Assembly (NCBI GenBank): GCA_903838125.1 | Contig: CAILXF010000060.1 | Location: 1-43,079 of the forward strand | Reading direction: 5' to 3' | DNA from: an uncultured Pseudomonadota bacterium | GTDB lineage: Bacteria > Pseudomonadota > Gammaproteobacteria > Burkholderiales > Methylophilaceae | Length of the DNA stretch: 43,079 nucleotides | Part shown: positions 1 through 43,079 of the stretch, piece by piece | Position numbering within the stretch: position 1 is the stretch's first letter | Layout of the letters: every line of letters starts with the position of its first letter | The notes under the pieces: model-generated | What the model was told of the DNA's origin: nothing | Seen by the model: only the letters and a program-made list of their open reading frames with translations | The model's database searches: none | Translations under genes and position numbers: made by a program

Positions 1-780
1 ATGATGGACGCAGGTGTGCCATTAAAAAATCATGTAGCAGGTATTGCTATGGGCTTGATTAAAGAAGGTAACCGCGTTGCAGTATTGACAGACATTCTGG
101 GTGATGAAGATCACTTAGGGGATATGGACTTTAAAGTAGCAGGTACAGACGAGGGCATTACTGCCCTTCAGATGGACATTAAAATTACCGGCATTACAGC
201 AGAAATTATGCAAGTAGCTTTAGCGCAAGCTAAAGAAGGTCGTGCACATATTTTAGGTATTATGAAAGCGGCAATGACAACAGCAAATACTGAAATGTCA
301 GCATTTGCACCACGTATCATTACCATGAAAATTAATCCTGAAAAAATCAGAGATGTGATTGGTAAAGGCGGTGCGGTAATTCGTGCTCTAACTGAGGAAA
401 CTGGCACCACGATTGATATCGAAGAAGATGGTACAGTAAAAATCGCATGTACTAGTTCTGAGGCGGGTGCAGAAGCGCAACGACGTATTGCAGAAATCAC
501 TGCCGAAGTTGAAATCGGTAATGTCTACGAAGGTACTGTGCTTAAATTACTTGATTTTGGCGCTATCGTGTCGCTAATTCCAGGTAAAGATGGTTTATTG
601 CATATTTCACAAATTGCACATCAGCGCGTAAATGCGGTTTCTGACTTCTTAAAAGAAGGTGATGTTGTGAAAGTTAAAGTTGTAGAAGCTGATGAAAAAG
701 GCCGCGTACGTTTAAGTATGAAAGCTTTAATCGAAGCTCCTGCTTCTGAAGCAAAAGCTGAAACAGAAGCTAACGAGTAG
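1..780 (+). CDS. pnp: Polyribonucleotide nucleotidyltransferase (PNPase), C-terminal part
   Basis: PNPase is a phosphorolytic 3'-5' exoribonuclease of the RNA degradosome. The window opens inside the gene, so the Met at base 1 is internal and only the last 259 residues of a protein usually about 700 long are seen. They comprise the end of the second RNase PH-like core domain (motif [16 protein letters not shown] near residue 35), then a KH domain with its RNA-binding GxxG loop (IGKGGAVI near 120), then an S1 domain ([21 protein letters not shown] from about 170). A strong intrinsic terminator follows the stop. The identification is secure; the 5' end lies outside the window. Confidence 0.97.
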
Positions 781-794
781 TCGTTAGAATAAGA

Positions 795-821
795 AAAAGC
801 CCGCGCAAGCGGGCTTTTTTA
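795..821 (+). terminator. Rho-independent terminator after pnp
   Basis: A GC-rich 7-bp stem (agcccgc/gcgggct) with a gcaa tetraloop is followed by a run of T. The A-rich 5' flank would also let it work for the convergent dksA transcript. Confidence 0.9.
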
Positions 822-856
822 TGGGTGAAACTTGATGGGTAGCTTAATTGCTAATC

Positions 857-1279
857 TTACTTAGCGACTTGTTTCTCGCGCATTTCATCTAAGGTCTTGC
901 AATCAATACAAAGTGTAGCGGTAGGGCGCGCTTCTAGGCGTTTAAGACCAATTTCGATGCCACAGCCATTGCAGTAACCATATTCTTTATTTTCAATATT
1001 ACGCAAAGTCTCATCAATTTTTTTGATTAGCTTACGTTCGCGGTCACGGTTACGTAGCTCTAAAGTGATATCTGACTCTTGGCTAGCTCTGTCATTAGGA
1101 TCTGCAAATGTAGTTACTTCGTCCTGCATTGTGTGCACTGTGCGATCAAGCTCCTGACTTAGCTCTGCTTTCCAGTCAGTCAAAATCTTACGAAAATGAT
1201 TGAGCTGGGTTTTGTTCATAAACTCTTCATCAGGCTTAGCCTGATAGGGTGTAAATTGTTTGTTAGTGACTTCTGCCAT
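857..1279 (-). CDS. dksA: RNA polymerase-binding transcription factor DksA
   Basis: DksA binds the secondary channel of RNA polymerase and, with ppGpp, mediates the stringent response. The 140-residue protein has the coiled-coil region with the tip motif DPNDRA (aspartates D60 and D63, matching E. coli D71/D74). It also has a C-terminal four-cysteine zinc finger (C103, C106, C124, C127) within the family signature YGYCNGCGIEIGLKRLE. The N-terminal PYQAKPDEEFMN aligns with PYQEKPGEEYMN of E. coli, which supports this start. It converges with pnp. A terminator-like hairpin lies only about 20 bases before its start codon, between it and folD. Confidence 0.97.
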   Translation of the reverse strand: MAEVTNKQFTPYQAKPDEEFMNKTQLNHFRKILTDWKAELSQELDRTVHTMQDEVTTFADPNDRASQESDITLELRNRDRERKLIKKIDETLRNIENKEYGYCNGCGIEIGLKRLEARPTATLCIDCKTLDEMREKQVAK

Positions 1280-1298
1280 AATGGGTACCCAGTTACTT

Positions 1299-1339
1299 AA
1301 AAAAGGAGCGCTAAAACCAGCTGGTTATAATTAGCGCTC
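1299..1339 (-). terminator. Terminator/attenuator-like hairpin between folD and dksA
   Basis: A 9-bp stem (gagcgctaa/ttagcgctc, 1306-1314 with 1331-1339) has a loop containing a smaller accag/ctggt hairpin. On the minus strand it is followed by C and six T. It probably ends the folD transcript, but its position directly before dksA leaves little room for a separate dksA promoter, so attenuation is possible. Confidence 0.7.
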
Positions 1340-1405
1340 GTGAGTGTACACGTATTAAAGATTATGTGCAAAATCTTGGTAATCGATTGGAAAACGAGGG
1401 CTATG

Positions 1406-2266
1406 CTAGGCACGCTGCTCATTTAACTCTAGTGCTAACAAGGTGTTTTCCATCAAGGTGGCTACAGTCATCGGCCCAACCCCTCCTGGGACGGGGCTAA
1501 TCCAACCAGCACGCTCTTTGGCGGCTTTAAAGTCTACATCTCCGGCAATGCTGCCATCAGCAAGACGATTAATGCCGATATCAATCACAATAGCACCAGG
1601 TTTGATCCAAGCGCCCTGAATGAGCCCTGGTTTTCCTGCCGCGGCTACCACTAGGTCTGCATTCGCCACAGCCTTACTCAAGTCTTTTGTATGGCGATGG
1701 CAGCTAGTCACTGTACACCCAGCTAGCAAAAGCTCAAGTGCCATGGGACGGCCTACATGATTGGATACGCCAACTATTACAGCATCTAAGCCCATTAAAT
1801 CAATATTGCTAGCCTGTAGCATCTTAATGACACCAAACGGAGTGCATGAGCGCAATGTAGGCAGCCGTACAGCCAGGCGGCCAATGTTGTAAGGGTGAAA
1901 GCCATCCACATCTTTGTGTGGATTAATGCACTCAATAATATGTTCTTCTTTGATTTGTGAAGGCAAAGGCGACTGCACCAAAATGCCATCTATCTTATCG
2001 TCTTCATTGAGTTGTTTAATAAGCGCTATTAACTCCGTCTCAGTCGTTGTCGTAGGTAGATTGTAGGCAGTAGAAACTATGCCGACCTTCTCGCAAGCTA
2101 AACGTTTGTTCCGCACATAAATTGCTGACGCTGGATCGGCGCCAATGAGCACAACTGCGAGTCCAGGAGCGCGCTTATTCGCTTGCAAACGTGCATTGAT
2201 GCGCATTTTTATCGAATTTAATAGGGTTTCGGCAATAGCTTTGCCATCAATTATTTGGGCGGTCAT
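1406..2266 (-). CDS. folD: Bifunctional methylenetetrahydrofolate dehydrogenase/cyclohydrolase FolD
   Basis: FolD interconverts 5,10-methylene-, methenyl- and 10-formyl-tetrahydrofolate in one-carbon metabolism in the cytoplasm. The 286-residue length is typical. Signatures are the catalytic Y50/K54 pair in YVRNK (same numbering as E. coli), [10 protein letters not shown] near 96-105, a Rossmann NAD(P) site ([12 protein letters not shown]), and the C-terminal family signature [16 protein letters not shown]. The gene runs on the minus strand, divergent from the tRNA-Pro cluster and upstream of dksA, from which a hairpin separates it. Confidence 0.97.
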
Positions 2267-2357
2267 TGCAAGTAATTTAGACTTCGTTAAAAATAAAGTG
2301 CTATTTTAACATATTAGAATTGACTGCAAGCTTGGTTTACGCTATATTTCTGCCCTT

Positions 2358-2434
2358 CGGCGTGTAGCGTAGCCTGGTAGCGCGCCTGCTTTGGGAGCAG
2401 GATGTCGGGAGTTCGAATCTCTCCACGCCGACCA
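2358..2434 (+). tRNA. tRNA-Pro (anticodon TGG)
   Basis: A full cloverleaf of 77 bases: 7-bp acceptor (cggcgtg/cacgccg), anticodon stem cctgc/gcagg with loop tttggga giving anticodon TGG at 2392-2394, a GTTCGAATC T-loop, and encoded CCA. It is the first of three clustered tRNAs. Confidence 0.96.
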
Positions 2435-2537
2435 CATTTCTTAAGCGGTAAAAGTTAGTTAATAGCTTCTACCGCTTAAGGGTATAGTCAGCCCGAAAAT
2501 CTTTATGCTGCTTAGTATAAAGCCTTGTAACCAAAAT

Positions 2538-2614
2538 CTGCCCGTAGCTCAACCGGATAGAGCACCAGCCTTCTAAGCTGGGGGTTACAGGTTCGATTCC
2601 TGTCGGGCAGACCA
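2538..2614 (+). tRNA. tRNA-Arg (anticodon TCT)
   Basis: Cloverleaf with acceptor ctgcccg/cgggcag, anticodon stem ccagc/gctgg around loop cttctaa (anticodon TCT, 2572-2574), T-loop gttcgattc and encoded CCA. Confidence 0.96.
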
Positions 2615-2635
2615 TGTATGTTTAAAGTCTCTATG

Positions 2636-2711
2636 GTGGCTGTAGCTCAGTTGGTAGAGTCCAGGATTGTGATTCCTGTTGTCGTGGGTTCGAGCCCCAT
2701 CAGCCACCCCA
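2636..2711 (+). tRNA. tRNA-His (anticodon GTG)
   Basis: Cloverleaf with acceptor gtggctg/cagccac and anticodon loop ttgtgat (GTG, 2669-2671). The discriminator is C with encoded CCA. Base 2635 is G and can supply the extra -1 G typical of tRNA-His opposite that C. Confidence 0.96.
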
Positions 2712-2720
2712 TATTTTATA

Positions 2721-2748
2721 AGCCTCACAGCCTAGTGGGGCTTTTTTG
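2721..2748 (+). terminator. Rho-independent terminator of the tRNA cluster
   Basis: An 8-bp stem (agcctcac/gtggggct, one G-T pair) with a 6-base loop is followed by six T. It lies 10 bases after tRNA-His. Confidence 0.85.
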
Positions 2749-3140
2749 TTTCTATTTCTCATTCAAATTGATGGTCAATTGAATATCCTCATGTGACTAG
2801 TTTTATTCTAATTTATTCTAGAAATAAAATCAGAAGCTTACGATAGCAACGTAGGTTTTTTGCATTTAAGCTAGACGCTAAATAAGTGCTGGCACTTATT
2901 GATTTTTAGTTTCTAAAGCACGATTATTTATTTTCAAATATGCGATTCTCCTATAGCCATACCTAGCCCATGTTTCAAAAACATGAGTACAAATCGTTAC
3001 TCCTATTACGATGGGTATGGCATCTTTTTATCTTACCCATGATTAATACGTCTAATTATTTTAAAATCAACAAGATACACATACATTAATTGGTTTAGCT
3101 AACCAAATATTTTATTGGGAAAACTTAAGGAGTTCTTATT
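2749..3140. other. Intergenic region with three inverted repeats, no gene seen
   Basis: AT-rich spacer between the tRNA cluster and the glycine-zipper lipoprotein. It holds a 9-bp inverted repeat with a 2-base spacer at 2881-2900 (aataagtgc/gcacttatt), the larger nested hairpin listed separately at 2956-3029, and ttggtt/aaccaa arms at 3090-3106 just upstream of the lipoprotein, possibly an operator. No credible ORF was found. Confidence 0.5.
2956..3029 (+). other. Nested hairpin, possible structured transcript end
   Basis: An outer 8-bp stem (gccatacc 2956-2963 with ggtatggc 3014-3021) encloses a 7-bp hairpin (catgttt/aaacatg, 2969-2985) and is followed by atcttttta. It could be the 3' part of a small RNA or a weak terminator. 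This is structure seen by eye only. Confidence 0.4.
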
Positions 3141-3368
3141 ATGAGCTATAAAAAAATTGTTTTTATCACATTGCTTGCTTCAACAATGTTTCTGAGTGGA
3201 TGCTCCAACTTATCTACACGTCAAAAAAATGCTGCTGCAGGAGCAGCCATCGGCGGTGTGGCTGGTGCAGTTTTGACGGGCGGAAGTGCTCTTGGTACGG
3301 TAGGTGGCGCAGCCATTGGCGGAGTTATTGGACATGGTGTAGATGGAGTGACTAGTAAGAAAAAGTAG
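3141..3368 (+). CDS. Small glycine-zipper lipoprotein (OsmB-like)
   Basis: A 75-residue predicted lipoprotein. It has a basic start, a hydrophobic signal segment and lipobox LSGC (Cys21), so it is probably processed by signal peptidase II and anchored in an envelope membrane. After a short polar stretch comes a glycine-zipper region (repeated GAAIGG-type motifs, about residues 32-68), as in OsmB and related envelope-stress lipoproteins. A good ribosome site (taagga) precedes the ATG. Homologues are often stress induced, but nothing here proves that. The gene stands alone, upstream of the MoeB-like gene, with about 100 bases between them. Confidence 0.8.
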   Translation: MSYKKIVFITLLASTMFLSGCSNLSTRQKNAAAGAAIGGVAGAVLTGGSALGTVGGAAIGGVIGHGVDGVTSKKK

Positions 3369-3474
3369 TGTTATAGAACTGCGTGGGTTATTAGCAAGTC
3401 AAACGACTTTTGTAATAATTGATTATCCTATTTTACTTGCTCGTTTGATAAATGTAGGTAAGCTTCCATAACTT

Positions 3475-4221
3475 ATGAATGACAATCAACTTCTACGCTA
3501 CAGCCGCCACATTCTTTTACCGCAAATCGGGTACGAAGGCCAAGATAAACTCGTTAACAGTCATGCGTTAATAGTGGGAGCAGGTGGCTTGGGGTCGCCT
3601 GTAGCCCTATACCTCGCTGCTGGAGGTGTGGGTACGCTCACCATCTGTGATTTTGATGTAGTCGATTTAACCAATCTGCAACGGCAAATTGTGCATACCA
3701 CTGCGGCAGTCGGTATTAATAAAGCCGTGTCAGCACAGCAAACTTTAGCCACGATTAATCCAGACGCTACAGTGCATATAGTGACAAAAAAATCGACCAC
3801 TCAGGAGTTTTCTAAGTTGATCAAAGAGGCCGATGTGGTGATTGATTGCAGTGATAACTTCGCAACGCGCTATCTGTTAAATACGTTATGCGTTCAACTG
3901 AAAAAACCTCTTGTATCCGGTGCGGCTATTGGTTTTGAAGGGCAGGTCACAGTATTTGATATGCGCAATGATGAAAGCCCCTGCTACCATTGCCTGTTTC
4001 CAGATAACGGTGAAGATACTGAAATACGTTGTGCAGACAACGGTGTGTTTGCACCGCTAGTAGGTATGATAGGTACCACTCAGGCTGCAGAAGCAATGAA
4101 GTTATTAATGGGTGTTGGCGAAAGCCTACAAGGCCGCCTGCTGTTGCTTGATGTGCTCACAATGCAGTGGCGCGACATCAAGCTTAGCAAAGATGCTGAG
4201 TGCAAGGTGTGTCGTATTTAA
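3475..4221 (+). CDS. moeB: MoeB/ThiF-family adenylyltransferase
   Basis: E1-like enzyme that adenylates the C-terminal glycine of a ubiquitin-like sulfur carrier (MoaD for molybdopterin, ThiS for thiamine). The 248 residues match E. coli MoeB (249). Visible are the nucleotide-binding VGAGGLGS (34-41), DFDVVDLTNLQRQ with the arginine-finger R70, the IDCSDN aspartate motif (about 123-128), structural zinc cysteines C170/C173 and C243/C246, and C186 in RCADNG, the position of the reactive cysteine of ThiF. MoeB and ThiF cannot be separated by sequence alone; moeB is preferred on length. The Shine-Dalgarno is weak. Confidence 0.85.
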   Translation: MNDNQLLRYSRHILLPQIGYEGQDKLVNSHALIVGAGGLGSPVALYLAAGGVGTLTICDFDVVDLTNLQRQIVHTTAAVGINKAVSAQQTLATINPDATVHIVTKKSTTQEFSKLIKEADVVIDCSDNFATRYLLNTLCVQLKKPLVSGAAIGFEGQVTVFDMRNDESPCYHCLFPDNGEDTEIRCADNGVFAPLVGMIGTTQAAEAMKLLMGVGESLQGRLLLLDVLTMQWRDIKLSKDAECKVCRI

Positions 4222-4264
4222 ATACCTTCCCCATAAGAGGGAAAGGATAGGGTGAACTCTACCT

Positions 4265-5107
4265 TTACTTGCCGCCCACCAACCCCTTAACTGCAGCGGT
4301 TAAATCACCTGGCATGACAATAATTTTACTGTTTTCGGAGGTGGACATTTTTTGCAGAGCGGTTATATAGCGATCACCAAGCAAGAACATTGCAGCAGTA
4401 TTATTTTCTTTCATGGCGGCTGTAATAAATTTAATGGATTCCGCTGAAGCGTTGGCGGCGACCATTTGGGCTTCCGCATCTTTGCGTGCTGCTTCTAGGC
4501 GTGCTTCGGCGTTTAAGATTAATGACTGTTTTGCTCCCTCAGCTTCGGTTACAACGGCTACACGTTCGCGCTCAGCAGCAGCTTGTCGCTCCATCGCATC
4601 TTGCATATTGGGTGATGGTTTGATGTCTTGAATTTCTACAGACTTTACAGTCAACCCCCAGTCAAGAGCCTCATCGGCAATCGCAGTTTTCAGTTCGGCT
4701 TTAATGCGATCGCGTGAAGTGAGTGCTTGGTTTAAATCCATGCCACCAATAATGGAGCGCAAGCTGGTCTGCACCATGTTTCGCATGGCCTCTCTGAAGT
4801 TTTCAATGTTGTATACCGCGCGCTCAATATTCGACACTTTAATAAATGCGATGGCATTCGCCAGAATAACTGCATTGTCACGGGTAATTACTTCTTGTTC
4901 AGGGACATCTAAAATGATGTCCTTGGTAGTTACTTTGTAGCTGACCTTGGTAAATACAGGATTAATCACATGTAGGCCTGGTGACAGCACGCCAGCAAAT
5001 TTCCCTAAGCGCTCAACCACCCACTCCTCACCCTGCGGCACAATGCGCACACCTTTGATAATGGCAACAATTACAATAAATATGAGTACAAAGCTAAATT
5101 CTGTCAT
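4265..5107 (-). CDS. SPFH-domain (stomatin/QmcA-like) membrane protein
   Basis: A 280-residue stomatin/prohibitin-family scaffold. It has an N-terminal membrane segment (about 4-20) followed at once by the SPFH domain (IVPQGEEWVVERLGKF...LSPGLHVINP), then an alanine/glutamate-rich coiled coil (about 185-225, RQAAAERERVAVVTEAEGAKQ) and a C-terminal oligomerisation part. Such proteins form ring complexes and partner with NfeD proteins, which fits the NfeD-type gene only 22 bases upstream. The pair resembles E. coli qmcA/ybbK with ybbL. The role is probably membrane-microdomain organisation or quality control. Confidence 0.92.
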   Translation of the reverse strand: MTEFSFVLIFIVIVAIIKGVRIVPQGEEWVVERLGKFAGVLSPGLHVINPVFTKVSYKVTTKDIILDVPEQEVITRDNAVILANAIAFIKVSNIERAVYNIENFREAMRNMVQTSLRSIIGGMDLNQALTSRDRIKAELKTAIADEALDWGLTVKSVEIQDIKPSPNMQDAMERQAAAERERVAVVTEAEGAKQSLILNAEARLEAARKDAEAQMVAANASAESIKFITAAMKENNTAAMFLLGDRYITALQKMSTSENSKIIVMPGDLTAAVKGLVGGK

Positions 5108-5129
5108 TTTGATTTCCTAATGATTAAGA

Positions 5130-5573
5130 CTAATTTTTTACAATTCTTAAGGTGTTGCCTTCCACAGCAACAATCTTGGCTGATGAGCCAACATCTAAAG
5201 AGTCATCACTAATTGCGGACCATATACGGCTCCCCATCACGCCTTGAGTAAAGCTAATTTTGCCTTCTTGATTGGCACTGCAAGTTTCAACCACGATGCC
5301 GATACGACCAATCTCTTCACCACGCGCCTGCCCAAAGCGAGCATCAACAGCGTTTCTTTTATAGTTTAAGCGCCAAATAGCAAGAGAGCCTAAAGATAAT
5401 GCTGCGAACAGCGCAAACTGCGTGGCTTTGTTTAGCTCAGGGTTTAATCCCATTGCCACCGCTAGACAAAGTGCGGCTACACCAAACCAAAGAACATAAA
5501 ATGTACCGGTCCACATTTCTACGCCGAGTAATATTAAGCCAATTGCACCCCATACCCACATTGCCTCTATCAT
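5130..5573 (-). CDS. NfeD-like membrane protein
   Basis: 147 residues. About four hydrophobic segments in the first 70 residues are followed by a soluble C-terminal OB-fold of the NfeD type (GRIGIVVETC...VGSSAKIVAVEGNTLRI). It is the short, protease-less form that pairs with stomatin-like proteins. It is the first gene of a two-gene operon with the SPFH gene and is divergent from valS. Confidence 0.88.
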   Translation of the reverse strand: MIEAMWVWGAIGLILLGVEMWTGTFYVLWFGVAALCLAVAMGLNPELNKATQFALFAALSLGSLAIWRLNYKRNAVDARFGQARGEEIGRIGIVVETCSANQEGKISFTQGVMGSRIWSAISDDSLDVGSSAKIVAVEGNTLRIVKN

Positions 5574-5739
5574 GTTTTCCCCAGTGAAATTTAAAGATTA
5601 AATCCATGTTATATTCGACTCTATTATGGCATAGCGATTATGCACTGCCAAAAATAAACGCTTTGCATTTACTTTGATAAACTTGGCGGCGGGAGTGCAT
5701 TATTAATACCGATGGCGGCTGTGGTAAAATCACCGCCAT

Positions 5740-8592
5740 ATGAATACTGCAAACACCACCGCCAACGCGCACGAGCTAGCCAAGTCTTTTGATCCTAAAA
5801 CCATAGAAAGTAAATGGTACGAATTTTGGGAGAATAGTGGCTATTACGCCGCTGGCTTAGACCCCAGTAAAAAAGATAATTTCTGTATCTTGCTGCCACC
5901 ACCGAATGTGACTGGCACCCTACATATGGGTCATGGCTTTAATCAAACCTTAATGGATGCGCTTACCCGCTACCATCGTATGCGAGGTGACAACACGCTT
6001 TGGCAGCCAGGCACCGATCACGCCGGCATTGCGACGCAAATTGTGGTGGAGCGTCAACTCGATGCGCAAGGCGTATCACGTCATGATTTAGGTCGCGAAA
6101 AATTCTTAGAGAAAGTTTGGGAGTGGAAAGAATACTCAGGCGGGAGCATTACCAAACAAATGCGTCGATTAGGCACTTCACCCGATTGGAGTCGTGAGCG
6201 CTTCACCATGGATGAAGGTCTGAATAAAACCGTCACCGAAACTTTTGTGCGCCTCTACAATGAAGGTTTAATTTACCGTGGCAAGCGCTTGGTAAATTGG
6301 GACGTAAAACTGGGCACTGCTGTTTCAGATCTTGAAGTAGTTCAGGAAGAAGAAGATGGCTTTATGTGGCACATCAACTACCCTTTAGTGGGGGTTGATG
6401 CCAAGCTTGGTTTAAAGCATTTAACTGTGGCGACTACACGCCCAGAAACGCTGTTGGGCGACGTGGCCGTGATGGTGCATCCAGAAGATGAGCGCTATGC
6501 GCATTTGATTGGGAAAGCGGTAAAGCTACCATTATGCGATCGTGAAATTCCCATTATTGCTGATGATTATGTGGATCGTGAATTCGGCACAGGCGTCGTA
6601 AAAGTAACTCCTGCACATGACTTTAATGACTATGCGGTAGGTCAGCGCCATAAACTGCCGATCATTGGTATTTTAAGCTTAGATGGCAATGTTAACGAAG
6701 CTGCGCCAGCGCAGTATCAAGGCATGGAGCGTTTTGCCGCACGTAAGCAAGTTGTGCTGGATTTAGATGCACAAGGCTATTTAGTTAAGACTGATAAGCA
6801 CAAACTCAAAGTGCCTCGCGGCGACCGTACTGGAGTGGTTATTGAACCTATGCTCACAGACCAATGGTTTGTGGCCATGAGTAAGCCAGCTGCAGATGGC
6901 AAAAGCATTACGCAAAAAGCGCTTGATGTTGTGGCTAGCGGCGAGATTAAGTTTTATCCGGAAAATTGGGTCAACACTTATAACCAATGGCTCAATAATA
7001 TTCAAGACTGGTGTATTTCACGCCAACTTTGGTGGGGCCATCAGATTCCAGCTTGGTATGGAGACAACGGAAAAGTTTATGTGGCACATGATGAAGTAGC
7101 AGCAAAATTGCTTGCGGCTCAAGATGGCTACAGCGGGAAACTTAAGCGCGATGAAGATGTGCTAGATACTTGGTATTCCTCAGCACTGTGGCCTTTCTCT
7201 ACTTTAGATTGGACTGGCGACGAAGCTAAAGATAAAGCCAATACGGCACTCAACTTATATCTGCCATCTTCAGTGTTAGTCACTGGCTTTGATATTATCT
7301 TTTTCTGGGTGGCGCGGATGGTGATGATGACCACGCATATCACTGGCAAAATCCCGTTTAAGCATGTGTATGTGCATGGATTGATTCGCGATGCAGAAGG
7401 TCAGAAAATGAGTAAGTCTAAGGGCAATGTACTTGACCCGATTGATTTAATCGACGGCATAGGCTTAGATGATTTAATTAAAAAACGTACGACAGGGTTA
7501 ATGAATCCTAAGCAAGCTGAGCAGATTGAGAAACGCACCCGTAAAGAATTCCCAGATGGCATTAACGCTTATGGCACGGATGCTTTACGATTTACTTTCG
7601 CGGCATTGGCTTCGCCTGGTCGCGATATTAAGTTTGATTTGCAGCGTTGTGATGGCTATCGAAATTTCTGTAATAAGTTGTGGAACGCCACGCGCTTTGT
7701 GCTGATGAATACTGAAGGTCAAGACTGCGGCATGGAGCAATGCAGCACACAGTCAGAGGGGTACTTAAGCTTCTCGCAAGCAGATCGCTGGATCGTATCG
7801 ACGCTGCAGCGCACTGAAGCCGAAGTGGAAAAAGCTTTTACTGATTACAGATTCGACTTAGCTGCCAAAGCCATTTACGAATTTGTCTGGGATGAATACT
7901 GCGATTGGTATTTGGAGCTTGCCAAAGTTCAAGTGCAGCAAGGCACTGATGCTGAAAAACGCGCAACACGCCGAACGTTATTGCGCGTGCTTGAAACCAT
8001 CTTGCGTTTAGCCCACCCAATTATGCCGTTTATTACCGAAGAGATTTGGCAAACGATAGGCCCAATGAGTGGAAAAACTGGGGCTAGCATTATGCTTGAA
8101 GCCTTTCCGCAAGCGCAGCCTAGCAAAATTGATGATGTGGCCGAAGGTTGGGTAAGCTTATTAAAGCAAGCGGTTGATGCCTGTCGAAGCCTGCGCGGAG
8201 AAATGAGCATTTCTCCTGCAGCACGCGTGCCTTTGATTGCCGTAGGGGATGCCGCACAATTGGCGCTTTATGCACCATACTTAAAAGCCTTAGCTAAACT
8301 CGAAGATGTCACAATTGTTGATGAGCTACCTGAAGCTGATGCGCCCGTGATGATAGTTGAAGAATTTAAACTCATGTTAAAGGTTGAAATTGATCTAGCC
8401 GCCGAGAAAGAACGTTTAAGTAAAGAAGTGGCACGGCTAGAAGGTGAAATCAGCAAAGCCAATGCCAAGCTAGGCAATGAAAGTTTTGTGGCGCGTGCAC
8501 CCGCAGCCGTGGTTGAGCAAGAGCAAGCAAGGGTGGCTGAGTTTAGTGCTAATCTGGATAAATTGAAAAGTCAGTTAGCTAAACTTAAGTAA
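5740..8592 (+). CDS. valS: Valyl-tRNA synthetase
   Basis: Class I aminoacyl-tRNA synthetase charging tRNA-Val, 950 residues, the usual length. It has the HIGH-type motif HMGH at 62-65 (in [16 protein letters not shown]), an editing CP1 domain with [13 protein letters not shown], the KMSKS loop at 556-560, an anticodon-binding domain, and a C-terminal coiled-coil arm (residues about 885-950, rich in K/E/A) typical of ValRS. No Shine-Dalgarno precedes the ATG. A possible -10 (taaaat, 5724-5729) would start the message only a few bases before it, so the 5' leader may be very short. An intrinsic terminator follows. Confidence 0.98.
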
Positions 8593-8616
8593 AGTTTTGA
8601 GTCACTCTAGTTCAAT

Positions 8617-8646
8617 AAAAAAGGCGCTAAAAATGCGCCTTTTTTA
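8617..8646 (+). terminator. Rho-independent terminator after valS
   Basis: Stem aaaaaaggcgc/gcgcctttttt around a 7-base loop. It is symmetrical, so it can also serve the converging sulfur-relay operon. Confidence 0.9.
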
Positions 8647-8700
8647 TTGGTTGTATGAGATATCTAGACCGTGATTTTGCCATAGGGGTAGCTAAAAATA

Positions 8701-9168
8701 TTAAATAAACAGATTTACATCAGACTCACCGGCAAACTCAAAAAAGCTGGCCGCCCCACCAAATTCAATACCCTCAATAAAGTCTGATGGCTTGAAATCA
8801 AACAGGTCGACCGTCATTTGGCAGGCAATAAATTTAACCCCACTTTCCAAGCAAGCAGTGCGCAGGTCTTCAATACTCGCAACACCTTTATCTGTAATCT
8901 TTTGCTTCATCATCATGGTCGCTATGCTCTCCATGCCGGGTAGCATTTGTACGAAATTAGGCATAGGCACTGGCATAGGCATTGCGGGGTTACCTAGCGG
9001 TGAAACCTTTAAATTATTCAGGTCTTTTTTAAGTAAAGTTAAGCCGTAAAAGGTGAAAAATATACTCACTTCATAATCCAACGCCGCAGCGGTTGAAGCC
9101 AAAATAAATGGAGGATAAGCCCAGTCTAGCGTGCCTTTTGATGCGATGAGCGCCAATTTTTTAGCCAT
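8701..9168 (-). CDS. dsrE2: DsrE2-type sulfur-transfer protein (DsrE/DsrF-like)
   Basis: 155 residues of the DsrE/DsrF/peroxiredoxin-like family. N-terminal KKLALIASKGTLDWAYPPFILASTAAALD is typical of DsrE2, followed by a methionine/proline-rich loop (MPMPVPMPNF, 63-72) and two cysteines, C106 and C116 (KFIACQMTVDLF). DsrE2 is the third component of the conserved rhd-tusA-dsrE2 cassette that passes persulfide sulfur between carriers in the cytoplasm. It ends the operon, 18 bases after tusA. No dsr or hdr oxidation genes are in view, so the end acceptor is unknown. Confidence 0.85.
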   Translation of the reverse strand: MAKKLALIASKGTLDWAYPPFILASTAAALDYEVSIFFTFYGLTLLKKDLNNLKVSPLGNPAMPMPVPMPNFVQMLPGMESIATMMMKQKITDKGVASIEDLRTACLESGVKFIACQMTVDLFDFKPSDFIEGIEFGGAASFFEFAGESDVNLFI

Positions 9169-9186
9169 GATTTTTACCTGCGAAGG

Positions 9187-9420
9187 TTAGTTTGCACGTT
9201 TTTTAATATAGAAAGTGAAGGTTTTTCCATCTTGATCGAGTTGCAAAAGGGTGTGTCCAGTTTGGGCACAAAATGCATTGAAATCTTTTACCGAGCCAGG
9301 GTCGGTAGCGATGATTTTTAATACTTTTGCCGCTTCCAGTTCACTTAAGCCTTTCTTGCATCGCAAAATTGGTAAGGGGCAATTCAGACCAGAGGCATCC
9401 ACCTCTTTAGCAAATTCCAT
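9187..9420 (-). CDS. tusA: TusA-family sulfur carrier
   Basis: 77-residue sulfur carrier. The active-site motif NCPLPILRCKKGL carries the persulfide cysteine C14 in the conserved CPxP context, followed by the alpha/beta sandwich typical of SirA/TusA. Its start codon overlaps the rhodanese stop (TAATG), implying translational coupling. In E. coli TusA feeds tRNA thiouridylation; in rhd-tusA-dsrE2 clusters it relays sulfur for oxidation or cofactor synthesis. Which applies here is not shown. Confidence 0.93.
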   Translation of the reverse strand: MEFAKEVDASGLNCPLPILRCKKGLSELEAAKVLKIIATDPGSVKDFNAFCAQTGHTLLQLDQDGKTFTFYIKKRAN

Positions 9421-9758
9421 TATTTATGCTTTCCTGCAGCCATCTGCACAAAAGGCTGACCAGCCTTTGCCCAAGCCAACACACCGCCCACTAAATTAGA
9501 AGGGTGTTTGCAACCCTTACTAGCAGCAAACGCAGCTGCATGTGCTGAGCGTACCCCGCTATGGCAATAAAACACCACATTTTCTGCCTTTGCTATTTCA
9601 TCGTATTGTAACGGCAATAAAGCCAGTGGAATATGAATTGCGCCTGCAATAACGCCGCGCGCTACTTCATCCGCATTTCGCACATCTACCAGAACTATGG
9701 TTTCTTTTGCCACTTTTTTTACTAAATCATTTACATCAATATCACTATAAGTGCTCAT
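9420..9758 (-). CDS. Single-domain rhodanese sulfurtransferase
   Basis: About 112 residues from the ATG at 9758; an upstream in-frame TTG at 9773 would add five. The rhodanese fold shows the LVDVRNADEVARGVIAGA motif and a catalytic loop CHSGVRS (Cys65 from this start). It would load sulfur from thiosulfate or a persulfide onto TusA, encoded directly downstream with a 1-base overlap. First gene of the three-gene operon. Confidence 0.92.
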   Translation of the reverse strand: MSTYSDIDVNDLVKKVAKETIVLVDVRNADEVARGVIAGAIHIPLALLPLQYDEIAKAENVVFYCHSGVRSAHAAAFAASKGCKHPSNLVGGVLAWAKAGQPFVQMAAGKHK

Positions 9759-9873
9759 TAAACTATGCCTCAATTAACTAGTACAAATCATAACAAGGAT
9801 GGGCGGATACCGCACTATAAAGCAAGAAATAGTGGACTCGTGCCACATCAATAGAAACGTTTTTTCTGAGCCG

Positions 9874-9936
9874 TTAAATTAGGAAAATTTGCTGTGGTAA
9901 GGCCTCGGCATCCCACAAGATGATGGAATTTTGCCC
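9874..9936 (-). pseudogene. Duplicated C-terminal fragment of the DUF3293 gene
   Basis: On the minus strand this stretch reads GQNSIILWDAEALPQQIFLI and stop. The intact DUF3293 gene ends GQNAIVWCDADALPQLIFLI and stop. DNA similarity extends beyond the stop on both sides (about 9842-9940 against 10687-10793). The fragment has no start and is too short to be a gene. It sits on the other side of the LapG-like gene from its parent. Confidence 0.8.
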
Positions 9937-9957
9937 ATATAGCTAGGTTGATGTTAA

Positions 9958-10674
9958 TTAAAACCCCTCGACTTTAGCTCTTTGCATTAAGTCTTGCCAT
10001 TTTGATAGTTTTGCATTTTCAGCTAACCCTGCCTTAACGTCAGCACCTAAATAGATACCATCACTGTTAAAGCTGAAAACAGGAATTAAGTCAGGTCTTC
10101 TCGATGCTGGTCGAATCTCAGTAATCAAATTGTCCATTATCAACGGTTCTGTATCAGGTGCAGCATAATATGCCAATACCATATGCGCTTGATTACCAGA
10201 AGTGATTACATTTGAATTTTTTGCTTCTACGTAAACTAATCGGAGCTTGGCGACCTGAATGCCAAGCGTAAGTAGTGAATAGTATTTGACGATTACAAAG
10301 TCTTCACAATCTCCAGCACCCTTAGCAATTGTTTCCATTGGCGTAGCCCAATAATCAACCTGTCCCCATATTGACAAATCATTATCCCAAAGAATTCTAC
10401 GATTAAAAAATTCATTTACCCGCTTAATTTTTTCATCACTAGGCTTACCTTGAATAGAATTCATCATTGATTGCCAAGCAATAAAATTTGGCATTTCATT
10501 ATTACCATATTTTGCAACAAATGTTTTTTGAAATTTAGTGAGATCCAAAACTGGCTCAACTCGAACCACCTGTGTGCTAGAGCAGTTTGCAAGTATCAAT
10601 GCAAATGCACTTAAAATCATTATCCTTGTTGCCTTGATAAGGATTGGCTTTATTCTTTTTAAAAAAATATTCAT
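9958..10674 (-). CDS. lapG: LapG-like periplasmic transglutaminase-type cysteine protease
   Basis: 238 residues of the bacterial transglutaminase-like cysteine proteinase family. An N-terminal signal ends in a possible lipobox LANC (Cys31). The catalytic triad is visible as C123 in KGAGDCEDF, H164 in NQAHMVLAYY and D181 in IMDN, the arrangement of LapG. In Pseudomonas, LapG cleaves a large adhesin in the periplasm and is held inactive by LapD at high c-di-GMP; no lapD or adhesin gene is in this window. The LANC cysteine would make it membrane-anchored, which is not the classic form. The gene lies between the DUF3293 gene and a duplicated scrap of that gene, suggesting insertion or local duplication. 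Confidence 0.82.
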   Translation of the reverse strand: MNIFLKRIKPILIKATRIMILSAFALILANCSSTQVVRVEPVLDLTKFQKTFVAKYGNNEMPNFIAWQSMMNSIQGKPSDEKIKRVNEFFNRRILWDNDLSIWGQVDYWATPMETIAKGAGDCEDFVIVKYYSLLTLGIQVAKLRLVYVEAKNSNVITSGNQAHMVLAYYAAPDTEPLIMDNLITEIRPASRRPDLIPVFSFNSDGIYLGADVKAGLAENAKLSKWQDLMQRAKVEGF

Positions 10675-10729
10675 AGATTATCTACAGCCACATTAATTGA
10701 AACGCTATTTATTCGTCGAAGGTAAACCG

Positions 10730-11158
10730 TTAAATTAGAAAAATTAGCTGCGGTAAGGCATCGGCATCGCACCAGACAATGGCATTTTGCCCGTAATGTT
10801 TACCTAGCGCCTTAGCCGCCTCTAGGCTAATGCCTAACACTAATGCACTTTCTTCCCCTGGCCATTCACTTTCTGGGCACTGGCCAACGCCTGCTATAAA
10901 CTTCAAGCTACGTTGTTGAACTTCCGTGATTAACTTGGCGTTTCTTAACTTATTTTCTGTTTCAGTCAGTGCTCGGCTCTGGGGGTTGTATGCCGTGATA
11001 AAGCCTGCTGACTTTATGTGCGCTGATAGATAAAGCGATTTAAGTGGCTGGCTAGCTACCCCAATGTTGAGCGTGAATGGCTGTGGTGCATACACATGGT
11101 AATTCGCAGACTGGTAAGACACGATTAAGCCGGAATCTATTGTTGTTTTATTAAGCAT
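10730..11158 (-). CDS. DUF3293 domain protein
   Basis: 142-residue cytosolic protein. It contains the family-like pattern SAGFITAYNPQSRALTETENKLRN, then GVGQCPESEWPGEESALVLGIS and AAKALGKHYGQNAIVW. No catalytic motif is recognised and the function is unknown. It reads into a spacer and then the LapG-like gene on the same strand (55 bases away); its 3' end is duplicated beyond that gene. Confidence 0.75.
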   Translation of the reverse strand: MLNKTTIDSGLIVSYQSANYHVYAPQPFTLNIGVASQPLKSLYLSAHIKSAGFITAYNPQSRALTETENKLRNAKLITEVQQRSLKFIAGVGQCPESEWPGEESALVLGISLEAAKALGKHYGQNAIVWCDADALPQLIFLI

Positions 11159-11261
11159 AATTCATTAGTTTACATTTATCTCAATAAGTTGCTATTGCAG
11201 TTCGAAGTATTAGTTATTTTTGTTCTAAACTATTAAAGTTGTTAACTAATTTTGGATACAA

Positions 11262-11503
11262 AAAAAGCCTACGCTTTAGTCGCGCACCTAAGTCGCCGGT
11301 TTTATCGGTGGGTTAGGATGTGCGTAAAAAGAATTTACCGTGACGTGATTTATCGTCTTATGGGTCTGTGCGCCGAGCAAAGCGCTGGAACGAAGTGAAA
11401 GGTAACGATAAAAACCATTCGCGACAGCGAAAGACCCCATGCAACCCGACCGTTCAGGAAGTGCGCGGCACTATTGCGTAGGTTCGGTGGTATTTTTTGA
11501 GGC
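11262..11503. ncRNA. Putative structured RNA, family not recognised
   Basis: Closing stem cctacgc (11269-11275) with gcgtagg (11475-11481) and T runs just outside both ends. The sharper terminator shape is on the minus strand, where GCGTAGGC is followed by seven T. Inside: a long hairpin of cgcgcacctaa/ttaggatgtgcg with an inner cgccg/cggtg stem (11281-11324), a perfect ttcgc/gcgaa hairpin (11418-11431), and two crossing pairings (tttatcgt 11350-11357 with acgataaa 11405-11412; gggtct with agaccc at about 11362-11367 and 11431-11436) that would make a pseudoknot. It is not 6S, SRP, tmRNA or RNase P RNA by their conserved motifs. Strand is undecided. Confidence 0.45.
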
Positions 11504-11545
11504 GCAATCATGATGATTTTTTCTTCATGATGCAGGAAATTGATC

Positions 11546-11573
11546 TTGTTTTATCTTTAAATCAAGCTATACT
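11546..11573 (+). promoter_or_regulatory. Promoter for the winged-helix/nuclease-like gene
   Basis: -35 ttgttt and -10 tatact with a 16-base spacer, about 95 bases upstream of the start. The leader then carries a gtgttcct/aggaatac hairpin (11609-11616 with 11631-11638, one G-T pair) that could mask the ribosome site of the small upstream ORF. Confidence 0.5.
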
Positions 11574-11639
11574 TTCCTTGAGTATTAGCTTATATGTGTA
11601 CAGCTATAGTGTTCCTAGTGAATACAAATAAGGAATACT

Positions 11640-11690
11640 ATGAAGTACATTATAAACACTGAGGAATTATGGCAAATCCAGCATTTTTAG
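11640..11690 (+). CDS. Possible 16-codon leader peptide
   Basis: ATG with its own aagga ribosome site reads MKYIINTEELWQIQHF and stops inside the next gene, which starts at 11669 in another frame. Such overlap can couple translation. It may equally be chance. Confidence 0.25.
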   Translation: MKYIINTEELWQIQHF

Positions 11691-12775
11691 CACAAGGTAA
11701 AACCAACATATCTAATGCACTTCGTTTAATTTGGCGGACCAAGTCGCTACGCCCACAAGAGCTAGGCCGTGGCATCTTCACCTTATCCCCATCTTGTATG
11801 AAACAAGGCGAAGCGTTAGCGAGAAAAATAGAGAAGGGTAGCCTTGTGATACGGAGGCAACTTCCGAATGGCGCCGGTTCAGTTTTAGTGCTTAGTCAAA
11901 AAGGTGCGTCGCTGTTAAATGAAAGTATTGAGTCAAAGGATGCCCACTCGGGCAAGGACTGGGGAAGTGTCAAGAAAGGAGTATTTACTCCGCCTACAAC
12001 ATGGGAGCATGAACTATTAGCCAACAGTCTACTCATGACGATCAAACAAAAAAATCTTCATAATTACACGTACGCAGAGGCCGAAATTCGGAGACGAATA
12101 AAACCTACCGGGTACCAAGGTAAAATTCCAGATGGTCTTTTTGGTATAGACGGTGATGCATTCTATTGGCTGGAAGTTGAAAACAAATCAAAAACAGGCA
12201 AAGATATGCGGAGAATGGTGGAAGCCTTAGTTCGAGTAGAAAGCGGTAATTCAATGGAAATTTTTGGGCGCAAGCCAACAAAAATTGCAATCGGCATAAA
12301 CCCAGACGCCGTGGACTCTCGTGGATGTAAAATAAATCACATGCATAGAATTGAGAAAGCATTGGCAAAACTAATCGACAATGAAATAAACGTCACCTTT
12401 TTCATTTTCAAAATGTTAGGTTTTGCGGTTGTCGATTATGAATTAATAACAAAAACTATTTACAGCGATGCTGCAGCGGCAGAAATTGAACGAGTAAGAG
12501 CAGAAAAAGAGGAAGAAAGAAAACGCCAAGAAAATATGGAGTGGCAAGACGGTGATGGAATATATTACCAACACTTATTATCCACACAGTTACTGATGCG
12601 AGTTTATAAGCATAATGAAGGCTGGGGATGGGATGTAGTAGAAGCCGCGCGTATAAATATACAAGGGCGCACAGAAAAGGAAGAGAGCAAGCCGTTAATA
12701 TCAGGTATGGCTTCAAACATGATATTCGCTAAAACGGACGTACTAGCAGCGGCCAAAGCCTTAAAGCAAAGCTGA
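11669..12775 (+). CDS. Winged-helix plus PD-(D/E)XK-like protein of unknown function
   Basis: 368 residues; no specific family recognised with certainty. Residues about 15-85 look like a winged helix (LRPQELGRGIFTLSPSC..., ending SVLVLSQKGASLL). Residues about 112-185 carry a PD-(D/E)XK-like core: WEHE (112-115), KIPDGLFG with PD at 154-155, and WLEVENK with ExK at 171-173. A charged helix (about 272-292, ERVRAEKEEERKRQ) follows. The layout resembles the replication-relaxation family of plasmid-associated proteins, but that is a weak, motif-level comparison. A ribosome site (gagga) sits at good spacing. The gene stands alone behind the structured element, which suggests a transferred cassette. 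Confidence 0.6.
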   Translation: MANPAFLAQGKTNISNALRLIWRTKSLRPQELGRGIFTLSPSCMKQGEALARKIEKGSLVIRRQLPNGAGSVLVLSQKGASLLNESIESKDAHSGKDWGSVKKGVFTPPTTWEHELLANSLLMTIKQKNLHNYTYAEAEIRRRIKPTGYQGKIPDGLFGIDGDAFYWLEVENKSKTGKDMRRMVEALVRVESGNSMEIFGRKPTKIAIGINPDAVDSRGCKINHMHRIEKALAKLIDNEINVTFFIFKMLGFAVVDYELITKTIYSDAAAAEIERVRAEKEEERKRQENMEWQDGDGIYYQHLLSTQLLMRVYKHNEGWGWDVVEAARINIQGRTEKEESKPLISGMASNMIFAKTDVLAAAKALKQS

Positions 12776-12782
12776 CAGGCGT

Positions 12783-12815
12783 CAAAAAAACTCCAAGCCA
12801 ATGAGGCTTGGAGTT
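12783..12815 (-). terminator. Hairpin with terminator polarity for the minus strand
   Basis: Perfect 10-bp stem actccaagcc/ggcttggagt with a 5-base loop. Seven A precede it on the plus strand, so read from the minus strand it is a stem followed by seven T. On the plus strand there is no T run. No minus-strand gene is seen just upstream of it. Confidence 0.6.
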
Positions 12816-13038
12816 CAGGTAAATCATCAATAATTAAAGCCCAGGACGCGACGCATCCGCCTGATAACTAAAAAATTGTAATGCACCGCGCATAGCGCAA
12901 TTGAAGATGTTTTTCGAAGTTATTAGCAAGACCAGCATTTCGAATAATTATGTTGTAATAACATTGACTTTACGTGAACCTGTAAAGAAATCATCTCTTA
13001 TAAATCTAAAGATTAATTCTAGAATTTTAATTCCCAAT

Positions 13039-13085
13039 AGCTGACGTTCATAAATGACACTAAGGGCCATAAGCAGACACCTATT
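13039..13085. repeat. Dispersed repeat family A, copy 1 (partial)
   Basis: Core gctgacgttcataaatgaca followed by ctaagggccataagcag. It shares this core with longer copies at 18559-18677 and 24108-24226. Confidence 0.75.
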
Positions 13086-13097
13086 AATAAATTAAAG

Positions 13098-13127
13098 TTG
13101 ACTATTAGTATGGTCCCATACTAAAAT
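13098..13127 (+). promoter_or_regulatory. marR promoter with embedded operator
   Basis: -35 ttgact (13098-13103) and -10 taaaat (13122-13127), 18-base spacer. The spacer is filled by a perfect palindrome tagtatgg-tc-ccatacta (13106-13123), the size expected of a MarR-dimer site. Binding would block RNA polymerase, giving autorepression and efflux control. The expected transcript start is only a few bases before the start codon. Confidence 0.7.
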
Positions 13128-13137
13128 TGTAGACAAT

Positions 13138-13644
13138 ATGCTACTACTTAAAGACTTGCCTTCTAAAACTTCGTTACTTAAGCTTGCAGCAAGGTACCCT
13201 GGTGCCGATGTCAAAGCGATACAAGAATTTGCAACGATACTAAGTGTTTCTTCTGACTTGTCAGCGGCACTCGATAAACTTTTAAATGGTCATGGTTTGA
13301 TGCAGGGGCGTTGGTGGGTTTTAGTTCTACTACTTAGGGAGGAAAATTTAACATCATCCCCCTCAGCGCTTGCTGAAAAAGTTGGTGTTACAAAGGCAAC
13401 TATGACTGGTTTTATTAATGGCTTGGAGCGAGAAGGATTAGTAAGCAGGCTCACACACGGTGAGGATGGACGAATGTTAAAGATTCAACTGACACCACTT
13501 GGACAAGAGAAGTTAGATCAAGTTGTTCCAGACTACTATCGAAAAGTTGGAGCTCTTATGAGTGCACTTAGTGATTCTCAAAGAGAATCTATTATTGAGG
13601 CAATGAAAATTCTGGGTTCAAATATTAGCGTAATAAAAGTGTAG
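13138..13644 (+). CDS. MarR-family transcriptional regulator
   Basis: 168 residues with a central winged helix-turn-helix (SALAEKVGVTKATMTGFINGLEREGLVSR, wing LTHGEDGRMLKIQLTPLG), typical of MarR. A palindrome sits inside its own promoter, and the downstream genes encode an aromatic-acid-type efflux system. It is therefore very probably the ligand-responsive repressor of that operon. There is no Shine-Dalgarno before the ATG and the predicted transcript start is almost on it. Either the mRNA is leaderless or translation starts at the TTG at 13156. Confidence 0.88.
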   Translation: MLLLKDLPSKTSLLKLAARYPGADVKAIQEFATILSVSSDLSAALDKLLNGHGLMQGRWWVLVLLLREENLTSSPSALAEKVGVTKATMTGFINGLEREGLVSRLTHGEDGRMLKIQLTPLGQEKLDQVVPDYYRKVGALMSALSDSQRESIIEAMKILGSNISVIKV

Positions 13645-13735
13645 TTTTTTTACCATAACAGTTAGGGGCCAAACAATTTTCAGTATGCACGTCTAGTTTT
13701 AAGCAGAATTTAGGAGGGTAAAAGTAAATAAAAAA

Positions 13736-15232
13736 ATGAAGAATTACATGAACATTAGAGTGATATTCACTCTTACTTTATCAATGTTGTTTTTAACAAG
13801 CTGCATTAATATGTCTGGTATTTTCCCTGTCTCACAGACAAAAAATGCAAATGCGCTTAAGGCAGAAAAAGCCTTTTCTAGCGCGGAAAAGAATGTTACG
13901 TGGCCTGAAGAATCTTGGTGGGAAAGCTACCATGATCCGCAGTTAGATCAATTAATCAGACAAACCATATCTGGCAATCCAAGTTTACGCATCGCTGAGA
14001 ATAGAGCCACGCTAGCACAAGCTTACATTGTCGGTGCTCATGCTGCATTACTTCCTAGTGTCGGTGTAGATGCATCCACTGGACTAGAGCGATTTACAGC
14101 AAGGCAATTTGTTCCAGCTCCATGGGCGGGCCACGCTGACTGGAACAACCAGATTACAACAAACCTAGCTTACGATCTCGACCTTTGGGGTAGTAAGCAA
14201 AGTGTTTGGAAGGGATACATTGATGAAGCTAAAGCAAGTCAAGCTGAAGTCCAGCAAGTTAAACTTTCACTCATCACAGCTGTAGTCCGTAATTATATTG
14301 AATTGTCTATTGCTTATGAACTCCGTGACATTGCTAACGAAAGACTTTCATTAAGAGAAAAAAATTTCGCTATTGCACAACGCGCACTAACAGGAGGTAT
14401 CGGCACAGAAATTAACATGATAGAAGCTGAGATACCTTTATCTACAATTCGTGGCCAAGTTGAAATAATTAATAAGCGTATCGTATTAATTGGAAATCAA
14501 ATTTCCGCGATATCAGGACAAGGGCCAGATGCAGGTCTCGAAATTACAAGACCAAAAATGATATTCAATGCTTCTATCGGCTTGCCTAGTCTGCTTCCAG
14601 CAAACCTTATTGGACGTCGACCAGATCTGCTAGCAAATCGCTGGCGTATAAAAGCAGCAGCAAATGATATTGAGAGCGCTAAAGCAGATTTCTATCCCAA
14701 CATTAATTTGCTTGCATTCGTTGGATTTCAAGCATTAGGATTTAGTCAAGTTATCGGAAATTCATCGTTAATTGCAGGAGTTGGCCCTGCGATTTCACTT
14801 CCAATTTTCGATGGTGGTAGGCGCCGTGGAAACCTATCAGTCAAAACAGCTGAGTATGATATCGCTGTAGAAAAATACAATGCCACACTCATTAACGCCT
14901 TACAGGATGTAAGCAGCCAGTTGGTAATTTTTCAATCAAACGCCAAGCAGATTAGTGAAGTGGAAATTGGGCTAGCATTATTAAAGAAGTCCAGTGCTTT
15001 AGCTGAGAAAAGTTATCAAGCTGGTCTTGAAAATTATCAAAAAGTAATTGATGCTAAAGTAAATTTATTAGCTCAGCGGGAGTTGGAAGCTTATCTGCAG
15101 GGGGAAAGGTTAGGCGTATATGCAGAGTTAATGCAATCTCTAGGTGGTGGTATATTTGATGAGGAAAGTAATCGTAGATTACATGAGCGAGCTAAATCGG
15201 TAATAAATGTAGATTTAGGTACCCACTCGTGA
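13736..15232 (+). CDS. Outer-membrane efflux lipoprotein (NodT/OprM family)
   Basis: 498-residue TolC-like channel. Signal peptide with lipobox LTSC (Cys23), then the two-repeat OEP architecture (first repeat WWESYHDPQLDQLIRQ..., second repeat after RRPDLLANRWRIKAA), with GGRRRGNLSVKTAEYD typical of NodT. It would carry substrate across the outer membrane for the pump encoded by the next genes; its stop overlaps the FUSC start (GTGA). The nearest good ribosome site (aggaggg, 13712-13718) is about 17 bases from the ATG, unusually far; an in-frame ATG at 13748 is even farther. Confidence 0.92.
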   Translation: MKNYMNIRVIFTLTLSMLFLTSCINMSGIFPVSQTKNANALKAEKAFSSAEKNVTWPEESWWESYHDPQLDQLIRQTISGNPSLRIAENRATLAQAYIVGAHAALLPSVGVDASTGLERFTARQFVPAPWAGHADWNNQITTNLAYDLDLWGSKQSVWKGYIDEAKASQAEVQQVKLSLITAVVRNYIELSIAYELRDIANERLSLREKNFAIAQRALTGGIGTEINMIEAEIPLSTIRGQVEIINKRIVLIGNQISAISGQGPDAGLEITRPKMIFNASIGLPSLLPANLIGRRPDLLANRWRIKAAANDIESAKADFYPNINLLAFVGFQALGFSQVIGNSSLIAGVGPAISLPIFDGGRRRGNLSVKTAEYDIAVEKYNATLINALQDVSSQLVIFQSNAKQISEVEIGLALLKKSSALAEKSYQAGLENYQKVIDAKVNLLAQRELEAYLQGERLGVYAELMQSLGGGIFDEESNRRLHERAKSVINVDLGTHS

Positions 15233-17409
15233 ACCTAGGCCAGTTCCGTGTAAGCAGGACTTTATCTATCTTAAAATTAGCCCAACGAGACTGGCTAAGA
15301 GAAGATGCACCGACTATGATTTATATCATAAAGGTCCTTATAGCTTGTCTAATTGCAATGTGGGTATCGCTTCGCTTTGAATTAGACCAGCCCAGAACTG
15401 CAATGATGACAGTTGCTATCGTAATGCAGTCTCGAACTGGCATGGTGTTTGCTAAAAGCTACTATCGCTTAGTAGGGAGCATTATAGGCATCATAGTCTC
15501 CTTCGTGCTGGTGGCAATGTTTGCGCAGGAGCGAGTCCTATTTTTGGCTTCTATGGCAATCTGGATAGGGTTATGCACAGCTGGTTCGATGATGTTCCGC
15601 AATCATCAATCTTATGCTTTTGTTTTAGCTGGATACACAATCTGTATTGTTGGACTACCTGCTACTATTTATCCAGAATTAACTTTTAGTATCGGCGTAA
15701 CGCGAATATCTGAAATCATTATAGGACTCATATCGGCTAGCCTCATTAGTGATCTTATTTTTCCTCAACGCATTGGTGAGGTAATGACTGCTAAAATTAG
15801 ACGGCGTTTTAGTGATTTCTTAGATATGCTTCACGTGATGTCTATAGATAATATAGGCAACACATCATCACAATCTGCCGCATTAAGAATTGTGAGTGAC
15901 GTCTTTGAACTGGAAACATTTCGAGCTTCATCTGGATTGGAAAATGACGCATCACGGACTTACCGACTTCGTCTAAGCATGCTTAATGCAGAGTTTATGG
16001 CAGTATCAACTAGCTTCCATACTTTAGAACAATTGCTCCGTCGTCAGAACGTCACCGGGCATCCAGAAATAGTTAAGGCGTTATTTAACTTATACCAACT
16101 ACTAAAAAATGTCATTGACTTTGATAATCGTAGCGTTAGGGATGAAATTGAGGCAAGGCAGCTCGCAGATGAACTTAAATATTTCCGGGCATCATTGCAA
16201 GAAAAAATAGATCTGATACGTAAAGATTTACCTAATAACTTAGTTGGAAATGAACAACTTGATTTTGAAGTCGGTGTAGAGTTATTCAAGCGGTTCGTTG
16301 ATGAATTCTATGTTTACACCTCAACTTATGCATCATTAGGAAGCAAGGCAGCTATTGCAAGTAAAGATTCTATTGCTGAACATCCTCCGCAATTAGGTAT
16401 ACATTTTGATTCGCTAGCCGTGACTTTGGCAGGCATTCGAGGCGCACTATCTCTTATTGCTATGGCTTGTATATGGATTTTTGCCGACTGGCGCTCTGGC
16501 GTTGAAGCTATAACTATTGGCATAATCACAAGCACCCTTTTTGCCTCATCACCTAATCCTAGAAAAACCGTTAATCAGTTCATTATCGGCGCTCTTTTAG
16601 GTTCCTTATTACTTTATATTTGTAATTTTCAGATGCTCCCTCAAGCACATGGATTCTTGATGCTATCGTTAGCAGTTACTCCCGCAATTGTCATTGCGGC
16701 TTGGTTAACAACACGACCCGCTTATGCAACGATTGGCTCAGGAGTATTTATTATTTTTTTGATGCATATCGGTTTTAATAGTGCCTATAACGCAAATCCA
16801 ATTACTTTTATGAATGATGTTATTGCAGACTTTTTGGCGATTGCAACCTCTGGTATTTTATATGCACTGATTGACCTCACCACCAGTCAATGGTCGCGGG
16901 TGCGTATATCAAAAAAATTACGCGAACTAGTTGTATTAGCTTGTATTCAAGATCTTCCACAACATCCATCTATTCTTGAAACTAGAGCACGTGATTTAGT
17001 GCAACGCTTAAACGGAGGCCATCGTGTAGCTAGCTCTCAAGATAAAGAAATGGTTGATTGGTTACTTTCAACATTAGAAATCGGTCGAGCAGTCATTGAG
17101 CTTAGAGATCAAGTAACTGAAGTCGGTGATAATGAGACTAAAATTCGGATAGCGGAATGTTTAGATCAAATTGCTAAGCTATATACTTCACCATCAATCC
17201 AGAATCAAATGGCTGCAATTGAAAGCATTAATCTCGCGGCTACTGCTCTGGATAATGTTATGGTTTTCTCAAGATTACCGCAGTTCATTCATCATCGATT
17301 ACTTACGATGCTTCATTTTATCCGTTGTGCTTTACTCGACAAAGATTCAGTATTGTCACTTCATAATCAAAGTAAGGAATTAAAAAAGGAGTCGGCCAAT
17401 GCCTCGTGA
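15229..17409 (+). CDS. FUSC-family inner-membrane efflux protein (AaeB-like)
   Basis: 726 residues with the FUSC layout: an N-terminal block of hydrophobic helices (about 35-180), a soluble helical region (about 185-390), a second block of helices (about 400-560) and a C-terminal cytosolic tail. E. coli AaeB, the p-hydroxybenzoate efflux pump, has this plan and exports aromatic carboxylic acids with AaeA. It starts at a GTG overlapping the outer-membrane gene by 4 bases and overlaps the DUF1656 gene by 11, so the block is tightly coupled. Substrate unknown; AaeB-type is inference from gene order. Confidence 0.88.
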   Translation: MNLGQFRVSRTLSILKLAQRDWLREDAPTMIYIIKVLIACLIAMWVSLRFELDQPRTAMMTVAIVMQSRTGMVFAKSYYRLVGSIIGIIVSFVLVAMFAQERVLFLASMAIWIGLCTAGSMMFRNHQSYAFVLAGYTICIVGLPATIYPELTFSIGVTRISEIIIGLISASLISDLIFPQRIGEVMTAKIRRRFSDFLDMLHVMSIDNIGNTSSQSAALRIVSDVFELETFRASSGLENDASRTYRLRLSMLNAEFMAVSTSFHTLEQLLRRQNVTGHPEIVKALFNLYQLLKNVIDFDNRSVRDEIEARQLADELKYFRASLQEKIDLIRKDLPNNLVGNEQLDFEVGVELFKRFVDEFYVYTSTYASLGSKAAIASKDSIAEHPPQLGIHFDSLAVTLAGIRGALSLIAMACIWIFADWRSGVEAITIGIITSTLFASSPNPRKTVNQFIIGALLGSLLLYICNFQMLPQAHGFLMLSLAVTPAIVIAAWLTTRPAYATIGSGVFIIFLMHIGFNSAYNANPITFMNDVIADFLAIATSGILYALIDLTTSQWSRVRISKKLRELVVLACIQDLPQHPSILETRARDLVQRLNGGHRVASSQDKEMVDWLLSTLEIGRAVIELRDQVTEVGDNETKIRIAECLDQIAKLYTSPSIQNQMAAIESINLAATALDNVMVFSRLPQFIHHRLLTMLHFIRCALLDKDSVLSLHNQSKELKKESANAS

Positions 17410-17596
17410 GATAGCAATCTTAGATGCACTAGTGCCAACGTTGCTCCTTGCTTTTATGGTGAGCGTAATTCTATCTTGGGCGATGGACTGGTTGTTCTCA
17501 AGTATTGAACTGTATCAATATGTCTGGTATCGATCGCTGTTTCGTTTTGCTACATTTATTTGCATGTTTTCATTATTAGGGCTATTAATTTATTAA
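17399..17596 (+). CDS. DUF1656 small membrane protein (AaeX-like)
   Basis: 65 residues with two hydrophobic segments (about 12-30 and 46-64) and the family start MPREIAILDALVPTLL. AaeX-type proteins are always found between the FUSC pump and its membrane-fusion partner, as here. A good ribosome site (aaggag) lies within the end of the FUSC gene. Precise role unknown. Confidence 0.88.
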   Translation: MPREIAILDALVPTLLLAFMVSVILSWAMDWLFSSIELYQYVWYRSLFRFATFICMFSLLGLLIY

Positions 17597-17608
17597 AAGG
17601 TGTGTGGT

Positions 17609-18484
17609 ATGAAAGATTTAAAGAAGCAACTGTTGCGGGTATTAATCACACTCACTATCGTTGTCATTGCACTATTTCTAGGCCGCATGCTTTGGGTCCG
17701 CTATATGGACTCTCCCTGGACACGAGATGGTCGTGTTCGTGCTGATATAGTGAATATCTCAAGTGATATTTCAGGTTTAGTTACAGAAGTTTTGGTCAAA
17801 GATAACCAGTTTGTGCATAAAGGCGACATGCTGTTCAAAATAGATAGCGAACGATATCGTCATACATTAGCGCAAATGCAAGCTCTGGTTGATCAACGCC
17901 GTGTAATGGTTGTGATGAAGAGAGGCCAATCGAAGCGTCGAGATGCCCTAGATAATGAGGTAATCTCACAAGAAAGTCGTGAAGATTCTGACCTATATAC
18001 TGCTAGTGCTAGTGCAGAGTATGATCAAGCTATTGCGGAGCGAGATCATGCAAAACTTAACGTAGAACGCACCTTTGTGCGTGCTCCCGTAGATGGTTGG
18101 GTTTCTAATCTATTGGTGCGTCCTGGAGATTATGCACAGGTAGGGGCAGCTAAACTTGCAATTATTGATCAAAACTCTTTCTGGGTTTATGGATATTTTG
18201 AAGAAAATAAATTAAGACTTATACATATTGGAGATTCTGCAGAAATAAAGCTACTAGGTTCAGATCTAATGTTGCATGGCCATGTAGAAAGTATTGCGAG
18301 AGGAATTACTGACCGTGATAATCCTACTGATGTTAGATTGCTAGCCAACGTCAATCCCAGTTTTAACTGGGTTAGGCTTGCGCAACGTGTTCCTGTTCGT
18401 ATAAAACTAGACTCTATACCAAAAGAAATTATGCTTGTTGCAGGTATGACTTGCTCTGTTATTGTAAAGAAAGCTACTGAATGA
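17609..18484 (+). CDS. HlyD/AaeA-type periplasmic membrane-fusion protein
   Basis: 291 residues from the ATG at 17609, chosen because aaaagg lies at ideal spacing (an in-frame GTG at 17600 has none). Single membrane anchor (about 10-30), then WTRDGRVRADIVNISSDISGLVTEVLV, the biotinyl-lipoyl-like half motif, a short helical hairpin, and VRAPVDGWVSNLLVRPGDYA, the second half. It links the FUSC pump to the outer-membrane channel. Last gene of the operon; a family A repeat follows. Confidence 0.9.
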   Translation: MKDLKKQLLRVLITLTIVVIALFLGRMLWVRYMDSPWTRDGRVRADIVNISSDISGLVTEVLVKDNQFVHKGDMLFKIDSERYRHTLAQMQALVDQRRVMVVMKRGQSKRRDALDNEVISQESREDSDLYTASASAEYDQAIAERDHAKLNVERTFVRAPVDGWVSNLLVRPGDYAQVGAAKLAIIDQNSFWVYGYFEENKLRLIHIGDSAEIKLLGSDLMLHGHVESIARGITDRDNPTDVRLLANVNPSFNWVRLAQRVPVRIKLDSIPKEIMLVAGMTCSVIVKKATE

Positions 18485-18558
18485 CGCTGGTGTCAATGGT
18501 CTTCAATATGGATAGGCAATATTCACTACCATATGACTGTACGCTTCGGGTCGGCACA

Positions 18559-18677
18559 TGCCCTATAGCACCTAAATTTCCCCGCCTCAAAGCAGTCATT
18601 GACTCCTAATTGAGCTGACTTTCCACAAAGCTGACGTTCATAAATGACACTAGGGGTCATAAGCAGTCGTTCACTAT
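18559..18677. repeat. Dispersed repeat family A, copy 2 (long)
   Basis: About 119 bases aligning along their whole length with 24108-24226: cacctaaatttc, cgcctcaa, agtcattga, attgag, aagctga-gttcataaatg, then the gtcgtt end. It lies between the efflux operon and the convergent HD-GYP gene. Confidence 0.8.
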
Positions 18678-18706
18678 TATTGATTTGCATCCTATGTACG
18701 CAATGT

Positions 18707-19747
18707 TTACTTGAGTTTGTAACCTTTGATGTTAAATAGCTTGATGCAAGCATCAACTACCGCTTTGTCGTAGAGGATTCCGGAACCGCGCTTTAGTTCT
18801 GACAAAGCAGACTCTATCCCTAAACCTCGACGATAAGGGCGATTAGTCGACATTGAATCAACCACATCTGCTACAGCCATTATTTTTCCACCTATTGAAA
18901 TTTCGTCACCCTTAAGTCCATGAGGGTAGCCGCTACCATCTAACCTTTCGTGATGCTCTAAGACCATCCGTGCCACAGGCCAAGGAAAAGAAATATCCTT
19001 AAGAACATTATAGCCAGCCTCAACATGTTCTTTAACTAATTCGAATTCTTTGATAGTTAATTTCGTTGGTTTAACTAGAATTTCAATAGGCACAATGATT
19101 TTACCAACATCATGTAAATATCCACCCACTTTAATCCCATCTTGAATGCTCTTTTCTACGCCAAGCTCAGAAGCGATAGCCTCAGACAGGTTCCCTACAG
19201 ACTGCTCATGGCCTGCTGTATAGAAGTCGCGCATTTCACCTAACTGCCTTGCTAATGTGATAGTCTCTAAAAGGCTACTTTCAAGTTTTTTGTTAGTTAT
19301 CTGCAACTCATATGCGCGTTTTTGTTTCTCTTCATTTTCAAAAGATAGTGTTTTATTGAATATCTCAAGGTTTCTCACAACCTCATCAAGTTGTAGACGC
19401 TCCAGTTCTCTATTTTTGAAAAGGGCCCTTAATCCATAATTGCCTACCAACATGAATATAGATATAACTAAACCAAAGATGGCATCACTCATGTTTGACG
19501 CTTGTCCATGTTCAAACAGTCGCCATAACGGAGCTAATCTTCTCTCCACCATAAAAATTAGACCAAGGCACACGCAAGCCCAAGCAAAACGGTAATTATT
19601 TTTGATTTCAATTATTTGGCGTGCAGCGATAATGGCTGCAATTACCTGCAAAAGCACAGATGCCAATAAGATGATAGTGAGAGAGATTTCCGATTGAATT
19701 TGATGCAATATGTTTGCAACCGATTCGGAATTTAAAATACTAGGCAC
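18707..19747 (-). CDS. Membrane HD-GYP c-di-GMP phosphodiesterase
   Basis: 346 residues. Three or so membrane segments (about 22-45, 52-68, 88-108) precede a linker with one unit of the NEEKQKRAYELQI type (138-150) and an HD-GYP domain: AGHE (178-181), HD at 212-213 in YLHDVGK, HH at 265-266, DGSGYP ending 275, ADVVDSM. All expected metal and GYP residues are present, so it should hydrolyse c-di-GMP. It starts at a GTG inside the end of the PAS-HD-GYP gene (8-base overlap, ggggga ribosome site), so it is translationally coupled. Very similar to that gene, including 55 identical bases: a local duplication. Confidence 0.92.
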   Translation of the reverse strand: MPSILNSESVANILHQIQSEISLTIILLASVLLQVIAAIIAARQIIEIKNNYRFAWACVCLGLIFMVERRLAPLWRLFEHGQASNMSDAIFGLVISIFMLVGNYGLRALFKNRELERLQLDEVVRNLEIFNKTLSFENEEKQKRAYELQITNKKLESSLLETITLARQLGEMRDFYTAGHEQSVGNLSEAIASELGVEKSIQDGIKVGGYLHDVGKIIVPIEILVKPTKLTIKEFELVKEHVEAGYNVLKDISFPWPVARMVLEHHERLDGSGYPHGLKGDEISIGGKIMAVADVVDSMSTNRPYRRGLGIESALSELKRGSGILYDKAVVDACIKLFNIKGYKLK

Positions 19748-20870
19748 CCCATTCCCCCGTTACGTTGGAGCTTTTAACTTCCATTATCTTTATACAAGCA
19801 TCAACTACCGCATTATCGTAGGGTACTCCAGAACCGCGCTTTAGTTCAGCTAATGCAGAGTCTATCCCTAAGCCTGATCGATACGGGCGATGTGTCGACA
19901 TTGCATCAACAACATCAGCTACAGCCATAATTCTCCCACCCATTGAAATTTCATCACCCTTGAGTCCCTTTGGGTAGCCACTGCCATCTAACCTTTCGTG
20001 ATGTTCTAAGACCACGTTTGCTACAGGCCATGGGAAAGAAATCTCATTAAGTAGGTAATAGCCTGCATCAACATGCTCTTTAACTAATTCAAATTCTTTT
20101 ATAGTTAATTTCGTTGGTTTAACTAGAATTTCAATAGGCACAATGATTTTACCAATATCATGTAGATAACCCGCTACACGTATACCATCTTGAAATGCTT
20201 GGTCAAAGCCAAGTTCATTTGCAATAGCCTCTGATAGCCTGCCTACAGACCTTTCGTGACCTGCTGTATAGGCATCGCGCATTTCACCTATCCGCGCTGC
20301 CAAGCTCACAGTTTCTAAAAGACTAACTTCTAGTCTTTTGGTAATCACTAACAGCTCAGCAGCTCGTTTAGCTTTCTCTTCATTTTGGAAGGCGAGTTCT
20401 TTATTGGCAATGACGAGCTCAGCAGCTCGTTTAGCTTTCTCTTCATTTTGGAAGGCGAGTTCTTTATTGGTTTCTATTAATACCCGTGCTTGTTCTTTTA
20501 TTTTAGTATTATCACGAGCAATCTTTGAAGCGCCAATTACTTTTCCGTTCGCATCAATAATAGGAGAAATCGTAGCTGACACATTAATGAGTCGACCATC
20601 TTTACATAGCCGTACAGTCTCAAAGTGAGGCACTCGCTTGCCTTGTAAGATTACCTTCAAAATATCTAACTCTTCCTTCAAACGTTCTGGTGGAATTAAA
20701 AGTTCTATTGATTGTCCGATAGCTTCTTCAGCAGAGTACCCGAATATATTTTCAGCACCCTTATTCCAGGTGAGAATAATCCCATTTAAATCCATTCCAA
20801 TAATGGCATCTTCAGATGCATCTATGATGGAAGTAAGTAGATTGTATTTACTCAGCGGAGTAGCGGTCAT
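19740..20870 (-). CDS. PAS-HD-GYP c-di-GMP phosphodiesterase
   Basis: 376 residues, cytosolic. PAS sensor (about 10-125, with GMDLNGIILTWNKGAENIFGY and the PAC-like tail IGASKIARDNT), a linker with two tandem 21-residue copies of NKELAFQNEEKAKRAAELVIA (about 135-176), then HD-GYP: AGHE, HD at 237-238 in YLHDIGK, HH at 290-291, GYP at 298-300. It lies between an alanine-rich gene (23-base overlap upstream) and the membrane HD-GYP gene (8-base overlap downstream), forming a compact three-gene operon. The ligand of the PAS domain cannot be told. Confidence 0.93.
   Translation of the reverse strand: MTATPLSKYNLLTSIIDASEDAIIGMDLNGIILTWNKGAENIFGYSAEEAIGQSIELLIPPERLKEELDILKVILQGKRVPHFETVRLCKDGRLINVSATISPIIDANGKVIGASKIARDNTKIKEQARVLIETNKELAFQNEEKAKRAAELVIANKELAFQNEEKAKRAAELLVITKRLEVSLLETVSLAARIGEMRDAYTAGHERSVGRLSEAIANELGFDQAFQDGIRVAGYLHDIGKIIVPIEILVKPTKLTIKEFELVKEHVDAGYYLLNEISFPWPVANVVLEHHERLDGSGYPKGLKGDEISMGGRIMAVADVVDAMSTHRPYRSGLGIDSALAELKRGSGVPYDNAVVDACIKIMEVKSSNVTGEWGA
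20353..20470 (-). repeat. 63-bp tandem repeat in the HD-GYP linker
   Basis: Two nearly identical copies with a 63-base period encode a 21-residue coiled-coil unit. The period keeps the reading frame and three heptads, so copy-number change would alter linker length without a frameshift. Confidence 0.9.
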
Positions 20871-21324
20871 GCTGGTTATCTTTCTTAGCCCGAGAGCGAA
20901 CGGTAGCTAGACCTTTTTTAACAGGCATGGCCGCTTTAAGTAGCTTCTGGACCTCAAACACGGCTAATAGGGCTACTTGTGATGCTGCAAGTGCTGGTTT
21001 AGCCCTAACCTGTGCGGCTGTTATTTCTGCTGTAGCTTTAACTTGGGATGCAAGCCTCGCGGCAACCGCAACCGGGTCCCCTTCATCTGTGTATTCACGC
21101 AATTTCGTAGCTTGCTCTGCGACTAATAAGGCTAGCTCTGCTTCTTGAGCGGAATTTAGTGCTATTCTTGCATCCACTTGCGATTGAATAAGTAAGGCTA
21201 GAGCCTTATCTTGCGAAGAAGTGAAGGCAGATATTGTACGTTCAGCTGATTGTAGCTTCTTGTCCACCATAGCTCGATACGCTATCATTTTATTTATAGT
21301 CGCATACATAGTATTTTTAATCAT
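20848..21324 (-). CDS. Alanine-rich helical protein coupled to HD-GYP genes
   Basis: 158 residues from the ATG at 21324 (aggg at good spacing; a GTG lies one codon upstream). Not recognised. It is alanine/glutamine-rich and almost entirely helical by composition (e.g. AEITAAQVRAKPALAASQVA), with a short break GDPVA near the middle and a basic tail (RSRAKKDNQH). No signal peptide or membrane segment. Its 3' end overlaps the PAS-HD-GYP start by 23 bases, so it is made with the phosphodiesterases and may be a scaffold or partner. A second alanine-rich helical gene lies at 26.7-27.2 kb in the same cluster. Confidence 0.65.
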   Translation of the reverse strand: MIKNTMYATINKMIAYRAMVDKKLQSAERTISAFTSSQDKALALLIQSQVDARIALNSAQEAELALLVAEQATKLREYTDEGDPVAVAARLASQVKATAEITAAQVRAKPALAASQVALLAVFEVQKLLKAAMPVKKGLATVRSRAKKDNQHDRYSAE

Positions 21325-21617
21325 CACCTATACCCTAATTACATAGATGGTTTATAAAAAAATACTACTCTAAGTTAGGCTCGGGAAATGTAAGGGCAAG
21401 CACTTACGCTGCTAATGCGTTAAAAATTTCACTTTAAGTTAGATTAAGAAACTAAAGGAAGCTTTAGGGCAGGCACTTTGCTTATGTGCTAAGGGAGATT
21501 GGGGTAGAAGCTGTAATGCAGAGTTCTTATCTCTGGCTGCCGTTGGGGTGGCAGTTCAGCAGCGTTACCAGTTGAAACTTATTCCATTAACAGCGAGGTT
21601 GGCATAAGCGCCAAATT

Positions 21618-23381
21618 TTATTTTAAAATCTGATCTGGATCAATAAATCTAACGATATTGCGCCCATCGGCTTTTGCCTGAAACATCGCCGAATCAGCCC
21701 ATTTGACTAGGTCTTCTTGCCCCGCCTGATGATTTAAGAAAAGCACCACGCCAATGCTAGCCGTGCATTTATGCTTGACACTCTTATCTGGTTGCCCAAG
21801 ATGCTTGGTATGTAAGTGATAAGGCTCACTTAATACCAAACGGATTTTTTCTGCGATTGCTTCCGCTTCAACCCTTGATTTCACTTTATCCTTATTTAAC
21901 TCTCTAATCATGACTACAAACTCATCCCCACCGAATCGACCGAGCGTGTCCATTTCACGCACGCACCCTTTCAACCTTTCAGCCACCTCTATCAGGAGTA
22001 GATCACCCACATCATGACCATGGGTGTCATTAAGCGGCTTGAAGTTATCCAAGTCTAGGAACATCAGCGCACCATACAAACCGCTTCGTTTGCTTGAAGC
22101 CATTGCCTGATTCATTCGGTCATAAAAAAGTCGGCGGTTGGGGAGTTTTGTCAGACTGTCATAGAAGGCCAACTGGTGAATCATTCCCTCATGCTTAATT
22201 CGAGCTGTAATGTCCTCCACCATGCAGAGGTGGCGATTGTGGCTGCCATCAGCTTCCTTAATCGGTGCAATTGTCATGCTAACCCAAACGAAAGAACCAT
22301 CTGGACGAATATAGCGTTTACTCATGTTGAACCCTGGTACTTCACCTTTATTCAACCGAGCCATGTTGTCGAGGTCATCTTGAACGTCATCAGGATGTGT
22401 AATGGTCATCCAGTTAATACAAATCAACTCCTCCTTTGTTCTTCCTGTTATGTCAGCAAACTTTGGATTGATTTCATAAATCTTTCCATTGAACGAATCA
22501 ATCAGGGCAACACCAATTGGAACCTTTTCGAAAATTGCTCTAAATCGCTCGCGGCTCTCCTCTAAAGACTTAGTACGTTCTGCAACAATTTCTTCAAGAT
22601 GGTCACGATAACGAATTAACTCCTGTTCGTTTTTTTTTATTTGGGTCACATCGCGGCCAGTAACAACCGATCCCACAATTTTTCCATTCCTATCTCGGAT
22701 TGGTGCAAAGCTATAGCTTCCAATCCAAGTCTCTCCTGTAGACTTTAACTGCAATATATACTCAGACCCTACGGCAGATTCTCCTCTAAGGGCTCTGGCG
22801 ACAACCCAATCTTCAAGAGGTACCGGTTCTCCGCCAGTCGTGAGAATATCAAGAATAGCCGCATATTTGTCTGAGTGATTGAGGCATTCCTCTTTATTTT
22901 TGAATCTATGAAATGTCGCAAAGGCCTTATTAAAGTTAACGAATGTGCCTTTTGCGTCTGATATAAACACTGCATCTACAATGCTTTCCAGCACAGCATC
23001 CAGCTTTATGTTGGTTGAGAAAAGGTATGACTGCAAAATACTTTCTCTGGCCATTCTCGCTAGGTACGTTGCGATTGTTGACGCTGAGATTGCTGCAAGA
23101 ATGTCCATAAGCATATAACCCAACCGCAACTCATAAAAATTAATTGCTAGTACTTGAAGTGCTATCGATATAAGGAAAGCTTGGGCAGTGTACAAAAGTT
23201 TTTTGCAGTTGAAAGCGATAGCGGCAAGTGGGAATACATGAAGCACATTCAGTCGGACGTCAGCCCCCATGAACCAATCCAAGATGGAAATTAACACAAT
23301 CGCAACTAAACCAAATGCAAACACCTTATTGTCATTAGGTGCCTCAGGGTTTGGTAAGTATTTGATTAAAAGTTTTATCAT
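21618..23381 (-). CDS. Membrane PAS-PAS-GGDEF diguanylate cyclase
   Basis: 587 residues from the ATG at 23381, chosen for its ggga site 8 bases upstream (a TTG at 23420 would add 13). About four membrane helices in the first 115 residues, two PAS domains (about 120-240 and 285-400, the second with GRTKEELICINWMTITHPDD), then a GGDEF domain. The active-site GGDEF is intact at residues 484-488 (bases 21918-21932). RxxD five residues before it (REMD) is a c-di-GMP inhibitory I-site. It should make c-di-GMP with product inhibition, opposing the HD-GYP enzymes nearby. No EAL domain. Confidence 0.93.
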   Translation of the reverse strand: MIKLLIKYLPNPEAPNDNKVFAFGLVAIVLISILDWFMGADVRLNVLHVFPLAAIAFNCKKLLYTAQAFLISIALQVLAINFYELRLGYMLMDILAAISASTIATYLARMARESILQSYLFSTNIKLDAVLESIVDAVFISDAKGTFVNFNKAFATFHRFKNKEECLNHSDKYAAILDILTTGGEPVPLEDWVVARALRGESAVGSEYILQLKSTGETWIGSYSFAPIRDRNGKIVGSVVTGRDVTQIKKNEQELIRYRDHLEEIVAERTKSLEESRERFRAIFEKVPIGVALIDSFNGKIYEINPKFADITGRTKEELICINWMTITHPDDVQDDLDNMARLNKGEVPGFNMSKRYIRPDGSFVWVSMTIAPIKEADGSHNRHLCMVEDITARIKHEGMIHQLAFYDSLTKLPNRRLFYDRMNQAMASSKRSGLYGALMFLDLDNFKPLNDTHGHDVGDLLLIEVAERLKGCVREMDTLGRFGGDEFVVMIRELNKDKVKSRVEAEAIAEKIRLVLSEPYHLHTKHLGQPDKSVKHKCTASIGVVLFLNHQAGQEDLVKWADSAMFQAKADGRNIVRFIDPDQILK

Positions 23382-23794
23382 AGCGATGTTCCCATAATGC
23401 TTAACTATTTTTAGCAACAAGTATTACAAACGAGCACTATCTAATATAGTGGCTTTAAATGAATGTTACTGATTAAGAATTCTGTGGAGATACGTGGTCT
23501 GCTGAGCCAAAATTGGCCATACTCATTTCTATAAAATCATTTAACTTTATTCTTAATTAGAAATCTCTACGTGCGGATACTTAGTTCGCATAAATTCGTA
23601 AAAAATCAGCACTAAAGTTAAAGTGAAAGAATTTAAAAGTGGTTTGTAGTTCTAGCAGCAAGGGGTCGTAAGTATACAAATTACGTGATTGCTTTAGGGT
23701 AGCTAGCCTTTAGGCTGAGTATGTGCTTACCCGTATATGTAATTCATAACCCTTAGACTATATTGGTCAAAATTAGAATTTTGGGATAGATGAA
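23382..23794. other. Intergenic region, no gene seen
   Basis: AT-rich, about 410 bases between the divergent GGDEF gene and a small hypothetical gene, so it must hold promoters for both. Short inverted matches (gagatacgtg near 23484 and ctctacgtg near 23566) are visible, but no clear operator, RNA or ORF. Confidence 0.4.
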
Positions 23795-24055
23795 ATGGCC
23801 GATGATTTAAAATCAAAAACTGGCAATATAAACATTCATCAAAGTTTAGAGAATCAACTGGAAAGTGTTTTCTACCCTAATTCAGCTTACCGTTCTTCAA
23901 TGAAACAAACTCAGTTAACAGTAGAAATTCCAGCTGGGATCGTAATTAAGTATATAAACGGAATGGTCGCTTATGATGCTTTGAGGTCGGAAGAAAACTA
24001 CAAGTACTTAGAGGAACTTAAAAAAGAAAATAAAGATTTCTTAGAATCAAATTAA
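23795..24055 (+). CDS. Small hypothetical protein
   Basis: 86 residues, soluble, with a charged helical C-terminus (LRSEENYKYLEELKKENKDF). Possible ribosome site ggga about 10 bases upstream. No motif recognised. It sits alone between the GGDEF gene and a family A repeat. Its codon use looks like its neighbours', so it is probably a real gene. Confidence 0.5.
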   Translation: MADDLKSKTGNINIHQSLENQLESVFYPNSAYRSSMKQTQLTVEIPAGIVIKYINGMVAYDALRSEENYKYLEELKKENKDFLESN

Positions 24056-24107
24056 TAATGCGAGATTATGTTTAATGAATTAAGGAAGTCGACATATGGG
24101 TTTGCAC

Positions 24108-24226
24108 TTGCTCTATGACACCTAAATTTCACCGCCTCAATGGAGTCATTGATCCCAATTGAGTTGAGTTGCCAAAAAGCTGAAGTTCATAAATGACACT
24201 AAGAAACAGAAGCCGTCGTTGATGCA
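24108..24226. repeat. Dispersed repeat family A, copy 3 (long)
   Basis: Aligns end to end with 18559-18677 and carries the same ttcataaatgacacta core as 13039-13085. Confidence 0.8.
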
Positions 24227-24307
24227 ATAAATAAGGTGAATTGCTTGCTTCTTTAGAAATTTCAATGTTAACTACCCCTCGCAATCATAAAGTTGTAGGA
24301 TAAGCAT

Positions 24308-26065
24308 ATGAGCTTAACCTCCCCTGCTGAATTTACCCTCGGTCAGTTTCAGTACATTCTCGATCAACTTCCCCAGCATATTTTTTGGAAGGATAAAGAG
24401 TCACGCTATTTAGGTTGCAATCAGTCATTTGCTCAAGATGCTGGATTAACAAATCCAGCTGAAATTGTTGGCAAAACGGATTTTGATCTATCATGGGCAT
24501 CAAGTGCCACTGAATTGCATGGGCAAGACCAGGAAATCATTGCTACTGGTCTTCCATTTATTTCAGATGAAGAGCTGCTGAATGATAGTCATGGTCCTAA
24601 ATTTTGGCTAAATAAGAAAAAATTTCCTATCCGCAATCAACAAGGTGAGCCGATTGGCATCCTTGGTATTTATGAAGATATTTCTACGCTCAGGCGAAGC
24701 CAGATTAAGGAAGTAAAAGTAAGTCGTGCATTTGATTTGTTAATCAACGCAAATCAAGCGATGGTTCTAGCGCAAGATGAAAACTCTCTATTTGTAAATG
24801 TATGTCGCTTAGCTATTAAAGTTGGATACATCATGGCGTGGGTTGGTTTAGCTAATTCTGATGAGCAGAAATCTGTTAGCCCAGTTGCTCACGCTGGGGC
24901 CGTTGATGGTTACCTAAAGAACATTAAGATTAGCTGGGGCAATGATGAGTATGGCAAAGGGCCTACCGGCACATCTATTCGTGAAGTCCGAACGGTTGTT
25001 AATCAAAACTTTCTAACTAATCCTGCCATGCTCCCATGGCGAGATTCAGCAATAAAAATTGGCTATCAAGCAAATATTGCGCTTCCTATTATTTATCCGG
25101 AAGTGGGAGCAATTGCCGCTCTGACAATTTATGCGATAGAGCCGAACTCATTTAATGCAGAAGAGGTTGCATTGCTAGAGGAATTAGCAAAGCTATTAGC
25201 ATTTGGAATTTCTGCTGTTCGTGGTCGAGAGAAATTACTTTTTCAGAACGAAGAAAAAGCTAAGCGCTTAGCCGAATTAGTAATTGCCAACGAAGAAAAA
25301 GCTAAACGCCTAGCCGAATTAGTAATTGCCAACGAAGAAAAAGCTAAGCGGGTAGCGGAGCTAATAATTGCCAATGAAGAGAAGGTGAAAAGGGCTGCAG
25401 AGCTCGTGATAAGCATTAGGGCTACGCATCAAGCTGAAGATAAAATGCTAGCTAGCTTAACTTCATTATCTTTAGCCCGTGATAATGAAACAGGTAACCA
25501 TGTCATCAGAACGCAGATTTATGTAAGAGCCCTTGCCGCTCGGTTGCTAAAAATGGGTAAATACCTAGATCAAATTAATGAGGAATATATTGACCTAGTG
25601 TTTAAAGCCGCTCCTTTACACGATATTGGTAAGGTTGGTATTCCGGATTTAATTTTGAGAAAACCTGGAAAACTGAATGATGAAGAGTGGCTCGTTATGC
25701 AGACACACACCACGATTGGTGAATCTGTATTGTCTGCAGCTCATCTGGAATCTGAGGATGAAAATACTGTGATTGACATAGCCATTAAGATCGCTGGCGG
25801 TCATCATGAGCATTGGGATGGAACGGGCTACCCTAGAGGCTTGAAAAGTGAGTCCATTCCATTGGCCGCAAGGATCATGTCTGTTGCTGACGTGTACGAT
25901 GCCCTAGTGAGTAAGCGGGTTTATAAAGGCGAATGGACTCACGAGCAAGCGGTTAAAGAGATCATCCTTAAGAGTGGCACTCAGTTTGATCCCGTCATCG
26001 TGGATGCTTTTGCTCTAGAAGAGGGTACTTTCCATGAAATTTCTCAGCAGTACCACGATGCTTAG
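24308..26065 (+). CDS. PAS-GAF-HD-GYP c-di-GMP phosphodiesterase
   Basis: 585 residues, cytosolic. PAS (about 10-130, FWKDKESRYLGCNQSFAQDAG), GAF (about 145-305), a linker made of four tandem 14-residue units NEEKAKRLAELVIA (from residue 314), then an HD-GYP domain of the RpfG-like subtype: HD at 438-439 (HDIGKVGIPD), HH at 499-500, GYP at 507-509, SVADVYDAL. Ribosome site taggata before the ATG. This HD-GYP is more distant from the other three than they are from each other, although the linker unit is shared, suggesting domain shuffling. All catalytic residues look intact. Confidence 0.93.
   Translation: MSLTSPAEFTLGQFQYILDQLPQHIFWKDKESRYLGCNQSFAQDAGLTNPAEIVGKTDFDLSWASSATELHGQDQEIIATGLPFISDEELLNDSHGPKFWLNKKKFPIRNQQGEPIGILGIYEDISTLRRSQIKEVKVSRAFDLLINANQAMVLAQDENSLFVNVCRLAIKVGYIMAWVGLANSDEQKSVSPVAHAGAVDGYLKNIKISWGNDEYGKGPTGTSIREVRTVVNQNFLTNPAMLPWRDSAIKIGYQANIALPIIYPEVGAIAALTIYAIEPNSFNAEEVALLEELAKLLAFGISAVRGREKLLFQNEEKAKRLAELVIANEEKAKRLAELVIANEEKAKRVAELIIANEEKVKRAAELVISIRATHQAEDKMLASLTSLSLARDNETGNHVIRTQIYVRALAARLLKMGKYLDQINEEYIDLVFKAAPLHDIGKVGIPDLILRKPGKLNDEEWLVMQTHTTIGESVLSAAHLESEDENTVIDIAIKIAGGHHEHWDGTGYPRGLKSESIPLAARIMSVADVYDALVSKRVYKGEWTHEQAVKEIILKSGTQFDPVIVDAFALEEGTFHEISQQYHDA
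25247..25414 (+). repeat. Four-copy 42-bp tandem repeat in HD-GYP linker
   Basis: Copies start at 25247, 25289, 25331 and 25373. The first two are almost identical in DNA and the last is the most diverged. Each encodes two heptads. Confidence 0.92.
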
Positions 26066-26071
26066 CTTCTA

Positions 26072-26145
26072 GTCAATGACTGCTATGGGTTGGAAGTACC
26101 AAAACTAAACGACTGCTTTTAGGTAGTTTAACTCCACAGACCGCT
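26072..26145. repeat. Dispersed repeat family B, copy 1
   Basis: gactgctatgggttggaagt then a second half gactgctttt. It shares the atgggtYggaag core with 28044-28107, 28918-28975 and 30484-30545. Confidence 0.65.
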
Positions 26146-26252
26146 TATAGATAGTGGGTGTATGTCTGCCTGGGGGCAGTTAAGAAACGATCACTTCGAA
26201 ATTAAACTTGCAAATGCAATAATTGTTTTGGCAGTTAACAAAACACCAAATC

Positions 26253-26657
26253 TTATTTTTTAATTATCTCTTTCTCTAAATCAGCTATGTCTTTCATGAT
26301 TACTGATAGCATTTTTTTTAAACTGTCAGTCTTCTTGAGGAATAATTTTTTATTAGATAGGTTGCTATTATCTGAACTTACGTTTTTGTATTTTGATAAT
26401 TCTTCCGAGTAAACATTAAGAGCGTTCAAGTCTATTTGTAACCAGGATTGAAGGATAAATAGTTTATTCAGCTCTGGAACAGCTAACCCACGAAGCCACT
26501 TTCGTGCAGATTCTTGGCTGATGGGTTCAACATCTAAAGCTCTCAAGTTAAATTCTTTGGCAATGAATGCCGCTGAAGGTATTTTGTTATAGCGTTCAAG
26601 CAAGCGCTCTGCTAAGCACTTGCTAAAAATAGCTTGTATTTTTTTGTTTCTAGGCAT
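26253..26657 (-). CDS. Hypothetical protein with HTH-like N-terminus and coiled-coil C-terminus
   Basis: 134 residues. The N-terminal half includes EPISQESARKWLRGLAVPELNKLFILQSWL, which resembles the helix-turn-helix of small phage/XRE-type regulators. The C-terminal half is lysine-rich and helical (KKTDSLKKMLSVIMKDIADLEKEIIKK). DNA binding is a guess. It lies 34 bases after the alanine-rich gene on the same strand and has no strong ribosome site of its own, which suggests co-transcription. Confidence 0.55.
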   Translation of the reverse strand: MPRNKKIQAIFSKCLAERLLERYNKIPSAAFIAKEFNLRALDVEPISQESARKWLRGLAVPELNKLFILQSWLQIDLNALNVYSEELSKYKNVSSDNSNLSNKKLFLKKTDSLKKMLSVIMKDIADLEKEIIKK

Positions 26658-26691
26658 TGTTAGGAATAGACCTCTACGCCGTTAATTGGAG

Positions 26692-27192
26692 TTATTGAAT
26701 GCTCTTCTTAATTCTTGCTGCCCTTGCAGTATCAGACGCTAAATTGGCCAACTTGACGGCTTCAGAAGCAGCTTCAGTTGCAACCCTTGTAGCTTCAGAT
26801 GCCTCTACAGAAGCTTTTAGCGAGGCCTCTTCTGCTTGGTGCGCCACAGCTGATGCTGCCGCTGCCGCTGCCGCTGCTGCTGCTGCCGCTGCCTCAATAG
26901 CTGCCTCGGCAGCTGCAGATGCAGCATCTGCCGCAGCATCTGCCACCTTTAAGATAAGTACATTTGAAGCTTCAGTAGCTGCTATGGATGCACTTTTAGC
27001 AGCAGCCAAAGCATAAGTAGCCCCTTTAGCGGAGCGTTTAGCCGATTCTGAGGCATGCAATGTTAGGTCTTTAAGGGATGATAGTGAAGAAATGTAGCGC
27101 TTGTTAATGTTTACGTAACCTTGTCGAAGCGTAGATAGCTCGGTTTCAAAGGCATCCATTTTTAAATATATTTGTTTAATATCATCAGTCAT
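26692..27192 (-). CDS. Polyalanine-containing coiled-coil protein
   Basis: 166 residues from the ATG at 27192, chosen for the gtgagg site 6-7 bases upstream (a GTG at 27204 is possible). Not recognised. It begins with a helical segment (IKQIYLKMDAFETELSTLRQGYVNINKRY), then an alanine-rich rod of AAxxA(S/E)A units including 13 consecutive alanines, then a basic end (ARAARIKKS). No signal peptide. It resembles in style, but not clearly in sequence, the alanine-rich protein at 20.8-21.3 kb. Phasin-like, H1-like or signalling scaffold roles are all possible. Confidence 0.6.
   Translation of the reverse strand: MTDDIKQIYLKMDAFETELSTLRQGYVNINKRYISSLSSLKDLTLHASESAKRSAKGATYALAAAKSASIAATEASNVLILKVADAAADAASAAAEAAIEAAAAAAAAAAAAASAVAHQAEEASLKASVEASEATRVATEAASEAVKLANLASDTARAARIKKSIQ
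26855..26893 (-). repeat. GCN trinucleotide tract (13 alanine codons)
   Basis: Uninterrupted gct/gcc run on the plus strand. It encodes polyalanine in the minus-strand gene and is in-frame variable by nature. Confidence 0.95.
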
Positions 27193-27233
27193 TGCACGCC
27201 TCACTTATTAAGAACCAATTAACCTAATCGCCT

Positions 27234-27251
27234 AGCTCTAATCAGAGCTAA
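27234..27251. promoter_or_regulatory. Inverted repeat, possible operator
   Basis: tagctct-aatc-agagcta: 7-bp perfect arms and a 4-base spacer, about 45 bases upstream of the alanine-rich gene start. Confidence 0.35.
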
Positions 27252-27443
27252 TTTATAGCGATAAACCACATAATTGCCACCTTGCCATTTTAGATTAATC
27301 TGGCGGCACCTCAGTCAAATACTCCATCAACGTTTATTTTATTTAAAAAATACAACTTAAACGTGTAAAGCTTAGATATGGACTATGGTATAAACTTATT
27401 AAATTTAAATCAATAAATTTTCACTAAAACTATAGGAGATTTT

Positions 27444-27623
27444 ATGTTTGAAGTTACTTCTTGTAATTCTGGTGAAGGTGTAGTGGTCGTTGAAGATGCT
27501 GAATTTGGTTTGATGTATCAATTTAACGATGTGAACGTTAAGGAAGCAAAAGTAATCAATGATTATGATTTGCTGATCACTCGCAAGGATGGAACCACAA
27601 ATACGGTGCGTATTTTAGAATAG
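27444..27623 (+). CDS. Small 59-residue hypothetical protein
   Basis: Starts MFEVTSCNSGEGVVVVEDAE and ends ITRKDGTTNTVRILE. Soluble, beta-rich by composition. A very good ribosome site (aggag, 6-7 bases before the ATG) and typical codon use support a real gene. It ends 3 bases from the convergent winged-helix gene. Function unknown. Confidence 0.65.
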   Translation: MFEVTSCNSGEGVVVVEDAEFGLMYQFNDVNVKEAKVINDYDLLITRKDGTTNTVRILE

Positions 27624-27626
27624 CGC

Positions 27627-27977
27627 TTAAGCCGTAACCGACTTAGCTAGGCATTGACCTAAATGTGAAAAGTATTTATCGGTCAAATTGGTATGCACTA
27701 TGTATTTAACGCGGTTGTCGATTTCGTCAACAGCTAAGTCAATTAATCCTTTTTTACGCATTGTTTTTAACCGTCTATGAACTGTGCTGGGAGAAATGTC
27801 AGGGAAGCCATGCATTATTTCCACCACGGTAAGTTTTTTATCTGAGTGCCAGTCCAAAGCCAGATAATTTAAAAGCCTTTCCTCCATGGCATCTAAAGAA
27901 GGTAGGGAAGGCTCTTCATTCACAGCTTTCGCTAAGCGTAAAAACTTCAAGTATTCAAGAGATGATTTAGAAAGCAT
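27627..27977 (-). CDS. Winged-helix transcriptional regulator (MarR-like)
   Basis: 116 residues with a clear winged helix-turn-helix: KLTVVEIMHGFPDISPSTVHRRLKTMRKKGLIDLA, wing VDEIDNRVKYI. Small DNA-binding regulator with no ligand domain. It is convergent with the 59-residue gene. Target unknown; a family B repeat lies about 65 bases upstream of its start. Confidence 0.75.
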   Translation of the reverse strand: MLSKSSLEYLKFLRLAKAVNEEPSLPSLDAMEERLLNYLALDWHSDKKLTVVEIMHGFPDISPSTVHRRLKTMRKKGLIDLAVDEIDNRVKYIVHTNLTDKYFSHLGQCLAKSVTA

Positions 27978-28043
27978 ATTTGCAATTATATTAGTGCATT
28001 TAACTGTGTGGCAAGTAATTTCAATTTCATATGACTTTGAGGT

Positions 28044-28107
28044 GCGAATGTCTCCTATGGGTCGGAAGCGCCGAAATTCAAAGTCTGCTTTAGGGCAGTT
28101 CTGTCAC
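28044..28107. repeat. Dispersed repeat family B, copy 2
   Basis: gaatgtctcctatgggtcgg followed by aagcgccgaa and a second half gtctgctttagggcagtt. Its first 20 bases are identical to the copy at 30484. Confidence 0.8.
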
Positions 28108-28233
28108 TAGTAATCTTAGATGTAACACTAAATACACTTATCTTGTTACGTGGCGCTTGAATTGTATTTTCAGGTTAGGAAGAGAGTGTCTCTAAAATAT
28201 CTGTTTAAATCTTCCAATGAATTAGGGTTTTGA

Positions 28234-28638
28234 TTAGTATGCGACCTGATCAACTAATGCCATATGGGCTATATAACCTGAGCGTGTTTCACCTGCTGAT
28301 TTTGCCTTCGAATCTAATCTAGCTAACACTCTTTTTGGCAAACTTATATTTACTCTTTCTATATCGTCCGATAAAAGAGCGGGATCAATTTCAACAATTG
28401 CCCAAATCCAATTTCTGAATTCTGGATCATTTTGTAGTGACGTAATTGAGCTTGGTTTTGGAACAACGGAACCTTCATCAAGTGCTGTTTCAATCCATAA
28501 CTCAATCGCATCTTTTGCATTTTCTATCGCCTCATCAATACCGCTATCTGCAGCAGAGAAACAACCTGGCAAGTCAGGTACAACAACTCCCCAAGCGATA
28601 CTATCGTTACCGGCTTCTATTGCTATTGGATATTTCAT
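28234..28638 (-). CDS. hicB: HicB-family antitoxin
   Basis: 134 residues. The N-terminal HicB-like domain (MKYPIAIEAGN...VVPDLPGCFSAADSGIDEAIENAKDAIELWIE) is followed by a C-terminal ribbon-helix-helix DNA-binding part (RVNISLPKRVLARLDSKAKSAGETRSGYI). It would neutralise HicA and autorepress the operon. Ribosome site ggagcg before the ATG, within the gap after hicA. The partner toxin gene just upstream has an in-frame stop, so this may be an orphaned or immunity-like antitoxin. Confidence 0.92.
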   Translation of the reverse strand: MKYPIAIEAGNDSIAWGVVVPDLPGCFSAADSGIDEAIENAKDAIELWIETALDEGSVVPKPSSITSLQNDPEFRNWIWAIVEIDPALLSDDIERVNISLPKRVLARLDSKAKSAGETRSGYIAHMALVDQVAY

Positions 28639-28648
28639 CTTGCGCTCC

Positions 28649-28831
28649 TTACCTCAATCCTGCTTGTTTTAGTAACTTCTGAACCAATCCAATCCCTAAA
28701 TCTTTTTTAGGGTGAGGCACACTGATATGCCCCGTTTTAATTGGATGTACAAATATGCGGTGAGATCCTTTTGACCCTCACAATATCCATCCATCTTTTT
28801 CAAGTTTGGAAATAAGTTCTTTACTGTTCAT
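28649..28831 (-). pseudogene. hicA: hicA toxin gene interrupted by one in-frame TGA
   Basis: Read through, the frame gives 60 residues with the whole HicA plan: MNSKELISKLEKDGWIL, stop (codon 18, bases 28778-28780), then GSKGSHRIFVHP with the catalytic His24 and VPHPKKDLGIGLVQKLLKQA. Length and spacing to hicB (10 bases) are normal. Only one base change is needed to restore it (for example CGA or TGG to TGA). A sequencing error or UGA read-through is possible; otherwise the mRNA-cleaving toxin is dead. Confidence 0.85.
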
Positions 28832-29303
28832 GAGTTAATTAAACACACCATACACACAAAATCAAATTATGATTAATTTTGACGAAAGTTAATTTTCTAA
28901 TTCGTCTTTTAATAGCATGACCGTCTGCAATGGGTCGGAAGCCCCGAACTTCAGAGTCTGCTTTAAGGCAGATCCAATTTACTTATCCCCTTACCTGCAA
29001 AATAGTTTGCTATAAAGAAGACGGATGTAAATTGGACTTCGGGCCAACAGCAGACGTTGGCATATTAAAATTAATTAAATACCCTCATAAGTCAATAAAC
29101 TTTCTCATATTAAGGTATATACTCAAGGTGCTATCTTTTTATTATCATTGTTATCAAATTGATGATATTTTTGTTTTACCTGGATCAATACCAAGATATA
29201 AAACAAAGTACATTGAGTGCTCCTTGCTCAAATAAGAAGATGCTTTAACAAGAGTAATTGTTAACTCATAGAAGTAATACTTAAAAGTGCTTTAGGAGAA
29301 ATA
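28832..29303. other. Intergenic region with repeats, no convincing gene
   Basis: About 470 bases upstream of the ETR1-like gene. It contains the family B copy at 28918-28975 and a short related element near 29034-29055 (cttcgggccaacagcagacg). An open frame of about 100 codons from 28930 starts inside the repeat, lacks a ribosome site and looks accidental. A good taggaga ribosome site lies at the right edge for the next gene. Confidence 0.55.
28918..28975. repeat. Dispersed repeat family B, copy 3
   Basis: gcaatgggtcggaagccccg then agagtctgctttaaggcaga. It aligns with the copies at 28044 and 30484. Confidence 0.78.
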
Positions 29304-30443
29304 ATGCAAATTGTTTCCAATTTAGTTAACACCGGCACCCTTCTACCGCATGGCTTCTGTATAAACTGGACGCCAGTCTTGCTTTGGTTGTACGTCATTT
29401 CAGATGCGCTTATCGTATTAGCTTACTACTCGATTCCCTTCACCTTAATTTATTTTGTAAGTCACAGAAAAGATCTCGCCTTTAGCAAGATTTTTATCAT
29501 GTTTGGCGCATTTATCCTTGCCTGCGGCACCACCCATCTGCTAGGCATTATCACTTTATGGCACCCTATTTACTGGATAGATGCTGGCATGAAAGCTTTT
29601 ACTGCGATGATTTCATGCATCACCGCCATTACTTTGATCGTTCTAATGCCCAAAGCTTTAAAATTACCTTCTCCCCAGCAATTGGATGAAGAGGTTGAAA
29701 GACGCTTAAATACGTATGACGTTTTGGAAAAAACCCAAGCGGCTCTTGTTGAATCCAGTCTTGTTCTTGAAGATCGTATCAAAGAGCGTACCAATGAATT
29801 AATCTTTCAAAATGAAGAGAAAGAAAAACGTGCAGCAGAGCTCGTCATCATCAACACGCAGTTAAAAGGCTCACTAATGAAGACGGTAGAAGTTGCAATG
29901 AAGTTGAGTGAAATGCGTGACCCATATACGGCCGGGCATGAAAAACGTGTTGCTGAAATAGCGGTGGCTATTAGTGCTGAACTTGGCTTCGATACAGAAT
30001 GTCAACAAGGCATGCGTGTAGCTGGTTATCTACATGACATCGGTAAAATTATCATCCCTGCGGAAATTTTAGCTAAGCCCGGCAAGCTTAATGATATTGA
30101 GTACAGTCTGGTGAAATATCATGTTCAGGCAGGTTATGACGCAATTAAGGACGTAGACTTTCCGTGGCCTGTCGCGGAAGTAGTTTTTCAGCATCATGAG
30201 CGCCTCGATGGGACTGGATATCCACGCGGGCTTAAAGGCGAAGAAATTATCATAGAAGCGCGCATTCTATCAGTGGCTGATGTGGTTGAGTCGATGACAT
30301 CACATCGACCTTATCGCGCTGAGCTAGGTATAGAAAAGGCTTTAGCTGAAATTGAACGTGGCTCTGGAATCACTTATGATGCCACCGTGGTGGATGCCTG
30401 CATAAAGTTGTTTCGTGAAAATGGATTCAAGACAACCCAATAG
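29304..30443 (+). CDS. ETR1-like ethylene-binding-domain protein with HD-GYP output
   Basis: 379 residues. Residues about 24-118 form three membrane helices that match the ethylene-binding domain of plant ETR1 without gaps: D34, Y41, I44, P45, C74 and H78 correspond to ETR1 D25, Y32, I35, P36, C65 and H69 (constant offset 9). In ETR1 the last two bind the copper ion needed for ethylene. A coiled coil with one FQNEEKEKRAAELVI unit (168-182) leads to an HD-GYP domain: AGHE (210-213), HD at 244-245, HH at 297-298, GYP at 305-307, ADVVESM. Expected to be a membrane sensor that lowers c-di-GMP. Ethylene itself is not proven as ligand; ETR1-like N-termini are also known in other bacteria. Confidence 0.9.
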   Translation: MQIVSNLVNTGTLLPHGFCINWTPVLLWLYVISDALIVLAYYSIPFTLIYFVSHRKDLAFSKIFIMFGAFILACGTTHLLGIITLWHPIYWIDAGMKAFTAMISCITAITLIVLMPKALKLPSPQQLDEEVERRLNTYDVLEKTQAALVESSLVLEDRIKERTNELIFQNEEKEKRAAELVIINTQLKGSLMKTVEVAMKLSEMRDPYTAGHEKRVAEIAVAISAELGFDTECQQGMRVAGYLHDIGKIIIPAEILAKPGKLNDIEYSLVKYHVQAGYDAIKDVDFPWPVAEVVFQHHERLDGTGYPRGLKGEEIIIEARILSVADVVESMTSHRPYRAELGIEKALAEIERGSGITYDATVVDACIKLFRENGFKTTQ

Positions 30444-30483
30444 CCAGTCTTAAGTTACCTAAATCCCGGTCATTCTTAAAATA

Positions 30484-30545
30484 TGAATGTCTCCTATGGG
30501 TCGGAAGCACCAAAAACCAATGACTGTTTTAGCGAAGTTTCAACC
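30484..30545. repeat. Dispersed repeat family B, copy 4
   Basis: gaatgtctcctatgggtcgg followed by aagcaccaaa and a diverged second half gactgttttagcgaagtt. It follows the ETR1-like gene. Confidence 0.78.
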
Positions 30546-30684
30546 TCAGAGAATCCCCACCCATACTTTGTTAATGCAAAAAGGGCTGGCTATATACTGG
30601 TTTTTTCTTGGTTTGAATTAAGGTGCAGAGTGCGATTGACGTAGATGGGGAACTCCTACATAGACCCTTTAAAACAACAGACGT

Positions 30685-30710
30685 AAAAAAGCCCACATCG
30701 CTGTGAGCTT
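30685..30710 (-). terminator. Terminator after tRNA-Phe
   Basis: Stem aagctcaca/tgtgggctt (one A-C mismatch) with a 4-base loop, then T run on the minus strand. Confidence 0.8.
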
Positions 30711-30718
30711 GATTTTAT

Positions 30719-30794
30719 TGGTGGCCGAGACTGGAATCGAACCAGTGACACGCGGATTTTCAATCCGCTGCTCTACCGACTGAGCTACTCGGCC
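30719..30794 (-). tRNA. tRNA-Phe (anticodon GAA)
   Basis: 76-base cloverleaf on the minus strand: acceptor ggccgag/ctcggcc, anticodon stem gcgga/tccgc with loop ttgaaaa (GAA), T-loop gttcgattc, encoded CCA. It marks the change from accessory to core genes; no att-like copy of its 3' end was noticed in the window. Confidence 0.96.
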
Positions 30795-31017
30795 GTACTA
30801 TTTCTAATCCTTGCAACGTCGGTAAAACTTCGCAAGCCGCGCATTATAGCAAACTTCCAGCAGATTTTACTTAAACATAATTTAATTATTCGCTAAATTT
30901 GCAAGCTAGTTGCTACTGCAAGTATTTTAATGAAGAGAAAGCTACTTAATTTTTTAATGGGGTGAAAAAAGCCACGTTACCTTATCAGTCTAACGTGCCT
31001 AAGTTCATAGTTACTTA

Positions 31018-31581
31018 TTATGCGGTTTTAAACACTGCGCTCAAATTAGGAAATACTTTGGCTGTTACCCAGAAGCCAAGTAAATACATGGCAGTAAAAC
31101 CCGTAAAGTTTGGCATGTAGTTCCAGCCGTATTGCATAGTTTCTAATACCCCGCTATTTGGAAAGCGGCCTGAAAACAAATAGTAAGTTTGTGTAGAAAT
31201 CACAAAGGCAGCTATTGTAGAAGCAAGGCTAGCCAATGTAAATTTAAGCGCATTTAAGCTCTCTGTTTGCTTGCTTAGCCATAAGCCAGCAATCCACATC
31301 ACTGCGTAAGTTGGCAACATGCCCCAGTAGCCAATAGTTAAACAAAAAGCCTGTAGACTATCAATCGAGGCTGCACCAAAGTCGATGACTGTCGCAAGTA
31401 GCACAAAGAAAGCAAACCAAGAGGCTTTTCTTAAATACAAGCCCCCAATTAACAGTAAAGCCAAGCTTGCGTCCGGTAAAGCTACGCTCGTCATTACATG
31501 GCTGCCACGCGTAAGGAGCATTAAGAATGCTATTGAAGTTGCTATAACTAGTGTTTTCGATGTTAATTCTGATTTGTTCAT
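31018..31581 (-). CDS. btuM: BtuM-like cobalamin transporter (solitary ECF-type S component)
   Basis: 187 residues, about six hydrophobic segments. The features TRGSHVMTSVALPDASLAL (24-42) and a cysteine at position 80 (SLQAFCLTIGYWG) agree with BtuM, described in Thiobacillus denitrificans as an inner-membrane B12 transporter that uses Cys80 to bind and decyanate cobalamin. Its place downstream of a TonB receptor led by a cobalamin riboswitch supports this. No ECF ATPase is nearby, consistent with a solitary S component. The identification rests on motif and context, not a database search. Confidence 0.75.
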   Translation of the reverse strand: MNKSELTSKTLVIATSIAFLMLLTRGSHVMTSVALPDASLALLLIGGLYLRKASWFAFFVLLATVIDFGAASIDSLQAFCLTIGYWGMLPTYAVMWIAGLWLSKQTESLNALKFTLASLASTIAAFVISTQTYYLFSGRFPNSGVLETMQYGWNYMPNFTGFTAMYLLGFWVTAKVFPNLSAVFKTA

Positions 31582-31741
31582 GGCTTAGTCTTTCAAAAAG
31601 GCGCGCTTTAATAAACGAGCTTGTTCATATTTTTGTCATCATAACATTTTCAAACAATATCTATCCAAACAGCCAACTTATTTCTTATCCTCAGAAGAAA
31701 CAGGCAGTTATTTTATAAAAGATAATTGACTTTTAAAGCTA

Positions 31742-33853
31742 TCACTTAAAATTATATGTGAGGCTCAAGTACAAAGTTCTTGCATTTCCTGGGTAATAAT
31801 AATTAACACCACCATAGACTGTACCCATAGGTGAGTATTTCTTATCTAGCATATTCATACCTGTGAATGAAACAGTGATAGGTTTAAATTCCCATGCAGC
31901 TTTTAGATCTAATGTTGTATAAGACGCTAGCTTAGTATCTGTATTATAAAAATCTCCTGAAAAATAACGAGAACCAACGTAGTTTACTTGGGCAACATAT
32001 TTTCCATATTGATGTTGATCCCATAACAGTTGAGCAGATCCCATGTTTTCAGGAACGTTAGGAACAATATTCCCGGCATATAGCCCAGAAGTAAATTTCA
32101 CCTCTGTATAGCTGTAACTAAGTTTTGCTCTAAGGTTTTCTAGTATTTTATACGCTAGTTGTGCCTCTATACCTTTATGCGTTGTAGGGGCTAGGTTCAC
32201 ATTTGAATAAGAGTTTGGATCATATGCAATTTCGTTATCAATATCCATTCTATAAACAGATACTCTACTTTCAATTATTGTATCTTTGTAAGTTAGGCCT
32301 ACCTCGTTGTTATAGCTAGTTTGTGGCTTTAAAAAAGACCCGTAGAAAATAGTGTTCGCATTAACAGGATCAGAACCAAAAATTTCATCTAAATTGGAGA
32401 ATCTAAAACTAGTGCCACTTTTAAAATAAGAACCCCAATTTACATCATGATAATTAAGAGTTAGCTGATATGCATTTTTCGTAGATTTTTGATTGCCGCT
32501 CATGCTTGGGTTGCCATCGCCATATGGAGCGTTATAAGTTACACCTTGATATATGTAAGAGTATGGGGTAAAGCAATCTTGTAATGATGAGTAGTAACTA
32601 TAATAACAAAATGCATCTTGTTGGGCAGATTGCTTAATTTGCTCTGAACGCATACCGACAATTGCATCGAGTTTCTGAGTTATTGAAGTCGTATTTTGCA
32701 AATAAACAGATTGCGTTGTTTGATTTGCATTTGTTGAATAATTATCTGCTCCTGTGTTGCTAAGAATTCCAGTGGTTTGACCATTAAAATTTCCGTAGTA
32801 ATAATCGTAACCACCAATCATTACATTTTTATAATTGAAGGGATCGCTAGTCCACTTAAGTTTTGGCGTAAATCCATAGCTTGTAATTTCCCGATTCTTT
32901 TTGATATCGTATTGATCTGGATCAGTGAATTTTGTTTTTTCATATGAAAAAAGTAGTTCAGTGGATAGTTCCAGATTTTGGTTAAGTGCAACAGAGAATC
33001 CAGGTCTTATTTTTAAACCTTCTTTTGCTTGCCGCTGATTAAGATCTTTTGGACTAAAGGGGCGAGAGGTTATTGGGAAAATCTCGGAAGACCTTGGGTT
33101 TTGGGCGTAATCAGTTGCAGAAAGCACTCCTGGCAGCCCATTCTCGATATGGAAAACGGAGTAATCAATAAAGGTGTTCACTGAGTCCAAGTTATATCCA
33201 ATGCGACCACTCACTGAGTGCGAGGTTTCTGCAGAGTTTTCACGATAACCATTTTCATCAGAGGTATGAATGAAGGTATTAAAATAGCCATCATGATCAA
33301 GGGAGCCCGATAAATAACCATCAACACTTTTATATCCGTAGCTGCCAATCGTAGTTGTTAAAGAGGCGGCAGTTTTTCCTGATTTGTCTGTAATAATGTT
33401 AATTACGCCGCCAGTTGCACGGTCACCATACAGAATAGTTCCGTCACCTGATATGACTTCAATATGATCAATTGCTTTAACTGGAATAGATGCCCATTGA
33501 ATATTGCTTGAGTCGGGACTATTTAATCTCTGTCCGTTAACTAGTACCAGTGTGTTGCTAATGGCAGTGTCACCAAAACCTCTTATATCTACTGTTGTAT
33601 CGGTTCCACTATTGCCATGCAAACTTTGAATATTTATCCCAGCTAGCGTTCTTAAAAGATCTGGGATACTTACAGAGGGGGAGTTTTGTATCTCTTCGTG
33701 TGTAATAATTTTTACACTGGGATTCGAAGACAAATCTTCTTCAAATCTGGATGACGTAACAATTACATTGTCGGTATTAAGTTTAAAATCTTCGGCGAAT
33801 ACAGGCGCAGAGAGAAGCATGCCAATCAGGCTGGCAATGGTAGATCTTTTCAT
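31742..33853 (-). CDS. btuB: TonB-dependent vitamin B12 receptor (BtuB-like)
   Basis: 703 residues. Signal peptide (MKRSTIASLIGMLLSAPVFA), TonB box DNVIVTSSR soon after, plug domain (about 45-155, VDIRGFGDTAISNTLVLVNGQR, GDRATGGVINIITD), then a large beta-barrel ending in aromatic YNFK. A cobalamin riboswitch in its long leader and the BtuM-like gene downstream (160 bases) identify the ligand as cobalamin or a related corrinoid. The outer-membrane step would be followed by BtuM-driven inner-membrane uptake. Confidence 0.9.
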   Translation of the reverse strand: MKRSTIASLIGMLLSAPVFAEDFKLNTDNVIVTSSRFEEDLSSNPSVKIITHEEIQNSPSVSIPDLLRTLAGINIQSLHGNSGTDTTVDIRGFGDTAISNTLVLVNGQRLNSPDSSNIQWASIPVKAIDHIEVISGDGTILYGDRATGGVINIITDKSGKTAASLTTTIGSYGYKSVDGYLSGSLDHDGYFNTFIHTSDENGYRENSAETSHSVSGRIGYNLDSVNTFIDYSVFHIENGLPGVLSATDYAQNPRSSEIFPITSRPFSPKDLNQRQAKEGLKIRPGFSVALNQNLELSTELLFSYEKTKFTDPDQYDIKKNREITSYGFTPKLKWTSDPFNYKNVMIGGYDYYYGNFNGQTTGILSNTGADNYSTNANQTTQSVYLQNTTSITQKLDAIVGMRSEQIKQSAQQDAFCYYSYYSSLQDCFTPYSYIYQGVTYNAPYGDGNPSMSGNQKSTKNAYQLTLNYHDVNWGSYFKSGTSFRFSNLDEIFGSDPVNANTIFYGSFLKPQTSYNNEVGLTYKDTIIESRVSVYRMDIDNEIAYDPNSYSNVNLAPTTHKGIEAQLAYKILENLRAKLSYSYTEVKFTSGLYAGNIVPNVPENMGSAQLLWDQHQYGKYVAQVNYVGSRYFSGDFYNTDTKLASYTTLDLKAAWEFKPITVSFTGMNMLDKKYSPMGTVYGGVNYYYPGNARTLYLSLTYNFK

Positions 33854-33901
33854 GGTTATTTTCCCTTAATCTGCACGCGACCCCGCGAGTAGATTGTTTT
33901 T

Positions 33902-33921
33902 AGGCCTGTATGTTCAGGCCT
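33902..33921 (-). other. Hairpin in the btuB leader
   Basis: Perfect aggcctg/caggcct arms with a 6-base loop, about 50 bases before the btuB start and downstream of the riboswitch. No T run follows on the minus strand, so not an obvious terminator; it may be part of the expression platform. Confidence 0.45.
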
Positions 33922-34039
33922 TAGTTTTAAAGTTAGGGAATACAGCAACATGAAAATAAAATTGACTGCGCGGCCGACATGTCGACGCAAAAAGCGCTGC
34001 CTATATTTACCGTCACCCCGCGGTACTTCCTAGCGTATA

Positions 34040-34260
34040 TGTTGTGAGGCCGGTCTCCGGGCTTGTGAACGTTAGGTTTTGATGCCTAGTGTTTTGCGCC
34101 TTCCCATGTCTTGCCTTTTCTAGGCTTGGACTCAGTGGCATATTGCAAAACTACATTCACTTACCGTTGCGGGGGCAGCATAGGACTAGTTAATTTGAAT
34201 TAACGCACCTATTTCCCAGTTTCACCTTGTTTGTAGAAAACAAACTTGGCACCTGACAAC
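34040..34260 (-). promoter_or_regulatory. Cobalamin riboswitch
   Basis: On the minus strand the conserved elements appear in order: AGGTGCC, GGGAAATAGGTG, the B12 box GCCCCCGCAACGGTAAG, GCCACTG, TGGGAAGGC and CCCGGAGACCGGCCT. It should lower btuB (and btuM) expression when adenosylcobalamin is plentiful. It lies about 190 bases upstream of the btuB start. Confidence 0.95.
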
Positions 34261-34371
34261 AAGTCACAATTATAGCGGTTATTTTTTTATCAAATTGAAC
34301 TATTTTGTATTGAGGTTTGTACGGCACTCACTGCAATGTGTTGTAATACTTTTAAATATCGCGGTTAGCTA

Positions 34372-34401
34372 TTGACCTTACTCATTTTTTTAAATTACTA
34401 T
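34372..34401 (+). promoter_or_regulatory. Promoter of the zapB-like/zapA genes
   Basis: -35 ttgacc (34372-34377), 18-base spacer, -10 tactat (34396-34401). The expected start of the message coincides with the ATG at 34408, suggesting a leaderless transcript. Confidence 0.5.
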
Positions 34402-34407
34402 GCCTCT

Positions 34408-34596
34408 ATGGATGCCGACTTAAAAGCCTTAGAACAAAAACTCTCACAGCTAATTTCATTGTGTGATGATTTGCGCAATCAAAACGCGCAATTACGCGTG
34501 GATTTAAATGCAACACAAACTGATAGTGCGTTACTAAAGGCTAACATGGATCAAGCAAGTGTGCGGATTGAAGCGTTGATGGAGAGTCTGCCTTAA
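34408..34596 (+). CDS. ZapB-like coiled-coil cell-division protein
   Basis: 62 residues from the ATG at 34408 (MDADLKALEQKLSQLI); an in-frame TTG 36 bases upstream overlaps the promoter and is less likely. One continuous coiled coil with leucines in heptad register, as in the small ZapB-like proteins encoded next to zapA. It probably bridges ZapA and division-site partners. There is no Shine-Dalgarno. Confidence 0.8.
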   Translation: MDADLKALEQKLSQLISLCDDLRNQNAQLRVDLNATQTDSALLKANMDQASVRIEALMESLP

Positions 34597-34616
34597 CGCA
34601 GCTACAATAAAAGATA

Positions 34617-34910
34617 ATGAACAAAGCTAAGGGTGTTGATGTCAATATCATGGGTCGCGACTTCACGGTGTCTTGTACCGATGAGGAGCGTCCCGGTTTG
34701 ATTAATGCGGTTAATTTTTTAAATAAGAAAATGCGCGATATTCGCGATAATGGCAAAGTGGTTGGTGCGGAGCGTATTGCCATTATGACGGCACTGAATT
34801 TAGCACATGAGTTGCTTAATAGTAAAAGCGGTAGTGTAGATGTTGGTGATATTAAGCGTAGAGTTACCCAAATGCAGGATCAAATTGATAAGGCGTGTGC
34901 GGCAAAGTAA
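34617..34910 (+). CDS. zapA: Cell division protein ZapA
   Basis: 97 residues: N-terminal globular part (VDVNIMGRDFTVSCTDEERPGLINAVNFLNKKM), the conserved helix RIAIMTALNLAHELL, and a C-terminal coiled coil. ZapA cross-links FtsZ filaments at mid-cell. It follows the ZapB-like gene by 20 bases and precedes the 6S RNA, the classic order. Confidence 0.93.
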   Translation: MNKAKGVDVNIMGRDFTVSCTDEERPGLINAVNFLNKKMRDIRDNGKVVGAERIAIMTALNLAHELLNSKSGSVDVGDIKRRVTQMQDQIDKACAAK

Positions 34911-34961
34911 ACACGTTACAAGTTTTAAGAGGTACAGTATTTAGATATTTTTAGGTTGGTT

Positions 34962-34989
34962 TTGCTGGGCATAGAACCCACCATTTAAT
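34962..34989 (+). promoter_or_regulatory. Promoter of the 6S RNA gene
   Basis: -35 ttgctg and -10 tttaat with a 16-base spacer, placing the start near 34996, just before the 6S closing stem. Confidence 0.5.
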
Positions 34990-35002
34990 TCCAACTTTCA
35001 CA

Positions 35003-35213
35003 GTTTGTTCTCTGCGGTGCGGTTTAGGCTAATAATTCCTTGAACTAGTTTATAGCATCGGTTTCGGTCATTCGAGTTGTTGTGTGCGCGCCCTAAATTG
35101 AGTGTTCTTTTAAGAATCTCTTGGCGGGTGTACCTAATGCGCTCTAGGCCTTTTCCACTTGAGCCTTTTTGGTTCAGGATGCTGGTCTAAGCTTTATCCG
35201 TGGAGAACTCCTT
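35003..35213 (+). ncRNA. ssrS: 6S RNA
   Basis: About 205 bases between zapA and a converging gene. An 11-bp closing stem (gttctctgcgg 35007-35017 with ccgtggagaac 35198-35208, two wobble pairs) and a long rod-like middle are as in 6S RNA; a T run follows. 6S RNA mimics an open promoter and sequesters sigma-70 RNA polymerase in stationary phase. The position after zapA is the conserved proteobacterial location. The usual downstream ygfA gene is not there. Confidence 0.88.
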
Positions 35214-35220
35214 TTTTTGC

Positions 35221-35607
35221 TTAGCGTAACTCGTGATATTTTAGGTCAGCCAAGCTCACAATCTCTAAGCAATTGACGTGACATGCTTCTAAGATTACTG
35301 GGGGTGCAAAGCCTGCTTCGGAAGCCTCTAGCCAGCGTGCCGCACATACACACCAACGATCACCAGCTTTTAAACCTTCAAAGCCGTACTCTGGTCGCGG
35401 TGTGCTTAAGTCATTGCCACGAGAGATAGAGTAAGCTAAAAACTCATCCGTGACTTGCGCGCATACAGTATGACTTCCGCTATCATTAGGCCCAGTCTCG
35501 CAACATCCGCTGCGCGTAAAGCCAGTGAGCGGGTTGAGGCTACACAATTGTAAAGCAGTGCCGAGTACATTTTTGTCCTGTGGCTTTTTGCTAAGATTAT
35601 TGGCCAT
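35221..35607 (-). CDS. DUF2237 family protein
   Basis: 128 residues with the dense family pattern NVLGTALQLCSLNPLTGFTRSGCC, HTVCAQVTDEFLAYS, GNDLSTPRPEYGFEGLKAGDRWCVCAARW and APPVILEACH. Several conserved cysteines (the CC pair and CVC) hint at metal or redox chemistry, but the function is unknown. Its stop is a few bases from the 6S T run, so the two converge. Confidence 0.9.
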   Translation of the reverse strand: MANNLSKKPQDKNVLGTALQLCSLNPLTGFTRSGCCETGPNDSGSHTVCAQVTDEFLAYSISRGNDLSTPRPEYGFEGLKAGDRWCVCAARWLEASEAGFAPPVILEACHVNCLEIVSLADLKYHELR

Positions 35608-35717
35608 ATAAATATTCTCTGATTTTTGATAAAGTCACGACTAATGAACCACTATGACATACATTAGCGATATAGTTAATGTAGTCAATCATAACAAATT
35701 CACACTAAAGGCGAGCT

Positions 35718-36188
35718 ATGCGTTATTGGTTAATGAAATCTGAACCGACCGATGTGTCAATTGACGACTTGGCCGGCTTTCCTAACCAAACAGTCGATTG
35801 GTATGGTATTCGTAATTATCAGGCGCGTAACTTTATGCGCGACCAAATGCGGGTAGGCGATGGTGTATTTTTTTACCACTCTAATTGTGATGTGCCTGGC
35901 ATTGCTGGCATTGCCAAGGTCTGTACGCTAGCGTATCCAGATCGACTACAGTTCATCAAGGGTCATAAATACTACGATGCCAAAGCGACCCCAGAAACGC
36001 CGCGATGGTTAAATGTAGATGTGAAATTAGTACGAAAAACAAGATTGTTAAGTCTAAAAGAGTTACGTACCTTTTCTGAATTAGAGCATATGCGCATCTT
36101 GCAACGTGGAAATCGACTATCAATTACGCCAGTAGATCCTAAAGAGTGGGATTTTATAATGACTCAACTTCAGGCCGAATCTGAATAA
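35718..36188 (+). CDS. EVE domain protein
   Basis: 156 residues, one EVE domain: MRYWLMKSEP start, VDWYGIRNYQARNFMRDQM, GVFFYHSNCDVPGIAGIAKV, PRWLNVDVKLV. The fold is PUA-like and in other proteins reads modified bases in DNA or RNA; in bacteria the solo form has no settled role. Single gene, divergent from DUF2237, closed by a strong bidirectional terminator. Confidence 0.93.
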   Translation: MRYWLMKSEPTDVSIDDLAGFPNQTVDWYGIRNYQARNFMRDQMRVGDGVFFYHSNCDVPGIAGIAKVCTLAYPDRLQFIKGHKYYDAKATPETPRWLNVDVKLVRKTRLLSLKELRTFSELEHMRILQRGNRLSITPVDPKEWDFIMTQLQAESE

Positions 36189-36189
36189 A

Positions 36190-36214
36190 AAAAGCCGCGC
36201 ATGCGCGGCTTTTT
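36190..36214 (+). terminator. Bidirectional rho-independent terminator
   Basis: Stem aaagccgcgc/gcgcggcttt with a 2-base loop, flanked by A and T runs. It serves the EVE gene and the converging beta-propeller gene. Confidence 0.92.
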
Positions 36215-36232
36215 CGTCATTACAGGTATTAA

Positions 36233-37294
36233 CTACAAAGGCTTATCTAAGCTACCCATCGATTTAGGGTAAGTCACTACACCCCAAGGCATTTTCTTAT
36301 CTGGAATTTGCTTGGTTACTTCAAGTTTTTCAACATCAATGACAAGTACTGCGTCAGACTTGCCACAAGCAAGCAGAATTTCTTTGTCATCTGGTGTGAA
36401 GCTAAAGTGCCAGCAACGGTTGCCCGTAGTGATGTCTTTAATCTTTTCAAAGCTTTTTGCGTCATACACTTCCAACGCCTTGGCCTTGTTAGCCGCAATA
36501 AAAATGCGCTCGCCGTTACGATCATAAGCTACGCCATACGGTGCGCCACCAGTGTCGACAGTGCGTAACACATTAAATTTCTTGTCCATCACCATAAATT
36601 TATTGCTGAACTCTAGGGTGACTATGTAGGTTTTACCATCAGGTGAAACCTTGATGCCACGAGGCCTGTCGCCATAATCATGCGTTGGAATAGTTTTAAG
36701 TAATTTTCCAGTTTTCATACTGTGCACAGTGACCGTATTGTCAGCTTCGTTAGTGATCACTAGTTGCTTGCCGTCACGGCTAAATTCGATGCCTTCAGTT
36801 TCAGGGCCACCGATAATTTCGCGTACTTTTTTGCCCAGTTTTAAATCCACAATACCGATACGCGCAGGTTCTTTATCGCCATCGGCCTCTTCGGGGGCCG
36901 GAACAGCTACTGCACCTGCTACTGGCGGAGGACCGCCTTTAGAACTAGGCTCATATGAAACAAAAGCAAAGTTTCCGCGCACACGCACAAACTCCGGATT
37001 TTTACCCACAGAAATTTGCTTCATCACTTCATTAGTTGCGGTATCAATGATAGAAATGCTCCCATTTTCGCGGGTGGCAACTATCAGCAATTTACCATCT
37101 TCGCTTACGGCAAGGCCGCGTGGACCATCAGCCTTAACGTCAATGACAGTGTCAGTGGTTAGCGTGTTGAGGTCGATTACCGTAACACCCCCATCCTGAT
37201 TTGAAACATAGGCTTTACCGCGCTCAGCGGCTGCGGCACTCGCGTTTAAACAGATTCCCGTTGCGAAAACCATTATCCAATGCGTTAATTTCAT
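36233..37294 (-). CDS. Secreted YVTN-type beta-propeller protein
   Basis: 353 residues. Signal peptide (about 1-22, ending ASAAAAE), then repeated propeller blades of the YVTN type (AYVSNQDGGVTVIDL, DGKLLIVATRENGSISIIDT, DGKQLVITNEADNTVTVHSM, DGKTYIVTLEFSNKFMVMDK and so on), with a proline/alanine-rich insert near 120-140. It is similar in plan to the propeller proteins annotated beside PQQ-dependent alcohol-oxidation genes in methylotrophs. Periplasmic; ligand unknown. An 18-bp palindrome lies about 150 bases upstream. Confidence 0.82.
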   Translation of the reverse strand: MKLTHWIMVFATGICLNASAAAAERGKAYVSNQDGGVTVIDLNTLTTDTVIDVKADGPRGLAVSEDGKLLIVATRENGSISIIDTATNEVMKQISVGKNPEFVRVRGNFAFVSYEPSSKGGPPPVAGAVAVPAPEEADGDKEPARIGIVDLKLGKKVREIIGGPETEGIEFSRDGKQLVITNEADNTVTVHSMKTGKLLKTIPTHDYGDRPRGIKVSPDGKTYIVTLEFSNKFMVMDKKFNVLRTVDTGGAPYGVAYDRNGERIFIAANKAKALEVYDAKSFEKIKDITTGNRCWHFSFTPDDKEILLACGKSDAVLVIDVEKLEVTKQIPDKKMPWGVVTYPKSMGSLDKPL

Positions 37295-37445
37295 GCTTTA
37301 TTGCTCCTTTTGTTCAATCTTATTTTTTCTTATCTATAGATACTAAGTAAGGCACGCCATGCTGGTTTAGGTTCAATCTAGGTGAATATCCATACTTAAC
37401 CTGCTCTTGGCTTTTATGTATTAGTTTACAAAGGCGTAGTTTTGA

Positions 37446-37463
37446 TTGGTTGTATACAACCAA
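37446..37463. promoter_or_regulatory. 18-bp perfect palindrome, GntR-like operator candidate
   Basis: ttggttgtatacaaccaa is its own reverse complement. The ttgtatacaa core resembles sites of GntR/FCD regulators. It is the only such site seen between ilvA and the beta-propeller gene, on whose upstream side it lies. Confidence 0.5.
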
Positions 37464-37487
37464 AAGCTTGGATATGCAGACTAAAAA

Positions 37488-39017
37488 TTAACCTAAAAAT
37501 AACTTATAGGCAGGGTTTTCAGTTTCATCCCAGTATGGATAACCTAGTTGATCTAAAAATTCATGGAACTGATTAGTATCAGCCGGTGGCACCTGCATGC
37601 CAACTAGCACTCGACCAAAGTCAGCCCCATGATTACGGTAATGGAATAAGCTAATATTCCAGTCGTGGCCCATGGTATCTAAAAACTTCATGAGAGCGCC
37701 AGGTTTTTCTGGAAACTCAAATCTAAACACCACTTCATTGGTTGCTTGTGGGGCATGGCCACCAACTAAATGGCGCAAATGCAACTTGGCCACTTCATTA
37801 TCGGTTAAATCTAATGCGGGTAAGCCTTTAGCTTGCAGAGCCGCGACCAAATTGGTAGCTTCACTAGGGTCGGCAATAGCAACGCCGACAAAGATATGCG
37901 CAATTTTTGGATCAGAGTATCGGTAGTTAAATTCAGTAATATTGCGATCTCCCAACAGGTGGCAGAAAGTTTTAAACGCGCCCGGTTGCTCTGGAATACT
38001 CACAGCTAATACTGCTTCACGCTTTTCACCCACTTCAGCGCGCTCTGCAATAAAGCGCAAGCGGTCAAAATTCATATTGGCGCCAGAAGCGATGCCAATC
38101 AAGGTTTCGCCCTTTAACTGATTGCGTTTGGCATATTCTTTAATGCCAGCAGTAGCGAGGGCGCCAGCGGGCTCTAAAATGCTACGTGTATCTTCAAATA
38201 CATCTTTAATTGCTGCGCAGATAGCATCATTATCAACTACGATCATTTCATCTACATATTGCTGGCATAAGGCAAAAGTATGCTCGCCGACTTGTTTTAC
38301 GGCAGCGCCATCGGCGAACAACCCCACTTGATCGAGCATAACGCGATGCCCAAGCTTAAGAGATTGCGTCATTGCTTCAGCATCTTTGGCTTCGACGCCA
38401 ATCACTCTAATTTCAGGGCGCATAGCCTTAATGTAAGCAGCAACGCCGGCCAGAAGGCCACCACCACCTACGCAGCAAAATATAGCGTGAATAGGACCTG
38501 GGTGTTGGTTGAGTATTTCGAGTGCGATAGTGCCTTGACCGGCAATAACGTCAGGGTCGTCGTAAGGGTGAACAAAAGTAAGGCCTTCAGTTTTTTCTAA
38601 CTCCTGCGCCCTCGTATAGGCGTCAGTATAGCTATCGCCAAATAGAATCACCTCCGCACCGCGGCCTTTGACTGCATTGATCTTGATTTGCGGCGTAGTG
38701 GTAGGCATAACAATTACTGCTCGGCAACCTAGTTTTTGTGCGCTAAGCGCTACACCTTGAGCGTGGTTGCCAGCACTGGCGGCAATGACGCCTTTAGCAA
38801 GGGTAGCAGCAGGCAATTGCGCCATTTTGTTATAGGCGCCGCGTAATTTAAACGAGAACACGGGTTGCATATCTTCGCGCTTTAAAAGCACGTTGTTTTG
38901 TATGCGTTTAGATAGGTTGGGTTGCAGTTCAAGTGGCGTGATTTTAGCCACGTCATACACGCGTGAGTTTTGTATTTTATTTAAATAATCGTTGATGCTA
39001 AGCGTTACTTGAGTCAT
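37488..39017 (-). CDS. ilvA: Biosynthetic threonine deaminase
   Basis: 509 residues; PLP enzyme making 2-oxobutanoate from threonine, the first step to isoleucine. PLP lysine K57 in FSFKLRGAYNK, phosphate-binding CCVGGGGLLAGV, and two C-terminal ACT-like regulatory domains (about 330-410 and 425-505; AVSIPEQPGAFKTFCHLLG and RFEFPEKPGALMKFLDTMG), which in this enzyme bind isoleucine and valine. Length and domains are those of the allosteric IlvA, not the short catabolic form. Divergent from rpiA. Confidence 0.97.
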   Translation of the reverse strand: MTQVTLSINDYLNKIQNSRVYDVAKITPLELQPNLSKRIQNNVLLKREDMQPVFSFKLRGAYNKMAQLPAATLAKGVIAASAGNHAQGVALSAQKLGCRAVIVMPTTTPQIKINAVKGRGAEVILFGDSYTDAYTRAQELEKTEGLTFVHPYDDPDVIAGQGTIALEILNQHPGPIHAIFCCVGGGGLLAGVAAYIKAMRPEIRVIGVEAKDAEAMTQSLKLGHRVMLDQVGLFADGAAVKQVGEHTFALCQQYVDEMIVVDNDAICAAIKDVFEDTRSILEPAGALATAGIKEYAKRNQLKGETLIGIASGANMNFDRLRFIAERAEVGEKREAVLAVSIPEQPGAFKTFCHLLGDRNITEFNYRYSDPKIAHIFVGVAIADPSEATNLVAALQAKGLPALDLTDNEVAKLHLRHLVGGHAPQATNEVVFRFEFPEKPGALMKFLDTMGHDWNISLFHYRNHGADFGRVLVGMQVPPADTNQFHEFLDQLGYPYWDETENPAYKLFLG

Positions 39018-39118
39018 GGTGAGTATTCAGATGCCTTTGGCAATTTTCATTCAAAGGCCATGCAGTGTATAGTGGCAGATGTTTGTAATTATAAAGAAAA
39101 TGTCGGGATATAACCAAA

Positions 39119-39793
39119 ATGCAGAAAAATGAAACGAAGTTATCACAAGACGAACTTAAGCAACAGGTGGCAAAAGCGGCTGTTGAGTATGTAAAAGGCG
39201 GTATTATTGGTGTGGGTACTGGCTCAACTGCCAACTTTTTCATTGATGAGTTAGCTAAAGTAAAACATAAAATTGACGGCGCGGTCGCCAGTTCTGAAGC
39301 AACAGCGCAACGTCTTCGTGCGCATGGTATTGAGGTATTTGACTTAAATAGCGTGGATGGCATGGATATTTATGTCGATGGCGCAGATGAGATTACCGAG
39401 CACTTGCATATGATTAAAGGTGGCGGTGGCGCATTAACGCGAGAAAAAATCGTGGCTGCGGTGGCTAAGCAATTCATTTGTATTTGTGATGAAAGCAAGT
39501 ACGTCGCGGTGCTAGGTAAATTCCCATTGCCCGTTGAGGTATTGCCGATGGCTAAAAGCTATGTGGCACGTGAACTGGTCAAATTAGGCGGCCAGCCAGC
39601 GTTACGCAACTTTACTACGGATAACGGCAATGTTATTTTAGATGTGCATGGTTTAAGTATTACTGACCCCATTGCAATGGAAGCCCAGATCAATCAAATC
39701 GTGGGTGTAGTCACCAATGGTTTGTTTGCTGCGCGCCCAGCGAACGTATTGTTGCTGGCTACTGCGGATGGTGTTAAAACTTATAAAAAATAA
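39119..39793 (+). CDS. rpiA: Ribose-5-phosphate isomerase A
   Basis: 224 residues. Interconverts ribose-5- and ribulose-5-phosphate, linking the pentose and, in methylotrophs, ribulose monophosphate cycles. Motifs: [22 protein letters not shown] with D87 and D90, [12 protein letters not shown] with K100 and catalytic E109 (E. coli numbering offset by 6). No unusual features. Confidence 0.97.
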
Positions 39794-39919
39794 TTATTAT
39801 TTCTGTTGCTGTGGGCTAGTATATTAAGTCTGAAATACTGTTGTCATAATTCACCATTAGTATGGCACGTTAGAGTAGTTAAAATTAAGCGGTATCATTA
39901 GTAAAATTCCCAAGGAAGC

Positions 39920-40636
39920 ATGATGCAAACTGAACATACCTTTAAGCAATATGACGCCGAATTAGAAGCGGTACGTGCCAAAGTACTTGAAATGGGCGGC
40001 TTGGTTGAGCTGCAAATCGTACAGGCGCTAGAAGCGTTGGTGAAACTTGACACTAATCTTGCCAAAGAAGTCATGGTTAATGACAAGCGTGTGAATACAC
40101 TTGAAATCGAAATTGATGAAGACTGTAGCCATATTATTGCTCGCCGTCAGCCAGCTGCTGGTGATTTACGTATGGTAATGATGATGGTGAAAACCATTAC
40201 CGACCTTGAGCGTATTGGTGATGAGGCGACTAAAATCGCACGTACTGCACAGAAAATTTACGATGAAGATCGCATGTATAAGCCACGTTTCAACGAAATT
40301 AAATCGATGGTGGCTTTAGTGCGCGATATGCTACGTACTGCCCTAGATGGTTTTGCACGTTTAGATGTAAGTAAAACGGTTGAAGTGGCTAAGCAGGATG
40401 AATTGGTAGATGAGCAATTTCGTGCGGCCATGCGTCAGCTGATTACCTTTATGTTAGAAGATCCGCGCACTATATCAATGTCATTGGAGGTGTTGTTTGT
40501 GGCTAAAGCCATTGAACGTATCGGTGACCATGCTAAAAACATCGCGGAATATGTGGTGTATATGGTGAAAGGTATTGATGTACGCCACAGTTCTTTAGAA
40601 GATATCGAGCGCGAAACACAGCAATCAGTAGCATAG
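39920..40636 (+). CDS. phoU: Phosphate-signalling regulator PhoU
   Basis: 238 residues in two similar three-helix bundles with the metal-binding ExxxD motifs (TDLERIGDEATKIARTA near 93-110 and KAIERIGDHAKNIAEYVV near 195-212). PhoU restrains the PhoR-PhoB response and Pst transport. Here it stands alone without pst genes. Two ATGs lie in tandem (39920 and 39923); the second has the better spacing from aagga. Confidence 0.95.
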   Translation: MMQTEHTFKQYDAELEAVRAKVLEMGGLVELQIVQALEALVKLDTNLAKEVMVNDKRVNTLEIEIDEDCSHIIARRQPAAGDLRMVMMMVKTITDLERIGDEATKIARTAQKIYDEDRMYKPRFNEIKSMVALVRDMLRTALDGFARLDVSKTVEVAKQDELVDEQFRAAMRQLITFMLEDPRTISMSLEVLFVAKAIERIGDHAKNIAEYVVYMVKGIDVRHSSLEDIERETQQSVA

Positions 40637-40647
40637 GCACCACCCAA

Positions 40648-40679
40648 TAAAAAAGCGCTGATTTTCAGCGCTTTTTTAT
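40648..40679 (+). terminator. Bidirectional rho-independent terminator
   Basis: Stem aaaagcgctga/tcagcgctttt with a 3-base loop, flanked by A and T runs, between phoU and the converging YggX-type gene. Confidence 0.92.
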
Positions 40680-40698
40680 TGTAGGTATGCTTTATTTT

Positions 40699-40974
40699 CT
40701 AGACAGCTTTGGGTGGAACATAGCCCTGTGCAGTATCAGCACCCTCACCGAAAAAGTATTTTTCAGTTTGTTCAGTTAAGTATTTCCGAGCAGATTGATC
40801 GGCTAGGCTGAGGCGATTTTCGTTGACCAGCATGGTTTGCTGTTTAAGCCATGTTGCCCAAGCTTCTTTGGAAACGTGCGTGTAAATGCGTTTGCCTAAT
40901 TCGCCTGGGTAAGGTGGGAAGTCCATGCCGTCTGCTTCTCTACCTAATTTAATACAATTGACTGTCCGTGCCAT
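40699..40974 (-). CDS. yggX: Probable Fe(2+)-trafficking protein (YggX family)
   Basis: 91 residues: [31 protein letters not shown] with the conserved Cys7, then [20 protein letters not shown] and the tail EKYFFGEG. YggX-type proteins protect iron-sulfur clusters from oxidative damage and are linked to iron trafficking. Single gene. Confidence 0.95.
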
Positions 40975-41083
40975 AATTTACCTAATGTAATGTTGCCAAA
41001 ACGTAATGATAGCGCATGTTAAAATAAGCGTATTAAAAATCTAGGCTTTATATTTAAAAGCCTATTGTAAAAGAGAGCCTGTA

Positions 41084-41515
41084 ATGCAAACCACGACCAA
41101 TAAACCAAGCAGTAAAGCTAAAAAAACGCCAGTGTCTAAACACTTAGTGACCAGTCCGTTTAAAGGCAAAACTGGTGTGCGTAGATTAATTAATGCCTGT
41201 GGCTACTCCCTTGAAGGTTTCGCTGCAGCCTTTAAACATGAAGATGCATTTCGCCAAGAGGTTTTTCTTGCCATCATATTGATCCCGCTTGCATTTTATT
41301 TGGGGAAAACCCCGATAGAGCAAGCATTGATGGTAGCAAGTGTTTTGTTGCTGTTGATTGTTGAGTTGTTAAATTCAGCAATCGAGGCGGCGGTAGATCA
41401 CACGTCAACTGAGCATAATTCCCTTGCCAAGCAAGCCAAGGATATAGGCAGCGCCGCAGTATTTTTAGCACTAACGATATTGGCTACAACTTGGGGTTTG
41501 TTGCTGCTAGGCTAG
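41084..41515 (+). CDS. dgkA: Diacylglycerol kinase
   Basis: 143 residues. Small membrane kinase that recycles diacylglycerol from membrane-derived oligosaccharide synthesis. Signature EDAFRQEV, three membrane helices, and LIVELLNSAIEAAVDHTSTEHNSLAKQAKDIGSAAV with the catalytic glutamate in the E(L/I)LNSAIE helix. The N-terminal 30 or so residues are a basic extension (KPSSKAKKTPVSKH) longer than in E. coli. Confidence 0.95.
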   Translation: MQTTTNKPSSKAKKTPVSKHLVTSPFKGKTGVRRLINACGYSLEGFAAAFKHEDAFRQEVFLAIILIPLAFYLGKTPIEQALMVASVLLLLIVELLNSAIEAAVDHTSTEHNSLAKQAKDIGSAAVFLALTILATTWGLLLLG

Positions 41516-41540
41516 CCCGACTGAGGTCTTAACCTCCACA

Positions 41541-43079
41541 CTAAAAGTCGCTGCGCAAACCGATTGTTACAGAGCGAGCGCCTTGCGGTGCAATATCCTT
41601 TAAAAATGAAGCAGAATCACGAATGTCTTGATTGAGCAAGTTGTTGGCTTTAGCAAATAACTCAATGTTAACCTTGGTGGGCAGCTTGTACGTTACTAGC
41701 GCACTAACATTGGTGTAACCGTTAGTGGCTAACTCATGGTCTGCTATACGCTGTTGTGCAAAGGCATGTAATACATTCAGCCTCGCGCCCAGTACATTCT
41801 TCTGATATTGCAAGCCGGCACCTAATCTAAGCGGTGCAATGCGCGGCAAGGCTTCCCCGGAAGTTAAGTTCGTCGCGCGGACATAATCACCAGTCATTTT
41901 CAAGTCAAAATTGTCATCAAGGTTAAACTTCCCTTCCGTTTCAAAGCCTTTAAAGCTTGCGGCTACTTCGGTGAATTGCGTTAACGGCAAAGCAGAGTTT
42001 GGGCCCTTAAGCCCTGTATCAAGTAAACCAATAAAACTACTGAACTTTGTATAATACGGTCCAGCACTAAATGAGTTTTTGCCATCTTTCCAACGAATTT
42101 GCGCATCAATTCCATTAGAGCGTTCTAGAGAAAAATTCGGGTTCCCAACCTCATACTGACCAGTGGCTAAATGCTCGCCATTAGCATAAAGCTCAAAGTA
42201 ACTTGGCGCACGCTCGTTATGGGAGAGATTACTGGCCAATATCCAGTTAGGAGTGAATGCATAGAGCCCACCCAATGCATAGCTTGTGGGGTTGAAGCTT
42301 GCATTTTGTGCGCTTGAATTTTTAGACCAAGCACTAGCATCTACCGTAGTATATTCTGTGCGGCCACCTAAGCTAAATTTGAATTGGTCTACTGGTAGCT
42401 CTTCATACAAATATAGCGCTTTGCTTTGCGTGTTTGTACTCGGCACAAATGCTTCAGCGCCGAGCGCTTCAAAGAAGGTGTTTTGAAATTGCAGACCAAC
42501 TACACCGCTTATATTTGCAATTTTGGCATGACCAGCTTCTAATGAACCTTCAATGCCGCGATTTTTAAATGTAGTACCTATATCGCCGGCGTTAATCTCT
42601 TGATGCTGGTAATCAGTGTGCGCTAGGCGGAACTTCACGCGATTAATGACGCTGCTTAAGTCAGTGAATTCAGAGGCAATATCCCAGCGCTGGCTTTTCA
42701 TATCGATACGCACATTTTCTTCTGCGACCGTGCCGTAATTGCTATTAAAGCCAGAGTAAGAAGCCCCTAAGTAGCCGTTATCAAGCGTGAGTGATGCGCC
42801 TAATGCGCCACCATCGCTAGTGGCGCTGCTATTTTTCAGGGTGCCACTATTGGTTTGTAGTGTGCCGCCGGCAAGTGCCTTGCGATTCGATACTGCAAAA
42901 CTAGGAATAGTTAAATCATTGCTTTTGCGGGCATATGCATCCGCGTGTATGGCTATTTGACCATTGCCAACGTCGACCACGCCAGCCATATTACTTTCAT
43001 TGGCAGCCCCACCTAAGCGCGCTTCAGTTCGGCCGGTGACATTTTCTAATTTTTCAGTGGGAATGCGGTGGTCAACTGC
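41541..43079 (-). CDS. TonB-dependent outer-membrane receptor (ZnuD-like), 5' end outside window
   Basis: 513 codons in view. The frame stays open to the window edge, reading AVDHRIPTEKLENVTGRTEA before the first internal Met. Only the barrel and the end of the plug are seen. Barrel-strand features: DNGYLGASYSGFNSNYGTVAEENVRIDMKS cut by loops, SHNERAPSYFELYANGEH (typical SLERSN receptor motif follows: NPNFSLERSNGIDAQIRWKDG) and a C-terminal GLRSDF. The pattern, including the HRIP..GRTEARLGGA segment, resembles ZnuD-type zinc/haem receptors. Ligand not proven. Converges with dgkA. Confidence 0.85.
   Translation of the reverse strand, partial: AVDHRIPTEKLENVTGRTEARLGGAANESNMAGVVDVGNGQIAIHADAYARKSNDLTIPSFAVSNRKALAGGTLQTNSGTLKNSSATSDGGALGASLTLDNGYLGASYSGFNSNYGTVAEENVRIDMKSQRWDIASEFTDLSSVINRVKFRLAHTDYQHQEINAGDIGTTFKNRGIEGSLEAGHAKIANISGVVGLQFQNTFFEALGAEAFVPSTNTQSKALYLYEELPVDQFKFSLGGRTEYTTVDASAWSKNSSAQNASFNPTSYALGGLYAFTPNWILASNLSHNERAPSYFELYANGEHLATGQYEVGNPNFSLERSNGIDAQIRWKDGKNSFSAGPYYTKFSSFIGLLDTGLKGPNSALPLTQFTEVAASFKGFETEGKFNLDDNFDLKMTGDYVRATNLTSGEALPRIAPLRLGAGLQYQKNVLGARLNVLHAFAQQRIADHELATNGYTNVSALVTYKLPTKVNIELFAKANNLLNQDIRDSASFLKDIAPQGARSVTIGLRSDF

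Follow-up and report, generated by a model that had tools for sequence, protein, structure and literature searches.

In the window (the whole 43,079-nt stretch of DNA that was analysed), one gene joins a membrane sensor of the plant ethylene receptor type to an HD-GYP domain. We read its product as a one-component copper/ethylene-type receptor that would control an HD-GYP phosphodiesterase and that would have arisen by gene fusion, and we put the probability of this reading at about 0.65. Direct coupling through the dimer linker is the best-supported mechanism. More specifically, the three transmembrane helices of the sensor would hold Cu(I) by way of C74 and H78, and this copper would bind ethylene or a small olefin much like it. 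Ligand binding would alter the packing of the dimer, and a coiled-coil linker would carry this change to the phosphodiesterase, whose rate of hydrolysis of a cyclic dinucleotide, most likely c-di-GMP, would change without a phosphorelay. Dimerisation, catalysis and the coupling of sensor to enzyme are predictions from the sequence of the window protein.

The gene starts with ATG, and its frame is intact over 379 codons (Table 1). Comparison with Pfam places an ethylene-binding domain (EBD; ETR1_N, PF25487) at residues 26-121, with an E-value of 1.1e-38 and 131.9 bits against a curated cut-off of 27, and an HD-GYP domain (HD_5) at residues 197-362, with an E-value of 1.6e-40 and a score far over the cut-off. 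At these profile scores, chance similarity is ruled out as the source of both matches. A preliminary description of this DNA had proposed an ETR1-like membrane domain with a complete HD-GYP domain in place of a histidine kinase, and had suggested an HMM comparison with the EBD as a check; the ETR1_N match is the outcome of that comparison, and both domains are borne out. The product gave no histidine kinase match in Pfam, which rules out a plant-type or kinase receptor identity. No PAS, GAF or other domain was found by Pfam between ETR1_N and HD_5 in the 379-residue protein, and the linker that separates them (residues 122-196) has the sequence of a likely coiled coil.

Table 1. The fused gene, its parts and neighbouring features, in window coordinates.
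Feature	Position	Strand	Basis or comment
HD-GYP gene	18707-19747	-	Pfam
HD-GYP gene with PAS domain	19740-20870	-	Pfam
PAS-GGDEF gene	21618-23420	-	Pfam
PAS-GAF-HD-GYP gene	24308-26065	+	Pfam
55-nt intergenic repeat copy, upstream of fused gene	28919-28973		Sequence comparison
Likely ribosome-binding site AGGAGA	29294-29299	+	Read from sequence
EBD-linker-HD-GYP protein gene, 379 aa	29304-30443	+	ORF reading, Pfam
Ethylene-binding domain (ETR1_N, residues 26-121)	29379-29666	+	Pfam; D34, Y41, I44, P45, I71, C74, H78, K97
Linker, residues 122-196, likely coiled coil	29667-29891	+	Between the two Pfam domains
One FQNEEKEKRAAEL linker motif copy, residues 168-180	29805-29843	+	Homology of the HD-GYP half begins there
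HD-GYP domain (HD_5, residues 197-362)	29892-30389	+	Pfam; H212, H244, D245, H273, H297, H298, D326
55-nt intergenic repeat copy, just downstream of fused gene	30485-30539		Sequence comparison

Alignment of the sensor half found all seven ethylene-binding residues of AtETR1 (D34, Y41, I44, P45, I71, C74 and H78 in the window protein); six of these had been named in the preliminary description, and I71 is additional. We take Y41, I44, P45 and I71 to be the counterparts of ETR1 Y32, I35, P36 and I62. By hydropathy, hydrophobic peaks fall into three groups with centres at residues 31-44, 66-76 and 103-112, as for three transmembrane helices. With the sensor half as query, tblastn against plasmids returned 19 records, Azospirillum brasilense included, and the window sensor is 52% identical, without gaps over residues 4-127, to a protein of A. 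brasilense Sp7. This Sp7 copy has 525 aa, the domains ETR1_N, PAS, HisKA and HATPase_c, and a 137-codon open frame directly after it. Size and layout, including the following frame, agree with AzoEtr1, which is described as a 525-aa protein of EBD-PAS-kinase layout with a response regulator gene as its likely partner (PMC11819568), and we regard the two as matching.

Saturable ethylene binding is reported for residues 1-130 of AzoEtr1, and its residues D35, C75, H79 and K98 are equated with AtETR1 D25, C65, H69 and K91 (PMC11819568). Window D34, C74, H78 and K97 align to these four Azospirillum residues. By way of this published correspondence (PMC11819568), the constant offset of 9 from ETR1 that had been claimed earlier holds at D34, C74 and H78; at K97 the offset is 6, which reflects a three-residue difference in the TM2-TM3 loop, after H78. 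AzoEtr1 differs from the window protein in its output: in place of an HD-GYP domain it has a PAS-histidine kinase, for which a response regulator is the likely partner (PMC11819568). SynEtr1/UirS of Synechocystis also has a membrane ethylene-binding domain, but is described as having its own kinase output with response regulators and as doubling as a light sensor (PMC5812497). The statement of the preliminary description that ETR1-like domains are known in other bacteria is supported.

In an alignment of 109 sensors, which takes in the Azospirillum one, all seven binding residues are kept in 76 and incomplete in 33, with the Cys kept in 106 and the His in 105. The window sensor is predicted to bind copper and ethylene. 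With copper still bound, its natural signal might not be ethylene but a different alkene, a different gas or the copper status of the cell; we consider this rather unlikely. Genomes with ETR1_N numbered 32/187 in the family, 27/399 in the order, 16/369 in the class and 29/398 in the phylum, 3/12 among those reached through loci, 10/149 in the phylum of a Planctomycetota genome, 17/277 in that of a Chlorobiaceae genome, 1/141 in that of an Anaerolineales genome and 0/2 in a two-genome phylum. These samples overlap, some genomes having been drawn more than once. The presence of the sensor in many bacteria, for example in the family and in the phyla of the Planctomycetota and Chlorobiaceae genomes, means that its signal may be broader than a plant hormone. 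Against this, the window sensor belongs with the 76 that keep all seven residues, its relative AzoEtr1 binds ethylene, and abiotic sources of ethylene exist, for example the photochemistry of dissolved organics (PMC11819568). A fused sensor need not remain functional, and the membrane domain could be a plain anchor or dimeriser without ligand control; with the seven ligand residues and K97 all kept, however, we find this quite improbable.

In the output half, alignment to PmGH shows the HD, HH and GYP motifs; K248 and the full GYP triad are present, as are seven of the eight metal ligands of PmGH (H189, H221, D222, H250, H276, H277 and D305). PmGH E185 is replaced by Y208, and the carboxylate of the trinuclear E/D-T-G group is therefore absent; D308 is replaced by E329, and PmGH K225 and D183 are kept. 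The ligand list and residue roles are those given for PmGH in PMC4159591, where HD-GYP domains are described as split quasi-equally into predicted bi- and trinuclear forms, a binuclear centre is predicted for the Y/F group, and the change of D308 to alanine is reported to cost activity like the loss of a ligand. The window domain is predicted to belong to this Y/F, binuclear group, in contrast to the trinuclear PmGH with its E185. Since Y208 takes the position of a metal ligand and E329 that of D308, activity cannot be assumed. By sequence, the best solved structure is V-cGAP3 (5z7c, E=1.1e-38), named a 3'3'-cGAMP phosphodiesterase, followed by PmGH (4mcw, E=1.9e-33); the HD-GYP domains of both align with that of the window protein. 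Its substrate would most likely be c-di-GMP, and possibly cGAMP.

These two substitutions and the rank of V-cGAP3 speak for an output that acts on 3',3'-cGAMP or pGpG, or that is nearly inactive, in which case c-di-GMP would not be controlled. Three V. cholerae HD-GYPs are reported to hydrolyse both nucleotides, and PmxA to prefer cGAMP (PMC8177086). We nevertheless judge such an output unlikely, as the Y/F form is a usual one under the quasi-equal split (PMC4159591), all seven common metal ligands are present, and the same window encodes three more HD-GYP proteins and a GGDEF protein.

At the DNA level, the two halves of the gene match different genes. Over nucleotides 1-335 the gene shares 83.6% identity with the EBD-kinase gene L181, and over nucleotides 497-1121 it shares 83.4% with the stand-alone HD-GYP gene L031; L181 and L031 both sit in one same-genus genome, G150, which we take to be the same as G1287 from identical match coordinates. 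Nucleotides 336-496 gave no DNA-level match to L181 or L031. L031 carries three copies of FQNEEKEKRAAEL spaced 63 nt apart, one of them with D in place of E; the motif also occurs in the EBD-kinase L056 of the same genome. In the EBD tree, the window protein groups with two same-genus EBD-kinases (support 0.934), and in the HD-GYP tree of 34 domains it groups with L031, L039 and two in-window paralogues (support 0.945), the direct pairing with L031 having a support of just 0.155. The same-genus EBD-PAS-histidine kinases L181 and L034 have sensors 85% identical in protein to that of the window, but their output is a kinase (L034 by Pfam, L181 by motif) where the window protein has HD-GYP. From the homology of the two halves we infer the route: in the simplest reading two existing genes were fused at a linker motif common to both, an EBD-PAS-histidine kinase gene supplying the sensor half and a stand-alone HD-GYP gene the output half.

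A common motif could also be the site of a misjoin, which would make the fused gene an assembly chimera of the two genes. The motif is repeated, with 94-96% identity over 50 nt to copies in the sister gene; contigs of the sister genome (G150) break inside EBD copies, and the fusion is known from one contig of a single MAG. After a misjoin, however, the remaining half of each gene should still be present, and the own assembly has neither a second EBD nor an L181-like kinase half (best 29%), an absence that is not decisive at 86% completeness; furthermore, the gene sits 29 kb into the 43-kb contig and contains the stretch at nucleotides 336-496 that matches neither L181 nor L031 in its DNA. We regard a chimera as very improbable.

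The linker motif is part of a 21-residue repeat (about VIANKELAFQNEEKEKRAAEL) found in the window at 29805-29843 and 20353-20470, as well as in L031, L039, L085 and others. Signalling proteins from several phyla, as judged by record title, carry the repeat in nearly identical form, with at most 12 matches per locus; the 251 matches under 71 ids include the window and one duplicate locus and come mostly from loci selected by FQNEEKEK, a biased set. No paper was found in a literature search for the motif NEEKEKRA. Recent cross-phylum spread of the linker DNA was rejected, since the 39-nt core is 69-92% identical outside the genus (among the copies compared, two per locus at most), a range that by our own estimate is roughly to be expected of a single protein motif whose synonymous sites vary freely. 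The sister genome seemingly has at least three sensor genes (L181/L184/L185/L186), one of them complete, with contigs ending inside others.

To gauge how rare the fusion of sensor and HD-GYP is, 115 distinct sensor frames were obtained, of which 8 are cut by the end of their stretch; four short ones were dropped and 111 scanned with Pfam. ETR1_N was found in 111, HisKA and HATPase_c in 60 each, Response_reg in 37, GGDEF in 33 and EAL in 23. Among the matches listed, HD_5 occurs in one of the 111 proteins, that of the window gene; the scan was made in two sets, the counts cover the 25 commonest of 30 and 31 families in them, and a lone HD match could hide in the first set. This gap is covered by a motif search over all 115 frames, which found HD-GYP in one, and a further 18 sensor frames (4 running off their stretch), from the phyla of the Anaerolineales and Chlorobiaceae genomes, had no HD-GYP motif. 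These counts leave out sub-cut-off Pfam matches missed by our own profile, a few contig-end fragments and a frameshifted copy in G061, and cyanobacteria are represented by plasmid records only. HD-GYP as the output of an ETR1-type sensor is thus very rare in the sample, and c-di-GMP output as such is common, via GGDEF and EAL. The same-family proteins L012 and L188 (EBD-PAS-GGDEF and EBD-PAS-GGDEF-EAL) carry the same kind of sensor on c-di-GMP enzymes; they differ in the output itself, GGDEF or GGDEF-EAL, and in the PAS domain in between, which the window protein lacks. The new part is the combination of sensor and HD-GYP, the sensor and c-di-GMP output being already known.

A pattern scan of contigs revealed no second fused copy matching both halves among the best 80 of 487 confirmed candidates, a set that records of the own genome may fall outside. 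Searching plasmids by tblastn with the full protein gave two records of at least 80% coverage and 30-32% identity, with starts at residues 45 and 68, neither of them among the 19 from the sensor-only search. In literature retrieved with ethylene terms and judged by titles and abstract starts, the fusion was not found; subscription reviews of non-plant receptors could list it.

Within 11 kb of the fused gene there are three more genes for HD-GYP proteins and one for a GGDEF protein. The HD-GYP domains of 18707-19747 and 19740-20870 are about 60% identical; these tandem, overlapping genes are 80% identical over 300 nt, and one has an N-terminal part that reads as hydrophobic and one a PAS domain. 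The PAS-GAF-HD-GYP protein has a linker with tandem 14-residue repeats (NEEKAKRLAELVIA) at 42-nt spacing. No convincing operon partner of the fused gene was seen within the window, and the sole close upstream frame on the same strand, at 28930-29235 and of 101 aa, gave no match in Pfam and partly coincides with an intergenic repeat. The preliminary description had located the novelty in both the output and the cluster setting: the output part stands, with the single HD_5 protein among the matches listed for 111; on the setting, the window offers the neighbouring HD-GYP and GGDEF genes and no convincing operon partner.

A same-genus protein (L258) has a hemerythrin domain joined to an HD-GYP domain of the window protein's group (Pfam), 68% identical to that of the window. 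It is a one-component HD-GYP protein, as is the Ferrovum hemerythrin-HD-GYP (Bhr-HD-GYP), given as a phosphodiesterase in PMC8846402; both differ in sensing through hemerythrin instead of a membrane sensor of the copper type. Other HD-GYP relatives carry receiver, PAS and GAF sequences, as judged by eye. Sensors in front of HD-GYP domains seem to be actively exchanged, with the fused gene as one result.

Several other features were recorded in the window. The 55-nt intergenic repeat has two copies (26074-26128 and 28046-28100) besides the two that flank the fused gene (Table 1), and similar copies lie directly past the stop of the EBD-kinase L056 and in L186. A second repeat pair (18548-18671 and 24098-24220, 82-84% identical) bounds the region of the tandem HD-GYP genes and the GGDEF gene. 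On the minus strand, 31018-34271 is probably a vitamin B12 uptake unit, in which a cobalamin riboswitch (34271-34031) precedes a TonB-dependent receptor, which resembles the B12 receptor family below the model cut-off, and a small membrane protein, weakly DUF6580-like. The same strand carries a HicB-like antitoxin gene (28234-28638), next to which no HicA partner was seen in a list of ORFs of at least 80 aa, which would miss a short one, and an alanine-rich frame of 170 aa (26692-27204) with no Pfam match, partly open on the opposite strand too.

The sign of the response can be approached through Azospirillum, where the receptor is a kinase, where ethylene is reported to lower c-di-GMP by an unknown pathway, and where ethylene and receptor disruption alike reduce biofilm (PMC11819568). 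The same biofilm effect of both, as reported there, fits ethylene turning the output off. By analogy, we lean slightly towards ethylene switching the window enzyme off, which would raise c-di-GMP. The earlier claim that sensing directly lowers c-di-GMP is not established, the receptor precedents in that account suggesting that ethylene may turn the output off, with the opposite sign.

Sensor and enzyme share one short chain without PAS or phosphorelay, and one purified protein could therefore test control of c-di-GMP turnover by an ethylene-binding domain; the direction of the ethylene effect could be read from the same single protein. With GGDEF in 33 of the 111 sensors, the question is wider than one gene. 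In a 2022 review of c-di-GMP inputs, the word ethylene is absent from the main text (PMC8846402). As a tentative proposal, to which we give somewhat less than even odds, the ethylene sensor of this family has switched on several occasions from phosphorelay to c-di-GMP, through the exchange of cassettes at coiled-coil linkers, with kinase, GGDEF, GGDEF-EAL and HD-GYP outputs. If this is true, the environment would act on c-di-GMP directly by way of ethylene or a similar gas, and enzymes of opposite action would share the same sensor.
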